From: a virus
Length of the DNA stretch: 34,372 nucleotides
Strand: one strand, 5' to 3'
Virus record (IMG/VR): IMGVR_UViG_3300032297_000153
Location: 1-34,372 of that record
Within the stretch, counting starts at the first letter, position 1. Each line of letters begins with the position of its first letter. The position numbers and the translations under genes are program-made. The notes beneath the pieces are model-generated. The model made no database searches. It saw only the letters and a list, made by a program, of their open reading frames with translations, and was not told where the DNA came from. This document shows positions 1 through 34,372 of the stretch, one piece after another.

Positions 1-294
1 CTGTCTAAGATCAGCGGTATCTGAAAATGTTGCAATCATAATCCATTCAGCCTGATCAGTAGAATATACTGATACATGGCGTGATACTGTATCAAACCAT
101 AACTGTCCATTTACTGGTGTTGAAGGTGCCGTTGATGCTGGTGCAGCAACTGCTCCCTTGCTATCTACATAAAGTTTTGTTGTTGCATGTGTGTTTTCGG
201 TAGGAGTAGCAACTGTAACGGTTCCTCCAAAGGTACCGCCCTGGTTTACATCTAAACCATGCTTTACTTTAAAATCTTTATTTACAGTTGCCAC
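1..294 (-). CDS. tail fibre protein, N-terminal part (cut by window edge)
   Basis: Open frame of 98 codons running off the left edge. It starts at a GTG with AGAGGA about 8 nt upstream. The first residues (MATVNKDFKVKHGLDV) closely match the start of the next gene upstream (MATVTKDFRVKAGLVV), so both probably share one virion-attachment domain. It continues with PTENTHATTKLYVDSKGA, a motif common in phage fibre proteins just after the attachment domain. The family is inferred from the shared N-terminus and neighbourhood; the receptor-binding end is outside the window. Confidence 0.7.
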   Translation of the reverse strand, partial: MATVNKDFKVKHGLDVNQGGTFGGTVTVATPTENTHATTKLYVDSKGAVAAPASTAPSTPVNGQLWFDTVSRHVSVYSTDQAEWIMIATFSDTADLRQ

Positions 295-313
295 TTCTAT
301 CCTCTTTTCCTAA

Positions 314-2122
314 TTATGCTTCGATGTAGGTCTTGCTAATCTTAACAGAAGTATCTGCTGATGCTGCTGTTACTTGAAGAACAACACTGCCAGAGCCATC
401 ATAGGAAGCATCTGTTGTTCCTAGTTGACCATTGCTTTGTATGTTAGCATATTCTGTTACATAAACATTGTTTGATCCATCTACGGCTACAAGAACTTCA
501 ATAACCTCAATGTCGCCAGACTTCTTTAACTGAACTACATACTTAGCAGCAGAGTATGCTGAGACTGCCCATGCATCAATATTTGTTGCTGAAGTTCCAG
601 CGGTTGCTGTGTTAGAACCAATAAGAGCATCTCCAAATGCGATGGTTGTTGCAGTTGCTGCTCCAAGTACTGGAGTAACAAGAGTTGGTGTATTAGCAAA
701 TACTAGAGCACCAGTTCCTGTCTCGTCAGAGATAACTCCTGCAAGTTCTGAAGATGATGTTGCAGCAAGTGCTGAAATCTTACTTGTTGTATAAACACCA
801 TTTGTTACTGTTGCAGCATTTCCTGTGTATTCTGTTGCTGAGAGAACCTGAGTTCCATTAACCTTTAATACCTTGCCAGAAGCAAGATCAAGGTGTTCTG
901 AAGAGGTCCATGCATCAGTTGCATCTACCCATGAGAAAGTCTTATCTGTAGCACCCTTAAGTGTAATACCACCACCGTCAGCGCCTGCATCTGTTGGTGT
1001 TGCTACTGAACCAAGTGTAAGGTTCTTGTCATCAACTGTGATTTCTGTTGAGTTAATTGTAGTTGTTGTACCATTAACTGTTAGGTCCCCTGAAAGAACC
1101 AAAGATGTACCAGTTGCAGCACCAATGTTTGGTGTTACAAGTGTTGGTGTATTAGCAAAAACAAGTGCTCCAGTACCAGTCTCATCTGAAATTACTCCAG
1201 CGAGTTCTGCTGAGGATGTTGATGCAAAAGCATCCAACTTGTTGTTTGTAAGAGCAACAGTACCTGTAGCATCTGGCAAAGTAATTGTGCGGTCTGCTGT
1301 AGGGTTTGTTACTGTAAGAGTTGTCTCATTAGCATCTGCAGATGAACCTTCAAATACTACGCTTGAGTCATTAAGAGTAAGACCAGTTACTACTGGGCTT
1401 GTAAGTGTCTTATTTGTAAGAGTCTGAGTGTTTGTTGTACCAACAACTGCTCCAGTGGCACCGTGTGCTTCTGTTGCACCTGTGTGAGTTGTAAGATCTC
1501 CAGCAGCAGCCTTGTTATCCAACTGTGTCTGAATCGCTGATGTTACGCCATCTACATAGTTAAGTTCTGTGGTTGAAAGTGTTGCGCCATCAAGAATGTT
1601 AAGTTCTGTTGATGATGCAGACATAACAACATCTTCGTTAATCTTTGGTGATGTTAAAGTCTTGTTAGTAAGTGTCTGTGTATTAGTTGTTCCAACTACC
1701 GCACCAGTTGCACCGTGTGCTTCTGTAAGGTTTGCGTGTGTTGTAACATCTGAAGTAAGTGCTACTGTACCAGTTGCATCTGGAAGTGTGATTGTGCGAT
1801 CTGCAGTTGGGTCTGTTACTGCAAGTGTTGTTTCAAAAGCATTTGCTGTTGCGCCTTCAAATTCAATGCTTGAACCGAATACGCCAACTGCTGCTGGTGC
1901 TGACCATTCAACACCATATGTAGCACTTGAATTTGCTGTAAGTACTTGACCATTTGTACCAACGCCAAGACGTGCTACTGCATCGTCTGCGCTTGCAACA
2001 ATTAAATCACCTTTAGCGTCAACGACACCTGCTGTGATAATGTTCTTTCCATTAACGGTCGCAGTTGATCCTTCAACTACAAGTCCCGCTTTTACTCTAA
2101 AATCTTTTGTTACTGTTGCCAT
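314..2122 (-). CDS. repetitive phage tail fibre protein (602 aa)
   Basis: Long Ala/Thr/Gly-rich protein with repeated modules seen in many phage fibres. TNTQTLTNKTLTSP occurs twice (about residues 145 and 228), ADRTITLPDATGTVAL twice (about 107 and 273), and DETGTGALVFANTPTLVTP twice (about 316 and 471). The repeats suggest a trimeric beta-structured shaft. The last 100 residues are non-repetitive and end in KISKTYIEA. It lies between other fibre genes on the same strand and shares its N-terminus with the truncated gene at 1-294. Likely part of the distal tail that contacts the host. Internal repeats make it prone to recombination. Confidence 0.85.
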   Translation of the reverse strand: MATVTKDFRVKAGLVVEGSTATVNGKNIITAGVVDAKGDLIVASADDAVARLGVGTNGQVLTANSSATYGVEWSAPAAVGVFGSSIEFEGATANAFETTLAVTDPTADRTITLPDATGTVALTSDVTTHANLTEAHGATGAVVGTTNTQTLTNKTLTSPKINEDVVMSASSTELNILDGATLSTTELNYVDGVTSAIQTQLDNKAAAGDLTTHTGATEAHGATGAVVGTTNTQTLTNKTLTSPVVTGLTLNDSSVVFEGSSADANETTLTVTNPTADRTITLPDATGTVALTNNKLDAFASTSSAELAGVISDETGTGALVFANTPTLVTPNIGAATGTSLVLSGDLTVNGTTTTINSTEITVDDKNLTLGSVATPTDAGADGGGITLKGATDKTFSWVDATDAWTSSEHLDLASGKVLKVNGTQVLSATEYTGNAATVTNGVYTTSKISALAATSSSELAGVISDETGTGALVFANTPTLVTPVLGAATATTIAFGDALIGSNTATAGTSATNIDAWAVSAYSAAKYVVQLKKSGDIEVIEVLVAVDGSNNVYVTEYANIQSNGQLGTTDASYDGSGSVVLQVTAASADTSVKISKTYIEA

Positions 2123-2135
2123 TTTATCTCCTTAG

Positions 2136-2582
2136 TTAGGCCTTTAACCCAATACGCAAATAGCGCAAGGTTATTGGTGTTTGCCCACCCACTGGAACTA
2201 CAGTTAGTGAAACTGTATCTCCTGCTCTAGACACGGAGATGGTGCCAATATTCCCATCATTGTCTACTGTTCCATATTCACTGACGCTTACATCTGTATT
2301 ATCAGGGACTATAGTTAATTCTGTGGCCCAGTATTTATTTGCGCCACCAGAAGTCTTTTTAATTGAGACCATGTACTTGACTGATCTCCATTCACTTGCT
2401 AAAAAGTTATCAAATATTGTTGAGTTTTCAATGCCATTAATTGTAACTTCATTGTTACCATCTGAACCAAGGTCTGTTGATCTTGCAGAGGTACTGTCAA
2501 TTAAATCTTCATAGTTTGTTTGAGTTGGACGATCTCCAGTCTGAAACAGAGACTTGATGCTTGAGATTGATAATTTAGCCAT
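2136..2582 (-). CDS. putative structural protein, tail region (148 aa)
   Basis: Small protein beginning MAKLSISSIKSLFQTGDRPTQ, a start seen in fibre-associated proteins of aquatic phages. The C-terminal part is beta-rich, and EWRSVKYMVSIKKTSGG resembles the segment AYSAAKYVVQLKKSGD in the 602-aa fibre, suggesting a shared C-terminal domain. A TATAAT box lies exactly 6 nt before the ATG (2589-2594), so the message is probably leaderless. Exact role not known; structural by context and by similarity to its neighbour. Confidence 0.7.
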   Translation of the reverse strand: MAKLSISSIKSLFQTGDRPTQTNYEDLIDSTSARSTDLGSDGNNEVTINGIENSTIFDNFLASEWRSVKYMVSIKKTSGGANKYWATELTIVPDNTDVSVSEYGTVDNDGNIGTISVSRAGDTVSLTVVPVGGQTPITLRYLRIGLKA

Positions 2583-2603
2583 ATCTGAATTATATCATAG
2601 ATT

Positions 2604-2825
2604 TTAAAGTATATAGTTAGAGAAACCAATAACCTGTAAAGGAATGGCTGGTATATTCCCAATAGATGTAGGGATCTGGATTGCAGTAAATCTTATTCTA
2701 AATGGGAGTATAGAGTTTATGCTTACTCCACGAGTTTCTTCAGTAACTTCTACCGTTGGAAAAGATACCTTTTCAATAACCCTTGTAAAAACTGGGGTAT
2801 TACCATTTATGACAACTGATGCCAT
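2604..2825 (-). CDS. hypothetical protein in tail operon (73 aa)
   Basis: Short beta-rich protein with no recognised domain, ending in VIGFSNYIL. Its ATG overlaps the stop codon of the upstream gene by one base (TAATG), a typical translational coupling in compact phage operons. It sits directly after a BppU-like gene, so a small tail or baseplate role is likely but unproven. No transmembrane segment or cysteine motif. Confidence 0.6.
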   Translation of the reverse strand: MASVVINGNTPVFTRVIEKVSFPTVEVTEETRGVSINSILPFRIRFTAIQIPTSIGNIPAIPLQVIGFSNYIL

Positions 2826-3238
2826 TAGTTTGTAACATCCTCAAGGAGAGTAATCTTCCCTTGAGCAACTGTCCAAACAAGTGTGTTCTGTGGAAGACGT
2901 AATTCAATATCAAAAATGTCGTTTGTTCTTAACTGTGCGGTTTGTGCAGCAGTTAGGTTAACCTTAAACTCACCATCAGCATCTTCTAGATCTTGCTCTG
3001 GGTTAATTGTAAAAATTAGAGTTGCAGTATCTGTAATTACCTGTGGGTTAACTGGAGTGGTTGGTCTTTTAAATTCCGCCTCTATAGTCCAGTCAGGGAT
3101 GTTTAGGGGCTGCTTAGCATCATCTGTTAGATAAACCCTAAAAGAGGCTGTATCGCCTTTTACAATAGTCCAGTTAACAAACGGTGGTGCTTCACCAATA
3201 TCGTATGTAGATGCGCCTTGACCTCTATAAGTTGCCAT
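2825..3238 (-). CDS. BppU N-terminal domain-like baseplate protein (137 aa)
   Basis: Start chosen at the ATG that overlaps the upstream stop by one base (TAATG) rather than a longer in-frame start. The pattern fits the N-terminal beta-sandwich of baseplate upper proteins: an early KGDTASFRVYLTDDAKQPLN, a central strand in WTIEAEFKRP, a DGEFKVNLTAAQT turn, then DIFDIELRL and a final GKITLLEDVTN strand. Two more genes here (13537-13893 and 14751-15167) show the same order of motifs. In lactococcal phages this domain anchors receptor-binding proteins to the baseplate. Family call from pattern only. Confidence 0.65.
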   Translation of the reverse strand: MATYRGQGASTYDIGEAPPFVNWTIVKGDTASFRVYLTDDAKQPLNIPDWTIEAEFKRPTTPVNPQVITDTATLIFTINPEQDLEDADGEFKVNLTAAQTAQLRTNDIFDIELRLPQNTLVWTVAQGKITLLEDVTN

Positions 3239-3768
3239 TATGCCAAACCTGCTTTCAGTGATCCCCAAGAGCCATTGCCCTTTGGTTGTCCTACTAGTAA
3301 TATACCTGTTGAGGAATTTTTCTTTAACACTACCGCCACTACTCCAGAACCTGTTGCTGGAATTGTCGCTGTTAGTCCACCGCCATTAGCAACGTATATT
3401 TTATCTCCAACATTATAAGCATTAGTATTGATATTTGAGAATACTCCAGATAAGAGCACAACTCCATCAGAACTATTTGATATCGCTGTTGTTGCTAATC
3501 CAATTACTGGGAATGTTGTTAAGTCATCTGAATCACATTTTGCTACTCTTGGTTTTGATGTTCCATACCCTGAAATATAAACTGGATCACCTTTAGCAAT
3601 AGAAGATCCACTGTTATTTGTTACTTCAAGGGTATGATAAGCGGGACCAATAGTGCCAAGCAGCGATTCAACTGTTTCAGCCAATGACTGCATATCCTCG
3701 TGAACATTAACTGGATCACTGGATAGTGGATAAGGGATATCGTAGTTTGCTGTTGAACCTGTAGCCAT
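3238..3768 (-). CDS. tail fibre-associated structural protein (176 aa)
   Basis: An N-terminal segment YDIPYPLSSDPVNVHEDMQS followed by a short helix (SLAETVESLL) looks like a trimerisation or attachment part. A beta-rich domain with SGSSIAKGDPVYISG and GDKIYVANGGGLT follows, as in phage fibre and decoration proteins. An in-frame ATG four codons upstream (3780) overlaps the TATAAT box, so the second ATG is preferred. Its stop overlaps the start of the BppU-like gene, which puts both in one operon. Specific function unknown. Confidence 0.65.
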   Translation of the reverse strand: MATGSTANYDIPYPLSSDPVNVHEDMQSLAETVESLLGTIGPAYHTLEVTNNSGSSIAKGDPVYISGYGTSKPRVAKCDSDDLTTFPVIGLATTAISNSSDGVVLLSGVFSNINTNAYNVGDKIYVANGGGLTATIPATGSGVVAVVLKKNSSTGILLVGQPKGNGSWGSLKAGLA

Positions 3769-3832
3769 AGTATTTACCATTATACCACTTCATAGTTAAG
3801 GTTTTATAACAATTTAATAAAAATGTCAAAAG

Positions 3833-3863
3833 TTGGACTTTTGGGGCAAAAACATGTTATACT
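3833..3863 (+). promoter_or_regulatory. promoter of the lysin gene
   Basis: TTGGAC at 3833-3838 and an extended -10 (TGT then TATACT, 3855-3863) with a 19-nt spacer. The long spacer is compensated by the TG extension. The leader carries a strong AGGAGG at 3900-3905, so unlike many genes here this message is led and ribosome-binding-site driven. Confidence 0.6.
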
Positions 3864-3913
3864 TGGTAGTAACACCAGACAACTGGTGCTTTTGTTTCTA
3901 GGAGGTTTATTTG

Positions 3914-4486
3914 ATGAGAAGAGACAAGATGGCTTGGATTGGAATCCTATCTTTAGTTGGAATGCTTGCACCCGTAAGCAATTCTGCTAATGCTGTAACA
4001 AATACAACTGAAAATAATTTATTGAGTAATAAGTCCTTGACTACCCCTGCCGACCCCAAGTCGGCTTTTTTGGTTTCTAAGCCAAAAAAACAGATTATCT
4101 TGGAAAAGTATATGAACGCAACTACTTTGACAGATTATGACTTAATTCAATTATTAAAGGCTGTAGGCTTTACTGGAAAGGGTCTGAAGACTGCTTGGGC
4201 TGTAGCCAAGGCAGAGTCAAACGGAAGACCTTTTGCCTTTAATGGAAATGCTAAGACTGGAGACAGTTCTTATGGGGTATTCCAAATAAATATGATCGGG
4301 GATCTAGGACCTGATCGTAGAGATAAGTTTGACCTAGATGCTAATGCTGAGTTGTTTAGCCCTGTCAAGAATGCAGAGATTGTATTCCATATGACAAAGG
4401 GCGGAACAGACTGGAAGTCTTGGAAACATGCCAAGCCTGTTCAGTATCAAAGATGGCTAAAAAAGTTCCCTAGCCAATACAATTAA
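3914..4486 (+). CDS. secreted transglycosylase/lysozyme-like lysin (190 aa)
   Basis: Start at ATG 3914 with AGGAGG 8 nt upstream; a TTG one codon earlier is possible. Residues 1-27 form a Sec-type signal peptide: RR, then a hydrophobic core (MAWIGILSLVGMLA), ending in SANA. After a variable linker, residues 90-130 fit the lytic transglycosylase fold: AWAVAKAESNGRPFAFN with E101 as candidate catalytic glutamate, then SSYGVFQIN. Such enzymes cleave the glycan strand of peptidoglycan. A perfect intrinsic-terminator-like hairpin lies inside the coding region at codons 46-52. The gene is on the strand opposite to the fibre genes. Could be an endolysin or a virion-associated lysin. Confidence 0.75.
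   Translation: MRRDKMAWIGILSLVGMLAPVSNSANAVTNTTENNLLSNKSLTTPADPKSAFLVSKPKKQIILEKYMNATTLTDYDLIQLLKAVGFTGKGLKTAWAVAKAESNGRPFAFNGNAKTGDSSYGVFQINMIGDLGPDRRDKFDLDANAELFSPVKNAEIVFHMTKGGTDWKSWKHAKPVQYQRWLKKFPSQYN
4049..4071 (+). terminator. intrinsic terminator-like hairpin inside the lysin coding sequence
   Basis: Six-base perfect stem GCCGAC/GTCGGC with a 5-nt CCCAA loop, followed at once by six T. It falls just after the signal-peptide codons and before the catalytic domain. In phase with the lysin it codes for ADPKSAF. Confidence 0.6.
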
Positions 4487-4499
4487 ATAACAAAAAAAT

Positions 4500-4533
4500 A
4501 ACCCCTATCTTAATTGGTAGGGGTATTTTTTTT
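4500..4533. terminator. intrinsic terminator after the lysin gene
   Basis: Stem ACCCCTA (4501-4507) / TAGGGGT (4518-4524) followed by a T-rich run. An A-rich run just upstream (4488-4499) would give a U-tract on the opposite strand too, so the element may work in both directions. Confidence 0.8.
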
Positions 4534-4561
4534 AATTTATTATAAAAACATTAGGCTATGC

Positions 4562-4567
4562 TATACT
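4562..4567 (+). promoter_or_regulatory. -10 box of a leaderless gene
   Basis: TATACT ends exactly 6 nt before the ATG at 4574, so transcription should begin at or next to the start codon. No ribosome binding site is present. The TATACT is preceded by ATGC, giving an extended -10. Confidence 0.6.
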
Positions 4568-4573
4568 AGTTTT

Positions 4574-5269
4574 ATGTCTAAAATTATAAAATTTGGATCT
4601 AAAGACGATACTCTAAATTACCCAAAACCAGCATCAAAATTTATACCAGAATGGTATAAAAAATCAGAAAAGTTTATTGGTGGAAAGCCTTCACTTGATC
4701 CTAACGATTCTCCAAATGGGCTTGCAACCATAAAAGCCTGTTCCCCATTTTTAGACTCACTAACAAGCGGATATATGATTGAACTTTGGCAAGATATTCA
4801 AGTAAAAGTTGTAGATGGAAAACCTTCTATTTTTTGGGGTTCTAGCCCAGCAGTTGCAAGCGAAAGAAATATGAATACACTACAGAATATACCAATTGGT
4901 CCAGAGTATCATGAAGTACACTATGCTTGGAAAGAGCCATTTAATATTAAGTTGCCAATTGGATATAGTTTTTTAATAACACACCCACTAAATCATTTTG
5001 ATCTTCCTTTTACAACTTTTAGCGGTATTGTAGATGCGGATGTAGTTTTGGTAGATGGTCAAATTCCTTTTCTATTGAAAAAAGGATTTGAGGGAACCAT
5101 TCCACAAGGAACCCCAATTGCTCAAATAATACCATTTAAAAGAGATGACTGGAAAAGTGAAATTGACAACTCTATTGCTCAAGAAGCAGACAAACTTATG
5201 ATAAAACTTAGAAGAGTTACTACTGGATATTATAAAAACAATATCTGGAAAAATAAAAAATATAGATAG
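4574..5269 (+). CDS. conserved phage protein, GTPIAQIIPFKR family (231 aa)
   Basis: Start set by the -10 box 6 nt upstream; the longer open frame begins inside the preceding terminator and is rejected. It is a clear paralogue of the gene at 9867-10610: both have PEWYK/PDWYK near residue 28, a Cys in IKACSPFLD / VKRCMPVFD, the W...P...P.GYS segment, a GIVDAD/GVVDTD turn and the block FEG-IP-GTPIAQIIPFKR-W. Similar proteins occur in T4-like and aquatic phages without known function. The fold looks like a single globular beta-rich domain. I cannot name the reaction; no catalytic motif is recognised. Confidence 0.75.
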   Translation: MSKIIKFGSKDDTLNYPKPASKFIPEWYKKSEKFIGGKPSLDPNDSPNGLATIKACSPFLDSLTSGYMIELWQDIQVKVVDGKPSIFWGSSPAVASERNMNTLQNIPIGPEYHEVHYAWKEPFNIKLPIGYSFLITHPLNHFDLPFTTFSGIVDADVVLVDGQIPFLLKKGFEGTIPQGTPIAQIIPFKRDDWKSEIDNSIAQEADKLMIKLRRVTTGYYKNNIWKNKKYR

Positions 5270-5301
5270 GTTTACCCTAAAACATATAAAGTTTATGGTT
5301 A

Positions 5302-5505
5302 TTAAAGGTTATCTATTTTTGTGTATTTTTCATCTAAAATAAATGTAGAATTTTCTTTTGTTACTTCAATTACAATCTTCCCAGGGTTGTCCGTTTGGGC
5401 TTCTTCTAAAGATTTAGCCATCCAGCAATCTACAACTATATGATTTGAGTCAAGGATAGCAAACATCTTGTTATTTCCTTTTTTAATATACTTAATACTT
5501 GACAT
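5302..5505 (-). CDS. small fibre-region protein (67 aa)
   Basis: TATAAT (5512-5517) lies 6 nt before this ATG, favouring a leaderless start. A second start at 5466 (MFAILDSNHIVVDCW) has an AAAGGAAA site upstream and begins exactly where the resemblance to MANYAVIDNGTVINTIVADS (gene 7932-8240) starts; both starts may be used. The family pattern is a short beta hairpin, a D-S/A-LEEAQ helix and a further strand. Such small proteins are common next to fibre genes in aquatic phages and may be fibre caps or chaperones, but the role is not established. Confidence 0.6.
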   Translation of the reverse strand: MSSIKYIKKGNNKMFAILDSNHIVVDCWMAKSLEEAQTDNPGKIVIEVTKENSTFILDEKYTKIDNL

Positions 5506-5564
5506 GTTTTTATTATATCATAAGTAAAAATACTAAAAACTATTGTAAGTTAAGGCATTAAGTT

Positions 5565-6527
5565 TTAAGTTAAAAGTTGAATATATACAACTCCTGCAGT
5601 TCCAATTCCACCCTGACCGCCTGCAGCGTTACCACCACCGCCACCGCCGCCTTTTCCAGATGCTGCACCACCACCAGAGTTTCCTCCACGGCCAATACCA
5701 CTTCCAGCAGGGTTTCCTCCTCCAGATCCACCACCAGTTGTTCCAGATACTGCATTGTTGTATGCAGAGGCTGTTGAGGCTGCACCATTTCCTCCTGCAA
5801 TGCCTCCTCCGTCACCACCTGATGCTGCTCCAGTTACTCCGTTAGTTCCACCGCCACCACCACCAAAACCAGATCCTCCACCTCCGCCATTGGAGATTAC
5901 TGCATTTGTATCAACGGTAGTAGTTCCACCACCATTGCCACCAGAACCGTAATATCCATAAACGGGTTCACCCGTACCATAAGTTCCAATTACTATTGGT
6001 GTTGATCCATTAAAATATCTTATAGTGCTTGAAACTCCACCAGAGCCTCCGCCACCTGCGTGTGCTGGGCCACCACCATATTCTCTACCACCGCCACCAC
6101 CGCCACCGCCACCAACTGCAACAACAAAACCAGTTCCAACTCCAGTATAGGTTTGAGAAGAATTTATCTGAGTTACTGTACCCGCAGTTAGTCCTAACTT
6201 TGTAAGATTAATGGAGGTAAGTTGAAAGTTTATTTCAATGTTTGAGCCAGTGTTTGTAAAAAAGATTATTTTGTTTATAGTGGGTGTTGTAACATTATAA
6301 TTAAGAACACCACTCGATGTTACTCCAGTACCTAAAAATGTATTGCCATTAAAAAAATATATTGTTGCTATAGTTGATGATACACAAGTAATTGCATAAT
6401 ATCCTGCTTGTAAATCTATCTCTGCACTATAGTATGTATTTGCAGAAGTTGCTACAGTAGTTCTTTTAATTGTATCTGGTCCAGAAGAGGAACTTGATAC
6501 TGCTACAGGGAATACGGTAGTTGCCAT
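5565..6527 (-). CDS. glycine-rich tail adhesin-like protein (320 aa)
   Basis: The N-terminal half (residues 1-125) is beta-rich with AEIDLQAGYYAITC and TPTINKIIFFTNTGSNI. The C-terminal half starts with FVVAVGGGGGG and continues in glycine-rich runs, closing with a hydrophobic strand (GTAGVVYIQLL). This matches the general plan of polyglycine II-type adhesins such as T-even gp38, in which glycine loops form the receptor-binding tip. AAGGAG lies 7 nt before the ATG and a TATAAT further upstream. One of six paralogues in this window. The adhesin role is inference. Confidence 0.75.
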   Translation of the reverse strand: MATTVFPVAVSSSSSGPDTIKRTTVATSANTYYSAEIDLQAGYYAITCVSSTIATIYFFNGNTFLGTGVTSSGVLNYNVTTPTINKIIFFTNTGSNIEINFQLTSINLTKLGLTAGTVTQINSSQTYTGVGTGFVVAVGGGGGGGGGREYGGGPAHAGGGGSGGVSSTIRYFNGSTPIVIGTYGTGEPVYGYYGSGGNGGGTTTVDTNAVISNGGGGGSGFGGGGGGTNGVTGAASGGDGGGIAGGNGAASTASAYNNAVSGTTGGGSGGGNPAGSGIGRGGNSGGGAASGKGGGGGGGNAAGGQGGIGTAGVVYIQLLT

Positions 6528-6566
6528 TTAAAACTCCTTATAATATATTTACATTATATCATTAAT

Positions 6567-6603
6567 TAAATAAAAATACCCCAAACCATATAGGCTGGGG
6601 TAT
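6567..6603 (-). terminator. intrinsic terminator for the 100-aa gene
   Basis: Read on the minus strand: stem ATACCCCA / TGGGGTAT (6596-6603 and 6576-6583) with a 12-nt loop, followed by a T-rich run (complement of 6567-6575). It separates the 100-aa gene from the promoter of the next adhesin gene. Confidence 0.8.
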
Positions 6604-6618
6604 CCTTACTTTAAATAA

Positions 6619-6921
6619 TTATGAAATTTCTACACCTGAGATGTGGAAGTTTACAGTTACCGCTGAAGCCAAACCTGCAATAACCTTAGTTGTTGCAAGT
6701 ACTTGCTTTAGGTCAAAGAATGCTGATGAGTTAGCAGCAATTGATGCACCAGAGATGACTGCAACGCCATCCATAGTAATAGTAAATGTTGCTGCAGATG
6801 CTGCAGTGTTAGCGACCACAATATTTGTCACAACTGTTGTAGTTGATGAAGGTACTGTGTAAAGTGTTGTAGATGATGTTGCTGCTGCTGTTCTAGCAAG
6901 AGCCTTAGTTGTTGTTGCCAT
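6619..6921 (-). CDS. small Ala/Thr-rich structural protein (100 aa)
   Basis: A compact beta-sandwich pattern: TTLYTVPSSTTTVVTNIVVANT, then ATFTITMDGVAV, SIAANSSAFFDLKQVL and VTNFHISGVEIS-like final strands. Proteins of this look occur in many tailed phages as fibre accessory or decoration proteins. It has its own promoter region, an AGAGGT site and its own terminator, so it is expressed as a single unit. No enzymatic motif. Confidence 0.7.
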   Translation of the reverse strand: MATTTKALARTAAATSSTTLYTVPSSTTTVVTNIVVANTAASAATFTITMDGVAVISGASIAANSSAFFDLKQVLATTKVIAGLASAVTVNFHISGVEIS

Positions 6922-6971
6922 TCGTTATACCTCTTTTGTTAGCCGTGTCCCGCTTTTATCGTAGATCACGT

Positions 6972-6991
6972 ATAGTGTAATTATACACTAT
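6972..6991. repeat. 8-bp inverted repeat covering a -10 box
   Basis: ATAGTGTA-ATTA-TACACTAT, a perfect palindrome upstream of the 100-aa gene. On the minus strand its centre forms the -10-like TATAAT. It could be an operator or a hairpin at the RNA 5' end. Confidence 0.5.
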
Positions 6992-6992
6992 T

Positions 6993-7928
6993 TTAAGAAA
7001 TACCTCTTAAAACATAAACTATTCCTTGGGAACCTGTTCCACCGCCTGCGCTAGAATATCCTCCACCACCACCGCCTGCTGCATAACCAGTTGCGTTACC
7101 ACCTTGAGAATTGTTAGATCCAGAACCACCAGTTCCTATACCTGATCCAGCACCAGAAAAAGCACCGTTGCCATATCCTCCACCGCCTCCACCAGTTGTT
7201 GAATTTGTAATAACAGAAGCAATAATTGTTGATGCATTTGGAGCAAAACTTCCATTTCCTGGAGGTGTTGATGAGTTTGATCCATTTCCTGCACCGCCTC
7301 CACCATTTGCGTAACTACCTCCGCCCCCACCTGATGCTGAAACTAAATTGCCAAAGTTTGTAGTTCCTCCAGCATTACCAGTTTGTCCATTAGTGGTTCC
7401 GCCTGCGCCAATGGTGATAGATGTTGGCCCATTAGCATAAACAATTTTTGCTGTTTGGTATCCTGAACCCCCTCCACCTGAACCATAAGTTGATTGAGTA
7501 CCGCCAGCACTTCCTCCGCCACCAAATGCTAAAACATAAAGTTTTCCTGTTTGATTATAAGTTGATGTTGTGGTTATTGTGTCTAGTGTTCCACTTAAAG
7601 TAGAAGGTGTAAGTGAACCAGCAACAAGAGTAATTGTAACAACTACGTCTGAACCACTACTGGTTTGAATATATGCTCCAGTTGCTGCTGACGAAAGAAG
7701 GTATGTAACAGTACCAGAAACTGTAACAGTATCTGCAGTAACACTTGTACCATTATAAAAATTAACAGTTGCTTGTGATGAACTGGGAGATGTTGTAATT
7801 GTGTAAGCCCCTGGAGAAAATGACTGAACCACATTATATTTTTGGTTTGTCAATGGTATTGTTGCTGAATAAGCATTCGGACTAGAAGAACTAGATGCTA
7901 CTGCTACTGGAAATACTGTTGTTGCCAT
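6993..7928 (-). CDS. glycine-rich tail adhesin-like protein (311 aa)
   Basis: Same plan as the paralogue at 5565-6527. It shares the start MATTVFPVAVxSSSS, a beta domain with SPGAYTITT, then KLYVLAFGGGGSAGG opening a glycine-rich tip, and the closing strand GSQGIVYVLRG. The tip sequence differs strongly between paralogues while N-terminus and last strand are conserved, the pattern expected for variable receptor-binding tips. It is followed after 3 nt by the 102-aa gene upstream in the same operon. Confidence 0.75.
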   Translation of the reverse strand: MATTVFPVAVASSSSSPNAYSATIPLTNQKYNVVQSFSPGAYTITTSPSSSQATVNFYNGTSVTADTVTVSGTVTYLLSSAATGAYIQTSSGSDVVVTITLVAGSLTPSTLSGTLDTITTTSTYNQTGKLYVLAFGGGGSAGGTQSTYGSGGGGSGYQTAKIVYANGPTSITIGAGGTTNGQTGNAGGTTNFGNLVSASGGGGGSYANGGGGAGNGSNSSTPPGNGSFAPNASTIIASVITNSTTGGGGGGYGNGAFSGAGSGIGTGGSGSNNSQGGNATGYAAGGGGGGYSSAGGGTGSQGIVYVLRGIS

Positions 7929-7931
7929 TTA

Positions 7932-8240
7932 TTATGCCTGTATGTCAGATGCTATCCAAGATGTTGTTACTTCGTCCCAAGTATAAACTTGTCCTTCTTC
8001 AGTTGGCATAGGGGTTGGTGCTTCCCAAATTTTTGTTGTGTAGTTATAAACCCATGAAGCATAAGGTGCTGGTGTAATGTAGGCATCTGCTGTAGCATCC
8101 CAATACCAGTTAACTCCTAGTGGTGATTCATCTGTATATTCAATACAGGTCTGTCCTGTAACTTCTTGTGCGACTTCTATTGAGTCTGCTACGATTGTGT
8201 TAATAACTGTTCCGTTATCAATTACCGCATAATTTGCCAT
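7932..8240 (-). CDS. fibre-region accessory protein (102 aa)
   Basis: Begins MANYAVIDNGTVINTIVADS with a following helix (IEVAQEVTG), then Trp/Tyr-rich strands (WYWDATADAY, WVYNYTTKIWEAPTPMP, YTWDEVTTSWI). The same Trp-rich repeat (W-EAP-P-P---G--Y-W-E) is found in the 149-aa gene at 10634-11083. Related small proteins are common beside fibre genes in cyanophages and other aquatic phages. A role in fibre assembly or capping is plausible but not shown. Confidence 0.65.
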   Translation of the reverse strand: MANYAVIDNGTVINTIVADSIEVAQEVTGQTCIEYTDESPLGVNWYWDATADAYITPAPYASWVYNYTTKIWEAPTPMPTEEGQVYTWDEVTTSWIASDIQA

Positions 8241-8308
8241 TATTTACTCCTTGTTTAGTAATGATAGGTTAAACTATCTTTTGTTAATTATATCATATTA
8301 TAAAATAT

Positions 8309-8818
8309 TTAATAAATAAGTGTTATTGAGCCAGAAGTTCCAGTACCTAGATGATTTCCACCGTTGCCCTGAGATCCATTGAATCCAACAAAGTTGATAG
8401 TTGACAATACTCTTTGTGAAGTTCCACCAGTTCCATGTAAATTGTATTGTCCTCCATTACCGCCAAGTCCTCCAGCGGCTATTAAAACCGAATACTCTGT
8501 TGCTCCTCCAGATGCTCCACCACTTCCTGCGTTCCACTGGTTGTTACCATTAACGCCTCCAATACCTCCAGAGCCTACTGTACCAACTGTAGAGGCAGGA
8601 ACATATCCAAAAACAAGTCCTCCCATACCACCTTGACCACCTTGGTATCCATTAACAGCATTGCCTCCACCGCCACCGCCTCCGCCACCAATAATTACTG
8701 CATAAACAGTTGCTGTTCCAGCGGGGATTGCAATATTACTGCTTGAAGTATTTAGAGTATGCTTGATAGATGCGCTAGATGATCCACCTGCTATTTCTGG
8801 AAATATTGAAAAACCCAT
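8309..8818 (-). CDS. short glycine-rich adhesin-like protein (169 aa)
   Basis: A reduced relative of the other glycine-rich proteins. A short N-terminus (MGFSIFPEIAGGSSS) leads directly into one beta segment and the opening VYAVIIGGGGGGGGG. The tip has repeated QGGQGGMGG and GGLGGNGG runs and ends with a hydrophobic strand (GSITLIY). The approximately 100-residue beta domain of its longer paralogues is absent. AAGGAG is 8 nt upstream and a TATAAT lies further up, so it has its own promoter. Confidence 0.7.
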   Translation of the reverse strand: MGFSIFPEIAGGSSSASIKHTLNTSSSNIAIPAGTATVYAVIIGGGGGGGGGNAVNGYQGGQGGMGGLVFGYVPASTVGTVGSGGIGGVNGNNQWNAGSGGASGGATEYSVLIAAGGLGGNGGQYNLHGTGGTSQRVLSTINFVGFNGSQGNGGNHLGTGTSGSITLIY

Positions 8819-8873
8819 TAAAAACTCCTTTGTTGAGTAGTCTTATTATACATGATTTTTGTTAAAATAAGTT

Positions 8874-9833
8874 TTAATTAACTAAAACATAGGCTATGCC
8901 TGGTGTACCATTACCACCATTGCCTCGGCTATTGCCCCCACCACCGCCACCGCCTGCACCGTAACCATTTGCATTTCCACCAGCGTTACCATCGGCTCCA
9001 CCAGTTCCACCTTGCCCAATATTTCCACCTGCAGATCCTTGTGGACCTGCACCAATTGCATAGTTGTATGATCCGCCAGATCCTCCAGAAGTTATATGAC
9101 CTGCTCTAGCATCAACCCAGGGATATGCAGATGCTGCACTTGTTCCACCATAATTTCCATATCGTGTTCCTGTGTTATTGCTTGTACAACAACTACCAGC
9201 ATTTGCTGCGCTACCATTTGAAGTATTTGCATAATTACCAAATATTGTATTTCCACCAGCATTTCCAGAAACATTTGGGCCACCAGTACCACCGTTACCT
9301 GCTGCACCAATAGTTAAGGCAACATCAGTATTAACTGCTCCAGCAAACTGTAAAACTCTTCCAGAAATTCCACCATTTCCACCTCCGCTTTGTCCATCAG
9401 GGCCAGACTGTCCGCCAGATCCTCCTCCGACCAAAAGTGCATATACGTATCCTCTTATACCCAAAGTTTGACTTGTTGTGTATGTTTGAACAACTCCACT
9501 TGCAGATCCAAAAGGCAAAACAATTTTTGTTTGAGTTAAAGTAATTGCAATATTTGATCCTGTATTAATTGAGTACAAAACTTTTGTAACAGCAGTACCT
9601 AGTGTTACTGAAACTGTTCCAGATGATGTTGACGCAGTTGTTACAGTTGTTGAACCATTCATAAAAATAACTGTTGTTACTGTTCCTGATGCACAAGTTA
9701 CAGTATAAACACCTGGATCTAAGGCAACTGTTGCTGAATACAGGGTTGAGGTGTTTGCTGCTGTGAATTCTCTACCAAATGTGGTGGTAGTTGCAGTTGT
9801 TGCTACTGCTTCGGGAAAAATACTTAGTGCCAT
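8874..9833 (-). CDS. glycine-rich tail adhesin-like protein (319 aa)
   Basis: N-terminal MALSIFPEAVATTATTTT and a beta domain (ATVALDPGVYTVTC, TKVLYSINTGSNIAIT) clearly related to the protein at 5565-6527 (AEIDLQAGYYAITC, NKIIFFTNTGSNIEIN). From about residue 130 (YVYALLVGGGSGGQSG) the glycine-rich tip begins; it includes a Cys pair (SCCTS) not seen in the other paralogues. It closes with GTPGIAYVLVN. GAAGGAG lies 7 nt upstream. Likely a receptor-binding tip protein by family resemblance. Confidence 0.75.
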   Translation of the reverse strand: MALSIFPEAVATTATTTTFGREFTAANTSTLYSATVALDPGVYTVTCASGTVTTVIFMNGSTTVTTASTSSGTVSVTLGTAVTKVLYSINTGSNIAITLTQTKIVLPFGSASGVVQTYTTSQTLGIRGYVYALLVGGGSGGQSGPDGQSGGGNGGISGRVLQFAGAVNTDVALTIGAAGNGGTGGPNVSGNAGGNTIFGNYANTSNGSAANAGSCCTSNNTGTRYGNYGGTSAASAYPWVDARAGHITSGGSGGSYNYAIGAGPQGSAGGNIGQGGTGGADGNAGGNANGYGAGGGGGGGNSRGNGGNGTPGIAYVLVN

Positions 9834-9866
9834 TACTACTCCTTCTATACAATCATATTATATCAT

Positions 9867-10610
9867 TTATTTATATTCTTTGATAGTCCTAAACATGCCC
9901 TTGTATCTATCATAGAACTTAGTTTGTAGTTCAAAAGTAACATTTTCTTGATTAGTAATGTCAGACTCTTTTCCAATTTCCATATGCCAAGACTCTCTTT
10001 TAAAAGGAATTATTTGTGCTATAGGGGTTCCTTTTGGTATAAGACCTTCAAAATTTGGATCATTAATAACCATCGGGAAATTTATTGGAGAAGTATATTT
10101 GTCTGTATCAACGACTCCAGGCATAATCGTAAAGACTGAATCTCTATGCATTGGCTGAACAATTTGAATAGAGTATCCTTTTGGAGTTTCAATTGACCAA
10201 TGATTTTTCCATTTTGGATAAGAGAATTCATTTTTTGCTGGATGAAGTGGGGCCTGCTCTATTGGATGAAAAGAAATAAGATCAAGAGCAGACCATTCAA
10301 AATGTTGATCCCTTATATTTGGCTCTCCCTCAATGGGTTCCAGAGTCTTCTCGTTAACTGCCATTGATTCTTTAATACTAACCCAAACATCAGCGGGAGA
10401 TAAAATTAGGTATCCTGCAGTAATTGCATCAAATACTGGCATACAACGTTTAACTGTTGCTCTTGTTCCTCCAGTTCCACCTGGTTTCTTATCTCCACCA
10501 ATATAGGACTCTGTTTGTTTGTACCAGTCTGGGACCATTGTATATGCTGGAACTGGTTTTAATAAATCTTTGTACCCAGAAGTATTTGTAAATTTAATGT
10601 TTTGTGCCAT
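9867..10610 (-). CDS. conserved phage protein, GTPIAQIIPFKR family (247 aa)
   Basis: Paralogue of the gene at 4574-5269, sharing the PDWYKQTESYIGG segment, VKRCMPVFDAITAGY, GYSIQIVQP, GVVDTD and FEGLIPKGTPIAQIIPFKR. TATACT lies 6 nt before the ATG and TTGGTT 17 nt before that, so it is transcribed alone as a leaderless message although it stands inside the fibre cluster. Both paralogues keep one conserved Cys (CxPxxD). No function is known to me; repeated presence next to fibre genes suggests a virion or host-surface role. Confidence 0.75.
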   Translation of the reverse strand: MAQNIKFTNTSGYKDLLKPVPAYTMVPDWYKQTESYIGGDKKPGGTGGTRATVKRCMPVFDAITAGYLILSPADVWVSIKESMAVNEKTLEPIEGEPNIRDQHFEWSALDLISFHPIEQAPLHPAKNEFSYPKWKNHWSIETPKGYSIQIVQPMHRDSVFTIMPGVVDTDKYTSPINFPMVINDPNFEGLIPKGTPIAQIIPFKRESWHMEIGKESDITNQENVTFELQTKFYDRYKGMFRTIKEYK

Positions 10611-10633
10611 ATTTAAAGTATACCAGTTAAAAC

Positions 10634-11083
10634 TTATTCAACCAAAGACCAAGAGTAAGACTCTTCATCCCAATTGTAAAGGTTGCCATCTTCTGGGTAT
10701 GAAGGTCTTGGCCTAAAATTTGTTTCTCCTTCTGTTATTACAATTTCTTGCCAGTTAAGGCTATCTTCTACCCAAGAGTATGGTTTTCCATCTAGTGGAT
10801 ATGGAATAGGTGCTTCCCAAGTTGCTGTATCTTCATTTAAGATAAAAGAAGGAAATGGAGAAGGTGCTATAAATCTATCATTTGTTTCATCCCAAAAATA
10901 TCCAGGTCCAGCAAAATTCATTCTAAATCCACCACCTCTTGCATTATAAGAAGTCTTGATCCAAGTCCCACCAAGATTATCTAATAACCACTGATATCCT
11001 TCATCTCCATTAGGGTCATCATTATCTCCCGCTGTTACACGAATAACAATATTGTTTTCATCTACTTCTGCCCAATGTGACAT
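10634..11083 (-). CDS. Trp-rich fibre-region accessory protein (149 aa)
   Basis: Starts MSHWAEVDENNIVIRVTAGD, a form seen in cyanophage fibre-region proteins. It continues with a YQWLLDNLGGTWIKTSYNARGG-type central part and three Trp-rich repeats (FIAPSPFPSFILNEDTATWEAPIPYP, KPYSWVEDSLNWQE, NLYNWDEESYSWS). The repeats match the C-terminal half of the 102-aa gene at 7932-8240. The stop-to-start distance to the adhesin gene upstream is 1 nt, so the two are cotranscribed; such pairing suggests a dedicated assembly or capping partner, as inference. Confidence 0.65.
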   Translation of the reverse strand: MSHWAEVDENNIVIRVTAGDNDDPNGDEGYQWLLDNLGGTWIKTSYNARGGGFRMNFAGPGYFWDETNDRFIAPSPFPSFILNEDTATWEAPIPYPLDGKPYSWVEDSLNWQEIVITEGETNFRPRPSYPEDGNLYNWDEESYSWSLVE

Positions 11084-11084
11084 T

Positions 11085-12023
11085 TTATACCGCCGATTTC
11101 AAATAACGCACAATAACAATTCCTTTACCACCATTCATACCGCCACCAGTTCCTGAATAGCCAGATCCTCCACCACCACCACCAGTGTTTTCCAAACCTG
11201 CAACGCCATTATCTCCAGTAGGATAGGAAGGTGGATTACCACCAATACCACCACGACCTCCACCACCAGAACCGCCTGAACCTGGTCCAGGATAGGAACC
11301 AGAAGTTGGTGCAGCAATTGCTCCACCGCCACCACCACCTGCATATCTTTGTGCTTGACCTGTTCCTGTTGCATCTGCATAAAAAGTAAAGTTTCCATCA
11401 ACAACACTGTAAGAACCATATGATCCTGAGCCACCGTCAGCGCCACCTGTATAAGGTCCTGACCCTATATCTTGTCCTTTAGCGCCACCAATTGCTTCTG
11501 CGCCACCACCACCTCCTCCACCTCCACCTGAGTTTGAGGCTGAATTTCCACCTTGAAATCCTTCAATTGGAGTAAAACCTCCAGCATTTCCAGCAGCACC
11601 AGAAAAAGATCCCATTGAAACACTAGCACCGCCACCACCAGCGCCACCAGTTGCTGGACTAACTCCATTTCCTCCACCATAACCACCACCTGATGCTACG
11701 GTTGAGTTAAAACTTGATGGGCTTCCATTTGTAAAAAGAGTACCACCTGCGCCTACAACAACTGGATAAGTATTTGGTGAAAGTGTTGCTGTTACTTCTC
11801 TAACTCCACCACCACCACCTCCTCCTGATGATCCTCCAGAACCACCTCCCGCTACAACAAAATATTGACAGGCAAGTGGGACTCCAGAAACAACTAGGTT
11901 TGAGTTTCCAGTAAAAGTTCTATAAAAATAAAGTTCGTCGGAAGAAAGAGTTCCACCAGTTACAATAGAGACTGGTCCTCTGCCTAATAGTCTAGACCCA
12001 CCCACAGTAGAACGTATTGGCAT
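11085..12023 (-). CDS. glycine-rich tail adhesin-like protein (312 aa)
   Basis: Differs from the other paralogues at the N-terminus (MPIRSTVGGSRLLGRGPVSIVTGG, then DELYFYRTFTGNSNL), a short attachment segment in place of the 120-residue beta domain. ACQYFVVAGGGSGG opens a long glycine-rich tip (about residues 55-300) ending in the strand GKGIVIVRYLKSAV. This form resembles glycine-rich minor tail proteins of actinophages. It lies between a fibre gene upstream and its probable accessory gene downstream. Confidence 0.75.
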   Translation of the reverse strand: MPIRSTVGGSRLLGRGPVSIVTGGTLSSDELYFYRTFTGNSNLVVSGVPLACQYFVVAGGGSGGSSGGGGGGGVREVTATLSPNTYPVVVGAGGTLFTNGSPSSFNSTVASGGGYGGGNGVSPATGGAGGGGASVSMGSFSGAAGNAGGFTPIEGFQGGNSASNSGGGGGGGGGAEAIGGAKGQDIGSGPYTGGADGGSGSYGSYSVVDGNFTFYADATGTGQAQRYAGGGGGGAIAAPTSGSYPGPGSGGSGGGGRGGIGGNPPSYPTGDNGVAGLENTGGGGGGSGYSGTGGGMNGGKGIVIVRYLKSAV

Positions 12024-12029
12024 TTTTTA

Positions 12030-12929
12030 TTACGCAAACCTTGATTGAGATCCCAATACAACAAAAGTTGCAGATGCTGTCTTTATAATGTTAAAAGCAT
12101 AAACATCAATACTGCTGGCATTGCCTGAAGAAGGTGAGGTTCCACCTGACCACTTTGGAGTCACGCTTGATCCATCAACCTGTATTGTATTTGGATAATA
12201 AGCAGTGCTACCATTTGTGTTCATCCAAACTAAAGTAATAGACTCTCCAACAGAAAGAACTGAATCAAGAGTGGCAGATGAACTTTGTCTAAAATTTAAT
12301 GTGTGGTTTGCTGTAGCGTTTGATGTATAGTACCAAATTGTTGAAGTTTCTGCATTAATATTAATTGTTCCTGTTGCTGCTGATGCAACAATATTCATTG
12401 TCTCTGTAGGAGATTTTAATTCTTTATTACTTAAAACTTCACTTCCTGTAAGGGTAGCAAAATCAGCATCAGTAACTGCTGTATTAAACTGAGCAATAGT
12501 TCCAGTAACTGTATTGGTTCCTAGTGTGATTGTTTTTCCTTCTAGCGCTACAGAATTTGTAAGTGTTACCGCTGGAGTTGCCCATTCAAGTCCAGTAGCG
12601 GTTGCAGAGTTTGCTGTAAGCACTCTTCCGTTTGATCCAACAGTTAATACAGACAAAGTGTCATTTGCAGATGCTGAAAGAAGATCTCCCTTAGCATTAA
12701 AACTTGTTGCCTGAATTGCACTACCTCCAGAAATAGAACTTATCTGGGTTTGAAGATTGTTAAGGGTATACGCAACAGATGGGTTTACAAGGTTTGCAGC
12801 ATTTGTTTCTGCTGTATCAAAAGTATAAGAACCATAGTGATATAGTCGTAGAGCAGCCTGAATGTCTGCTTGGTCTGATAGACCTGGAATTTTTGTTGGT
12901 ACTAAACTACCTATTGATTCTGCTGCCAT
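12030..12929 (-). CDS. tail fibre protein (299 aa)
   Basis: The N-terminus carries LVPTKIPGLSDQADIQAALR, an attachment-like segment common in aquatic phage fibres. The middle shares the fibre module FNAKGDLLSASANDTLSVL...GSNGRVLTANSATATGLEW with the 602-aa fibre. The C-terminal domain (HTLNFRQSSSATLDSVLSVG, VWMNTNGSTAYYPNTIQVDG, DVYAFNIIKTASATFVVLG) is a beta fold seen at the end of several phage fibres. GAGGTGA 7 nt upstream and a TATAAT at 12949-12954 on the minus strand support its own promoter. Confidence 0.8.
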   Translation of the reverse strand: MAAESIGSLVPTKIPGLSDQADIQAALRLYHYGSYTFDTAETNAANLVNPSVAYTLNNLQTQISSISGGSAIQATSFNAKGDLLSASANDTLSVLTVGSNGRVLTANSATATGLEWATPAVTLTNSVALEGKTITLGTNTVTGTIAQFNTAVTDADFATLTGSEVLSNKELKSPTETMNIVASAATGTININAETSTIWYYTSNATANHTLNFRQSSSATLDSVLSVGESITLVWMNTNGSTAYYPNTIQVDGSSVTPKWSGGTSPSSGNASSIDVYAFNIIKTASATFVVLGSQSRFA

Positions 12930-12958
12930 GTTTTCACCTCATCAAGATTATACCATAA

Positions 12959-13537
12959 TTAGATAACTACAGATATAAACAGATGTACCGTTACCTCTCC
13001 TGTTAGATTAGACCAAGTACTGCTTGCATACTTAGCAGCGTTAAGATTGACTACAAGATTTGTCCCTGCGCCTGCGAGTGCGGGTACCTCAATTGAAGAA
13101 GCAATTGGAGCCGTGTTCTCAATACTATATTGAACATTAAAATTAGATGCTGTAAGAGGAGTTCCAGATACTGTAACAATATTTGCAATAGGAATTGATA
13201 TTGATGCCTCTCCCGTAGCAAAAGTTACAGTGTGTCTTTTTGAATATAAAGTTGGAGAGATCTTTAAAACCTGAGTCCAAGTATTTCCACCAACTTCAGA
13301 CACATACTGATAAAGATATCCGTAATTTACTCCAGGTGCTGAGTTTATATACATATCGTATAGATTTATTGTTTCACTAAAAATAGTACCACTTGTTGTT
13401 AAAGAGTTTGGATCCCCAGTCCCAACAAAAAATTTACTTCCACGCTGTCCAGTTGGACCAATATCTACTAAAAGTTCTACTACCTCTGGGGGGCCAAGAA
13501 CAGTAATGTCATCATTAGATAATATTACGTCTGGCAT
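12959..13537 (-). CDS. minor tail/fibre protein with short collagen-like motif (192 aa)
   Basis: Begins MPDVILSNDDITVLGPPEVVELLVDIG, followed by GPTGQRGSKFFVGTGDP, a short collagen-like or hinge motif widespread in phage fibre N-termini. A central segment (YMYINSAPGVNYGYLYQYV-like) and a C-terminal beta domain follow. The ATG overlaps the upstream stop by one base (TAATG), coupling it to the BppU-like gene at 13537-13893. Likely a structural tail component, the collagen-like piece acting as spacer. Confidence 0.65.
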   Translation of the reverse strand: MPDVILSNDDITVLGPPEVVELLVDIGPTGQRGSKFFVGTGDPNSLTTSGTIFSETINLYDMYINSAPGVNYGYLYQYVSEVGGNTWTQVLKISPTLYSKRHTVTFATGEASISIPIANIVTVSGTPLTASNFNVQYSIENTAPIASSIEVPALAGAGTNLVVNLNAAKYASSTWSNLTGEVTVHLFISVVI

Positions 13538-13893
13538 TAAACTGCCCCAGTGATATCGTCTGTAACTGTTATTGTTCCAGTAAGTATTGTGTAAATAACA
13601 TCTGGATTTGGTGATTCATCTGTAATTTGAACATCATAAACATATGTTCCAGCAGCGAGTGTTCTACCAACTGATGGAGTGATTGTGCATGTAATAATAT
13701 CAGTTGTTGTATTGACAACTGCAGAGGCTGTATATTGTGTTCCAGCAGAACCTCTCTGGTTTGCAATTGTAAAGATTGCAGAATAGTTTGCTAAATCAAA
13801 TGAAGATCCGTCATTTGCATTTTTAGGTCGGGCTACAAATTGAGCAGTGTCACCACGGTAGTAGTTAAAATCATATGTACTTGGAAATGCCAT
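13537..13893 (-). CDS. BppU N-terminal domain-like baseplate protein (118 aa)
   Basis: Same motif order as the genes at 2825-3238 and 14751-15167: YYRGDTAQFVARPKNANDG, a central strand (YSAIFTIANQ), TITPSVGRTLAAGTYVYDVQIT, and a final GTITVTDDITGAV. This matches the small beta-sandwich that starts baseplate upper proteins and joins receptor-binding parts to the baseplate. GGAGGA lies 7 nt before the ATG and TATAAT is near 13910 on the minus strand. Family call by pattern, without alignment. Confidence 0.65.
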   Translation of the reverse strand: MAFPSTYDFNYYRGDTAQFVARPKNANDGSSFDLANYSAIFTIANQRGSAGTQYTASAVVNTTTDIITCTITPSVGRTLAAGTYVYDVQITDESPNPDVIYTILTGTITVTDDITGAV

Positions 13894-13919
13894 TGTTATC
13901 CTCCTGTTCCATTATACCA

Positions 13920-14663
13920 TCAAGAAACTGAAATATACATACCTTTTAGGAAAATAGCACTTTCGTTATCTGCTCTTGCTTGTATGATTGCGCCTTCTGA
14001 TCTAATCTTCATTAAATCAACATATAGGGTTTGGTGAATAGACATTTCATAGGGATACTTATATTTGAGCATTCCAATATATCCAGTAGGGGATTCCACC
14101 TTTGGGATATAAGTTCTTATCCATGCCTCTGTGCTATTTGTGTCGGTAGTCAAGGCTATATCATATCTAATATCTACCTTGGCTCCTACCTTAAGTTGCT
14201 TAAAGTTAATTCTTTGGGTAACTGGATTCCATAGTGAAACAGATCCTTCTGGAAGAAACCTTAAAATGTTATTATTCTCATCATCATCCATTAATATATT
14301 AACCCAACCATCGTCTCCTCTATCAGGTCCTAGGAATAATGGTTTTTTGTTTTTATTCTCATAGTATGCCCAGCCTGGGTATTGACCTGAAGGACTTTCA
14401 TATCCTTCTCCACCGCCTCTGCCAGGATCTCCTTTGGGGCCTTGAGGGCCTTGAGGCCCATCCTTGCCATCTTTGCCTGGAATTCCTCTTTCGCCTCTAG
14501 GACCTTCTGGGCCTGCGGGTCCTTGTGGACCAACTTCACCTTTTTCTCCTTGAATGCCTGGAACAGCAACATACTCAGTGCCACTAGATTCTATACTCTT
14601 TGTTGACTTAATTACTTCAGAGTATTTGGTTTTTGGAGCATCCATATTTTTTGATATGGCCAT
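13920..14663 (-). CDS. collagen-like tail fibre protein (247 aa)
   Basis: Residues about 36-83 consist of some 16 Gly-X-Y triplets (GPQGPAGPEGPRGERG and similar), predicted to form a collagen triple helix. A globular C-terminal domain of about 160 residues follows (GWAYYENKNKKPLFLGPDRG, VSLWNPVTQRINFKQLKVG, AKVDIRYDIALTTD, SIHQTLYVDLMKIRSEGAII). Collagen-like stalks are common in phage fibres and give trimeric, flexible rods. The upstream gene is a 27-aa open frame ending 4 nt before this start. Confidence 0.8.
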   Translation of the reverse strand: MAISKNMDAPKTKYSEVIKSTKSIESSGTEYVAVPGIQGEKGEVGPQGPAGPEGPRGERGIPGKDGKDGPQGPQGPKGDPGRGGGEGYESPSGQYPGWAYYENKNKKPLFLGPDRGDDGWVNILMDDDENNNILRFLPEGSVSLWNPVTQRINFKQLKVGAKVDIRYDIALTTDTNSTEAWIRTYIPKVESPTGYIGMLKYKYPYEMSIHQTLYVDLMKIRSEGAIIQARADNESAIFLKGMYISVS

Positions 14664-14666
14664 AAG

Positions 14667-14750
14667 TTATTTCTTTACTTTAAAAACAGTACCGTTAACT
14701 TTTATAAGTGGTGGAAGTTTAGGATTAACGTCTTTAATCTTGATTATCAT
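14667..14750 (-). CDS. 27-aa open frame between two tail genes
   Basis: The ATG follows the stop of the BppU-like gene directly (TAAATG), and the frame ends 3 nt before the collagen fibre start. The product is MIIKIKDVNPKLPPLIKVNG plus 7 residues, a basic peptide with a PKLPP motif. It fills exactly the gap between its neighbours, which supports translation, but with this length it could be chance. No homologue recognised. Confidence 0.45.
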   Translation of the reverse strand: MIIKIKDVNPKLPPLIKVNGTVFKVKK

Positions 14751-15167
14751 TTATGATACTCCACCGATTATACCTCTTGCAGATACTGGAGAAACATCTC
14801 CAAGCACACAGATTGTTCCTATTACTGGAGTCCAGGTAATTGTCGATAATCCATCTGGTATTACTGCCTGTAGGTCAAAAGATAATTCTGCAACTACTGA
14901 TCTGTACTTGGTTCCCCAGTTTTCAGTTATAGATGCTGGGGCGCTGACAGTTATTACTGAGCCATCAACGGAAACTTCTAGTTCGTCAAGTACGTCTGTG
15001 GTTGGGTCATAGGCTGTAGCAGAAAACTCCCAGCCATCTGTATCAAATTCTGTAACTTCGTCATTTTCAAGAAAAGAGACTGTAAATGAAGCATAGTCTC
15101 CACGGACAACGGCCCACTGAATGTTTGCGGGGGTGGCCCCAAATTTTTCTGTTGTTGGTGTGCACAT
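14751..15167 (-). CDS. BppU N-terminal domain-like baseplate protein (138 aa)
   Basis: The start at 15167 is chosen because a TATAAT lies 7 nt upstream (leaderless); a longer frame to 15245 would run through the promoter. Motif order as in the two other BppU-like genes: VVRGDYASFTVSFLENDEV, then DGWEFSATAYDP, a central VDGSVITVSAP, DLQAVIPDGLSTITWTPVIG and a last strand TICVLGDVSPVS. It is the first gene of the minus-strand operon that continues into the collagen-like fibre. Likely baseplate or fibre anchor. Confidence 0.65.
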   Translation of the reverse strand: MCTPTTEKFGATPANIQWAVVRGDYASFTVSFLENDEVTEFDTDGWEFSATAYDPTTDVLDELEVSVDGSVITVSAPASITENWGTKYRSVVAELSFDLQAVIPDGLSTITWTPVIGTICVLGDVSPVSARGIIGGVS

Positions 15168-15193
15168 ATCAATGATTATACCATAATAATAGT

Positions 15194-15243
15194 GCTGGAC
15201 ACTCAAGAGCAGTGGGGTGGGTAGAAAGATCCTGAGTGCCAGC
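15194..15243. repeat. imperfect inverted repeat (hairpin)
   Basis: GCTGG-a-CACTCA at 15194-15205 pairs with TGAGTG-CCAGC at 15233-15243 with one bulged A and a 27-nt loop. No T-run follows on either strand, so it is not a standard terminator. Confidence 0.5.
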
Positions 15244-15293
15244 AATTTAGATTATATCTGATTATTTTAAATAAGCCAGGTATACACGGATTG

Positions 15294-15312
15294 ATAACAA
15301 AAAGTTATATAT
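15294..15312. repeat. 19-nt repeat, copy 1
   Basis: ATAACAAAAAGTTATATAT is identical at 16799-16817. The core ATAAC-AAAAA-GTTAT can fold into a small hairpin. Confidence 0.6.
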
Positions 15313-15471
15313 TAATATCGTTATAAAAGAGTTATAAATGAATACATACCAAATGTCCGTTTTATCCTAATAGTCCAGGGTATTGATAGTGTATACTTAA
15401 AATATATAAAGAAAAGAATATACTGTAAAAGTAATATACTTATATATAGTATATATTATATATAGAAGAAA

Positions 15472-15684
15472 TTATTTATTATGATCTTTAATATGCTCGA
15501 TCAATAGATCAAACATCTTGTCAGTTTTTTCTTCAAGACGATTAACAGAGTCTTTGAGGCTGGAACCAGAATTCGGTTTAAGTTCGCTCAAATAATGTTT
15601 TACGAGAAATTTAACTCCGCCGACGAGTATACCAAAAATAGTTAAACATGTTAAAGCAAGTCCAGCCCAGTCTTGTGGAGTCAT
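15472..15684 (-). CDS. holin-like small membrane protein (70 aa)
   Basis: Start at MTPQDWAG, with TATAAT 7 nt upstream (leaderless); longer frames would cover the promoter. One strong membrane segment (about residues 6-25, GLALTCLTIFGILVGGVKFL) is followed by a basic stretch and a charged, probably coiled-coil tail (DSVNRLEEKTDKMFDLLIEHIKDHNK). This plan matches actinophage holins and r1t-like small holins placed close to lysins. Holins form membrane holes that trigger lysis. No second membrane segment is seen, so an anchoring or antiholin role is also possible. Confidence 0.6.
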   Translation of the reverse strand: MTPQDWAGLALTCLTIFGILVGGVKFLVKHYLSELKPNSGSSLKDSVNRLEEKTDKMFDLLIEHIKDHNK

Positions 15685-15838
15685 AAGGATCATTATATCA
15701 TTATTTAAGATAAGAGTCTTAAATTTCGGCGGGATACGAAGCGAGCCGAAAATAGAGGTTATACAAACCATCCCCTAGACAACATATGGGACACACTCCC
15801 AACTATGTCTAAAAGTGGCTTCAAACCCTTATATGGGC

Positions 15839-15844
15839 TATAAT
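15839..15844 (+). promoter_or_regulatory. -10 box of a leaderless operon
   Basis: TATAAT ending 6 nt before ATG 15851. No ribosome binding site is present at this start. Confidence 0.6.
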
Positions 15845-15850
15845 AGATAT

Positions 15851-16048
15851 ATGAGCGATGACGTAAAACCATGGGATTTAATTAACGGATCTCCTAGAGC
15901 ACCTGAAGAGATAGCAGAAGAACGTTTGGCGATATGTAAAGGATGCGAGTTCTTTCGTAAAGGAAACCAGACCTGTAAGAAGTGTGGCTGCTTTATGAAA
16001 TTAAAAACTTTAATTGACAAGGCTAGTTGTCCTATTGGGAAATGGTGA
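15851..16048 (+). CDS. Cys-rich small protein, probable zinc binding (65 aa)
   Basis: Start chosen by the TATAAT box 6 nt upstream. Cysteines are arranged CKGC-EFF-(8)-CKKCGC-(12)-CPIGKW. Phages often encode such proteins, with a terminal CPxGKW, near virion genes; they presumably bind one or two zinc ions. The gene is followed after 1 nt by the 250-aa gene, so the two form an operon. Function unknown. Confidence 0.75.
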   Translation: MSDDVKPWDLINGSPRAPEEIAEERLAICKGCEFFRKGNQTCKKCGCFMKLKTLIDKASCPIGKW

Positions 16049-16049
16049 T

Positions 16050-16802
16050 ATGAGCAAAAAACCTATAGTTGTGTATTGGTCTCCATATGTCGATGATGCA
16101 TCTGAGCCAGACTGGTCATTCTTATACCCCAAACCAACAACACTCTTTAAGGATCACTTTAAGAACAAAGATCCAGAAAGTACAAACCATTTATTCATGT
16201 GTCCAGCAAGTGCTCTAAAGATGAAGAAAACCTTGGTTTTTAACTCTCCAATGTCTTTTGGATATAACTATGACTTTTCTGGAGATAAACAAGAACTAAG
16301 TATTAGTGGCAGAAGTGGCCTTTTAATGTATCAGGCTAGACCTAGGATGCTTAGTAATGGACCTAATTTTAAGATTGGATTGGGATATTCTTTCTTTGCC
16401 AGCGAAAGCCTAGAGGTTTCTTTCACTTCCCCGTTTTTTCATAAAGCCAAATATATGGAGAGTTGTTCCACTATCCCTGGAAATTTTGATATTGGAAATT
16501 GGTATAGGCCTTATAGCATAGAAATACAAACCTGGTCAGATAAAGGAAATATTGAGTTTGTAGAGGGTGAGCCTTTGTTCTATGCTGAGTTTAAAACAGA
16601 TAGGCCAGTTATTATCAAAAGATATAAAAATACAGAAAGTCTAACAAAATTTTCTCATGCTTGTATGGAGACTCCACAGATGTTTGGTCTTAACCAAACC
16701 TTAAAGAAAAAATATGAACAATTTAGATCTGTTGGTTTGCGTGAAAAGGTTCTTCATGAAATAACTCAAAACCTTTATGAAGAAGATCCTTTAGAACTAT
16801 AA
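16050..16802 (+). CDS. conserved phage protein, remote GTPIAQIIPFKR-family relative (250 aa)
   Basis: Start at MSKKPIVVYWSPY, 1 nt after the upstream stop. Remote similarity to the paralogues at 4574 and 9867: a LYPKP-T segment near the start, a CPASALKMKKT block corresponding to their C-P--D motif, GLGYSFFASESLEVSFTSPFF for GYS, and the closing GEPLFYAEFKTDRPVIIKR for the P--AQIIPFKR block. Its C-terminal helix-rich extension (SVGLREKVLHEITQNLYEE) is its own. No known activity. Convergent with the tiny minus-strand gene at 16810. Confidence 0.65.
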   Translation: MSKKPIVVYWSPYVDDASEPDWSFLYPKPTTLFKDHFKNKDPESTNHLFMCPASALKMKKTLVFNSPMSFGYNYDFSGDKQELSISGRSGLLMYQARPRMLSNGPNFKIGLGYSFFASESLEVSFTSPFFHKAKYMESCSTIPGNFDIGNWYRPYSIEIQTWSDKGNIEFVEGEPLFYAEFKTDRPVIIKRYKNTESLTKFSHACMETPQMFGLNQTLKKKYEQFRSVGLREKVLHEITQNLYEEDPLEL

Positions 16803-16817
16803 CAAAAAGTTATATAT
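16799..16817. repeat. 19-nt repeat, copy 2
   Basis: Identical to 15294-15312. Here it lies between two convergent genes and overlaps both stop codons. It can form a TATAAC/GTTATA hairpin with an A5 loop (a T5 loop on the other strand). Confidence 0.6.
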
Positions 16818-16923
16818 CTAAAACCTCTTCGTCAAGTTCAAGTTCTGGTTTAGGTTGAACTATGCCTATAGCCCCATTTACCAAACCAAGTTTAGACTTG
16901 TTTACTGGTTTGAGTTCTCCCAT
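16810..16923 (-). CDS. 37-aa hypothetical protein
   Basis: ATG at 16923, with GGGAGA about 9 nt upstream, inside the end of the preceding 39-aa gene (22-nt overlap). The product begins MGELKPVNKSKLGLVNGAIG and ends in an acidic tail (PELELDEEVLDI). Small size, but the overlap, ribosome binding site and convergent arrangement support it. Unknown function. Confidence 0.5.
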   Translation of the reverse strand: MGELKPVNKSKLGLVNGAIGIVQPKPELELDEEVLDI

Positions 16924-17021
16924 GTGACAGGATCTCCCTTTTGGTCTGTTTCTACTATAGGTTTTGATTCAAAGTGGAATTCTTCATCCCAGGCAGATTC
17001 TAGATTATCTAATATTCCCAT
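16902..17021 (-). CDS. 39-aa acidic hypothetical protein
   Basis: Begins MGILDNLESAWDEEFHFES and ends VTWENSNQ. TATAAT (17029-17034) lies 7 nt before the ATG: leaderless. Tiny proteins with a WDEEF-FES pattern occur in several phages close to virion genes, without known function. A longer frame to 17144 passes through the promoter and is rejected. Confidence 0.6.
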   Translation of the reverse strand: MGILDNLESAWDEEFHFESKPIVETDQKGDPVTWENSNQ

Positions 17022-17165
17022 ACCGTCAATTATACCCCAAATCTGAAAAATTTTGTAAAAACCAAAATAGCCAAAATCTGAATATTTTGTCCAGATGTAT
17101 GATACATATATATGTAAAAATAAACAAAAATAAATAGTGAGCACACTACGACGATCTCTCTATGT

Positions 17166-17237
17166 AGTAGTACCCACTAAATTAATTGCACTGGTACCCG
17201 CAAAATTATTGCGAGTAGTACCCGCTAAATTTTATTT
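17166..17237. repeat. three tandem 24-bp repeats
   Basis: Units 17166-17189, 17190-17213 and 17214-17237 share TRGTACCCRCWAAATT. The third unit covers the last codons of the minus-strand gene at 17225. The middle unit contains a small perfect hairpin (CGCAA/TTGCG). Confidence 0.65.
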
Positions 17238-17404
17238 TCTCCTTGCAAGTATCCGTCTATACCTAGTAGGTCGCAAGTTACTTTCATGCGTTGCGTAGGT
17301 AGTAGCGTACTCTTGAACAATTCTATAAAGTCATAGACCTCTTGCTTTGTTGAGAGATTGATATTGCGAGTGTTACCTTGCATTGAGGTTAGTGTTACTT
17401 TCAT
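17225..17404 (-). CDS. 59-aa protein, paralogue of the 58-aa gene at 18864
   Basis: The product starts MKVTLTSMQGNTRNINLSTK and ends with TCDLLGIDGYLQGENKI. It aligns along its whole length with the plus-strand product at 18864-19040 (ITLKLTSFNGTTKAMSFST ... SCDTLGISGHLKGNK), so the two are paralogues on opposite strands. The ATG follows the preceding stop directly (TAAATG). Predicted small alpha/beta fold. Unknown function. The C-terminal codons run into a 24-bp tandem repeat. Confidence 0.7.
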   Translation of the reverse strand: MKVTLTSMQGNTRNINLSTKQEVYDFIELFKSTLLPTQRMKVTCDLLGIDGYLQGENKI

Positions 17405-17572
17405 TTAGTTTCCTACACTTTCTAATAGTTCTGCCATAGCAATTTGGATTTGATTGTATGCGTTAGCACAATCGTAGCAATATGTCTCGGTAGGAATACC
17501 GCCGAGCATGAGAGCGGCGATACCGCTATAAACTAGTTCTGTGTTCTCACAGTGAATAACTTTGCATTTCAT
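17405..17572 (-). CDS. 55-aa protein with possible metal-binding cysteines
   Basis: Begins MKCKVIHCENTELVYSGIAA and contains a second pair in TYCYDCANAY, giving C3, C8 and CxxC. Stop and start are directly adjacent to the neighbours (TAAATG on both sides), as expected for a polycistronic set. Similar CxxC mini-proteins fill the divergent operon. Function unknown. Confidence 0.6.
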   Translation of the reverse strand: MKCKVIHCENTELVYSGIAALMLGGIPTETYCYDCANAYNQIQIAMAELLESVGN

Positions 17573-17668
17573 TTATTTATTTTCCTTTTTAGTTAGTAGT
17601 TCTAGGGCTTGTGCAAGGCTCTCCTTGCGTTGCGCTTCAACGTGCGCCTTGAATTCATCTAAGTTCAT
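17573..17668 (-). CDS. 31-aa charged peptide
   Basis: MNLDEFKAHVEAQRKESLAQ continuing to LTKKENK; predicted as one amphipathic helix. Its ATG overlaps the upstream stop (ATGA) and its stop touches the next ATG, which supports translation in spite of the length. Unknown function. Confidence 0.5.
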   Translation of the reverse strand: MNLDEFKAHVEAQRKESLAQALELLTKKENK

Positions 17669-17844
17669 TTAGACACTTTCCAATCTGTCCACATAGGTAG
17701 ACGCTCTGGGTCGGTATCGTTGTACCAACGCTCAATATTTTGTTCACAATTTTCGCAGAAGGTGAATTGGTCATCTCCTACCATTGAGATAGCGGATACA
17801 TGAGGTGTATGCTCTTTGCATACTGTGTTTGTTAGTGTAGTCAT
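17665..17844 (-). CDS. 59-aa CxxC protein, first gene of a minus-strand operon
   Basis: MTTLTNTVCKEHTPHVSAIS followed by FTFCENCEQNIERWY and ending MWTDWKVSK. C9/H12/H15 and CENC could form a zinc ribbon. AAAGGTGG lies about 7 nt upstream. The four genes 17844-17225 are tightly packed and read away from the plus-strand operon at 18330. The leader before this gene is long (about 210 nt from the predicted start site) and carries the SOS-type and Crp-like sites. Confidence 0.65.
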   Translation of the reverse strand: MTTLTNTVCKEHTPHVSAISMVGDDQFTFCENCEQNIERWYNDTDPERLPMWTDWKVSK

Positions 17845-17961
17845 TTTAGACCACCTTTCTTTTTTTGCTAATATTTATTTTCTTACTATGTAAGTGTAAC
17901 ACACAAAACCCGTACTGTCTAGTATACTGGCTAGTAGTCTCACTATTTGGAGCGTGTGCTC

Positions 17962-17977
17962 TGTGATATAGGTCACT
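17962..17977. promoter_or_regulatory. Crp/GlxR-like palindrome (one mismatch)
   Basis: TGTGA-tatagg-TCACT: one base off the TGTGA-N6-TCACA consensus. It lies in the long leader of the minus operon, 16 bp from the SOS-type site. Confidence 0.55.
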
Positions 17978-17993
17978 TATTTGCTACGCTCAC

Positions 17994-18009
17994 CCGAACA
18001 TCTGTTCGG
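17994..18009. promoter_or_regulatory. LexA-type SOS box
   Basis: CCGAACATCTGTTCGG is a 16-bp interrupted palindrome containing CGAAC-N4-GTTCG, the consensus for LexA of Gram-positive and actinobacterial hosts. It lies about 48 bp downstream of the start site predicted for the minus-strand promoter at 18064-18092, where a bound repressor could block elongation. A hairpin terminator is less likely because no T-run follows. Confidence 0.6.
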
Positions 18010-18063
18010 TTTATTTGGTAGGCTCACTGACCTTTTTAACCTTATTTAATTTTTGATACTGTA

Positions 18064-18092
18064 AGTATAGCATAGAAATGTCAAAAAGTCAA
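18064..18092 (-). promoter_or_regulatory. sigma70-type promoter of the minus operon
   Basis: On the minus strand TTGACT (18087-18092), a 17-nt spacer, then TATACT (18064-18069). Start site predicted near 18057. Confidence 0.7.
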
Positions 18093-18113
18093 GTCCAAAC
18101 ACGGCGTGTCGTG

Positions 18114-18129
18114 TGTGATTTACACCACA
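18114..18129. promoter_or_regulatory. degenerate Crp-like palindrome
   Basis: TGTGA-tttaca-CCACA; one mismatch in the right half. It lies just upstream of the -35 box of the minus-strand promoter. Confidence 0.4.
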
Positions 18130-18149
18130 AAAAAAAATTCGACAAAAAG

Positions 18150-18179
18150 TTATCCACAGGGTGAGGATAGTTATACACA
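18150..18179 (+). promoter_or_regulatory. pair of DnaA-type boxes
   Basis: TTATCCACA (18150-18158) and TTATACACA (18171-18179), 21 bp apart, i.e. on the same face of the helix. Both are followed by GGGTGA. Confidence 0.65.
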
Positions 18180-18195
18180 GGGTGATCTTTGCAAA

Positions 18196-18211
18196 TGTGA
18201 GGTTAATCACA
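18196..18211. promoter_or_regulatory. perfect Crp/GlxR-like palindrome
   Basis: TGTGA-ggttaa-TCACA upstream of the plus operon; the centre is about 66 bp before the -10 box. Confidence 0.7.
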
Positions 18212-18252
18212 TATCCAATATGTCCGATTTCGCCTTTAATGTCCAAGTCCAT

Positions 18253-18275
18253 TTGTCAGACCCCTCTGTTATACT
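18253..18275 (+). promoter_or_regulatory. phage-type promoter TTGTCA-N11-TATACT
   Basis: TTGTCA, 11 nt, TATACT with TGT before the -10. The same spacing recurs at five other sites in the window. No usual -35 box at 17 nt. Confidence 0.65.
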
Positions 18276-18329
18276 TCTATATATAGAAGGTTGAAAAAGA
18301 AGTAAGCCCCTTAAAGAAAGGAAGTCCAA

Positions 18330-18575
18330 ATGACTTCACTAAATAACTATTACTCAGAAATCCGTAGCGATATCGCTAAAGATTTTGGCTTAGAGAGTGC
18401 AGGATACGCACCTAGCGTTAGCCCTCTCCCTATCCGTATCGCTCAGCGTATTGCTAATAAATACCCTAGCGATTTCTCACAAGGTAGATTTAACTCTACC
18501 CTTAATCCTAAAGCGGTTATTATCGCTCAGCGATATGTCGCTATCATGTCCGTACTAAAGAAAGGCGGTAACTAA
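18330..18575 (+). CDS. 81-aa hypothetical protein, first gene of operon 1
   Basis: MTSLNNYYSEIRSDIAKDFG, then a Pro-containing linker and a basic C-terminal half (RIAQRIANKYPSDFSQGRF, PKAVIIAQRYVAIMSVLKKGGN). Predicted mostly helical and basic, compatible with nucleic-acid binding, but no known DNA-binding fold is recognised. GAAAGGAAG is placed 8 nt upstream. It heads a run of seven tightly packed genes driven by the promoter at 18253. Confidence 0.7.
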   Translation: MTSLNNYYSEIRSDIAKDFGLESAGYAPSVSPLPIRIAQRIANKYPSDFSQGRFNSTLNPKAVIIAQRYVAIMSVLKKGGN

Positions 18576-18577
18576 TA

Positions 18578-18700
18578 ATGAGTTGCCCACTATGTAAATC
18601 GCTTCTATGGAAAGAGCGTTGGTATAAAAATACTTTCCACCTCATCTGCTCAGTATGCAATACTAAGCGCATAATCAAAAGAACGAAAGGACTTAAATAA
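18578..18700 (+). CDS. 40-aa zinc-ribbon-like protein
   Basis: MSCPLCKSLLWKERWYKNTF ... CSVCNTKRIIKRTKGLK. Two CxxC pairs 22 residues apart make a classical zinc ribbon, and the tail is strongly basic. TAATG overlap with the next gene. Could bind nucleic acid or a host protein; no closer identification. Confidence 0.65.
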   Translation: MSCPLCKSLLWKERWYKNTFHLICSVCNTKRIIKRTKGLK

Positions 18701-18864
18701 TGAGTACACTATATCCTCTCCGCTCAGTATGCGGTAACACCTACTCTCATGTAGATATCTATGACCATAACTTAAACCCTCATGGGTCTATCTGTTGTGA
18801 TAATTGCGAAAGCATTTTAATCTGCCGTAAGGCTTGGGACTTTCTATATAAGGGGGTTAAGTAA
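18700..18864 (+). CDS. 54-aa Cys-rich protein
   Basis: MSTLYPLRSVCGNTYSHVDI ... SICCDNCESILICRKAWDF. One Cys near residue 11, a CCDNC cluster and one more Cys suggest a zinc site with His17. TAATG overlaps at both ends show translational coupling with its neighbours. Confidence 0.6.
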   Translation: MSTLYPLRSVCGNTYSHVDIYDHNLNPHGSICCDNCESILICRKAWDFLYKGVK

Positions 18865-19040
18865 TGATAACGCTTAAACTAACTTCGTTTAATGGTACTA
18901 CTAAGGCTATGTCCTTCAGTACCCCGTCAGATGTGCGTACATATATCAGCGCACTAAGTAATGCACTACCTAAATCAGTAGTGTTGCAGGTATCTTGCGA
19001 TACCCTTGGAATATCAGGACACTTGAAAGGTAATAAATAA
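18864..19040 (+). CDS. 58-aa protein, paralogue of the minus-strand gene at 17225
   Basis: MITLKLTSFNGTTKAMSFST ... VLQVSCDTLGISGHLKGNK. Same length and motif order as the 59-aa product at 17225-17404 (beta strand, NGxT, ST-x-x-V, helix, V-CD-LGI-G-L-G). Two copies on either side of a divergent promoter suggest duplication. TAATG overlaps at both ends. Unknown function. Confidence 0.7.
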   Translation: MITLKLTSFNGTTKAMSFSTPSDVRTYISALSNALPKSVVLQVSCDTLGISGHLKGNK

Positions 19041-19186
19041 TGACTAAATATAATGTACTCATCTCCTATGTCGTAGAGGCAGAGGACGAAATGAGAGCCG
19101 TATTCGCTCTTAATAAATCACTAATGCCACTTAGCGAAAATGAACTCTCTAAGTTTGACGCATTTCTAGTAGAGGAGGCTCAGTAA
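19040..19186 (+). CDS. 48-aa hypothetical protein
   Basis: MTKYNVLISYVVEAEDEMRA and a helix-rich acidic C-terminus (PLSENELSKFDAFLVEEAQ). The first part, a beta strand followed by EAEDEMRAVFAL, resembles the 78-aa gene at 27785 (VAVTYYFIVEADSAEQAEE) and the 135-aa gene at 24758 (VEVTVTYNLTLTVPHDEDVE), which may share a small alpha/beta fold. TAATG coupling on both sides. Confidence 0.6.
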   Translation: MTKYNVLISYVVEAEDEMRAVFALNKSLMPLSENELSKFDAFLVEEAQ

Positions 19187-19365
19187 TGAGTATTGAACTA
19201 AGAGATGTACTTTCTACCTGCCGTCAAATTCGTGGAAACGATAGAGACTCAGGCACACACTATTTGCTTGGATATCTTTGGGCAAATACTTCTGATAAAG
19301 AAAAAATGAGAATTGCAAAATTATTTGCAGATGATCTTGCAGAGTTAGGAAATGATAATGAATAA
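19186..19365 (+). CDS. 59-aa hypothetical protein
   Basis: MSIELRDVLSTCRQIRGNDR followed by a mainly helical part (HYLLGYLWANTSDKEKMRIAKLFADDLAEL). No motif recognised. The TAATG overlap with the gene before and an 8-nt overlap with the next one place it firmly in operon 1. Confidence 0.65.
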   Translation: MSIELRDVLSTCRQIRGNDRDSGTHYLLGYLWANTSDKEKMRIAKLFADDLAELGNDNE

Positions 19366-19462
19366 TTTTTATCAAACTTTTTTCGTAAGTGGTAATGCAT
19401 TGCTATGGTTTTCACTTGCCTGCGGAATTACTGGATTTTATTTATTCGTGAAAGGCGAATAA
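19358..19462 (+). CDS. 34-aa single-pass membrane peptide
   Basis: MNNFYQTFFVSGNALLWFSL, then a hydrophobic segment (WFSLACGITGFYLFV, residues 17-31) and a short charged end KGE. Predicted to sit in the cytoplasmic membrane. Last gene of operon 1, overlapping the previous one by 8 nt. Several other tiny membrane peptides occur at operon ends here. Confidence 0.55.
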   Translation: MNNFYQTFFVSGNALLWFSLACGITGFYLFVKGE

Positions 19463-19510
19463 TTTTTCGAACGCACTCGGGCGTGTCTTAGCCTTGAGTT
19501 TACGTTTACG

Positions 19511-19526
19511 TGTGAGATAAAACACA
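19511..19526. promoter_or_regulatory. degenerate Crp-like palindrome
   Basis: TGTGA-gataaa-ACACA; one mismatch in the right half, 22 bp upstream of the promoter at 19548. Confidence 0.45.
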
Positions 19527-19547
19527 CCTGGTTTACGGCGTGTCGGC

Positions 19548-19576
19548 TTGACTTTTGGGGATTAGTGTGCTAATAT
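19548..19576 (+). promoter_or_regulatory. sigma70-type promoter P1 of operon 2
   Basis: TTGACT, 17-nt spacer, TAATAT. A second promoter of the phage type lies 90 bp downstream. Confidence 0.55.
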
Positions 19577-19610
19577 AGTTATATAAACAATTGAATAATG
19601 ACCAAAACAG

Positions 19611-19626
19611 TGTGACCAACCTCACA
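19611..19626. promoter_or_regulatory. perfect Crp/GlxR-like palindrome
   Basis: TGTGA-ccaacc-TCACA, between promoters P1 and P2, followed 14 nt later by AATGTCCG (19641-19648). Confidence 0.7.
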
Positions 19627-19663
19627 TTCAAAATGTACCAAATGTCCGAATTTGGATTTGAGA

Positions 19664-19686
19664 ATGTCGGACCAAAATGCTATAAT
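19664..19686 (+). promoter_or_regulatory. phage-type promoter ATGTCG-N11-TATAAT (P2)
   Basis: ATGTCG, 11 nt, TATAAT with TGC before the -10. GACC and AA inside the spacer match the promoter at 24135. Confidence 0.65.
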
Positions 19687-19720
19687 AGAATTATCAACAA
19701 AAAGAAAGTGAGACAAACTT

Positions 19721-19924
19721 ATGTCTGCAAATGTATACACAATAGCCAGCCTACTCGTAGGAACACAATACAACTCTCGCACCTTACAAGGTGAAATTGT
19801 AACCGCAGAGGAACACCCTCAAGCCGTATGGTATCAAGGTTGCGAAACTTACCTAGTAAAGATTCGCACACCTTATTCATATAAAGACCACTACCGCACC
19901 GTTGCAGTAAAGGTTGGTGAGTAA
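19721..19924 (+). CDS. 67-aa hypothetical protein, first gene of operon 2
   Basis: MSANVYTIASLLVGTQYNSR, then TLQGEIVTAEEHPQAVWY and TYLVKIRTPYSYKDHYRTVAVKVGE. Beta-rich, of the size of an SH3-like barrel; this is a pattern guess. AAAGAAAG lies upstream. The stop overlaps the next start (TAATG). Confidence 0.65.
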   Translation: MSANVYTIASLLVGTQYNSRTLQGEIVTAEEHPQAVWYQGCETYLVKIRTPYSYKDHYRTVAVKVGE

Positions 19925-20091
19925 TGAGTAAAGTTATTGACCAAACCGAATTCTATGAAATCATAGACGAAGCGTATATGTGTTGCGATGAACACCAATT
20001 CAAATACTATTGCAAAACTTGCTACGAGTTTATGGGTTGCCAGTTCTGCCAATTTGACCCTTACTCACAATGTGATGGGTGCGTGGAATAA
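19924..20091 (+). CDS. 55-aa protein with multiple CxxC motifs
   Basis: MSKVIDQTEFYEIIDEAYMC, then CDEHQFKYYCKTCYEF-MGCQFC-QFDPYSQCDGC. Nine Cys and one His allow two zinc-binding sites, similar to tandem zinc ribbons. TAATG overlaps at both ends. Possibly a protein-binding module; function unknown. Confidence 0.65.
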   Translation: MSKVIDQTEFYEIIDEAYMCCDEHQFKYYCKTCYEFMGCQFCQFDPYSQCDGCVE

Positions 20092-20222
20092 TGGGAGAAA
20101 TTGCGGGAATGTGGTTATGCGATAACTGCGAAACAATTGCCTATGTGTCGGTGGAAGCCGATATGCTAAGAGTAACACAATGCGCTTGTGTAATGCTATC
20201 TAGAACAACAAACAACAACTAA
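20091..20222 (+). CDS. 43-aa Cys-containing hypothetical protein
   Basis: MGEIAGMWLCDNCETIAYVS ... RVTQCACVML. CxxC plus CxC could bind one zinc ion. It ends in a TTNNN tail. TAATG overlap with the upstream gene. No homologue recognised. Confidence 0.55.
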   Translation: MGEIAGMWLCDNCETIAYVSVEADMLRVTQCACVMLSRTTNNN

Positions 20223-20238
20223 CAAAGGACAGATAAAA

Positions 20239-20445
20239 ATGGTACAAATTCAACACTCACTAAATTTCGTTACAGAAGTAGACGAAACTCACCCAGTAGG
20301 TATTCGCCTGCTATCACTACCTCAAGAAATGCAAATTGCTATGCTTGAGTCAATGCTCAAAGAATTGCTAGCGCCTGCTATTCAGCCAGCAATTGACCAC
20401 ATCAACGAAGGTGGCTCATATGCAATTCTAAAGGTGGCCGAATAA
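20239..20445 (+). CDS. 68-aa hypothetical protein
   Basis: MVQIQHSLNFVTEVDETHPV followed by a helical core (QEMQIAMLESMLKELLAPAIQPAIDHI) and a final strand (GSYAILKVAE). AAAGGA is upstream. The stop overlaps the next start by one base. Amphipathic helix suggests dimerisation. Unknown function. Confidence 0.65.
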   Translation: MVQIQHSLNFVTEVDETHPVGIRLLSLPQEMQIAMLESMLKELLAPAIQPAIDHINEGGSYAILKVAE

Positions 20446-20615
20446 TGATGACTCGCAAAGACTATGTAGCCGTTGCAGAAATTCTTTCATCGTATAAAGA
20501 TTTGATAGGTGATGAATTTACTTTTGAAGATTTGGTGGAAGATTTCTCTGGAATGTTTGCAGAGGATAATCCAAATTTCAAACACGAAATATTTAGAGAG
20601 GCGTGCATGAAATGA
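20445..20615 (+). CDS. 56-aa hypothetical protein
   Basis: MMTRKDYVAVAEILSSYKDL then FEDLVEDFSGMFAEDNPNFKHEIFREACMK. Three helices are predicted. The MTRKDYVAVAEIL start with a NPNF-x-x-x-x-F end resembles small phage proteins present in many actinophages, of unknown function. It overlaps the next gene by 4 nt. Confidence 0.65.
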   Translation: MMTRKDYVAVAEILSSYKDLIGDEFTFEDLVEDFSGMFAEDNPNFKHEIFREACMK

Positions 20616-20677
20616 CCACAGCAATAATTATTTTTGCAATTTGTTTTATTGCAGTGTTAATGTTCGCTGGCTCGTAA
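20612..20677 (+). CDS. 21-aa membrane peptide
   Basis: MTTAIIIFAICFIAVLMFAG plus S: almost entirely one hydrophobic helix. ATGA overlap with the preceding stop. Another 21-aa membrane peptide of the same plan is at 23008. Could be a toxin-like or regulatory micropeptide, or not made at all. Confidence 0.45.
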   Translation: MTTAIIIFAICFIAVLMFAGS

Positions 20678-20689
20678 TTCAAAAGATCC

Positions 20690-20721
20690 TAAGCATGATC
20701 TAAAACTGCTTAAATTTTTTT
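20690..20721 (+). terminator. operon-end hairpin with U-tract (copy 1, compensated variant)
   Basis: TAAGCA/TGCTTA stem with an 11-nt loop containing CTAAAAC, then AATTTTTTT. The second pair is A-T here but G-C in the other copies, a compensated change. Confidence 0.7.
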
Positions 20722-20730
20722 CGAACCGAG

Positions 20731-20760
20731 TTATCCACAGGCTGCATTAAGTTATCCACA
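20731..20760 (+). promoter_or_regulatory. pair of perfect DnaA boxes
   Basis: TTATCCACA at 20731-20739 and 20752-20760, same strand, 21 bp apart, the same spacing as the pair at 18150. Confidence 0.7.
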
Positions 20761-20770
20761 GCCCTTTACG

Positions 20771-20786
20771 TGTGAGATTTATCACA
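20771..20786. promoter_or_regulatory. perfect Crp/GlxR-like palindrome
   Basis: TGTGA-gattta-TCACA, followed after 5 nt by AATGTCCG (20792-20799). Confidence 0.7.
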
Positions 20787-20823
20787 CTCCAAATGTCCGA
20801 TTTACCCCTTTACGGATTATCTT

Positions 20824-20846
20824 TTGTCTCCCCAGTATGATAGGAT
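20824..20846 (+). promoter_or_regulatory. phage-type promoter TTGTCT-N11-TAGGAT
   Basis: TTGTCT, 11 nt, TAGGAT with TGA before the -10. The weakest -10 of the set, but the spacing is exact. Confidence 0.5.
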
Positions 20847-20876
20847 ATTTATATCAACTCAGAAAGAAGGCTCACC

Positions 20877-21026
20877 ATGACCGCATATACCTGCATACAA
20901 TGTAATGAAAACTCAGTAGACATTACTGCACTTTATTGCTTCCGTTGCTACCTTGACCGAGAGGTAGAAGCGATGATAGAGTATGACTATATAAACCAAC
21001 TATTCCTAACGAAAGAGGCTAACTAA
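20877..21026 (+). CDS. 49-aa zinc-ribbon-like protein, first gene of operon 3
   Basis: MTAYTCIQCNENSVDITALY-CFRC, then an acidic helical tail (YLDREVEAMIEYDYINQLFLTKEAN). Two CxxC pairs 13 residues apart. AGAAAGAAGG lies upstream. It heads six close-packed genes. Function unknown. Confidence 0.65.
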   Translation: MTAYTCIQCNENSVDITALYCFRCYLDREVEAMIEYDYINQLFLTKEAN

Positions 21027-21027
21027 T

Positions 21028-21138
21028 ATGGATTTCTATGACGACTACTACGAGACAGATATGCTACGCCCAGACGCTAAGGCTTGCTATTGCAAACTTC
21101 ACTCAATTTGTACCAACTGCATGAAAGGATATAACTAA
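21028..21138 (+). CDS. 36-aa Cys-rich peptide
   Basis: MDFYDDYYETDMLRPDAKAC, then YCKLHSICTNCMKGYN. C20, C22, H25, C28 and C31 give a compact metal-binding tail after an acidic, Tyr-rich start. It overlaps the next ATG (TAATG) and starts 1 nt after the previous stop. Confidence 0.6.
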   Translation: MDFYDDYYETDMLRPDAKACYCKLHSICTNCMKGYN

Positions 21139-21347
21139 TGGAATATAACTACTCACTAACAGTTTCCTATGACGGAGAACTTGTATCAACAACACGAAGC
21201 GCAGATATGCTAGAAATAGTAACTGCGTGGAATAAGTGTGTAGACTTTGGCGACGCTAAAGAATACGCAACCTATAACTTGTCCGACCCTATTGGCAAGA
21301 TGTATACTAAGACATTCTATCGCAACGGAAAGGTAAGTGTAAAATAA
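21138..21347 (+). CDS. 69-aa conserved actinophage-type hypothetical protein
   Basis: MEYNYSLTVSYDGELVSTTR, SADMLEIVTAWNKCVDFGDA, KEYATYNLSDPIGKMYTKTF and a final strand RNGKVSVK. The layout of strand, helix and strand, with a G-D-AKE-A-Y centre, is one I associate with actinophage early proteins. No biochemical role known. Confidence 0.65.
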   Translation: MEYNYSLTVSYDGELVSTTRSADMLEIVTAWNKCVDFGDAKEYATYNLSDPIGKMYTKTFYRNGKVSVK

Positions 21348-21348
21348 T

Positions 21349-21633
21349 ATGGGTTCAGTAACAGCACTAGGACTTCAAGATACCGTACTTGATTTAGAAA
21401 CTCAGATTCTTTATCACCTCAAGGGTAATCACTATCCACCAGTACCCGCAGAAATGGTAGCCCCATGCATAGAGGCGATTGACGCTTACTATGACGAGGA
21501 CTATGACCGCATGATTGATATGCCTATGGTAGGGGATTTTCAGATTCTTTATCGTGGAGATACTCAAGCACCTGCAAGAGCGATTGTAGACCAACACCAC
21601 TTGCAATTTTGGCTACCTGATTGGGAGGACTAA
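21349..21633 (+). CDS. 94-aa acidic hypothetical protein
   Basis: MGSVTALGLQDTVLDLETQI, then HYPPVPAEMVAPCIEAIDAYY, DEDYDRMIDMPMVGDFQILYR and a final HHLQFWLPDWED. Acidic throughout. No ribosome binding site; probably coupled to the upstream gene 1 nt away. Overlaps the following start (TAATG). Unknown. Confidence 0.65.
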   Translation: MGSVTALGLQDTVLDLETQILYHLKGNHYPPVPAEMVAPCIEAIDAYYDEDYDRMIDMPMVGDFQILYRGDTQAPARAIVDQHHLQFWLPDWED

Positions 21634-21779
21634 TGAGTACTGATAATTGGACAGTGTGGGTAGGTGGTGGGGAATATACTTCCCACTACCTAACAATGAA
21701 CCAGGCAAGCGACCTTGTTGAACACCTAAAGTGGGATTTAGACTATGACGATGTATTTATGGAGTGCGTAAATGGCTGA
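21633..21779 (+). CDS. 48-aa hypothetical protein
   Basis: MSTDNWTVWVGGGEYTSHYL, then LTMNQASDLVEHLKWDLDYDDVFMECVNG. The form V-V-GGGE---HYLT--QA--LV--L---GYDDV is widely seen in actinophage early regions, unknown in function. Stop overlaps the next gene by 8 nt. Confidence 0.65.
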   Translation: MSTDNWTVWVGGGEYTSHYLTMNQASDLVEHLKWDLDYDDVFMECVNG

Positions 21780-22017
21780 TACAATAACACGTATGGAACT
21801 AGTATATGCAGATCTACTTACACCTGGCCAGTTAATGGAAGGTGACTTAATCAATATTGATATGGATATTGTAGAAGTGTTATCCGTTGTAGATGATGCA
21901 ACAGGTGATAACTATGTAATCACTCATCGTAATGAATATGGTGAGGAAGACGAGTACTCATGCACTTATGAGGAAATGTTTAAACTGTATGTGTTCATAG
22001 ATAGAGATGAGGAATAG
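21772..22017 (+). CDS. 81-aa acidic hypothetical protein
   Basis: MADTITRMELVYADLLTPGQ, then LMEGDLINIDMDIVEVLSVVDD and YVITHRNEYGEEDEYSCTYEEMFKLYVFIDRDEE. An SH3-like beta barrel is a reasonable guess (L-PGDLI---G-V--V--V). Last gene of operon 3, followed after 0 nt by a strong terminator. Confidence 0.65.
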   Translation: MADTITRMELVYADLLTPGQLMEGDLINIDMDIVEVLSVVDDATGDNYVITHRNEYGEEDEYSCTYEEMFKLYVFIDRDEE

Positions 22018-22042
22018 TCTTGGGCTTCCCCCCAAGATTTTT
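22018..22042 (+). terminator. intrinsic terminator of operon 3
   Basis: TCTTGGG/CCCAAGA stem with a 6-nt loop, then TTTTT, running into CGAACCG. It replaces the TGAGCA-type hairpin found at other operon ends. Confidence 0.85.
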
Positions 22043-22095
22043 CGAACCGCTGTCCTAAATGTCCGTTTTACGTAGAACCTCCTGATTCCCTGGAT

Positions 22096-22124
22096 TTGAT
22101 ATTTTTTAGATTTTTTGGTATGAT
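22096..22124 (+). promoter_or_regulatory. promoter TTGATA-17-TATGAT
   Basis: Spacer of 17 nt with TTAGATTTTTTG, nearly identical to the promoter at 23133-23161. AATGTCCG lies at 22058-22065. The -10 ends 6 nt before ATG 22131: leaderless. Confidence 0.7.
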
Positions 22125-22130
22125 TAAGGT

Positions 22131-22283
22131 ATGAAAAAAACATCTGAGGAATTACGGAGACTTATGGAGTTGCGCCGTAGCAACGCTGCCTCAGCCGTGC
22201 CTAATAAAAAGAAATACGACAGAAAAAAATGTCAGAGCCAAATGCTACAATTAAGAAAAGAAAGAGGGTCAATACATGACTAA
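22131..22283 (+). CDS. 50-aa very basic peptide
   Basis: MKKTSEELRRLMELRRSNAA, then PNKKKYDRKKCQSQMLQLRKERG and a final SIHD. Arg/Lys content suggests nucleic-acid binding. Leaderless start 6 nt after the -10 box. Overlaps the Gp88 gene by 8 nt, so both are made from one message. Confidence 0.6.
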   Translation: MKKTSEELRRLMELRRSNAASAVPNKKKYDRKKCQSQMLQLRKERGSIHD

Positions 22284-22998
22284 ACTACTACGCTCAAAAG
22301 ATAGAAAGGTTGCTAATGCCGTCACACCTAACGGAAAACAAGCAAGTATCGCTAACACATTCGGACTACCTGCAGGAAAAAACTATTCATGTCCTGGCGC
22401 TACGAGTGTCTGCGAGAGTGTTTGCTACGCTGGCAAATTGGAAAAAGTATTCCCAACAGTAAAGAAAAACTTATTGCATAACTGGGAATTGCTACGCAAT
22501 GCAGACACAGACACAATGATCAAATTGCTAGAAGAAATGATTGGCGATTTTATTGTTGATTGTGATAAGCGCAATGCACCAAAGTTATTCCGCATTCACT
22601 GGGACGGAGATTTCTTCAATGATACATATGCCTACGCATGGAAAACAGTAATCACTAATCATGCAGACATTCAATTCTGGGTTTACACTAGAGTAAAGTC
22701 CGCCGCCCTAATCCTAAAGGATATAGATAATCTATCTTTATATTATTCCACAGATAGCGAGAACAAGGCTATCGGTATCGGTCTAAAGACAGAGCATGGT
22801 ATCTCCCTTGCATACCTTGCTAAAAACTTTGCACTAGGACAGTCAGACATGAAAGAATTGACTTCACGCCCTGGGGCTAAATGCCCTGAGAATAAAAAGT
22901 CTATTCCTCTTATCTCTCAGAAAGGCTCAGCCTGCGCCTCATGCAAGTTGTGTATTTATGAGAAATCTGATATAGTGTTTAGTGCAACCAAAAAATGA
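22276..22998 (+). CDS. Gp88-family protein (240 aa)
   Basis: Matches the family known as gene product 88 of mycobacteriophages: SxxNTFGLPA-GKNYSCPGAT with C39, C46 and C50 (CPGATSVCESVCYAGK), a FRIHWDGDFF motif (residues 105-114), then FWVYTRV (134-140). A C-terminal cysteine group at C203, C220, C223 and C226 is suited to a metal or Fe-S site. The HWDGDFF and FWVYTR segments resemble TIM-barrel strands, so a radical-SAM-like ancestry has some appeal, but no CxxxCxxC motif is present. Biochemical role unknown. Cotranscribed with the basic peptide before it and a tiny membrane peptide after it. Confidence 0.8.
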   Translation: MTKLLRSKDRKVANAVTPNGKQASIANTFGLPAGKNYSCPGATSVCESVCYAGKLEKVFPTVKKNLLHNWELLRNADTDTMIKLLEEMIGDFIVDCDKRNAPKLFRIHWDGDFFNDTYAYAWKTVITNHADIQFWVYTRVKSAALILKDIDNLSLYYSTDSENKAIGIGLKTEHGISLAYLAKNFALGQSDMKELTSRPGAKCPENKKSIPLISQKGSACASCKLCIYEKSDIVFSATKK

Positions 22999-23007
22999 GG
23001 GGTCTAA

Positions 23008-23073
23008 ATGGAAATGCTAACAGTAATAGCCCTAATACTGATTATCCTAGCGATAGCAGGGTCGGGACACTAG
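23008..23073 (+). CDS. 21-aa membrane peptide
   Basis: MEMLTVIALILIILAIAGSG plus H: one hydrophobic helix. GAGGGG lies 7 nt upstream, a real ribosome binding site. Same length and plan as the peptide at 20612. Short, but the site and its place at an operon end support expression. Confidence 0.5.
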   Translation: MEMLTVIALILIILAIAGSGH

Positions 23074-23076
23074 GCG

Positions 23077-23092
23077 TGTGACCTATCTCACA
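23077..23092. promoter_or_regulatory. perfect Crp/GlxR-like palindrome
   Basis: TGTGA-cctatc-TCACA, 40 bp before the promoter at 23133. Confidence 0.7.
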
Positions 23093-23132
23093 CAGAAATC
23101 GTCTCAAATAGTGAGAAATCTAGGGAAATGAT

Positions 23133-23161
23133 TTGATATTTCTTAGATTTTTTGCTAAACT
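23133..23161 (+). promoter_or_regulatory. promoter TTGATA-17-TAAACT
   Basis: The 17-nt spacer holds TTAGATTTTTTG as in the promoter at 22096. Gene start 23199, with an AGAAAAGAGA leader. Confidence 0.65.
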
Positions 23162-23198
23162 TAGATATAAGCAAGTAACTAACAGAAAAGAGAAAAAA

Positions 23199-23363
23199 AT
23201 GGCAGTAACAACAGCAACTTACAAGGTCGGCGACACTTACACTTCACAGAAGTCAAAGGTAACTGGCACAATTCAGGAAATCAAGCCACTCGCAAATGGT
23301 AATGTCCGTGTAAAGTTAGATGTAGAGGGTAACACTCGCTACACTACTTGGACTTCTAAGTAA
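23199..23363 (+). CDS. 54-aa beta-rich small protein
   Basis: MAVTTATYKVGDTYTSQKSK, then VTGTIQEIKPLANGNVRVKL and DVEGNTRYTTWTSK. An SH3/KOW-like barrel pattern (VGD-Y-S-K---TG-I-EI-P---G--RV-L). An open frame to 23133 covers the promoter and is rejected. Single-gene unit ending in a hairpin. Such folds can bind nucleic acid; unproven here. Confidence 0.7.
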   Translation: MAVTTATYKVGDTYTSQKSKVTGTIQEIKPLANGNVRVKLDVEGNTRYTTWTSK

Positions 23364-23369
23364 GTCCAA

Positions 23370-23390
23370 AGTCGCCAATGTACAGCGACT
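23370..23390 (+). repeat. hairpin after the 54-aa gene
   Basis: AGTCGC/GCGACT stem, 9-nt loop, followed by ATAAATAAG. Possible weak terminator or processing site. Confidence 0.5.
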
Positions 23391-23414
23391 ATAAATAAGT
23401 GGCAGGAACTATCC

Positions 23415-23437
23415 TGAGCAAGATACTAAAAGGCTCA
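23415..23437 (+). repeat. TGAGCA-type hairpin (copy 2)
   Basis: TGAGC/GCTCA stem with a 13-nt loop containing ACTAAAA, preceded by CC and followed by CTAAAT. No T-run. Between two single genes. Confidence 0.6.
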
Positions 23438-23483
23438 CTAAATCCCCCTAACAAATCAACCACCAAAGAAAAGAGATAAACAC

Positions 23484-23909
23484 ATGGCAACAAGAGGAAA
23501 AGCAATTAGCGTAAAAATCGCAACAGCCAAAGTAATCACAGCACTAGAAGGCGCACTCGCTAAACTAGAGTCAGACTACGCATCACAAGCAACTAATGAA
23601 GCAAAGTATCAGAAGGCTTATGAGAAGTGGAAAAAGCAAATGCAGGACTATGCTATCGCCAACATCAAGAAAGCAGAAAACTTCCGCACTAACTATCGTT
23701 CATGGAATAACAACCTGAACATTGACTTTGACCTAACAGTTACAGAGTCAGAGTTGCCAGTATCACCTGAGCGTGATTTTGAGCAGATGCACTCGCACCA
23801 GTATAAGGAACAGAAAGATGAATTGTCTAATGCAATTCGTATTCTAAAGATGACCGACGAGGAAGTTGTAAATACTTCTACATATAATGCGGTGGCTCGC
23901 TACCTATAA
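23484..23909 (+). CDS. 141-aa coiled-coil-like hypothetical protein
   Basis: MATRGKAISVKIATAKVITA, then a long helical part (ALEGALAKLESDYASQATNEAKYQKAYEKWKKQMQD) and a central FRTNYRSWNNNLNIDFDLTVTESELPVSPERDF segment. A C-terminal helix (HQYKEQKDELSNAIRILKMTDEEVVNTSTY) closes the chain. Proteins with this plan are common in actinophages, of unknown role. AAGAAAAGAGA leader. No strong promoter of its own was found; read-through from 23133 is possible. Confidence 0.7.
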   Translation: MATRGKAISVKIATAKVITALEGALAKLESDYASQATNEAKYQKAYEKWKKQMQDYAIANIKKAENFRTNYRSWNNNLNIDFDLTVTESELPVSPERDFEQMHSHQYKEQKDELSNAIRILKMTDEEVVNTSTYNAVARYL

Positions 23910-23932
23910 TTCCCACTACGGGAAATAACTCC

Positions 23933-23955
23933 TGAGCATGAGTCTAAACTGCTCA
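23933..23955 (+). repeat. TGAGCA-type hairpin (copy 3)
   Basis: TGAGCA/TGCTCA stem, 11-nt loop with TCTAAAC, followed by CACTAAG. A separate intrinsic terminator follows at 24043. Confidence 0.65.
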
Positions 23956-24042
23956 CACTAAGTTTGATTGGGCAGATGCGGATCCCGCTGCTGAAAAGAG
24001 TTGAAAGGTGCACAATAAAAACTCGTTCCCAATCATTTTTTA

Positions 24043-24065
24043 TTTTGCTGCGTGCAAAAATTTTT
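24043..24065 (+). terminator. intrinsic terminator
   Basis: TTTTGC/GCAAAA stem with a 5-nt loop, then ATTTTT and CGAACCG. Confidence 0.7.
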
Positions 24066-24072
24066 CGAACCG

Positions 24073-24088
24073 TGTGATTTTTCTCACA
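24073..24088. promoter_or_regulatory. perfect Crp/GlxR-like palindrome
   Basis: TGTGA-tttttc-TCACA, 8 nt after the terminator T-run. Confidence 0.7.
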
Positions 24089-24134
24089 TCCTTTACGTCT
24101 CATTATTTAAGATTATGGCCCTTACGATTGGCAT

Positions 24135-24157
24135 TTGTCAGACCCAACTGCTAGACT
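24135..24157 (+). promoter_or_regulatory. phage-type promoter TTGTCA-N11-TAGACT
   Basis: TTGTCA, 11 nt (GACC at its start), TAGACT with TGC before it. Closely resembles 18253 and 19664. Confidence 0.6.
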
Positions 24158-24193
24158 TATATTAATATCAGAACAGAAAGAAGGAAGCCCCCA

Positions 24194-24691
24194 ATGGGAT
24201 TAGATATGTATCTCAGCGCTAAGAAGCACCTAGAAAAAATCAACTGGAAAGCCTTGCAGAATGATAATGAATTATCTTATTCATCTCCTGAAGCAGTCTA
24301 TCCAAAATTCAATGACCTAATGGAATTGACACAACTATCCGATGTTGCAACAGATATCTATGGAGCAGAAGTATCTGTAACCTGTGCATACTGGCGCAAG
24401 GCTAATCAGATACACGCTTGGTTCGTAAGAGAAGTCCAAGGTGGCGAGGATAACTGTGGCGACTACTATGTATCACAAGATAAACTAATAGAGTTGCTAG
24501 CACTATGCAAGCACGCATTAGAAACTAAAGACCCTAGCCTATTTCCACCGCAAGCAGGATTTTTCTTTGGTGGAACAGACATTGACGAATGGTACTGGAA
24601 TGATCTAAAGAATACTATCAGTCAGTTAGAGCGTATCTTTGCTCTAGCCGAAGTTGATAAGTTATCATTCTATTACTCATCATCTTGGTAG
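24194..24691 (+). CDS. conserved phage protein MGLDMYL-type (165 aa)
   Basis: Starts MGLDMYLSAKKHLEK, a signature start of a widespread phage and bacterial family of unknown function. The family features follow: EVSVTCAYWRKANQIHAWFV (residues 61-80), CGDYYVSQDKLIELLALC, then FPPQAGFFFGGTDIDEWYWNDLKNTISQLERI and a closing FYYSSSW. W/H/D/Y conservation in AYWRKANQIHAWF and GG-DIDEWYW suggests an active or binding site. AAGAAGGAAG upstream. Single-gene unit with its own promoter and terminator. Confidence 0.75.
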   Translation: MGLDMYLSAKKHLEKINWKALQNDNELSYSSPEAVYPKFNDLMELTQLSDVATDIYGAEVSVTCAYWRKANQIHAWFVREVQGGEDNCGDYYVSQDKLIELLALCKHALETKDPSLFPPQAGFFFGGTDIDEWYWNDLKNTISQLERIFALAEVDKLSFYYSSSW

Positions 24692-24721
24692 TTGACAAAT
24701 GTCAGTCGCCAGTAGTACAAT
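24692..24721 (+). promoter_or_regulatory. composite promoter with TTGACA and ATGTCA-N11-TACAAT
   Basis: TTGACA (24692-24697) is 18 nt from TACAAT (24716-24721); ATGTCA (24699-24704) is exactly 11 nt from the same -10. Only 26 nt separate it from the end of the preceding gene. Confidence 0.6.
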
Positions 24722-24757
24722 TGAAGATATAAACAAACTAACAGAAAGAGGCCCCCA

Positions 24758-25165
24758 ATGGAGTCAGTAGTAAATGCAACAAATGAATTTCTAAACACAC
24801 AGATTGCGGCTCTACAGCAATCACTAAAAAGTAAAGATGAACACATTCAACGTGTCACTCAACGTGACTATGCACAGGCTGCAGAGATTAATCGTGTCAA
24901 CGAAGCAATGCAGACATGGACACTGAATGAGTTAGAGAATAACGGAATCACAGAAGACCAAGCAAATGAAATTGCAGAGATTTGTGGCTTTGAACTCACC
25001 AAGGAAGTTGAGGTCGAGGTTACCGTAACTTATAACTTAACTTTAACAGTGCCACACGATGAAGACGTTGAGTCAATTGTTAACGATATTGATTTTGAAT
25101 CAGTGTCTTATAACTCTGACAATATTACTTGGCTAAGCGCCAGTGTAGACAGGGTGGATTTTTAG
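24758..25165 (+). CDS. 135-aa helical plus beta hypothetical protein
   Basis: The N-terminal half is a probable coiled coil (NTQIAALQQSLKSKDEHIQRV, AEINRVNEAMQTWTLNELEN). Then comes TEDQANEIAEICGFELTKE and a beta domain (VEVEVTVTYNLTLTVPHDED, SVSYNSDNITWLSASVDRVDF). The V-V-VTY-LT-TVP-D-D pattern resembles a small alpha/beta fold seen in the 78-aa gene at 27785. AGAAAGAGG upstream. Unknown function. Confidence 0.65.
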   Translation: MESVVNATNEFLNTQIAALQQSLKSKDEHIQRVTQRDYAQAAEINRVNEAMQTWTLNELENNGITEDQANEIAEICGFELTKEVEVEVTVTYNLTLTVPHDEDVESIVNDIDFESVSYNSDNITWLSASVDRVDF

Positions 25166-25217
25166 TAGGGGGCTACTAAAGTGGCCTGCCAAATGCCTTA
25201 AAACTGGGTAAGGGACC

Positions 25218-25252
25218 TGAGCAAGTCCACGTAAACTGCTCACTAAATTTTT
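25218..25252 (+). terminator. TGAGCA-type hairpin with U-tract (copy 4)
   Basis: TGAGCA/TGCTCA stem with a 13-nt loop ending GTAAAC, then CTAAATTTTT and CGATCCG. Confidence 0.7.
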
Positions 25253-25261
25253 CGATCCGCC

Positions 25262-25281
25262 TGTGGATAACTTGTGGATAA
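25262..25281 (-). promoter_or_regulatory. pair of perfect DnaA boxes
   Basis: TGTGGATAA at 25262-25270 and 25273-25281, i.e. TTATCCACA on the minus strand, 11 bp apart. Confidence 0.7.
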
Positions 25282-25304
25282 CTTACGACACGCCCATACG
25301 ATCA

Positions 25305-25320
25305 TGTGAATTTAATCACA
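25305..25320. promoter_or_regulatory. perfect Crp/GlxR-like palindrome
   Basis: TGTGA-atttaa-TCACA; AATGTCCG follows at 25327-25334. Confidence 0.75.
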
Positions 25321-25367
25321 TTAAGGAATGTCCGATTTGCCCCATCTTTACGTATCCTGATTTGCAT

Positions 25368-25390
25368 TTGTCGGTGGCTCCGTGTATACT
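25368..25390 (+). promoter_or_regulatory. phage-type promoter TTGTCG-N11-TATACT
   Basis: TTGTCG, 11 nt, TATACT. Start site predicted near 25398, leader of about 23 nt with AGAAAAGAGA. Confidence 0.65.
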
Positions 25391-25420
25391 TAAATTAACA
25401 ACAACAGAAAAGAGAAACTC

Positions 25421-26443
25421 ATGGCACATGACCTAGAAACACAAAACGGAAAAACATCTTTTGCGTCTTTCCGTGAACCTGCATGGCATGGATTGGGTAC
25501 CGTATTCACAGAGGAAAAGACAACTCTAGAAATGCTGGAAGCAGCAAATCTAAATGGTTGGAATGTCCGTCTTGAGGATATGCCAATTCCATCACACTTA
25601 ACAAGCGACAAGGAATACCAATATGTCGTGCGTACAAATCCTACCGATAACACCCAGACCGATGTTCTTGGCGTAGTTGGTGAGCGTTACCATGTTTTAC
25701 AGAATGAGGATTTATTCTCATTTGGTGATAACATTCTAGACGGTGGCGGTCGTTGGGAAACCGCTGGCTCTATCAAGGGTGGGCGTGTAGTATTCGGCGC
25801 TCTTGCTCTTGAGCGTGAGACAATTCTAGACCCTAACGGCGTTGCAGATAAGGTAAAGACTTATCTCCTCATCAACACATCACACGATGGCTCTATCGCT
25901 ATTCAAGCAAGCATAACACCCGTTCGTGTTGTGTGCGCTAATACTCTTAACCTTGCTCTTGGTGGCGTTGGTCGCAAGAACAAGAAGGGTATCAAGCAAT
26001 CATTCAAGATACGCCACACACAAACTGCAAATGGTAAAGTGCAGATTGCTCGTGAGACTCTTGGTCTTGCTAATGCATACATGGACGAATTTGATATCAT
26101 GGCTAAGGCGATGATTGAGAAGGAAGTCTCTGCTCTTGATTTCAACAAAATCATTCTCGCTGCATATCCTAAGCCAGAAAAAGACGCTAAGGGTAGCAAC
26201 AAGAAGTGGGAAAATAAAGTTGATGTTATCAACGATATTTACACTGGTGAATTCAATGGCATGATTGCTGGTAATGCGTGGGGTGCTTTCAATGCACTCA
26301 CCGAACGCCTTGATTGGTACCGTTCTGCTCGTGGTGGCTCTAATGAGTCAATCCTTGCAAGCGCAAGCGGATTTGACCCTGCTATCAACGCAGAAAAAAA
26401 TCGCTTACTAAAAGTTGTGCAGAATGTAATGTCTCTCGCATAA
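25421..26443 (+). CDS. DUF932 / TIGR03299-family phage-plasmid protein (340 aa)
   Basis: Starts MAHDLETQNGKTSFASFREP with WHGLGT at residues 24-29, the family hallmark. It continues with YVVRTNPTDNTQTDVLGVVGERYHVLQNED, GGRWETAGSIKGGRVVFGALAL, TYLLINTSHDGSIAIQASITPVRVVCANTLNLAL and a C-terminal NDIYTGEFNGMIAGNAWGAFNALTERLDWYR. The length equals the family norm. Such proteins are common in actinophages and plasmids, perhaps linked to DNA metabolism, but the function is not established. Single gene, with its own regulatory cassette upstream and hairpin downstream. Confidence 0.85.
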   Translation: MAHDLETQNGKTSFASFREPAWHGLGTVFTEEKTTLEMLEAANLNGWNVRLEDMPIPSHLTSDKEYQYVVRTNPTDNTQTDVLGVVGERYHVLQNEDLFSFGDNILDGGGRWETAGSIKGGRVVFGALALERETILDPNGVADKVKTYLLINTSHDGSIAIQASITPVRVVCANTLNLALGGVGRKNKKGIKQSFKIRHTQTANGKVQIARETLGLANAYMDEFDIMAKAMIEKEVSALDFNKIILAAYPKPEKDAKGSNKKWENKVDVINDIYTGEFNGMIAGNAWGAFNALTERLDWYRSARGGSNESILASASGFDPAINAEKNRLLKVVQNVMSLA

Positions 26444-26453
26444 TAAATTTTCC

Positions 26454-26476
26454 TGAGCATGAAATAAAACTGCTCT
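26454..26476 (+). repeat. TGAGCA-type hairpin (copy 5)
   Basis: GAGCA/TGCTC stem (outer pair lost), 11-nt loop with AAATAAAAC. It lies between the DUF932 stop and the tRNA. Confidence 0.6.
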
Positions 26477-26484
26477 CCATAATT

Positions 26485-26558
26485 GGAGCGTTAGCATAGT
26501 TGGTTAATGCGCTACCCTGTCACGGTAGAGATCACGGGTTCAAGTCCCGTACGCTTCG
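26485..26558 (+). tRNA. tRNA-Asp (anticodon GUC)
   Basis: Full cloverleaf: acceptor GGAGCGT/ACGCTTC (one G-U), D stem GCAT/ATGC, anticodon stem CTACC/GGTAG with loop CTGTCAC (anticodon GTC), T stem ACGGG/CCCGT with loop TTCAAGT, 5-nt variable loop AGATC. Discriminator G. CCA is not encoded. It sits directly after a hairpin and is followed by AAGATTTTTCG, so it is probably cotranscribed with the DUF932 gene and cut out. Confidence 0.92.
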
Positions 26559-26575
26559 CAAGATTTTTCGAATCG

Positions 26576-26591
26576 TGTGACAAACCTCACA
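26576..26591. promoter_or_regulatory. perfect Crp/GlxR-like palindrome
   Basis: TGTGA-caaacc-TCACA. A half site (TCACA) and a reversed AATGTCCG (26621-26628) follow, with two TTACGATTACG units. Confidence 0.65.
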
Positions 26592-26706
26592 TTTACGATT
26601 ACGTACCAAACCTCACAAATCGGACATTTTACGATTACGGTGACTTGCTTTATGAACGGCATTACGGTAAAATTAATATATAAACCACTACCAGTAAGGA
26701 CCCATA

Positions 26707-27132
26707 ATGAGAAATAGATCTAGAGGATATGTAGGACAAATCGTTGACGGTAAGAAGTTAGCCACTATTGCTAATGGCATATACAATCTACAGTATAGTA
26801 GTGAGTTTAGTGAGTGTACAGTAGATAATCTATTGCTCGTTACCCTGGAAGAAAAAAATGTATTTGGCGACAATAAGTATGCCCTGGTTTGTTCAGAAGG
26901 TGTAGGCTGGGAGCAAGATACTTACGGATGCTTAGAAGTACCAACAAACATTGGCCAAATGGGTCTATGGAATGGCAGAGTATTTATATCAGTAGACACA
27001 GTTAAAGAATGTCTAACAGAACAAACAGAGGATATCGCAGACTACATCCGTGTCTTTGGAGACAGACTAGATAATAACTGTTCCCTATGGCAGTCCAAAA
27101 TGTCGGTGGTAAAGGATACAATAGAAGTATGA
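26707..27132 (+). CDS. 141-aa hypothetical protein, first gene of operon 4
   Basis: MRNRSRGYVGQIVDGKKLAT, then IANGIYNLQYSSEFSECTVD, NLLLVTLEEKNVFGDNKYAL and CSEGVGWEQDTYGCLEVPTN. Beta-rich N-terminal half, helical C-terminus (DTVKECLTEQTEDIADYIRVFGDRL). AAGGA upstream. No obvious match to a known family. Overlaps the next gene by 4 nt (ATGA). No clear sigma70 box was found in the 130 bp before it. Confidence 0.65.
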   Translation: MRNRSRGYVGQIVDGKKLATIANGIYNLQYSSEFSECTVDNLLLVTLEEKNVFGDNKYALVCSEGVGWEQDTYGCLEVPTNIGQMGLWNGRVFISVDTVKECLTEQTEDIADYIRVFGDRLDNNCSLWQSKMSVVKDTIEV

Positions 27133-27314
27133 CCACAACATACAAACCATACACAATAGAAGAACTACTCAACGCTATCTATGAGGATAACTATTCTCAT
27201 TTTGATTTCATGGATAATATGAATGGTGGGGATTGCGATTGTAATCTACACAAAACCATGAATGTAATTGTTGCATATCAAGAAGGATTAGTAGAAGGGC
27301 CATGGCAGTACTAA
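27129..27314 (+). CDS. 61-aa hypothetical protein
   Basis: The start at the ATGA overlap is preferred to an in-frame ATG 14 codons upstream inside the preceding gene. MTTTYKPYTIEELLNAIYED, then NYSHFDFMDNMNGGDCDCNL and HKTMNVIVAYQEGLVEGPWQY. A DCDCNLH segment could bind metal. Overlaps the next gene by 13 nt. Confidence 0.65.
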   Translation: MTTTYKPYTIEELLNAIYEDNYSHFDFMDNMNGGDCDCNLHKTMNVIVAYQEGLVEGPWQY

Positions 27315-27472
27315 TGCTAGGTTATACTAAAGAAGATTTAAGCAATATGGCATATGGTATTGGGTCTGCTGACCTAATGATTAATGCTGATGAACATCCT
27401 GCTATTCATAACTATCTTGTTATGGCTAGAGACTTCCTTGATGGACTTTGGGCAGAAGGGTACTTTGACTAA
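27302..27472 (+). CDS. 56-aa hypothetical protein
   Basis: MAVLMLGYTKEDLSNMAYGI, then GSADLMINADEHPAIHNYLV and MARDFLDGLWAEGYFD. Mostly helical and acidic. It starts inside the preceding gene and its stop overlaps the following start (TAATG). A second start at MLGYTK (27314) is also possible. Unknown. Confidence 0.6.
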   Translation: MAVLMLGYTKEDLSNMAYGIGSADLMINADEHPAIHNYLVMARDFLDGLWAEGYFD

Positions 27473-27573
27473 TGAGTGCTTGTTGTAATGCTTCCGTTAC
27501 CTTCTTTGAGTCTACCCTGGTTTGCAAGAAGTGCTATACAGAACAAGATCTGGAGTCATTACGTGTGGACTAA
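27472..27573 (+). CDS. 33-aa zinc-ribbon-like peptide
   Basis: MSACCNASVTFFESTLVCKK-CYTEQDLESLRVD. A C-C pair near residue 4 and CKKC further on give a minimal ribbon. It overlaps its neighbours by 1 and 11 nt. Possibly a regulatory or adaptor micropeptide. Confidence 0.55.
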   Translation: MSACCNASVTFFESTLVCKKCYTEQDLESLRVD

Positions 27574-27781
27574 GTATGATTATCTATGCACTGATTGCGA
27601 TGCCCTTTACGAGATAACTACCCAACAAACTGTGCCTGATTGCTTTGAGCCTCAGTGCGCCTGTGGATCTAATAAGATTATTAGTATTGGCGTATCAGAT
27701 GGGAATGCCCCAGTCATTTACGATGTGACCGATATCACACCCACACAGGTTGTAAAAATAGACTCAAACCCCTATAATTAA
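27563..27781 (+). CDS. 72-aa zinc-ribbon-like protein
   Basis: A GTG start at 27563 is preferred; the open frame further upstream reads through the preceding peptide in another phase. WTKYDYLCTDCDALYEITT, then DCFEPQCACGSNKIISIGVS and a C-terminal strand (DVTDITPTQVVKIDSNPYN). CTDC with CxxxxCxCG suits a zinc ribbon like that of short rubredoxin-like domains. Last gene before the internal promoter at 27750. Confidence 0.6.
   Translation: MWTKYDYLCTDCDALYEITTQQTVPDCFEPQCACGSNKIISIGVSDGNAPVIYDVTDITPTQVVKIDSNPYN
27750..27778 (+). promoter_or_regulatory. promoter TTGTAA-17-TATAAT inside the end of a gene
   Basis: Lies in the 3' end of the 72-aa gene. The -10 ends 6 nt before ATG 27785, so the next gene is leaderless. 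Confidence 0.65.
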
Positions 27782-27784
27782 TAT

Positions 27785-28021
27785 ATGACCATTAAGAACC
27801 AAGGAGAAAAAACCGCCGTGTCCGAACTAGAAACCAAGCAGTACGAAGTCCAAGTAGCCGTAACCTATTACTTTATTGTAGAGGCTGATAGTGCAGAGCA
27901 GGCAGAGGAGATTGCTTCTTATGACTATTCAGATTATTCCTTTACCGCTGAGATTGATAGCATTGATGTATCGGAAATGATTACAGATGAAGAAGAGGAT
28001 GAAGATGCATCCACTGATTGA
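27785..28021 (+). CDS. 78-aa acidic alpha/beta protein
   Basis: Leaderless ATG 6 nt after TATAAT. A GTG at 27818 with AAGGAG upstream could give a shorter form. KQYEVQVAVTYYFIVEADSA, EQAEEIASYDYSDYSFTAEI and a very acidic tail (MITDEEEDEDASTD). The YEV-V-V-Y-F-VEADSAEQAEEIA pattern is a small fold often present in phage early genes. Overlaps the next gene by 17 nt. Confidence 0.65.
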   Translation: MTIKNQGEKTAVSELETKQYEVQVAVTYYFIVEADSAEQAEEIASYDYSDYSFTAEIDSIDVSEMITDEEEDEDASTD

Positions 28022-28166
28022 GTATATGAAGATACACGAGATTAGTTTAATGCAGGACCTAGAGAAGATTGATTATGTTAACGCACATCATTTCTATAGG
28101 TGTAAAGAGGCAGAGATTTATAACACCCGCCACCTTTTGTCAGTGGCAGAGGGTATGATAGAGTAA
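28005..28166 (+). CDS. 53-aa hypothetical protein
   Basis: MHPLIEYMKIHEISLMQDLE, then KIDYVNAHHFYRCKEAEIYN and TRHLLSVAEGMIE. Helical, with a small His cluster. The start lies in the acidic tail of the preceding gene, the stop overlaps the next start (TAATG). Unknown function. Confidence 0.55.
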   Translation: MHPLIEYMKIHEISLMQDLEKIDYVNAHHFYRCKEAEIYNTRHLLSVAEGMIE

Positions 28167-28444
28167 TGAACAACTTAACCCTAGCACCACGACTACAAAA
28201 CCTAGTAGACCTAGGCGAATCAGGAACAGATATCCTTCACGGAGAACTCAAAAACCTTATGCTGGAGGCAGAAACAGAACTGCTCTACTGGCAGAAGGTT
28301 GAAGAAGATACAGACTATGGAGACGCAATGGATTCCATGGAACGCAAATATGCAGAAGGTTTGCTGGACGCATATGCCAACGTCTATGAATTAACATACC
28401 AACTAGCATTTGCAATTGCAGATAGGAGCAAGGCCAATGGATGA
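28166..28444 (+). CDS. 92-aa helical hypothetical protein
   Basis: MNNLTLAPRLQNLVDLGESG, then TDILHGELKNLMLEAETELL, YWQKVEEDTDYGDAMDSMER and KYAEGLLDAYANVYELTYQL. All-helical and acidic; the middle ME-KYAEGLLDAY--VYELTY segment is like small phage proteins of unknown role. Overlaps the following gene by 8 nt. The C-terminal half echoes the 50-aa protein that follows (YTAGCIDAYDIVR). Confidence 0.65.
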   Translation: MNNLTLAPRLQNLVDLGESGTDILHGELKNLMLEAETELLYWQKVEEDTDYGDAMDSMERKYAEGLLDAYANVYELTYQLAFAIADRSKANG

Positions 28445-28589
28445 CCTATTAGAATTTGTTACAGGGCGCATTGAGGAACTTACCTTGTTGCGTGATGAGT
28501 ATGAGCAGGAGAATGATTTCTCTATGGTTGACTATACTGCTGGATGTATTGATGCTTACGATATTGTTAGGATGAAACTAAGTGAGTAA
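28437..28589 (+). CDS. 50-aa helical hypothetical protein
   Basis: MDDLLEFVTGRIEELTLLRD, then EYEQENDFSMVDYTAGCIDA and YDIVRMKLSE. Two helices forming a hairpin are predicted. AGGAGCAAGG lies just upstream. Overlaps the next gene (GTG start) by 8 nt. Unknown function. Confidence 0.6.
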   Translation: MDDLLEFVTGRIEELTLLRDEYEQENDFSMVDYTAGCIDAYDIVRMKLSE

Positions 28590-29013
28590 ATTTATTGAAA
28601 TGGACTACGATGATTTTGTCCAAACCTACAAACCAATCATTAATCATCTAGACGACAATGCTTCCTTTGACGGTTATATGTTTGAGACATATGGTGAGGA
28701 AGTAGAGTTTGTTAAATCTCAGGACCCCGCCAAAATTTGGATGCACGGTGACGGAGAAGGTGGCACCTACATCTGGAGCGGCTGGGGATTTGTTAATAGG
28801 ATTGGTTATTTTATTACTGAGGTCCCATGTCCAGAGGATACACTAATTCAGATTCAAGTCAGCATTCCGTGGTATTTCTGTGAGAACTGCCAGACAGAGT
28901 GGGAAGATGAGAATTATGAGATTAGTGATGTATACAGCGAGTTGGAGAAATGTCCAAAGTGCGCTACACTAGAAGAGTTAAAGACCCTACAAGACGAGGA
29001 GCAAAATGCCTAG
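28582..29013 (+). CDS. 143-aa protein with C-terminal zinc ribbon
   Basis: GTG start inside the preceding stop region. MSKFIEMDYDDFVQTYKPII, a central WMHGDGEGGTYIWSGWGFVN and RIGYFITEVPCPED, then WYFCENCQTEWEDENYEISD and KCPKCATLEELK. CENC and CPKC form a C-terminal zinc ribbon. The N-terminal 90 residues carry a YIWSGWGFVNRIGYFIT pattern I associate with phage early proteins. Function unknown. Confidence 0.7.
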   Translation: MSKFIEMDYDDFVQTYKPIINHLDDNASFDGYMFETYGEEVEFVKSQDPAKIWMHGDGEGGTYIWSGWGFVNRIGYFITEVPCPEDTLIQIQVSIPWYFCENCQTEWEDENYEISDVYSELEKCPKCATLEELKTLQDEEQNA

Positions 29014-29155
29014 ATGGAATATTGAAGTCATACACGAGCCTACAGGCCAGTATATGAACTTTCAAGCAGACACCGACACCGAAGAACAAGACGAAGTATA
29101 TAAAGAAATATTATATGACCTAAGTGTAGTAGCGCTAGAAAGGATTGAAGAATAA
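29006..29155 (+). CDS. 49-aa acidic hypothetical protein
   Basis: MPRWNIEVIHEPTGQYMNFQ, then ADTDTEEQDEVYKEILYDLS and VVALERIEE. A strand followed by a helix. AGGAG 7 nt upstream. Overlaps the preceding gene by 8 nt and the next by one (TAATG). Confidence 0.6.
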   Translation: MPRWNIEVIHEPTGQYMNFQADTDTEEQDEVYKEILYDLSVVALERIEE

Positions 29156-29517
29156 TGGGAGCACGCATTAACTACGTATTTAAAGACAGTGAGACAGGCC
29201 CTATGGTCGTCTTGTACAGCCACTGGGGAGAGACTGAATGGCAGCGGGACCTAGCCCAGGCTCTGCAGCATGCCAAGCCTAGGTGGGATGACTCATCGTA
29301 TGGAACACGTATGATCATTAGTTATTTAATGCAGCATGAGATTCTAGATGAGCACGGCTTTGGTATCTACGCAATTCACAATGACGGTTACGAGTTAGGT
29401 GAGACCACGGTCCTAGTTGACTTCATTACTAAGACTGTTACTGACAGAGTGTCGGTCCCCTTTGACAAATTTGTGGATGCATATCTACCAGTTTTAGTTG
29501 AGCAAGAACTGGGGTAG
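29155..29517 (+). CDS. 120-aa conserved phage hypothetical protein
   Basis: MGARINYVFKDSETGPMVVL, then YSHWGETEWQRDLAQALQHA, KPRWDDSSYGTRMIISYLMQ and FGIYAIHNDGYELGETTVLV. The MGARINYVF...LYSHWGET---DLA-AL---PRW-D-SY-TR-I pattern is a well-spread family in actinophages and other phages, without known function. Last gene of operon 4, followed by a terminator. Confidence 0.75.
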   Translation: MGARINYVFKDSETGPMVVLYSHWGETEWQRDLAQALQHAKPRWDDSSYGTRMIISYLMQHEILDEHGFGIYAIHNDGYELGETTVLVDFITKTVTDRVSVPFDKFVDAYLPVLVEQELG

Positions 29518-29537
29518 GGTCACCTTAGTTCTAGGGT

Positions 29538-29580
29538 GGGGGAGCAATCTGTGGTGGGTTTGCTCCCTCCCCTTCTTTTT
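29538..29580 (+). terminator. intrinsic terminator of operon 4
   Basis: GGGAGCAA / TTGCTCCC-type stem (core GGAGCAA 29541-29547 with TTGCTCC 29560-29566), then CTCCCCTTCTTTTT. Its right arm supplies the -35 box of the next promoter. Confidence 0.75.
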
Positions 29581-29588
29581 GGTATAAT
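29560..29588 (+). promoter_or_regulatory. promoter TTGCTC-17-TATAAT overlapping a terminator
   Basis: -35 in the right arm of the terminator stem, -10 at 29583-29588. Serves the three-gene unit 29606-30398. Confidence 0.65.
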
Positions 29589-29605
29589 GGATAGAGAGGA
29601 GTACT

Positions 29606-29857
29606 ATGGCTTACAGTATACGCAGAGTTGGCGGTATCGGTAAAGAAGAAAAATTAGCAGAAAAGTTTAATGTTATAGTATCTGACCTAAACCTTGATTT
29701 GGAGCAGGTTGGTATAATGGTAGCACGAGTCTTACCTGAACTCACCTTCAATCGCCTTATGGTAGTATTTGAGAGTGCAGAAGCAGAGCGGGATAAGGTA
29801 AGGAACGAACCTAAGTTACACCACGACTACAAGAACTGGAGAATGGAACAAGAATGA
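29606..29857 (+). CDS. 83-aa hypothetical protein
   Basis: MAYSIRRVGGIGKEEKLAEK, then FNVIVSDLNLDLEQVGIMVA, RVLPELTFNRLMVVFESAEA and ERDKVRNEPKLHHDYKNWRM. Helical with a basic start. AGAGAGGAG upstream. Overlaps the next start by 4 nt (ATGA). Unknown function. Confidence 0.65.
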   Translation: MAYSIRRVGGIGKEEKLAEKFNVIVSDLNLDLEQVGIMVARVLPELTFNRLMVVFESAEAERDKVRNEPKLHHDYKNWRMEQE

Positions 29858-30132
29858 GAATAGAAACCAAAGCAGATATCCTTGCTTATATCGGAGATCA
29901 TTATCTAGAACTTGAAGCAGTGGAGTATTTAGCAGTAGACTTTTGGCATGAGTTTGAGGATGTGCTAACATTATCAGGTTTGATAGCAAGCCAATGGGCT
30001 AAGCCTACTTTGAGCGGTACAAAGGCAATAGAGTATGCCTATGATATCCTATGTGATATGCGAGAGGTAGACCCAAGCCAAGACTTCAAGACCATTGAGG
30101 ACTTCTTTAGAGCACAAGAGGTAGAGGCATGA
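29854..30132 (+). CDS. 92-aa acidic hypothetical protein
   Basis: MRIETKADILAYIGDHYLEL, then EAVEYLAVDFWHEFEDVLTL, SGLIASQWAKPTLSGTKAIE and YAYDILCDMREVDPSQDFKT. All-helical, acidic. ATGA overlaps at both ends link it to its neighbours. No motif recognised. Confidence 0.65.
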   Translation: MRIETKADILAYIGDHYLELEAVEYLAVDFWHEFEDVLTLSGLIASQWAKPTLSGTKAIEYAYDILCDMREVDPSQDFKTIEDFFRAQEVEA

Positions 30133-30398
30133 CCGACTTTGAATCTATGTGTGAGATACTCTCTGAGTTCTGGGCTGAGTATAGAGATGATGAAAACCTT
30201 AAAGAGTTTACTGACTACAATGATTTAGGTTTGCCTCTTGCTTATTTTATTAATGAAAATATTGTTATATCTACCCCCGCAAGTGAAGCATATATTAACG
30301 AAACCTTTAACTTTCTTCTTGCGGCGTTGGGCATTGATGATAAAGTATCTTATGAGTCACTAGACGAAATGTTTGACGCAGCAGGTTTGCAAAAATAG
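30129..30398 (+). CDS. 89-aa acidic hypothetical protein
   Basis: MTDFESMCEILSEFWAEYRD, then DENLKEFTDYNDLGLPLAYF, INENIVISTPASEAYINETF and NFLLAALGIDDKVSYESLDE. The pattern -F--Y-DLGLPLA is common among small phage proteins without known role. Last gene before the large non-coding region. Confidence 0.7.
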   Translation: MTDFESMCEILSEFWAEYRDDENLKEFTDYNDLGLPLAYFINENIVISTPASEAYINETFNFLLAALGIDDKVSYESLDEMFDAAGLQK

Positions 30399-30562
30399 TC
30401 GAACTCTCAAAAAACGTCCTTTACGAACCTTCGAAAAAAAATCACGGGGCCTCTAGCCAAACCTCCTTTACGAACCGATCCAAAAAATTCATGGGACTTT
30501 TTTGACATTACGATCCCAAACCTTATATCTCCATATTCGGGGCACAGTATACTCTAACTACT

Positions 30563-30911
30563 AAGGTTTGTCAAGTCTTTTATTACGATCCCCGCTCCAG
30601 CGATCATTCACTATCCTATCAGACATTACGATCCACGGTATATAAACCAGGGGATCCAGCAAACCATACCAATATCCCCTAGTATAACTACACCCAAATA
30701 AAAGATTACGATATCAAACCTTTTTCCCTGGTTTTTAGATATTATCCAAACCTTTTAATCATTTTTCCTACAAATACTGGACATTTTCTCACATTTTGTA
30801 TAGGGTGTTTTAAGGTTTGAAGGTTTGACAAATAGGGGTTTGTGAGGTATAATCCGCTATCGGGATATGAAGGTTTGACATATGAAGGTTTTTGTGGTAG
30901 GAGGTTTGACA
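30563..30911 (+). repeat. AAGGTTTGACA direct repeats
   Basis: AAGGTTTGTCA at 30563; AAGGTTTGA at 30812; AAGGTTTGACA at 30820 and 30870; GAGGTTTGACA at 30901. One copy supplies the -35 box of the promoter at 30825. Confidence 0.65.
30825..30853 (+). promoter_or_regulatory. perfect-consensus sigma70 promoter without an adjacent gene
   Basis: TTGACA, 17-nt spacer, TATAAT, start site predicted near 30860. Only an 11-codon frame (30881-30916) follows closely; the next gene has its own leaderless promoter. A non-coding RNA or a replication primer is possible. Confidence 0.65.
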
Positions 30912-31012
30912 CCCTAGACATTACGAACGCATCTGTCTAAATGCTCCATTACCCAATAGACAAACCATCATAACTTGTAAACCATATCTAAAAAATATCA
31001 GTAAGATTTATC

Positions 31013-31033
31013 TGTGGATAAACCTGTGGATAA
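31013..31033 (-). promoter_or_regulatory. pair of perfect DnaA boxes
   Basis: TGTGGATAA at 31013-31021 and 31025-31033 (TTATCCACA on the minus strand), 12 bp apart, directly upstream of a leaderless promoter. Confidence 0.7.
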
Positions 31034-31050
31034 CTCTTATAAAACCACAG

Positions 31051-31056
31051 TATAAT
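31051..31056 (+). promoter_or_regulatory. -10 box of a leaderless gene
   Basis: TATAAT ending 6 nt before ATG 31063. The -35 position is covered by the DnaA boxes, so DnaA could act as repressor or activator. Confidence 0.55.
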
Positions 31057-31062
31057 CAAACC

Positions 31063-31161
31063 ATGGACATAGGATTACTATACATTTATTGGATATACGG
31101 CATGATCGGATTATCTGGTTTGGCAATCATTTACGCTATCTTTGAAATTTTCAGGGGATAA
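31063..31161 (+). CDS. 32-aa membrane peptide
   Basis: MDIGLLYIYWIYGMIGLSGL, then AIIYAIFEIFRG: a single hydrophobic helix with a short charged end. Leaderless start with TATAAT 6 nt upstream, a strong reason to accept it. Another of the tiny membrane proteins of this phage; role unknown. Confidence 0.55.
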   Translation: MDIGLLYIYWIYGMIGLSGLAIIYAIFEIFRG

Positions 31162-31234
31162 ATAACTTTCTCTGGGGTGTTCTGGCTATACGGCATATGG
31201 GGTTATATCTTATACTAGGGATTACGATCCTCTC

Positions 31235-31263
31235 TTGACTTCCCCCGCTTTTTCTGAGATACT
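31235..31263 (+). promoter_or_regulatory. promoter TTGACT-17-GATACT of the repair gene
   Basis: The -10 ends 6 nt before ATG 31270, leaderless. A TTACGATCC repeat lies just upstream (31222). Confidence 0.7.
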
Positions 31264-31269
31264 AGATAC

Positions 31270-31746
31270 ATGCAAACCTTTATGCCATTTCAAGATTACG
31301 AATACACAGCCCAGACCCTAGACAATAAGCGCCTAAATAAACAGATCCTAGAAGGCTACCAGATTATGAAGGTTTTATCTGGCGCATCTGAGTCTGGTGC
31401 TTGGCGTAACCATCCAGCAGTTCTTATGTGGAAAGACTCTGAGCATCACCTCATGGATTACATAGACCAGATGGTTTACGAAGCAGACTGGCGTGGTATC
31501 AAGACTGACAAAAATGTATCAAACCTTAAAACCCTAAAGCAGTCCTTTAGCCATATGTGGGGTAAGACTATTCCTTTTTGGCAGACAAACCAAGACATGC
31601 TAAAGCGTATTACGACTACCCATAAGGTTAATCTATATAGGAAAGATCCTATTATTTATGCTAAGTTTGCTACCGCCCAAGATTCAGAATTCAACACCCC
31701 ATGCTGTGGCAAGTGTTTATATTATTGGGCTACCCACAATGTGTAA
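31270..31746 (+). CDS. pyrimidine dimer DNA glycosylase-like protein (158 aa)
   Basis: Matches the Pyr_excise family (T4 endonuclease V and its bacterial relatives): MQTFMPFQDYEYTAQTLDNK at the start with LDNKRLNKQ (17-25), the helix ILEGYQIMKVL, then GAWRNHPAVLMW (43-54) and EADWRGIKTD. Family enzymes use the N-terminal amine to cut the glycosyl bond at UV dimers and then nick the DNA; here residue 2 is Gln while T4 has Thr, as in the bacterial branch. The C-terminal tail has CCGKC (145-149), possibly metal binding. Leaderless promoter. A helper for UV survival in surface waters is a fair inference. Confidence 0.75.
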   Translation: MQTFMPFQDYEYTAQTLDNKRLNKQILEGYQIMKVLSGASESGAWRNHPAVLMWKDSEHHLMDYIDQMVYEADWRGIKTDKNVSNLKTLKQSFSHMWGKTIPFWQTNQDMLKRITTTHKVNLYRKDPIIYAKFATAQDSEFNTPCCGKCLYYWATHNV

Positions 31747-31834
31747 GCATACTTGGTATATGAGGGAAGCAGGTATTACCTGTACCAGATGTGGAATTAT
31801 TTGGGAAAAGGAAATGGATGAAGACCTGCAATAA
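31739..31834 (+). CDS. 31-aa zinc-finger-like peptide
   Basis: MCKHTWYMREAGITCTRCGI, then IWEKEMDEDLQ. C2, H4, C15 and C18 can bind one zinc ion. It overlaps the end of the glycosylase gene by 8 nt and the start of the HNH gene by 17 nt. The form CKHTW-------CTRCG--W is widely seen in phage micro-proteins. Confidence 0.65.
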   Translation: MCKHTWYMREAGITCTRCGIIWEKEMDEDLQ

Positions 31835-32366
31835 ATGTAGCCAAACCTTCCCATTGGACAACTTCTATAAAGGTGCAGCAAAGTGTAAACCTTGCCATAA
31901 GGCTTATGCTCGTGAGTGGTCTAAGGCTAATCCAGATAGCGTTAAGAAGTCTACCAAGAAATCTAACAAGAAGCGTTGGGTAGAACAGAAACAAGATAAA
32001 GAGTATATGCTTAAGAAAACCTTATATTTTCAAGCAACCAGAGATGTTCGTATTGCCAGAGCCAAGAAGTGGAATCAGGCTAACAAAGAAAAATTCCGAT
32101 CTCATGTATCAAAATCTCACAACAAAAGGCGTGTGTTCCTATCAGGGGGTAAGTCATATCTTATCCTAGATAAAGAGTTAACTAGACTCTATAGGTCTTG
32201 TTGTGCTCTATGTGCTAGTGTTAATAACATTACGATTGATCATATAATTCCCGTCGCTAGAGGGGGCAATCACTCTATTGGAAATTTACAGCCCTTGTGC
32301 AAATCGTGTAACTCACGAAAGAAGGCTAGGTTTATTTCAGAGTATAAGTATTACTTGGGAAAGTAA
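31818..32366 (+). CDS. HNH homing-type endonuclease (182 aa)
   Basis: ATG at 31818 is chosen; AAAAGGAAA lies just upstream. The N-terminal zinc finger has C4, C7, C23 and C26 (CNKC ... CKPC) followed by HKAYAREWSKANPD, a usual arrangement in free-standing phage HNH enzymes. A long basic helical linker follows (about 40-120). The HNH domain comes last: CALC (129-132), DHIIPVARGG (141-150), NLQPLCKSCNSRKK (156-169). D141/H142 are the expected catalytic residues. Such enzymes cut DNA and drive homing or packaging; here, next to an orphan adhesin, homing is the likelier role. Confidence 0.85.
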   Translation: MKTCNKCSQTFPLDNFYKGAAKCKPCHKAYAREWSKANPDSVKKSTKKSNKKRWVEQKQDKEYMLKKTLYFQATRDVRIARAKKWNQANKEKFRSHVSKSHNKRRVFLSGGKSYLILDKELTRLYRSCCALCASVNNITIDHIIPVARGGNHSIGNLQPLCKSCNSRKKARFISEYKYYLGK

Positions 32367-32373
32367 CCGATAG

Positions 32374-32388
32374 TGCACCTTTGGTGCA
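32374..32388 (+). repeat. perfect hairpin after the HNH gene
   Basis: TGCACC-TTT-GGTGCA. No T-run directly follows; may slow or process the transcript. Confidence 0.5.
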
Positions 32389-32415
32389 TAGTGAGGTTTG
32401 ATAATCCTCTATTTT

Positions 32416-32449
32416 CGCCGAACTTTTAAACCTATTCAGCGCCGAACTT
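32416..32449. repeat. direct repeat CGCCGAACTT (two copies)
   Basis: CGCCGAACTT at 32416-32425 and 32440-32449, in the gap between convergent genes. Confidence 0.55.
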
Positions 32450-32454
32450 AAATA

Positions 32455-32685
32455 TTATTTTTGCAGAAAAGCAATGAAATCATCAACAAATATTACATCT
32501 CGCTTATCAACACTAATTGCATTTTGCTTAGCATAACTGTTAGTCTTTTCAAGCACTTCAAGAAGTGTGATCTTTTTCTTTACATCTTTGAGCGTAGGAC
32601 TTGACTCTATACATCCCGCACAAAAGTTATTAGATATCTTGTTTAACTCAGCAATATCTTCTTCACAAAGTAGGCATTTGTTCAT
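32455..32685 (-). CDS. 76-aa protein with N-terminal zinc ribbon
   Basis: MNKCLLCEEDIAELNKISNN-FCAGCIESSP, then a helical tail (LKDVKKKITLLEVLEKTNSY, RDVIFVDDFIAFLQK). CxxC pairs at 4-7 and 22-25. Its start directly follows the stop of the adhesin gene upstream (no gap), so they are cotranscribed. Possibly a dedicated partner of that adhesin; unknown. Confidence 0.65.
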   Translation of the reverse strand: MNKCLLCEEDIAELNKISNNFCAGCIESSPTLKDVKKKITLLEVLEKTNSYAKQNAISVDKRDVIFVDDFIAFLQK

Positions 32686-33666
32686 TTAGATACCTCTTAG
32701 AACGTAAATGACACCTGGTGCGCCATTTCCTCCGCTTTGAACGCTTGCTTGATAGCCTCCACCGCCACCACCGCCTGAGCCGTATCCTGTACCACTTTGA
32801 GCAATATCATTTGTACCTTGTCCTCCACCTCTACCGCCAGTACCAATACCTGAGCCTGCGCCATTTGATCCGCCACCAGGATTCTGGTTTCCGCCACCGC
32901 CTCCGCCAGTTGTAGCGTTTGCAAAGAAATCTTTATAGTTAGCAGTATTTGCAGTTCCTGGAGTTGATCCACTTCCATCTCCATAGTTTCCACCACCAGG
33001 AGTTCCACCAGTTCCTCCGTTAGTAGCGTCTGTATTTCCTCCGTTACCGCCTACACCTGTAACATTTCCAAATATTGATGAACCACCTGCATTACCAGCA
33101 ACATTTGCTGCACCACCGTTACCTCTTGCGCCCACTGTATATGAAGTAGGACCATTTAAATAGGTAAAACCTTGTGTTGGATTTCCGTATCCACCGCCTG
33201 CACCCATTCTGTCAACTCTGTTAGTTCTTGCTCCAGAGCCACCTCCACCGCCTCCAACTGCCAAGACAAGTACCATTCCTGTTGCAGCATTATAAGTTCC
33301 GCTAGTGGTTAGTGTATCAGTTGTACCGCTAAGGCCTGTTGATGATACGAATAGTGCTGTTCTTTGGATAGATACAGATGTATTTGCTTGTCCCGCCAAG
33401 TTCATGCTGACATATGCATAAGCAGCATTTTTTAACAAAACACCAGTTACTGTTCCAGATGATGTTGTTAGTGAAAAAGTTGTATTATCTGATAAAACAA
33501 AGGTAACTGTAACTACGCTGGCTGTTGGCAAAGATGTTACTGTGTACTGTCCACTTGCGAAGTCTGCAACAAGTTTGTACTGAGTAGCACCTGCTGGCAC
33601 AACTACACCATAGGTTGCTGTTGAAGTTGATGCTCCAGTTATTACTGGGTATATTGCTATCGCCAA
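32686..33666 (-). CDS. glycine-rich tail adhesin-like protein, orphan copy (326 aa)
   Basis: Starts at TTG with GGGAG upstream; no ATG fits. The N-terminal beta domain (AGATQYKLVADFASGQYTVT) and the opening GMVLVLAVGGGGGG are followed by a glycine-rich tip and the closing strand GAPGVIYVLRGI, the same end as the paralogue at 6993-7928 (GIVYVLRGI). It stands about 20 kb from the fibre cluster, among early genes, with a TATAAT on the minus strand (33695-33700). It may be an alternative receptor-binding tip or a donor copy for recombination. Confidence 0.75.
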   Translation of the reverse strand: MAIAIYPVITGASTSTATYGVVVPAGATQYKLVADFASGQYTVTSLPTASVVTVTFVLSDNTTFSLTTSSGTVTGVLLKNAAYAYVSMNLAGQANTSVSIQRTALFVSSTGLSGTTDTLTTSGTYNAATGMVLVLAVGGGGGGSGARTNRVDRMGAGGGYGNPTQGFTYLNGPTSYTVGARGNGGAANVAGNAGGSSIFGNVTGVGGNGGNTDATNGGTGGTPGGGNYGDGSGSTPGTANTANYKDFFANATTGGGGGGNQNPGGGSNGAGSGIGTGGRGGGQGTNDIAQSGTGYGSGGGGGGGYQASVQSGGNGAPGVIYVLRGI

Positions 33667-33717
33667 GGTGATCTCCCGTTGTTAATTAGTTTAATTATAC
33701 CATTAATTACATACCAC

Positions 33718-33746
33718 TTGACTTAAATAGCCCGAACCTATATACT
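33718..33746 (+). promoter_or_regulatory. promoter TTGACT-17-TATACT of the right-end operon
   Basis: The -10 ends 6 nt before ATG 33753 (leaderless). Divergent from the orphan adhesin promoter. Confidence 0.75.
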
Positions 33747-33752
33747 TGTTAT

Positions 33753-33878
33753 ATGACCAAATGTTATGTATGTCGTAGGCATATGGATAAGTCTGAGGCT
33801 ATCTATGTTAATCCCGCTACCGCCAGAGTTGCACCTACTGGTGTTGCCTTCTGCAAGGAATGTGTACCAGGACAATGA
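33753..33878 (+). CDS. 41-aa zinc-ribbon-like protein
   Basis: MTKCYVCRRHMDKSEAIYVN, then PATARVAPTGVAFCKECVPGQ. CxxC at 4-7 and CKEC at 34-37. Leaderless start. ATGA overlap with the next gene. Similar CxxC proteins with a central V-P-T---FC-EC are common in phages. Unknown function. Confidence 0.65.
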   Translation: MTKCYVCRRHMDKSEAIYVNPATARVAPTGVAFCKECVPGQ

Positions 33879-34078
33879 TTTATGATATCCCCGATCCATT
33901 CCAAACCTTCGTAGCCAAGAAGTATGCTAAGATTAAAGGAATGCAGTATGACTTCTTTGCTAAAGAATGGTACCTAAAAACTGCCTGTTGTGGGGAAGAA
34001 CTGTATGCACCAAATAAGAAAACCATGGTTAAGATTAGGCTTTACCATACTAGAAATGAATGTCTGGGTGGGTATTAA
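33875..34078 (+). CDS. 67-aa hypothetical protein
   Basis: The start at the ATGA overlap (33875) is preferred over an ATG five codons upstream. MIYDIPDPFQTFVAKKYAKI, then KGMQYDFFAKEWYLKTACCG and EELYAPNKKTMVKIRLYHTR. A CC pair and a late Cys, otherwise an alpha/beta mini-fold. The stop overlaps the next start (TAATG). Confidence 0.6.
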   Translation: MIYDIPDPFQTFVAKKYAKIKGMQYDFFAKEWYLKTACCGEELYAPNKKTMVKIRLYHTRNECLGGY

Positions 34079-34194
34079 TGAATAAGAACGAATGTACAAA
34101 GTGTGAGGAATCTCAGAAAGATCCTCTATTTTGGGAAACACATCAAACCATGTCTGATGGACATATATGGTGTACTAAGAGGAAGGATAAATAA
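34078..34194 (+). CDS. 38-aa Cys-containing peptide
   Basis: MNKNECTKCEESQKDPLFWE, then THQTMSDGHIWCTKRKDK. CxxC at 6-9 plus a late Cys and two His allow one zinc site. TAATG overlaps on both sides. Confidence 0.55.
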   Translation: MNKNECTKCEESQKDPLFWETHQTMSDGHIWCTKRKDK

Positions 34195-34283
34195 TGATTA
34201 ATGTTTTATTTCTAATCCCTGCTTTTTTTGCAGGGTATGTGGTATGTTATGTTGCAATGACTTACAAGGTTGACCAAAATTAA
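34194..34283 (+). CDS. 29-aa membrane peptide
   Basis: MINVLFLIPAFFAGYVVCYV, then AMTYKVDQN: one membrane helix and a polar tail. TAATG overlap with the upstream gene. Fifth tiny membrane peptide of the window. Confidence 0.5.
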   Translation: MINVLFLIPAFFAGYVVCYVAMTYKVDQN

Positions 34284-34296
34284 AGAGCCAAAGATT

Positions 34297-34372
34297 ATGA
34301 AGATGGACTGGAAGTCCCTAGGTTATGAAAGGCAGTATAAAGATGGAAGATTACGATGGGTACCTAGAGAAG
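34297..34372 (+). CDS. start of a gene cut by the right edge
   Basis: MKMDWKSLGYERQYKDGRLR continuing to WVPRE, where the window ends. Basic, too short to identify. It starts 13 nt after the preceding stop; AAGAGCC upstream gives no clear ribosome binding site. Confidence 0.5.
   Translation, partial: MKMDWKSLGYERQYKDGRLRWVPRE

Follow-up and report, generated by a model that had tools for sequence, protein, structure and literature searches.

A conserved H-type RNA pseudoknot behind phage genes, a candidate protector of mRNA 3′ ends

Introduction

The described systems closest to the element reported here are the positive retroregulators and intercistronic 3′ stem-loops, such as the cry terminator of B. 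thuringiensis and the REP elements. Like our element, they lie 3′ of a coding region and are tied to the upstream gene, with a U-tract being optional; moreover, homologous DUF932 genes have a plain stem-loop where others have the element. The difference lies in the fold. Retroregulators are GC-rich simple hairpins, whereas the element, whose function we infer here, is a pseudoknot with an obligatory first stem (S1) and fixed loop sequences. Intrinsic terminators are similar in that about 30% of the copies run at once into a U-tract, but most copies have none, and those with and without it retain S1 alike.

The xrRNA_C/coremin elements of plant RNA viruses are also compact, a short stem leading into a spacer that is A-rich (...UUAAAC), and there too an exonuclease roadblock is proposed (PMC10520033). 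Coremin has two hairpins and a YGAD loop, and acts against the eukaryotic Xrn1 from the 5′ side (PMC10520033). Our element does not belong to this class because its plan is different: the loop of the first stem pairs with the 3′ strand, and there is no arrangement of hp1-YGAD, spacer and separate hp2. The abiF RNA (RF03085) and the ToxI antitoxin RNAs, at about 35 nts, are likewise compact and phage-borne; unlike them, the element has no covariance-model match and no adjacent toxin gene, and usually occurs as one copy per 3′ end.

Here we analyze a viral DNA of 34,372 nts (the whole of IMG/VR record IMGVR_UViG_3300032297_000153, hereafter the window), for which a first-pass annotation had proposed a family of five 3′ hairpins with a conserved loop.

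Fold of the element

At about 28-34 nts, the element is almost certainly an H-type RNA pseudoknot, and to call it a simple hairpin whose loop is conserved is incorrect. S1 has 3-5 variable base pairs and is followed by an invariant CC (L1). The second helix, S2, has 5-6 base pairs with consensus UGAGCA/UGCUCA; L2 is HG (A, T or C, then G), and L3 is A-rich with AAAC at its 3′ end. S1 is formed by the 3-5 bases located 5′ of the CC pairing with the loop bases directly after the (A/T/C)G, such that what looks like a hairpin loop is the 3′ strand of S1 plus the A-rich L3.

The two helices cross, as expected of an H-type pseudoknot, and they are supported by covariation. The inner two S1 pairs are Watson-Crick in 70 of 70 distinct relatives, using 3-4 pair types, and the S1 pairing collapses in all slid versions of a register control. 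The fold is supported in 81 of 116 cases, compared to 5.6 in shuffled sequences, and when S2 is left free in the search, it is still paired in 118 of 125 matches. A chance origin is opposed by Markov and reversed controls, which give almost no elements. All of the elements point in the direction of the genes (118 on the gene strand vs. 0 on the opposite one), for which reason we reject a role at the DNA level. S1 is present in elements with and without a U-tract, and one locus (L372) carries tandem pseudoknots.

The five copies in the window

All five copies lie on the + strand, and the 5′ arms of their S2 helices start at 20690, 23415, 23933, 25218 and 26454, as the first-pass annotation had it. 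That annotation was also right that the stem is a paired RNA, for which the covarying relatives provide support, but it missed the second helix (S1) in every copy. Copy 1 (20684-20712) has S1 AGAT/ATCT (20684-20687/20698-20701), L1 CC (20688-20689), L2 TG, L3 AAAAC, and the S2 with the compensated change noticed originally, TAAGCA/TGCTTA (20690-20695/20707-20712); a U-tract then follows. Copy 2 (23410-23437) has S1 TAT/ATA, S2 TGAGCA/GGCTCA with 5 of 6 pairs, and L3 CTAAAA. Copy 3 (23928-23955) combines S1 ACT/AGT, S2 TGAGCA/TGCTCA and L3 CTAAAC. Copy 4 (25213-25242) has S1 GGA/TCC, S2 TGAGCA/TGCTCA and L3 ACGTAAAC, with a U-tract at 25248-25252. For copy 5 (26449-26476), with S1 TTT/AAA and L3 TAAAAC, the stem given originally needs correction, as the outermost pair is broken (TGAGCA/TGCTCT, 5 of 6 pairs); the other stems are overall as described. 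The loops have 11 nts in copies 1, 3 and 5, and 13 nts in copy 4, while in copy 2 the stem is topped by an A-G mismatch, and the loop has 11 nts or, with this mismatch opened, 13 nts.

Allowing up to 3 mismatches, the pattern TGAGCAN7AAACTGCTCA, which copy 4 escapes due to its longer loop, finds 4 copies where 0.56 would be expected, and never more than 2 in any of 100 shuffles. In a relaxed structural scan, exactly these five copies rank first on the + strand, with scores from 16.5 to 13.0. The best matches on the - strand and in a reversed control reach 13.5, thus copy 2 alone is at the level of the background, from which the remaining four stand out clearly.

The copies had been described as lying after stop codons. 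This holds closely for copies 1 and 5 (5-7 nts), while copies 3, 2 and 4 are 18, 46 and 47 nts away, with other structures in between. Copy 1 is about 6 nts past the TAA of a 21-aa ORF (20612-20677). Between copy 3 and the 141-aa gene that precedes it (23484-23909) there is a small hairpin, and copy 2, inside an operon and without a U-tract, is behind a hairpin at 23370-23390. Before copy 4 the structures are stacked. The first one is a perfect hairpin, TTTAGTAG-GGGG-CTACTAAA (25161-25180, + strand), that overlaps the stop codon at 25163-25165 and is also present in relatives. Directly 5′ of copy 4 there is a probable second, diverged pseudoknot (25182-25210, + strand), with S1 25182-25184/25196-25198 and S2 TGCC/GGTA 25187-25190/25207-25210. 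Across 11 relatives 97.4% of its cells are paired, and two pairs have changed on both sides. Copy 5 is 5 nts past the stop (26441-26443) of a DUF932 gene (PF06067; 25421-26443, + strand), the upstream gene with the best-tested tie to the element, and 8 nts before the 5′ end, the expected RNase P site, of a tRNA-Asp(GTC) (26485-26559, + strand).

Position and link to the upstream gene

The element belongs to the gene upstream. S1 starts 5-6 nts past the stop codon in 20 of 49 gene families, and 4-12 nts past it in 32 of 49. The conditional entropy of the downstream neighbor given the upstream one is 1.39 bits, compared to 0.38 bits for the reciprocal. Hsp20 and DUF932 are recurring upstream genes. 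Close DUF932 relatives have the element in 80 of 80 cases, before a tRNA-Asp, and distant DUF932 loci have it in 40 of 40, without the tRNA and with varied downstream DNA. This position, 3′ of a gene and linked to it, is that of a retroregulator. In phages of Streptomyces, Rhodococcus, Mycobacterium and Arthrobacter, DUF932 genes have an ordinary GC-rich stem-loop or terminator in place of the element. Some bacterial contigs have the stop codon within the pseudoknot itself, which speaks against a protective role at the 3′ end, since a terminating ribosome must then melt the fold.

A U-tract is found within 12 nts behind the element in 72 of 240 cases, vs. 5-17 of 240 at other offsets. With 70% of the relatives having no U-tract, the elements taken together are not intrinsic terminators, and the first-pass annotation correctly held that termination alone is insufficient; a stable hairpin followed by a U-tract occurs in the window only at copies 1 and 4, also as it had reported. 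When there is a tRNA within 400 nts, its 5′ end lies 2-13 nts behind the element in 34 of 37 cases. Both contexts likely place RNA 3′ ends just behind the element.

Distribution

The original proposal depended on finding covarying copies elsewhere, and hundreds were found. Relatives occur in more than 100 viral contigs, and also in some plasmids and bacterial contigs, with several copies per genome. The named phages that carry the element infect Staphylococcus, Lactobacillus, Bacillus, Mycobacterium, Arthrobacter and cyanobacteria, and one copy is present in Vibrio phages. A match in Aeromonas phiA050 was discarded for lack of S1, and many matches in genome contigs differ in loop length or lack S1 and are due to chance. 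One query run against 5,426 complete E. coli genomes gave no match.

The Rfam 15 covariance models do not match the element, finding only the tRNA and the neighboring DUF2800 RNA. We therefore reject riboswitches, ribozymes and other Rfam classes, with the proviso that short pseudoknots are poorly modeled by covariance models and this negative is not absolute. We found no description of the element in open-licence papers, and it is apparently a common regulatory part so far unnamed.

Possible functions

Beyond the observed fold, strand, position, tie to the upstream gene, and U-tract and tRNA contexts, we infer exonuclease blocking and mRNA stabilization. The likeliest reading, to which we give an even chance, is that the element is a pseudoknotted protector of 3′ ends (a positive retroregulator), which is also a terminator where a U-tract follows. 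Having entered at an intrinsic terminator, at a cut made by RNase P or in a downstream cistron undergoing decay, a 3′-5′ exonuclease would halt at an S2 braced by S1 and L3, sparing the preceding coding region. With an S1 that starts 5-10 nts past the stop, hardly any RNA would be exposed from the last ribosome up to the block, and in the approximately 30% of cases with an adjoining U-tract, the same fold probably doubles as the terminator hairpin. The plain stem-loop behind actinophage DUF932 genes looks like a functional replacement, and tandem copies, in L372 and probably before copy 4, also favor 3′ protection. Against it, elements without U-tract or tRNA show no visible site where a 3′ end would form, and E. 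coli gave no match to the one query even though 3′-5′ decay operates there too. In addition, several Firmicutes phages carry the element between portal/head genes and scaffold/major capsid genes, a placement for which protecting the downstream message would fit better.

Such downstream protection is what a roadblock to 5′-3′ exoribonucleases would provide: a phage xrRNA acting against RNase J, shielding for instance the capsid mRNA or tRNAs. Unrelated Firmicutes phages have the element directly before the scaffold and major capsid genes, and it also precedes tRNAs. RNase J is known from the groups to which most hosts belong (Gram-positives, cyanobacteria and alphaproteobacteria); the RNase J cut-off is exceeded in 11 of 20 host bins, and the one query gave no match in E. 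coli. The compact fold also recalls the coremin xrRNAs, which share a short stem and a GUUAAAC spacer (PMC10520033). Nevertheless, we consider this roadblock unlikely. The element stays with the upstream gene while the downstream sequence varies, and the roughly 30% that run into a U-tract have little left downstream to protect. There is a copy in Vibrio phages, and convincing copies occur without an RNase J match in Polynucleobacter and two Flavobacteriales bins, by which we reject a strict dependence on RNase J, although bins may contain misassigned phage contigs. That the element serves mainly for intrinsic termination or attenuation, its hairpin being a pseudoknot by coincidence, is quite unlikely. 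The strong enrichment of U-tracts directly behind S2, and the replacement of ordinary terminators by the element behind some DUF932 genes, speak for it, but many of the copies without a U-tract precede a tRNA or a cistron that needs transcription, S1 is retained regardless of the U-tract, and an S2 of 5-6 base pairs with a loop of about 11 nts makes a weak terminator.

The spacing of 5-6 nts in 20 of 49 families also suggests a translational element, a pseudoknot abutting the ribosome with the stop codon in its A site that would alter termination, recoding or reinitiation. Known frameshift and readthrough stimulators have a spacing of 5-9 nts, the same as that from the stop to our element. We find this improbable, as the frames are mixed, many in-frame extensions end within few codons, in 21 of 48 families the extension does not reach the 3′ end of the element, the commonest stop is TAA (32 of 48), and a large share of the elements precede a tRNA or a U-tract, with no downstream cistron to serve. 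The open frame of some member continues past the pseudoknot in 27 of 48 families, with mostly short extensions, not the pattern of a readthrough or frameshift stimulator. That the element is bound by a conserved protein, or is a decoy or antitoxin RNA of the ToxI or AbiF kind, has similarly little probability. The constancy of S2, L1, L2 and AAAC next to a variable S1, the several copies per genome, and the precedent of phages known to carry antitoxin RNAs (PMC12373285) would suit it. Yet neither abiF nor any other Rfam family matches, the copies are fixed at the 3′ ends of unrelated genes and not in arrays beside a toxin gene, and the hosts are too diverse for a single phage-coded partner. 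A type III antitoxin of the abiF/ToxI kind is rejected for lack of a family match and for its wrong context. The original suggestion of RNA processing or binding was worth considering, but one protein or small-RNA partner is less likely given that S1 varies freely and that both hosts and upstream genes are unrelated.

Coming back to 3′ protection, a wider reading that we hold only tentatively, as doubtful, is that of an exonuclease-resistant fold of DNA phages and mobile elements in which geometry, and not mere stability, would stop exoribonucleases. It would be a bacterial counterpart of the viral xrRNAs, and phages of many bacterial phyla would employ it repeatedly behind, and sometimes before, their key genes.

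Phages of Bacillota, Actinomycetota, cyanobacteria and other groups share a pseudoknot of 30 nts, nearly fixed in sequence, that follows unrelated genes and is absent from Rfam. If it guards mRNA 3′ ends, phages would tune the gene dosage of their operons without GC-rich hairpins, laboratory constructs would gain a short and portable stabilizer, and the existence of true exonuclease-resistant folds in bacteria would become a testable question.

The DUF2800 RNA (RF02960) is, like the element, a cis RNA of phages and mobile elements, but it is a separate family of 158 nts that starts where the pseudoknot ends. At one locus (L336), it is located immediately 3′ of a copy of the pseudoknot.

A second helix makes the 3' hairpin a pseudoknot

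The first-pass annotation described five copies of a 3' hairpin, starting at 20690, 23415, 23933, 25218 and 26454, and all five positions are confirmed in the window, an IMG/VR virus record of 34,372 bases. Its stem also stands, but a second helix, joining the bases 5' of CC to the loop, had been overlooked.

When viral contigs are scanned with the pattern CCTGAGCA-N(5-10)-AAACTGCTCA, at least 120 stretches are found. Among the matches listed, the bases immediately 5' of CC mirror the loop bases from two positions in, a relationship for which the pattern does not select. At that exact offset, 81 of the 116 unique instances among these matches form three or more Watson-Crick pairs, versus a shuffled mean of 5.6, and all other offsets are at background. 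Because this pairing sits at one offset and was not selected for, we conclude that the element is an H-type pseudoknot, in the order S1, CC, S2, HG, S1', L3 ending in AAAC, and S2' (S1 and S2 being the crossing helices, primes their 3' strands).

In 70 distinct 34-nt copies, the inner two S1 pairs are always Watson-Crick (70/70; 4 pair types in one, 3 in the other), the outer two are less strict, and in S2 both partners have changed at 4 of the 6 pairs. When the partners are shifted by 1-3 columns, the share of paired cells falls from 92% to 27-37%. Since S2 pairing was a requirement in this set, S2 was tested separately and left free, using 80 loci of the DUF932 gene (PF06067; window 25421-26443, + strand). 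There, five or more of the six S2 pairs are present in 118 of the 125 unique hits, all 118 on the gene strand, versus none of the 6 hits in a reversed-sequence control. Compensated S2 variants include TAAGCA/TGCTTA, TAGACA/TGTCTA, TGATCA/TGATCA, TTAGCA/TGCTAA, TGAACA/TGTTCA and TGGATA/TATCCA.

The window itself has 4 matches to a separate hairpin pattern that tolerates up to 3 mismatches, well above the 0.56 expected by chance, and its five copies are the top five on the + strand in a relaxed structural scan. All five follow the pseudoknot plan, copy 2 (23415) with AAAA in place of AAAC. Copy 2 is the most degenerate, and scores level with the best background on the opposite strand and in the reversed control; judging by its sequence match, we accept it as genuine.

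The element follows the upstream gene

Neighbouring proteins cluster into 49 upstream versus 84 downstream groups. The upstream cluster predicts the downstream one poorly (1.39 bits) and the reverse prediction is good (0.38 bits), given only rough calls of the downstream genes. Two upstream genes that recur are Hsp20 and DUF932. The spacing between stop codon and S1 shows a sharp rise at 5 nt; by upstream gene family, it is 5-6 nt in 20/49 and 4-12 nt in 32/49. A spacing of 7 nt, which would place the TGA of S2 in frame, is rare in viral loci L002-L201 (6 cases, versus 25 at 6 nt and 15 at 8 nt).

Behind DUF932, the pseudoknot is present in 80/80 close relatives, and tRNA-Asp is called next in 79, the remaining contig stopping inside the tRNA. 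Distant marine DUF932 proteins share the Pfam domain with that of the window at 27% identity over a short stretch, and the pseudoknot lies 7-10 nt after the stop in 40/40 usable loci, one of which (L372) has two in tandem. Those 40 have no tRNA behind it, and several differing downstream sequences. In phages of Streptomyces, Rhodococcus, Mycobacterium and Arthrobacter, its place is taken by a plain GC-rich stem-loop, which may or may not be followed by a U-tract; crAss-like cr271_1 has no obvious stem-loop behind DUF932.

A possible 3'-end protector

A U-tract lies within 12 nt behind 72/240 elements (other offsets, 5-17/240). Where a tRNA lies no more than 400 nt away (37 elements), its 5' end falls 2-13 nt after S2 in 34. 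What the elements before a U-tract, before a tRNA and between cistrons have in common is the coding region upstream. In each setting a 3' end would arise shortly after the element, through intrinsic termination, through RNase P cleavage (suggested by the tRNA) or as the downstream cistron decays, and 3'-5' exonucleases would halt at the element's braced, compact fold. From this anatomy, we give an even chance that the element is a stop for 3'-5' exonucleases arriving from behind.

We go no higher mainly because a downstream role, with the element as a roadblock to 5'-3' decay by RNase J, fits the capsid-operon contexts better: in unrelated Firmicutes phages (L202, L203, L209, L328, L330, L335) it lies between portal/head genes and scaffold and major capsid genes. 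Of 20 host bins, 11 have an RNase J score above the threshold, a count that neither establishes nor rejects the 5'-3' reading. Some of these capsid-operon loci have an additional small hairpin downstream.

Positive retroregulators and REP-type 3' stabilisers are established concepts; as a 3'-end protector the element would resemble both in working, as a putative member of the class. It matches no Rfam family, and we found no description in the open-licence literature; an earlier unnamed listing may exist in subscription papers or in large-survey supplementary tables.

Distribution and neighbouring features

The element occurs in phages of Staphylococcus (Phietavirus, Rockefellervirus), Lactobacillus (KC5a, phiEF-1.1), Bacillus (Page), Moorella (MTATph1), Mycobacterium (Labelle), Arthrobacter (Amigo, Molivia), Synechococcus (S-EIVl, S-H35), Nostoc (NMeng1), Microcystis (Mwe-JY13) and Paracoccus (ParMal1), in deep-sea thermophilic D6E, crAss-like cr7_1 and a near-identical Vibrio phage group, and in plasmids of Ligilactobacillus and others. 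It is also in bacterial and MAG contigs, Saccharibacteria among them, where many matches of the scan are chance. One query had no match across 5,426 E. coli genomes. As the window DUF932 protein is ~53% identical to Streptomyces phage proteins, the host is probably actinobacterial.

Directly 5' of copy 4 lies a probable second, diverged pseudoknot (25182-25210; 5-nt L2 with ATG, 4-bp S2), preserved in relatives and preceded by a perfect hairpin overlapping a stop codon. Perfect TTATCCACA, the DnaA-box consensus, occurs 7 times (18150, 20731, 20752, 25262, 25273, 31013, 31025) versus 0.47 expected, 4 of them directly behind a pseudoknot and U-tract. A TTTTTCGAACCG-like motif recurs directly behind 3' structures at 20717, 22038, 24061, 25248 and 26564.

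In bins of different phyla (L220, L221, L229, L252, L319, L324), a short ORF (~20-25 aa) with a conserved RPxAHCxxGC-type tail, which may be a peptide precursor, has its stop inside or just 5' of the pseudoknot. At L336 (2496-2684), the Rfam DUF2800 RNA starts exactly at the pseudoknot end, and similar sequence lies behind the pseudoknot in three clostridial contigs (L250, L279, L309).
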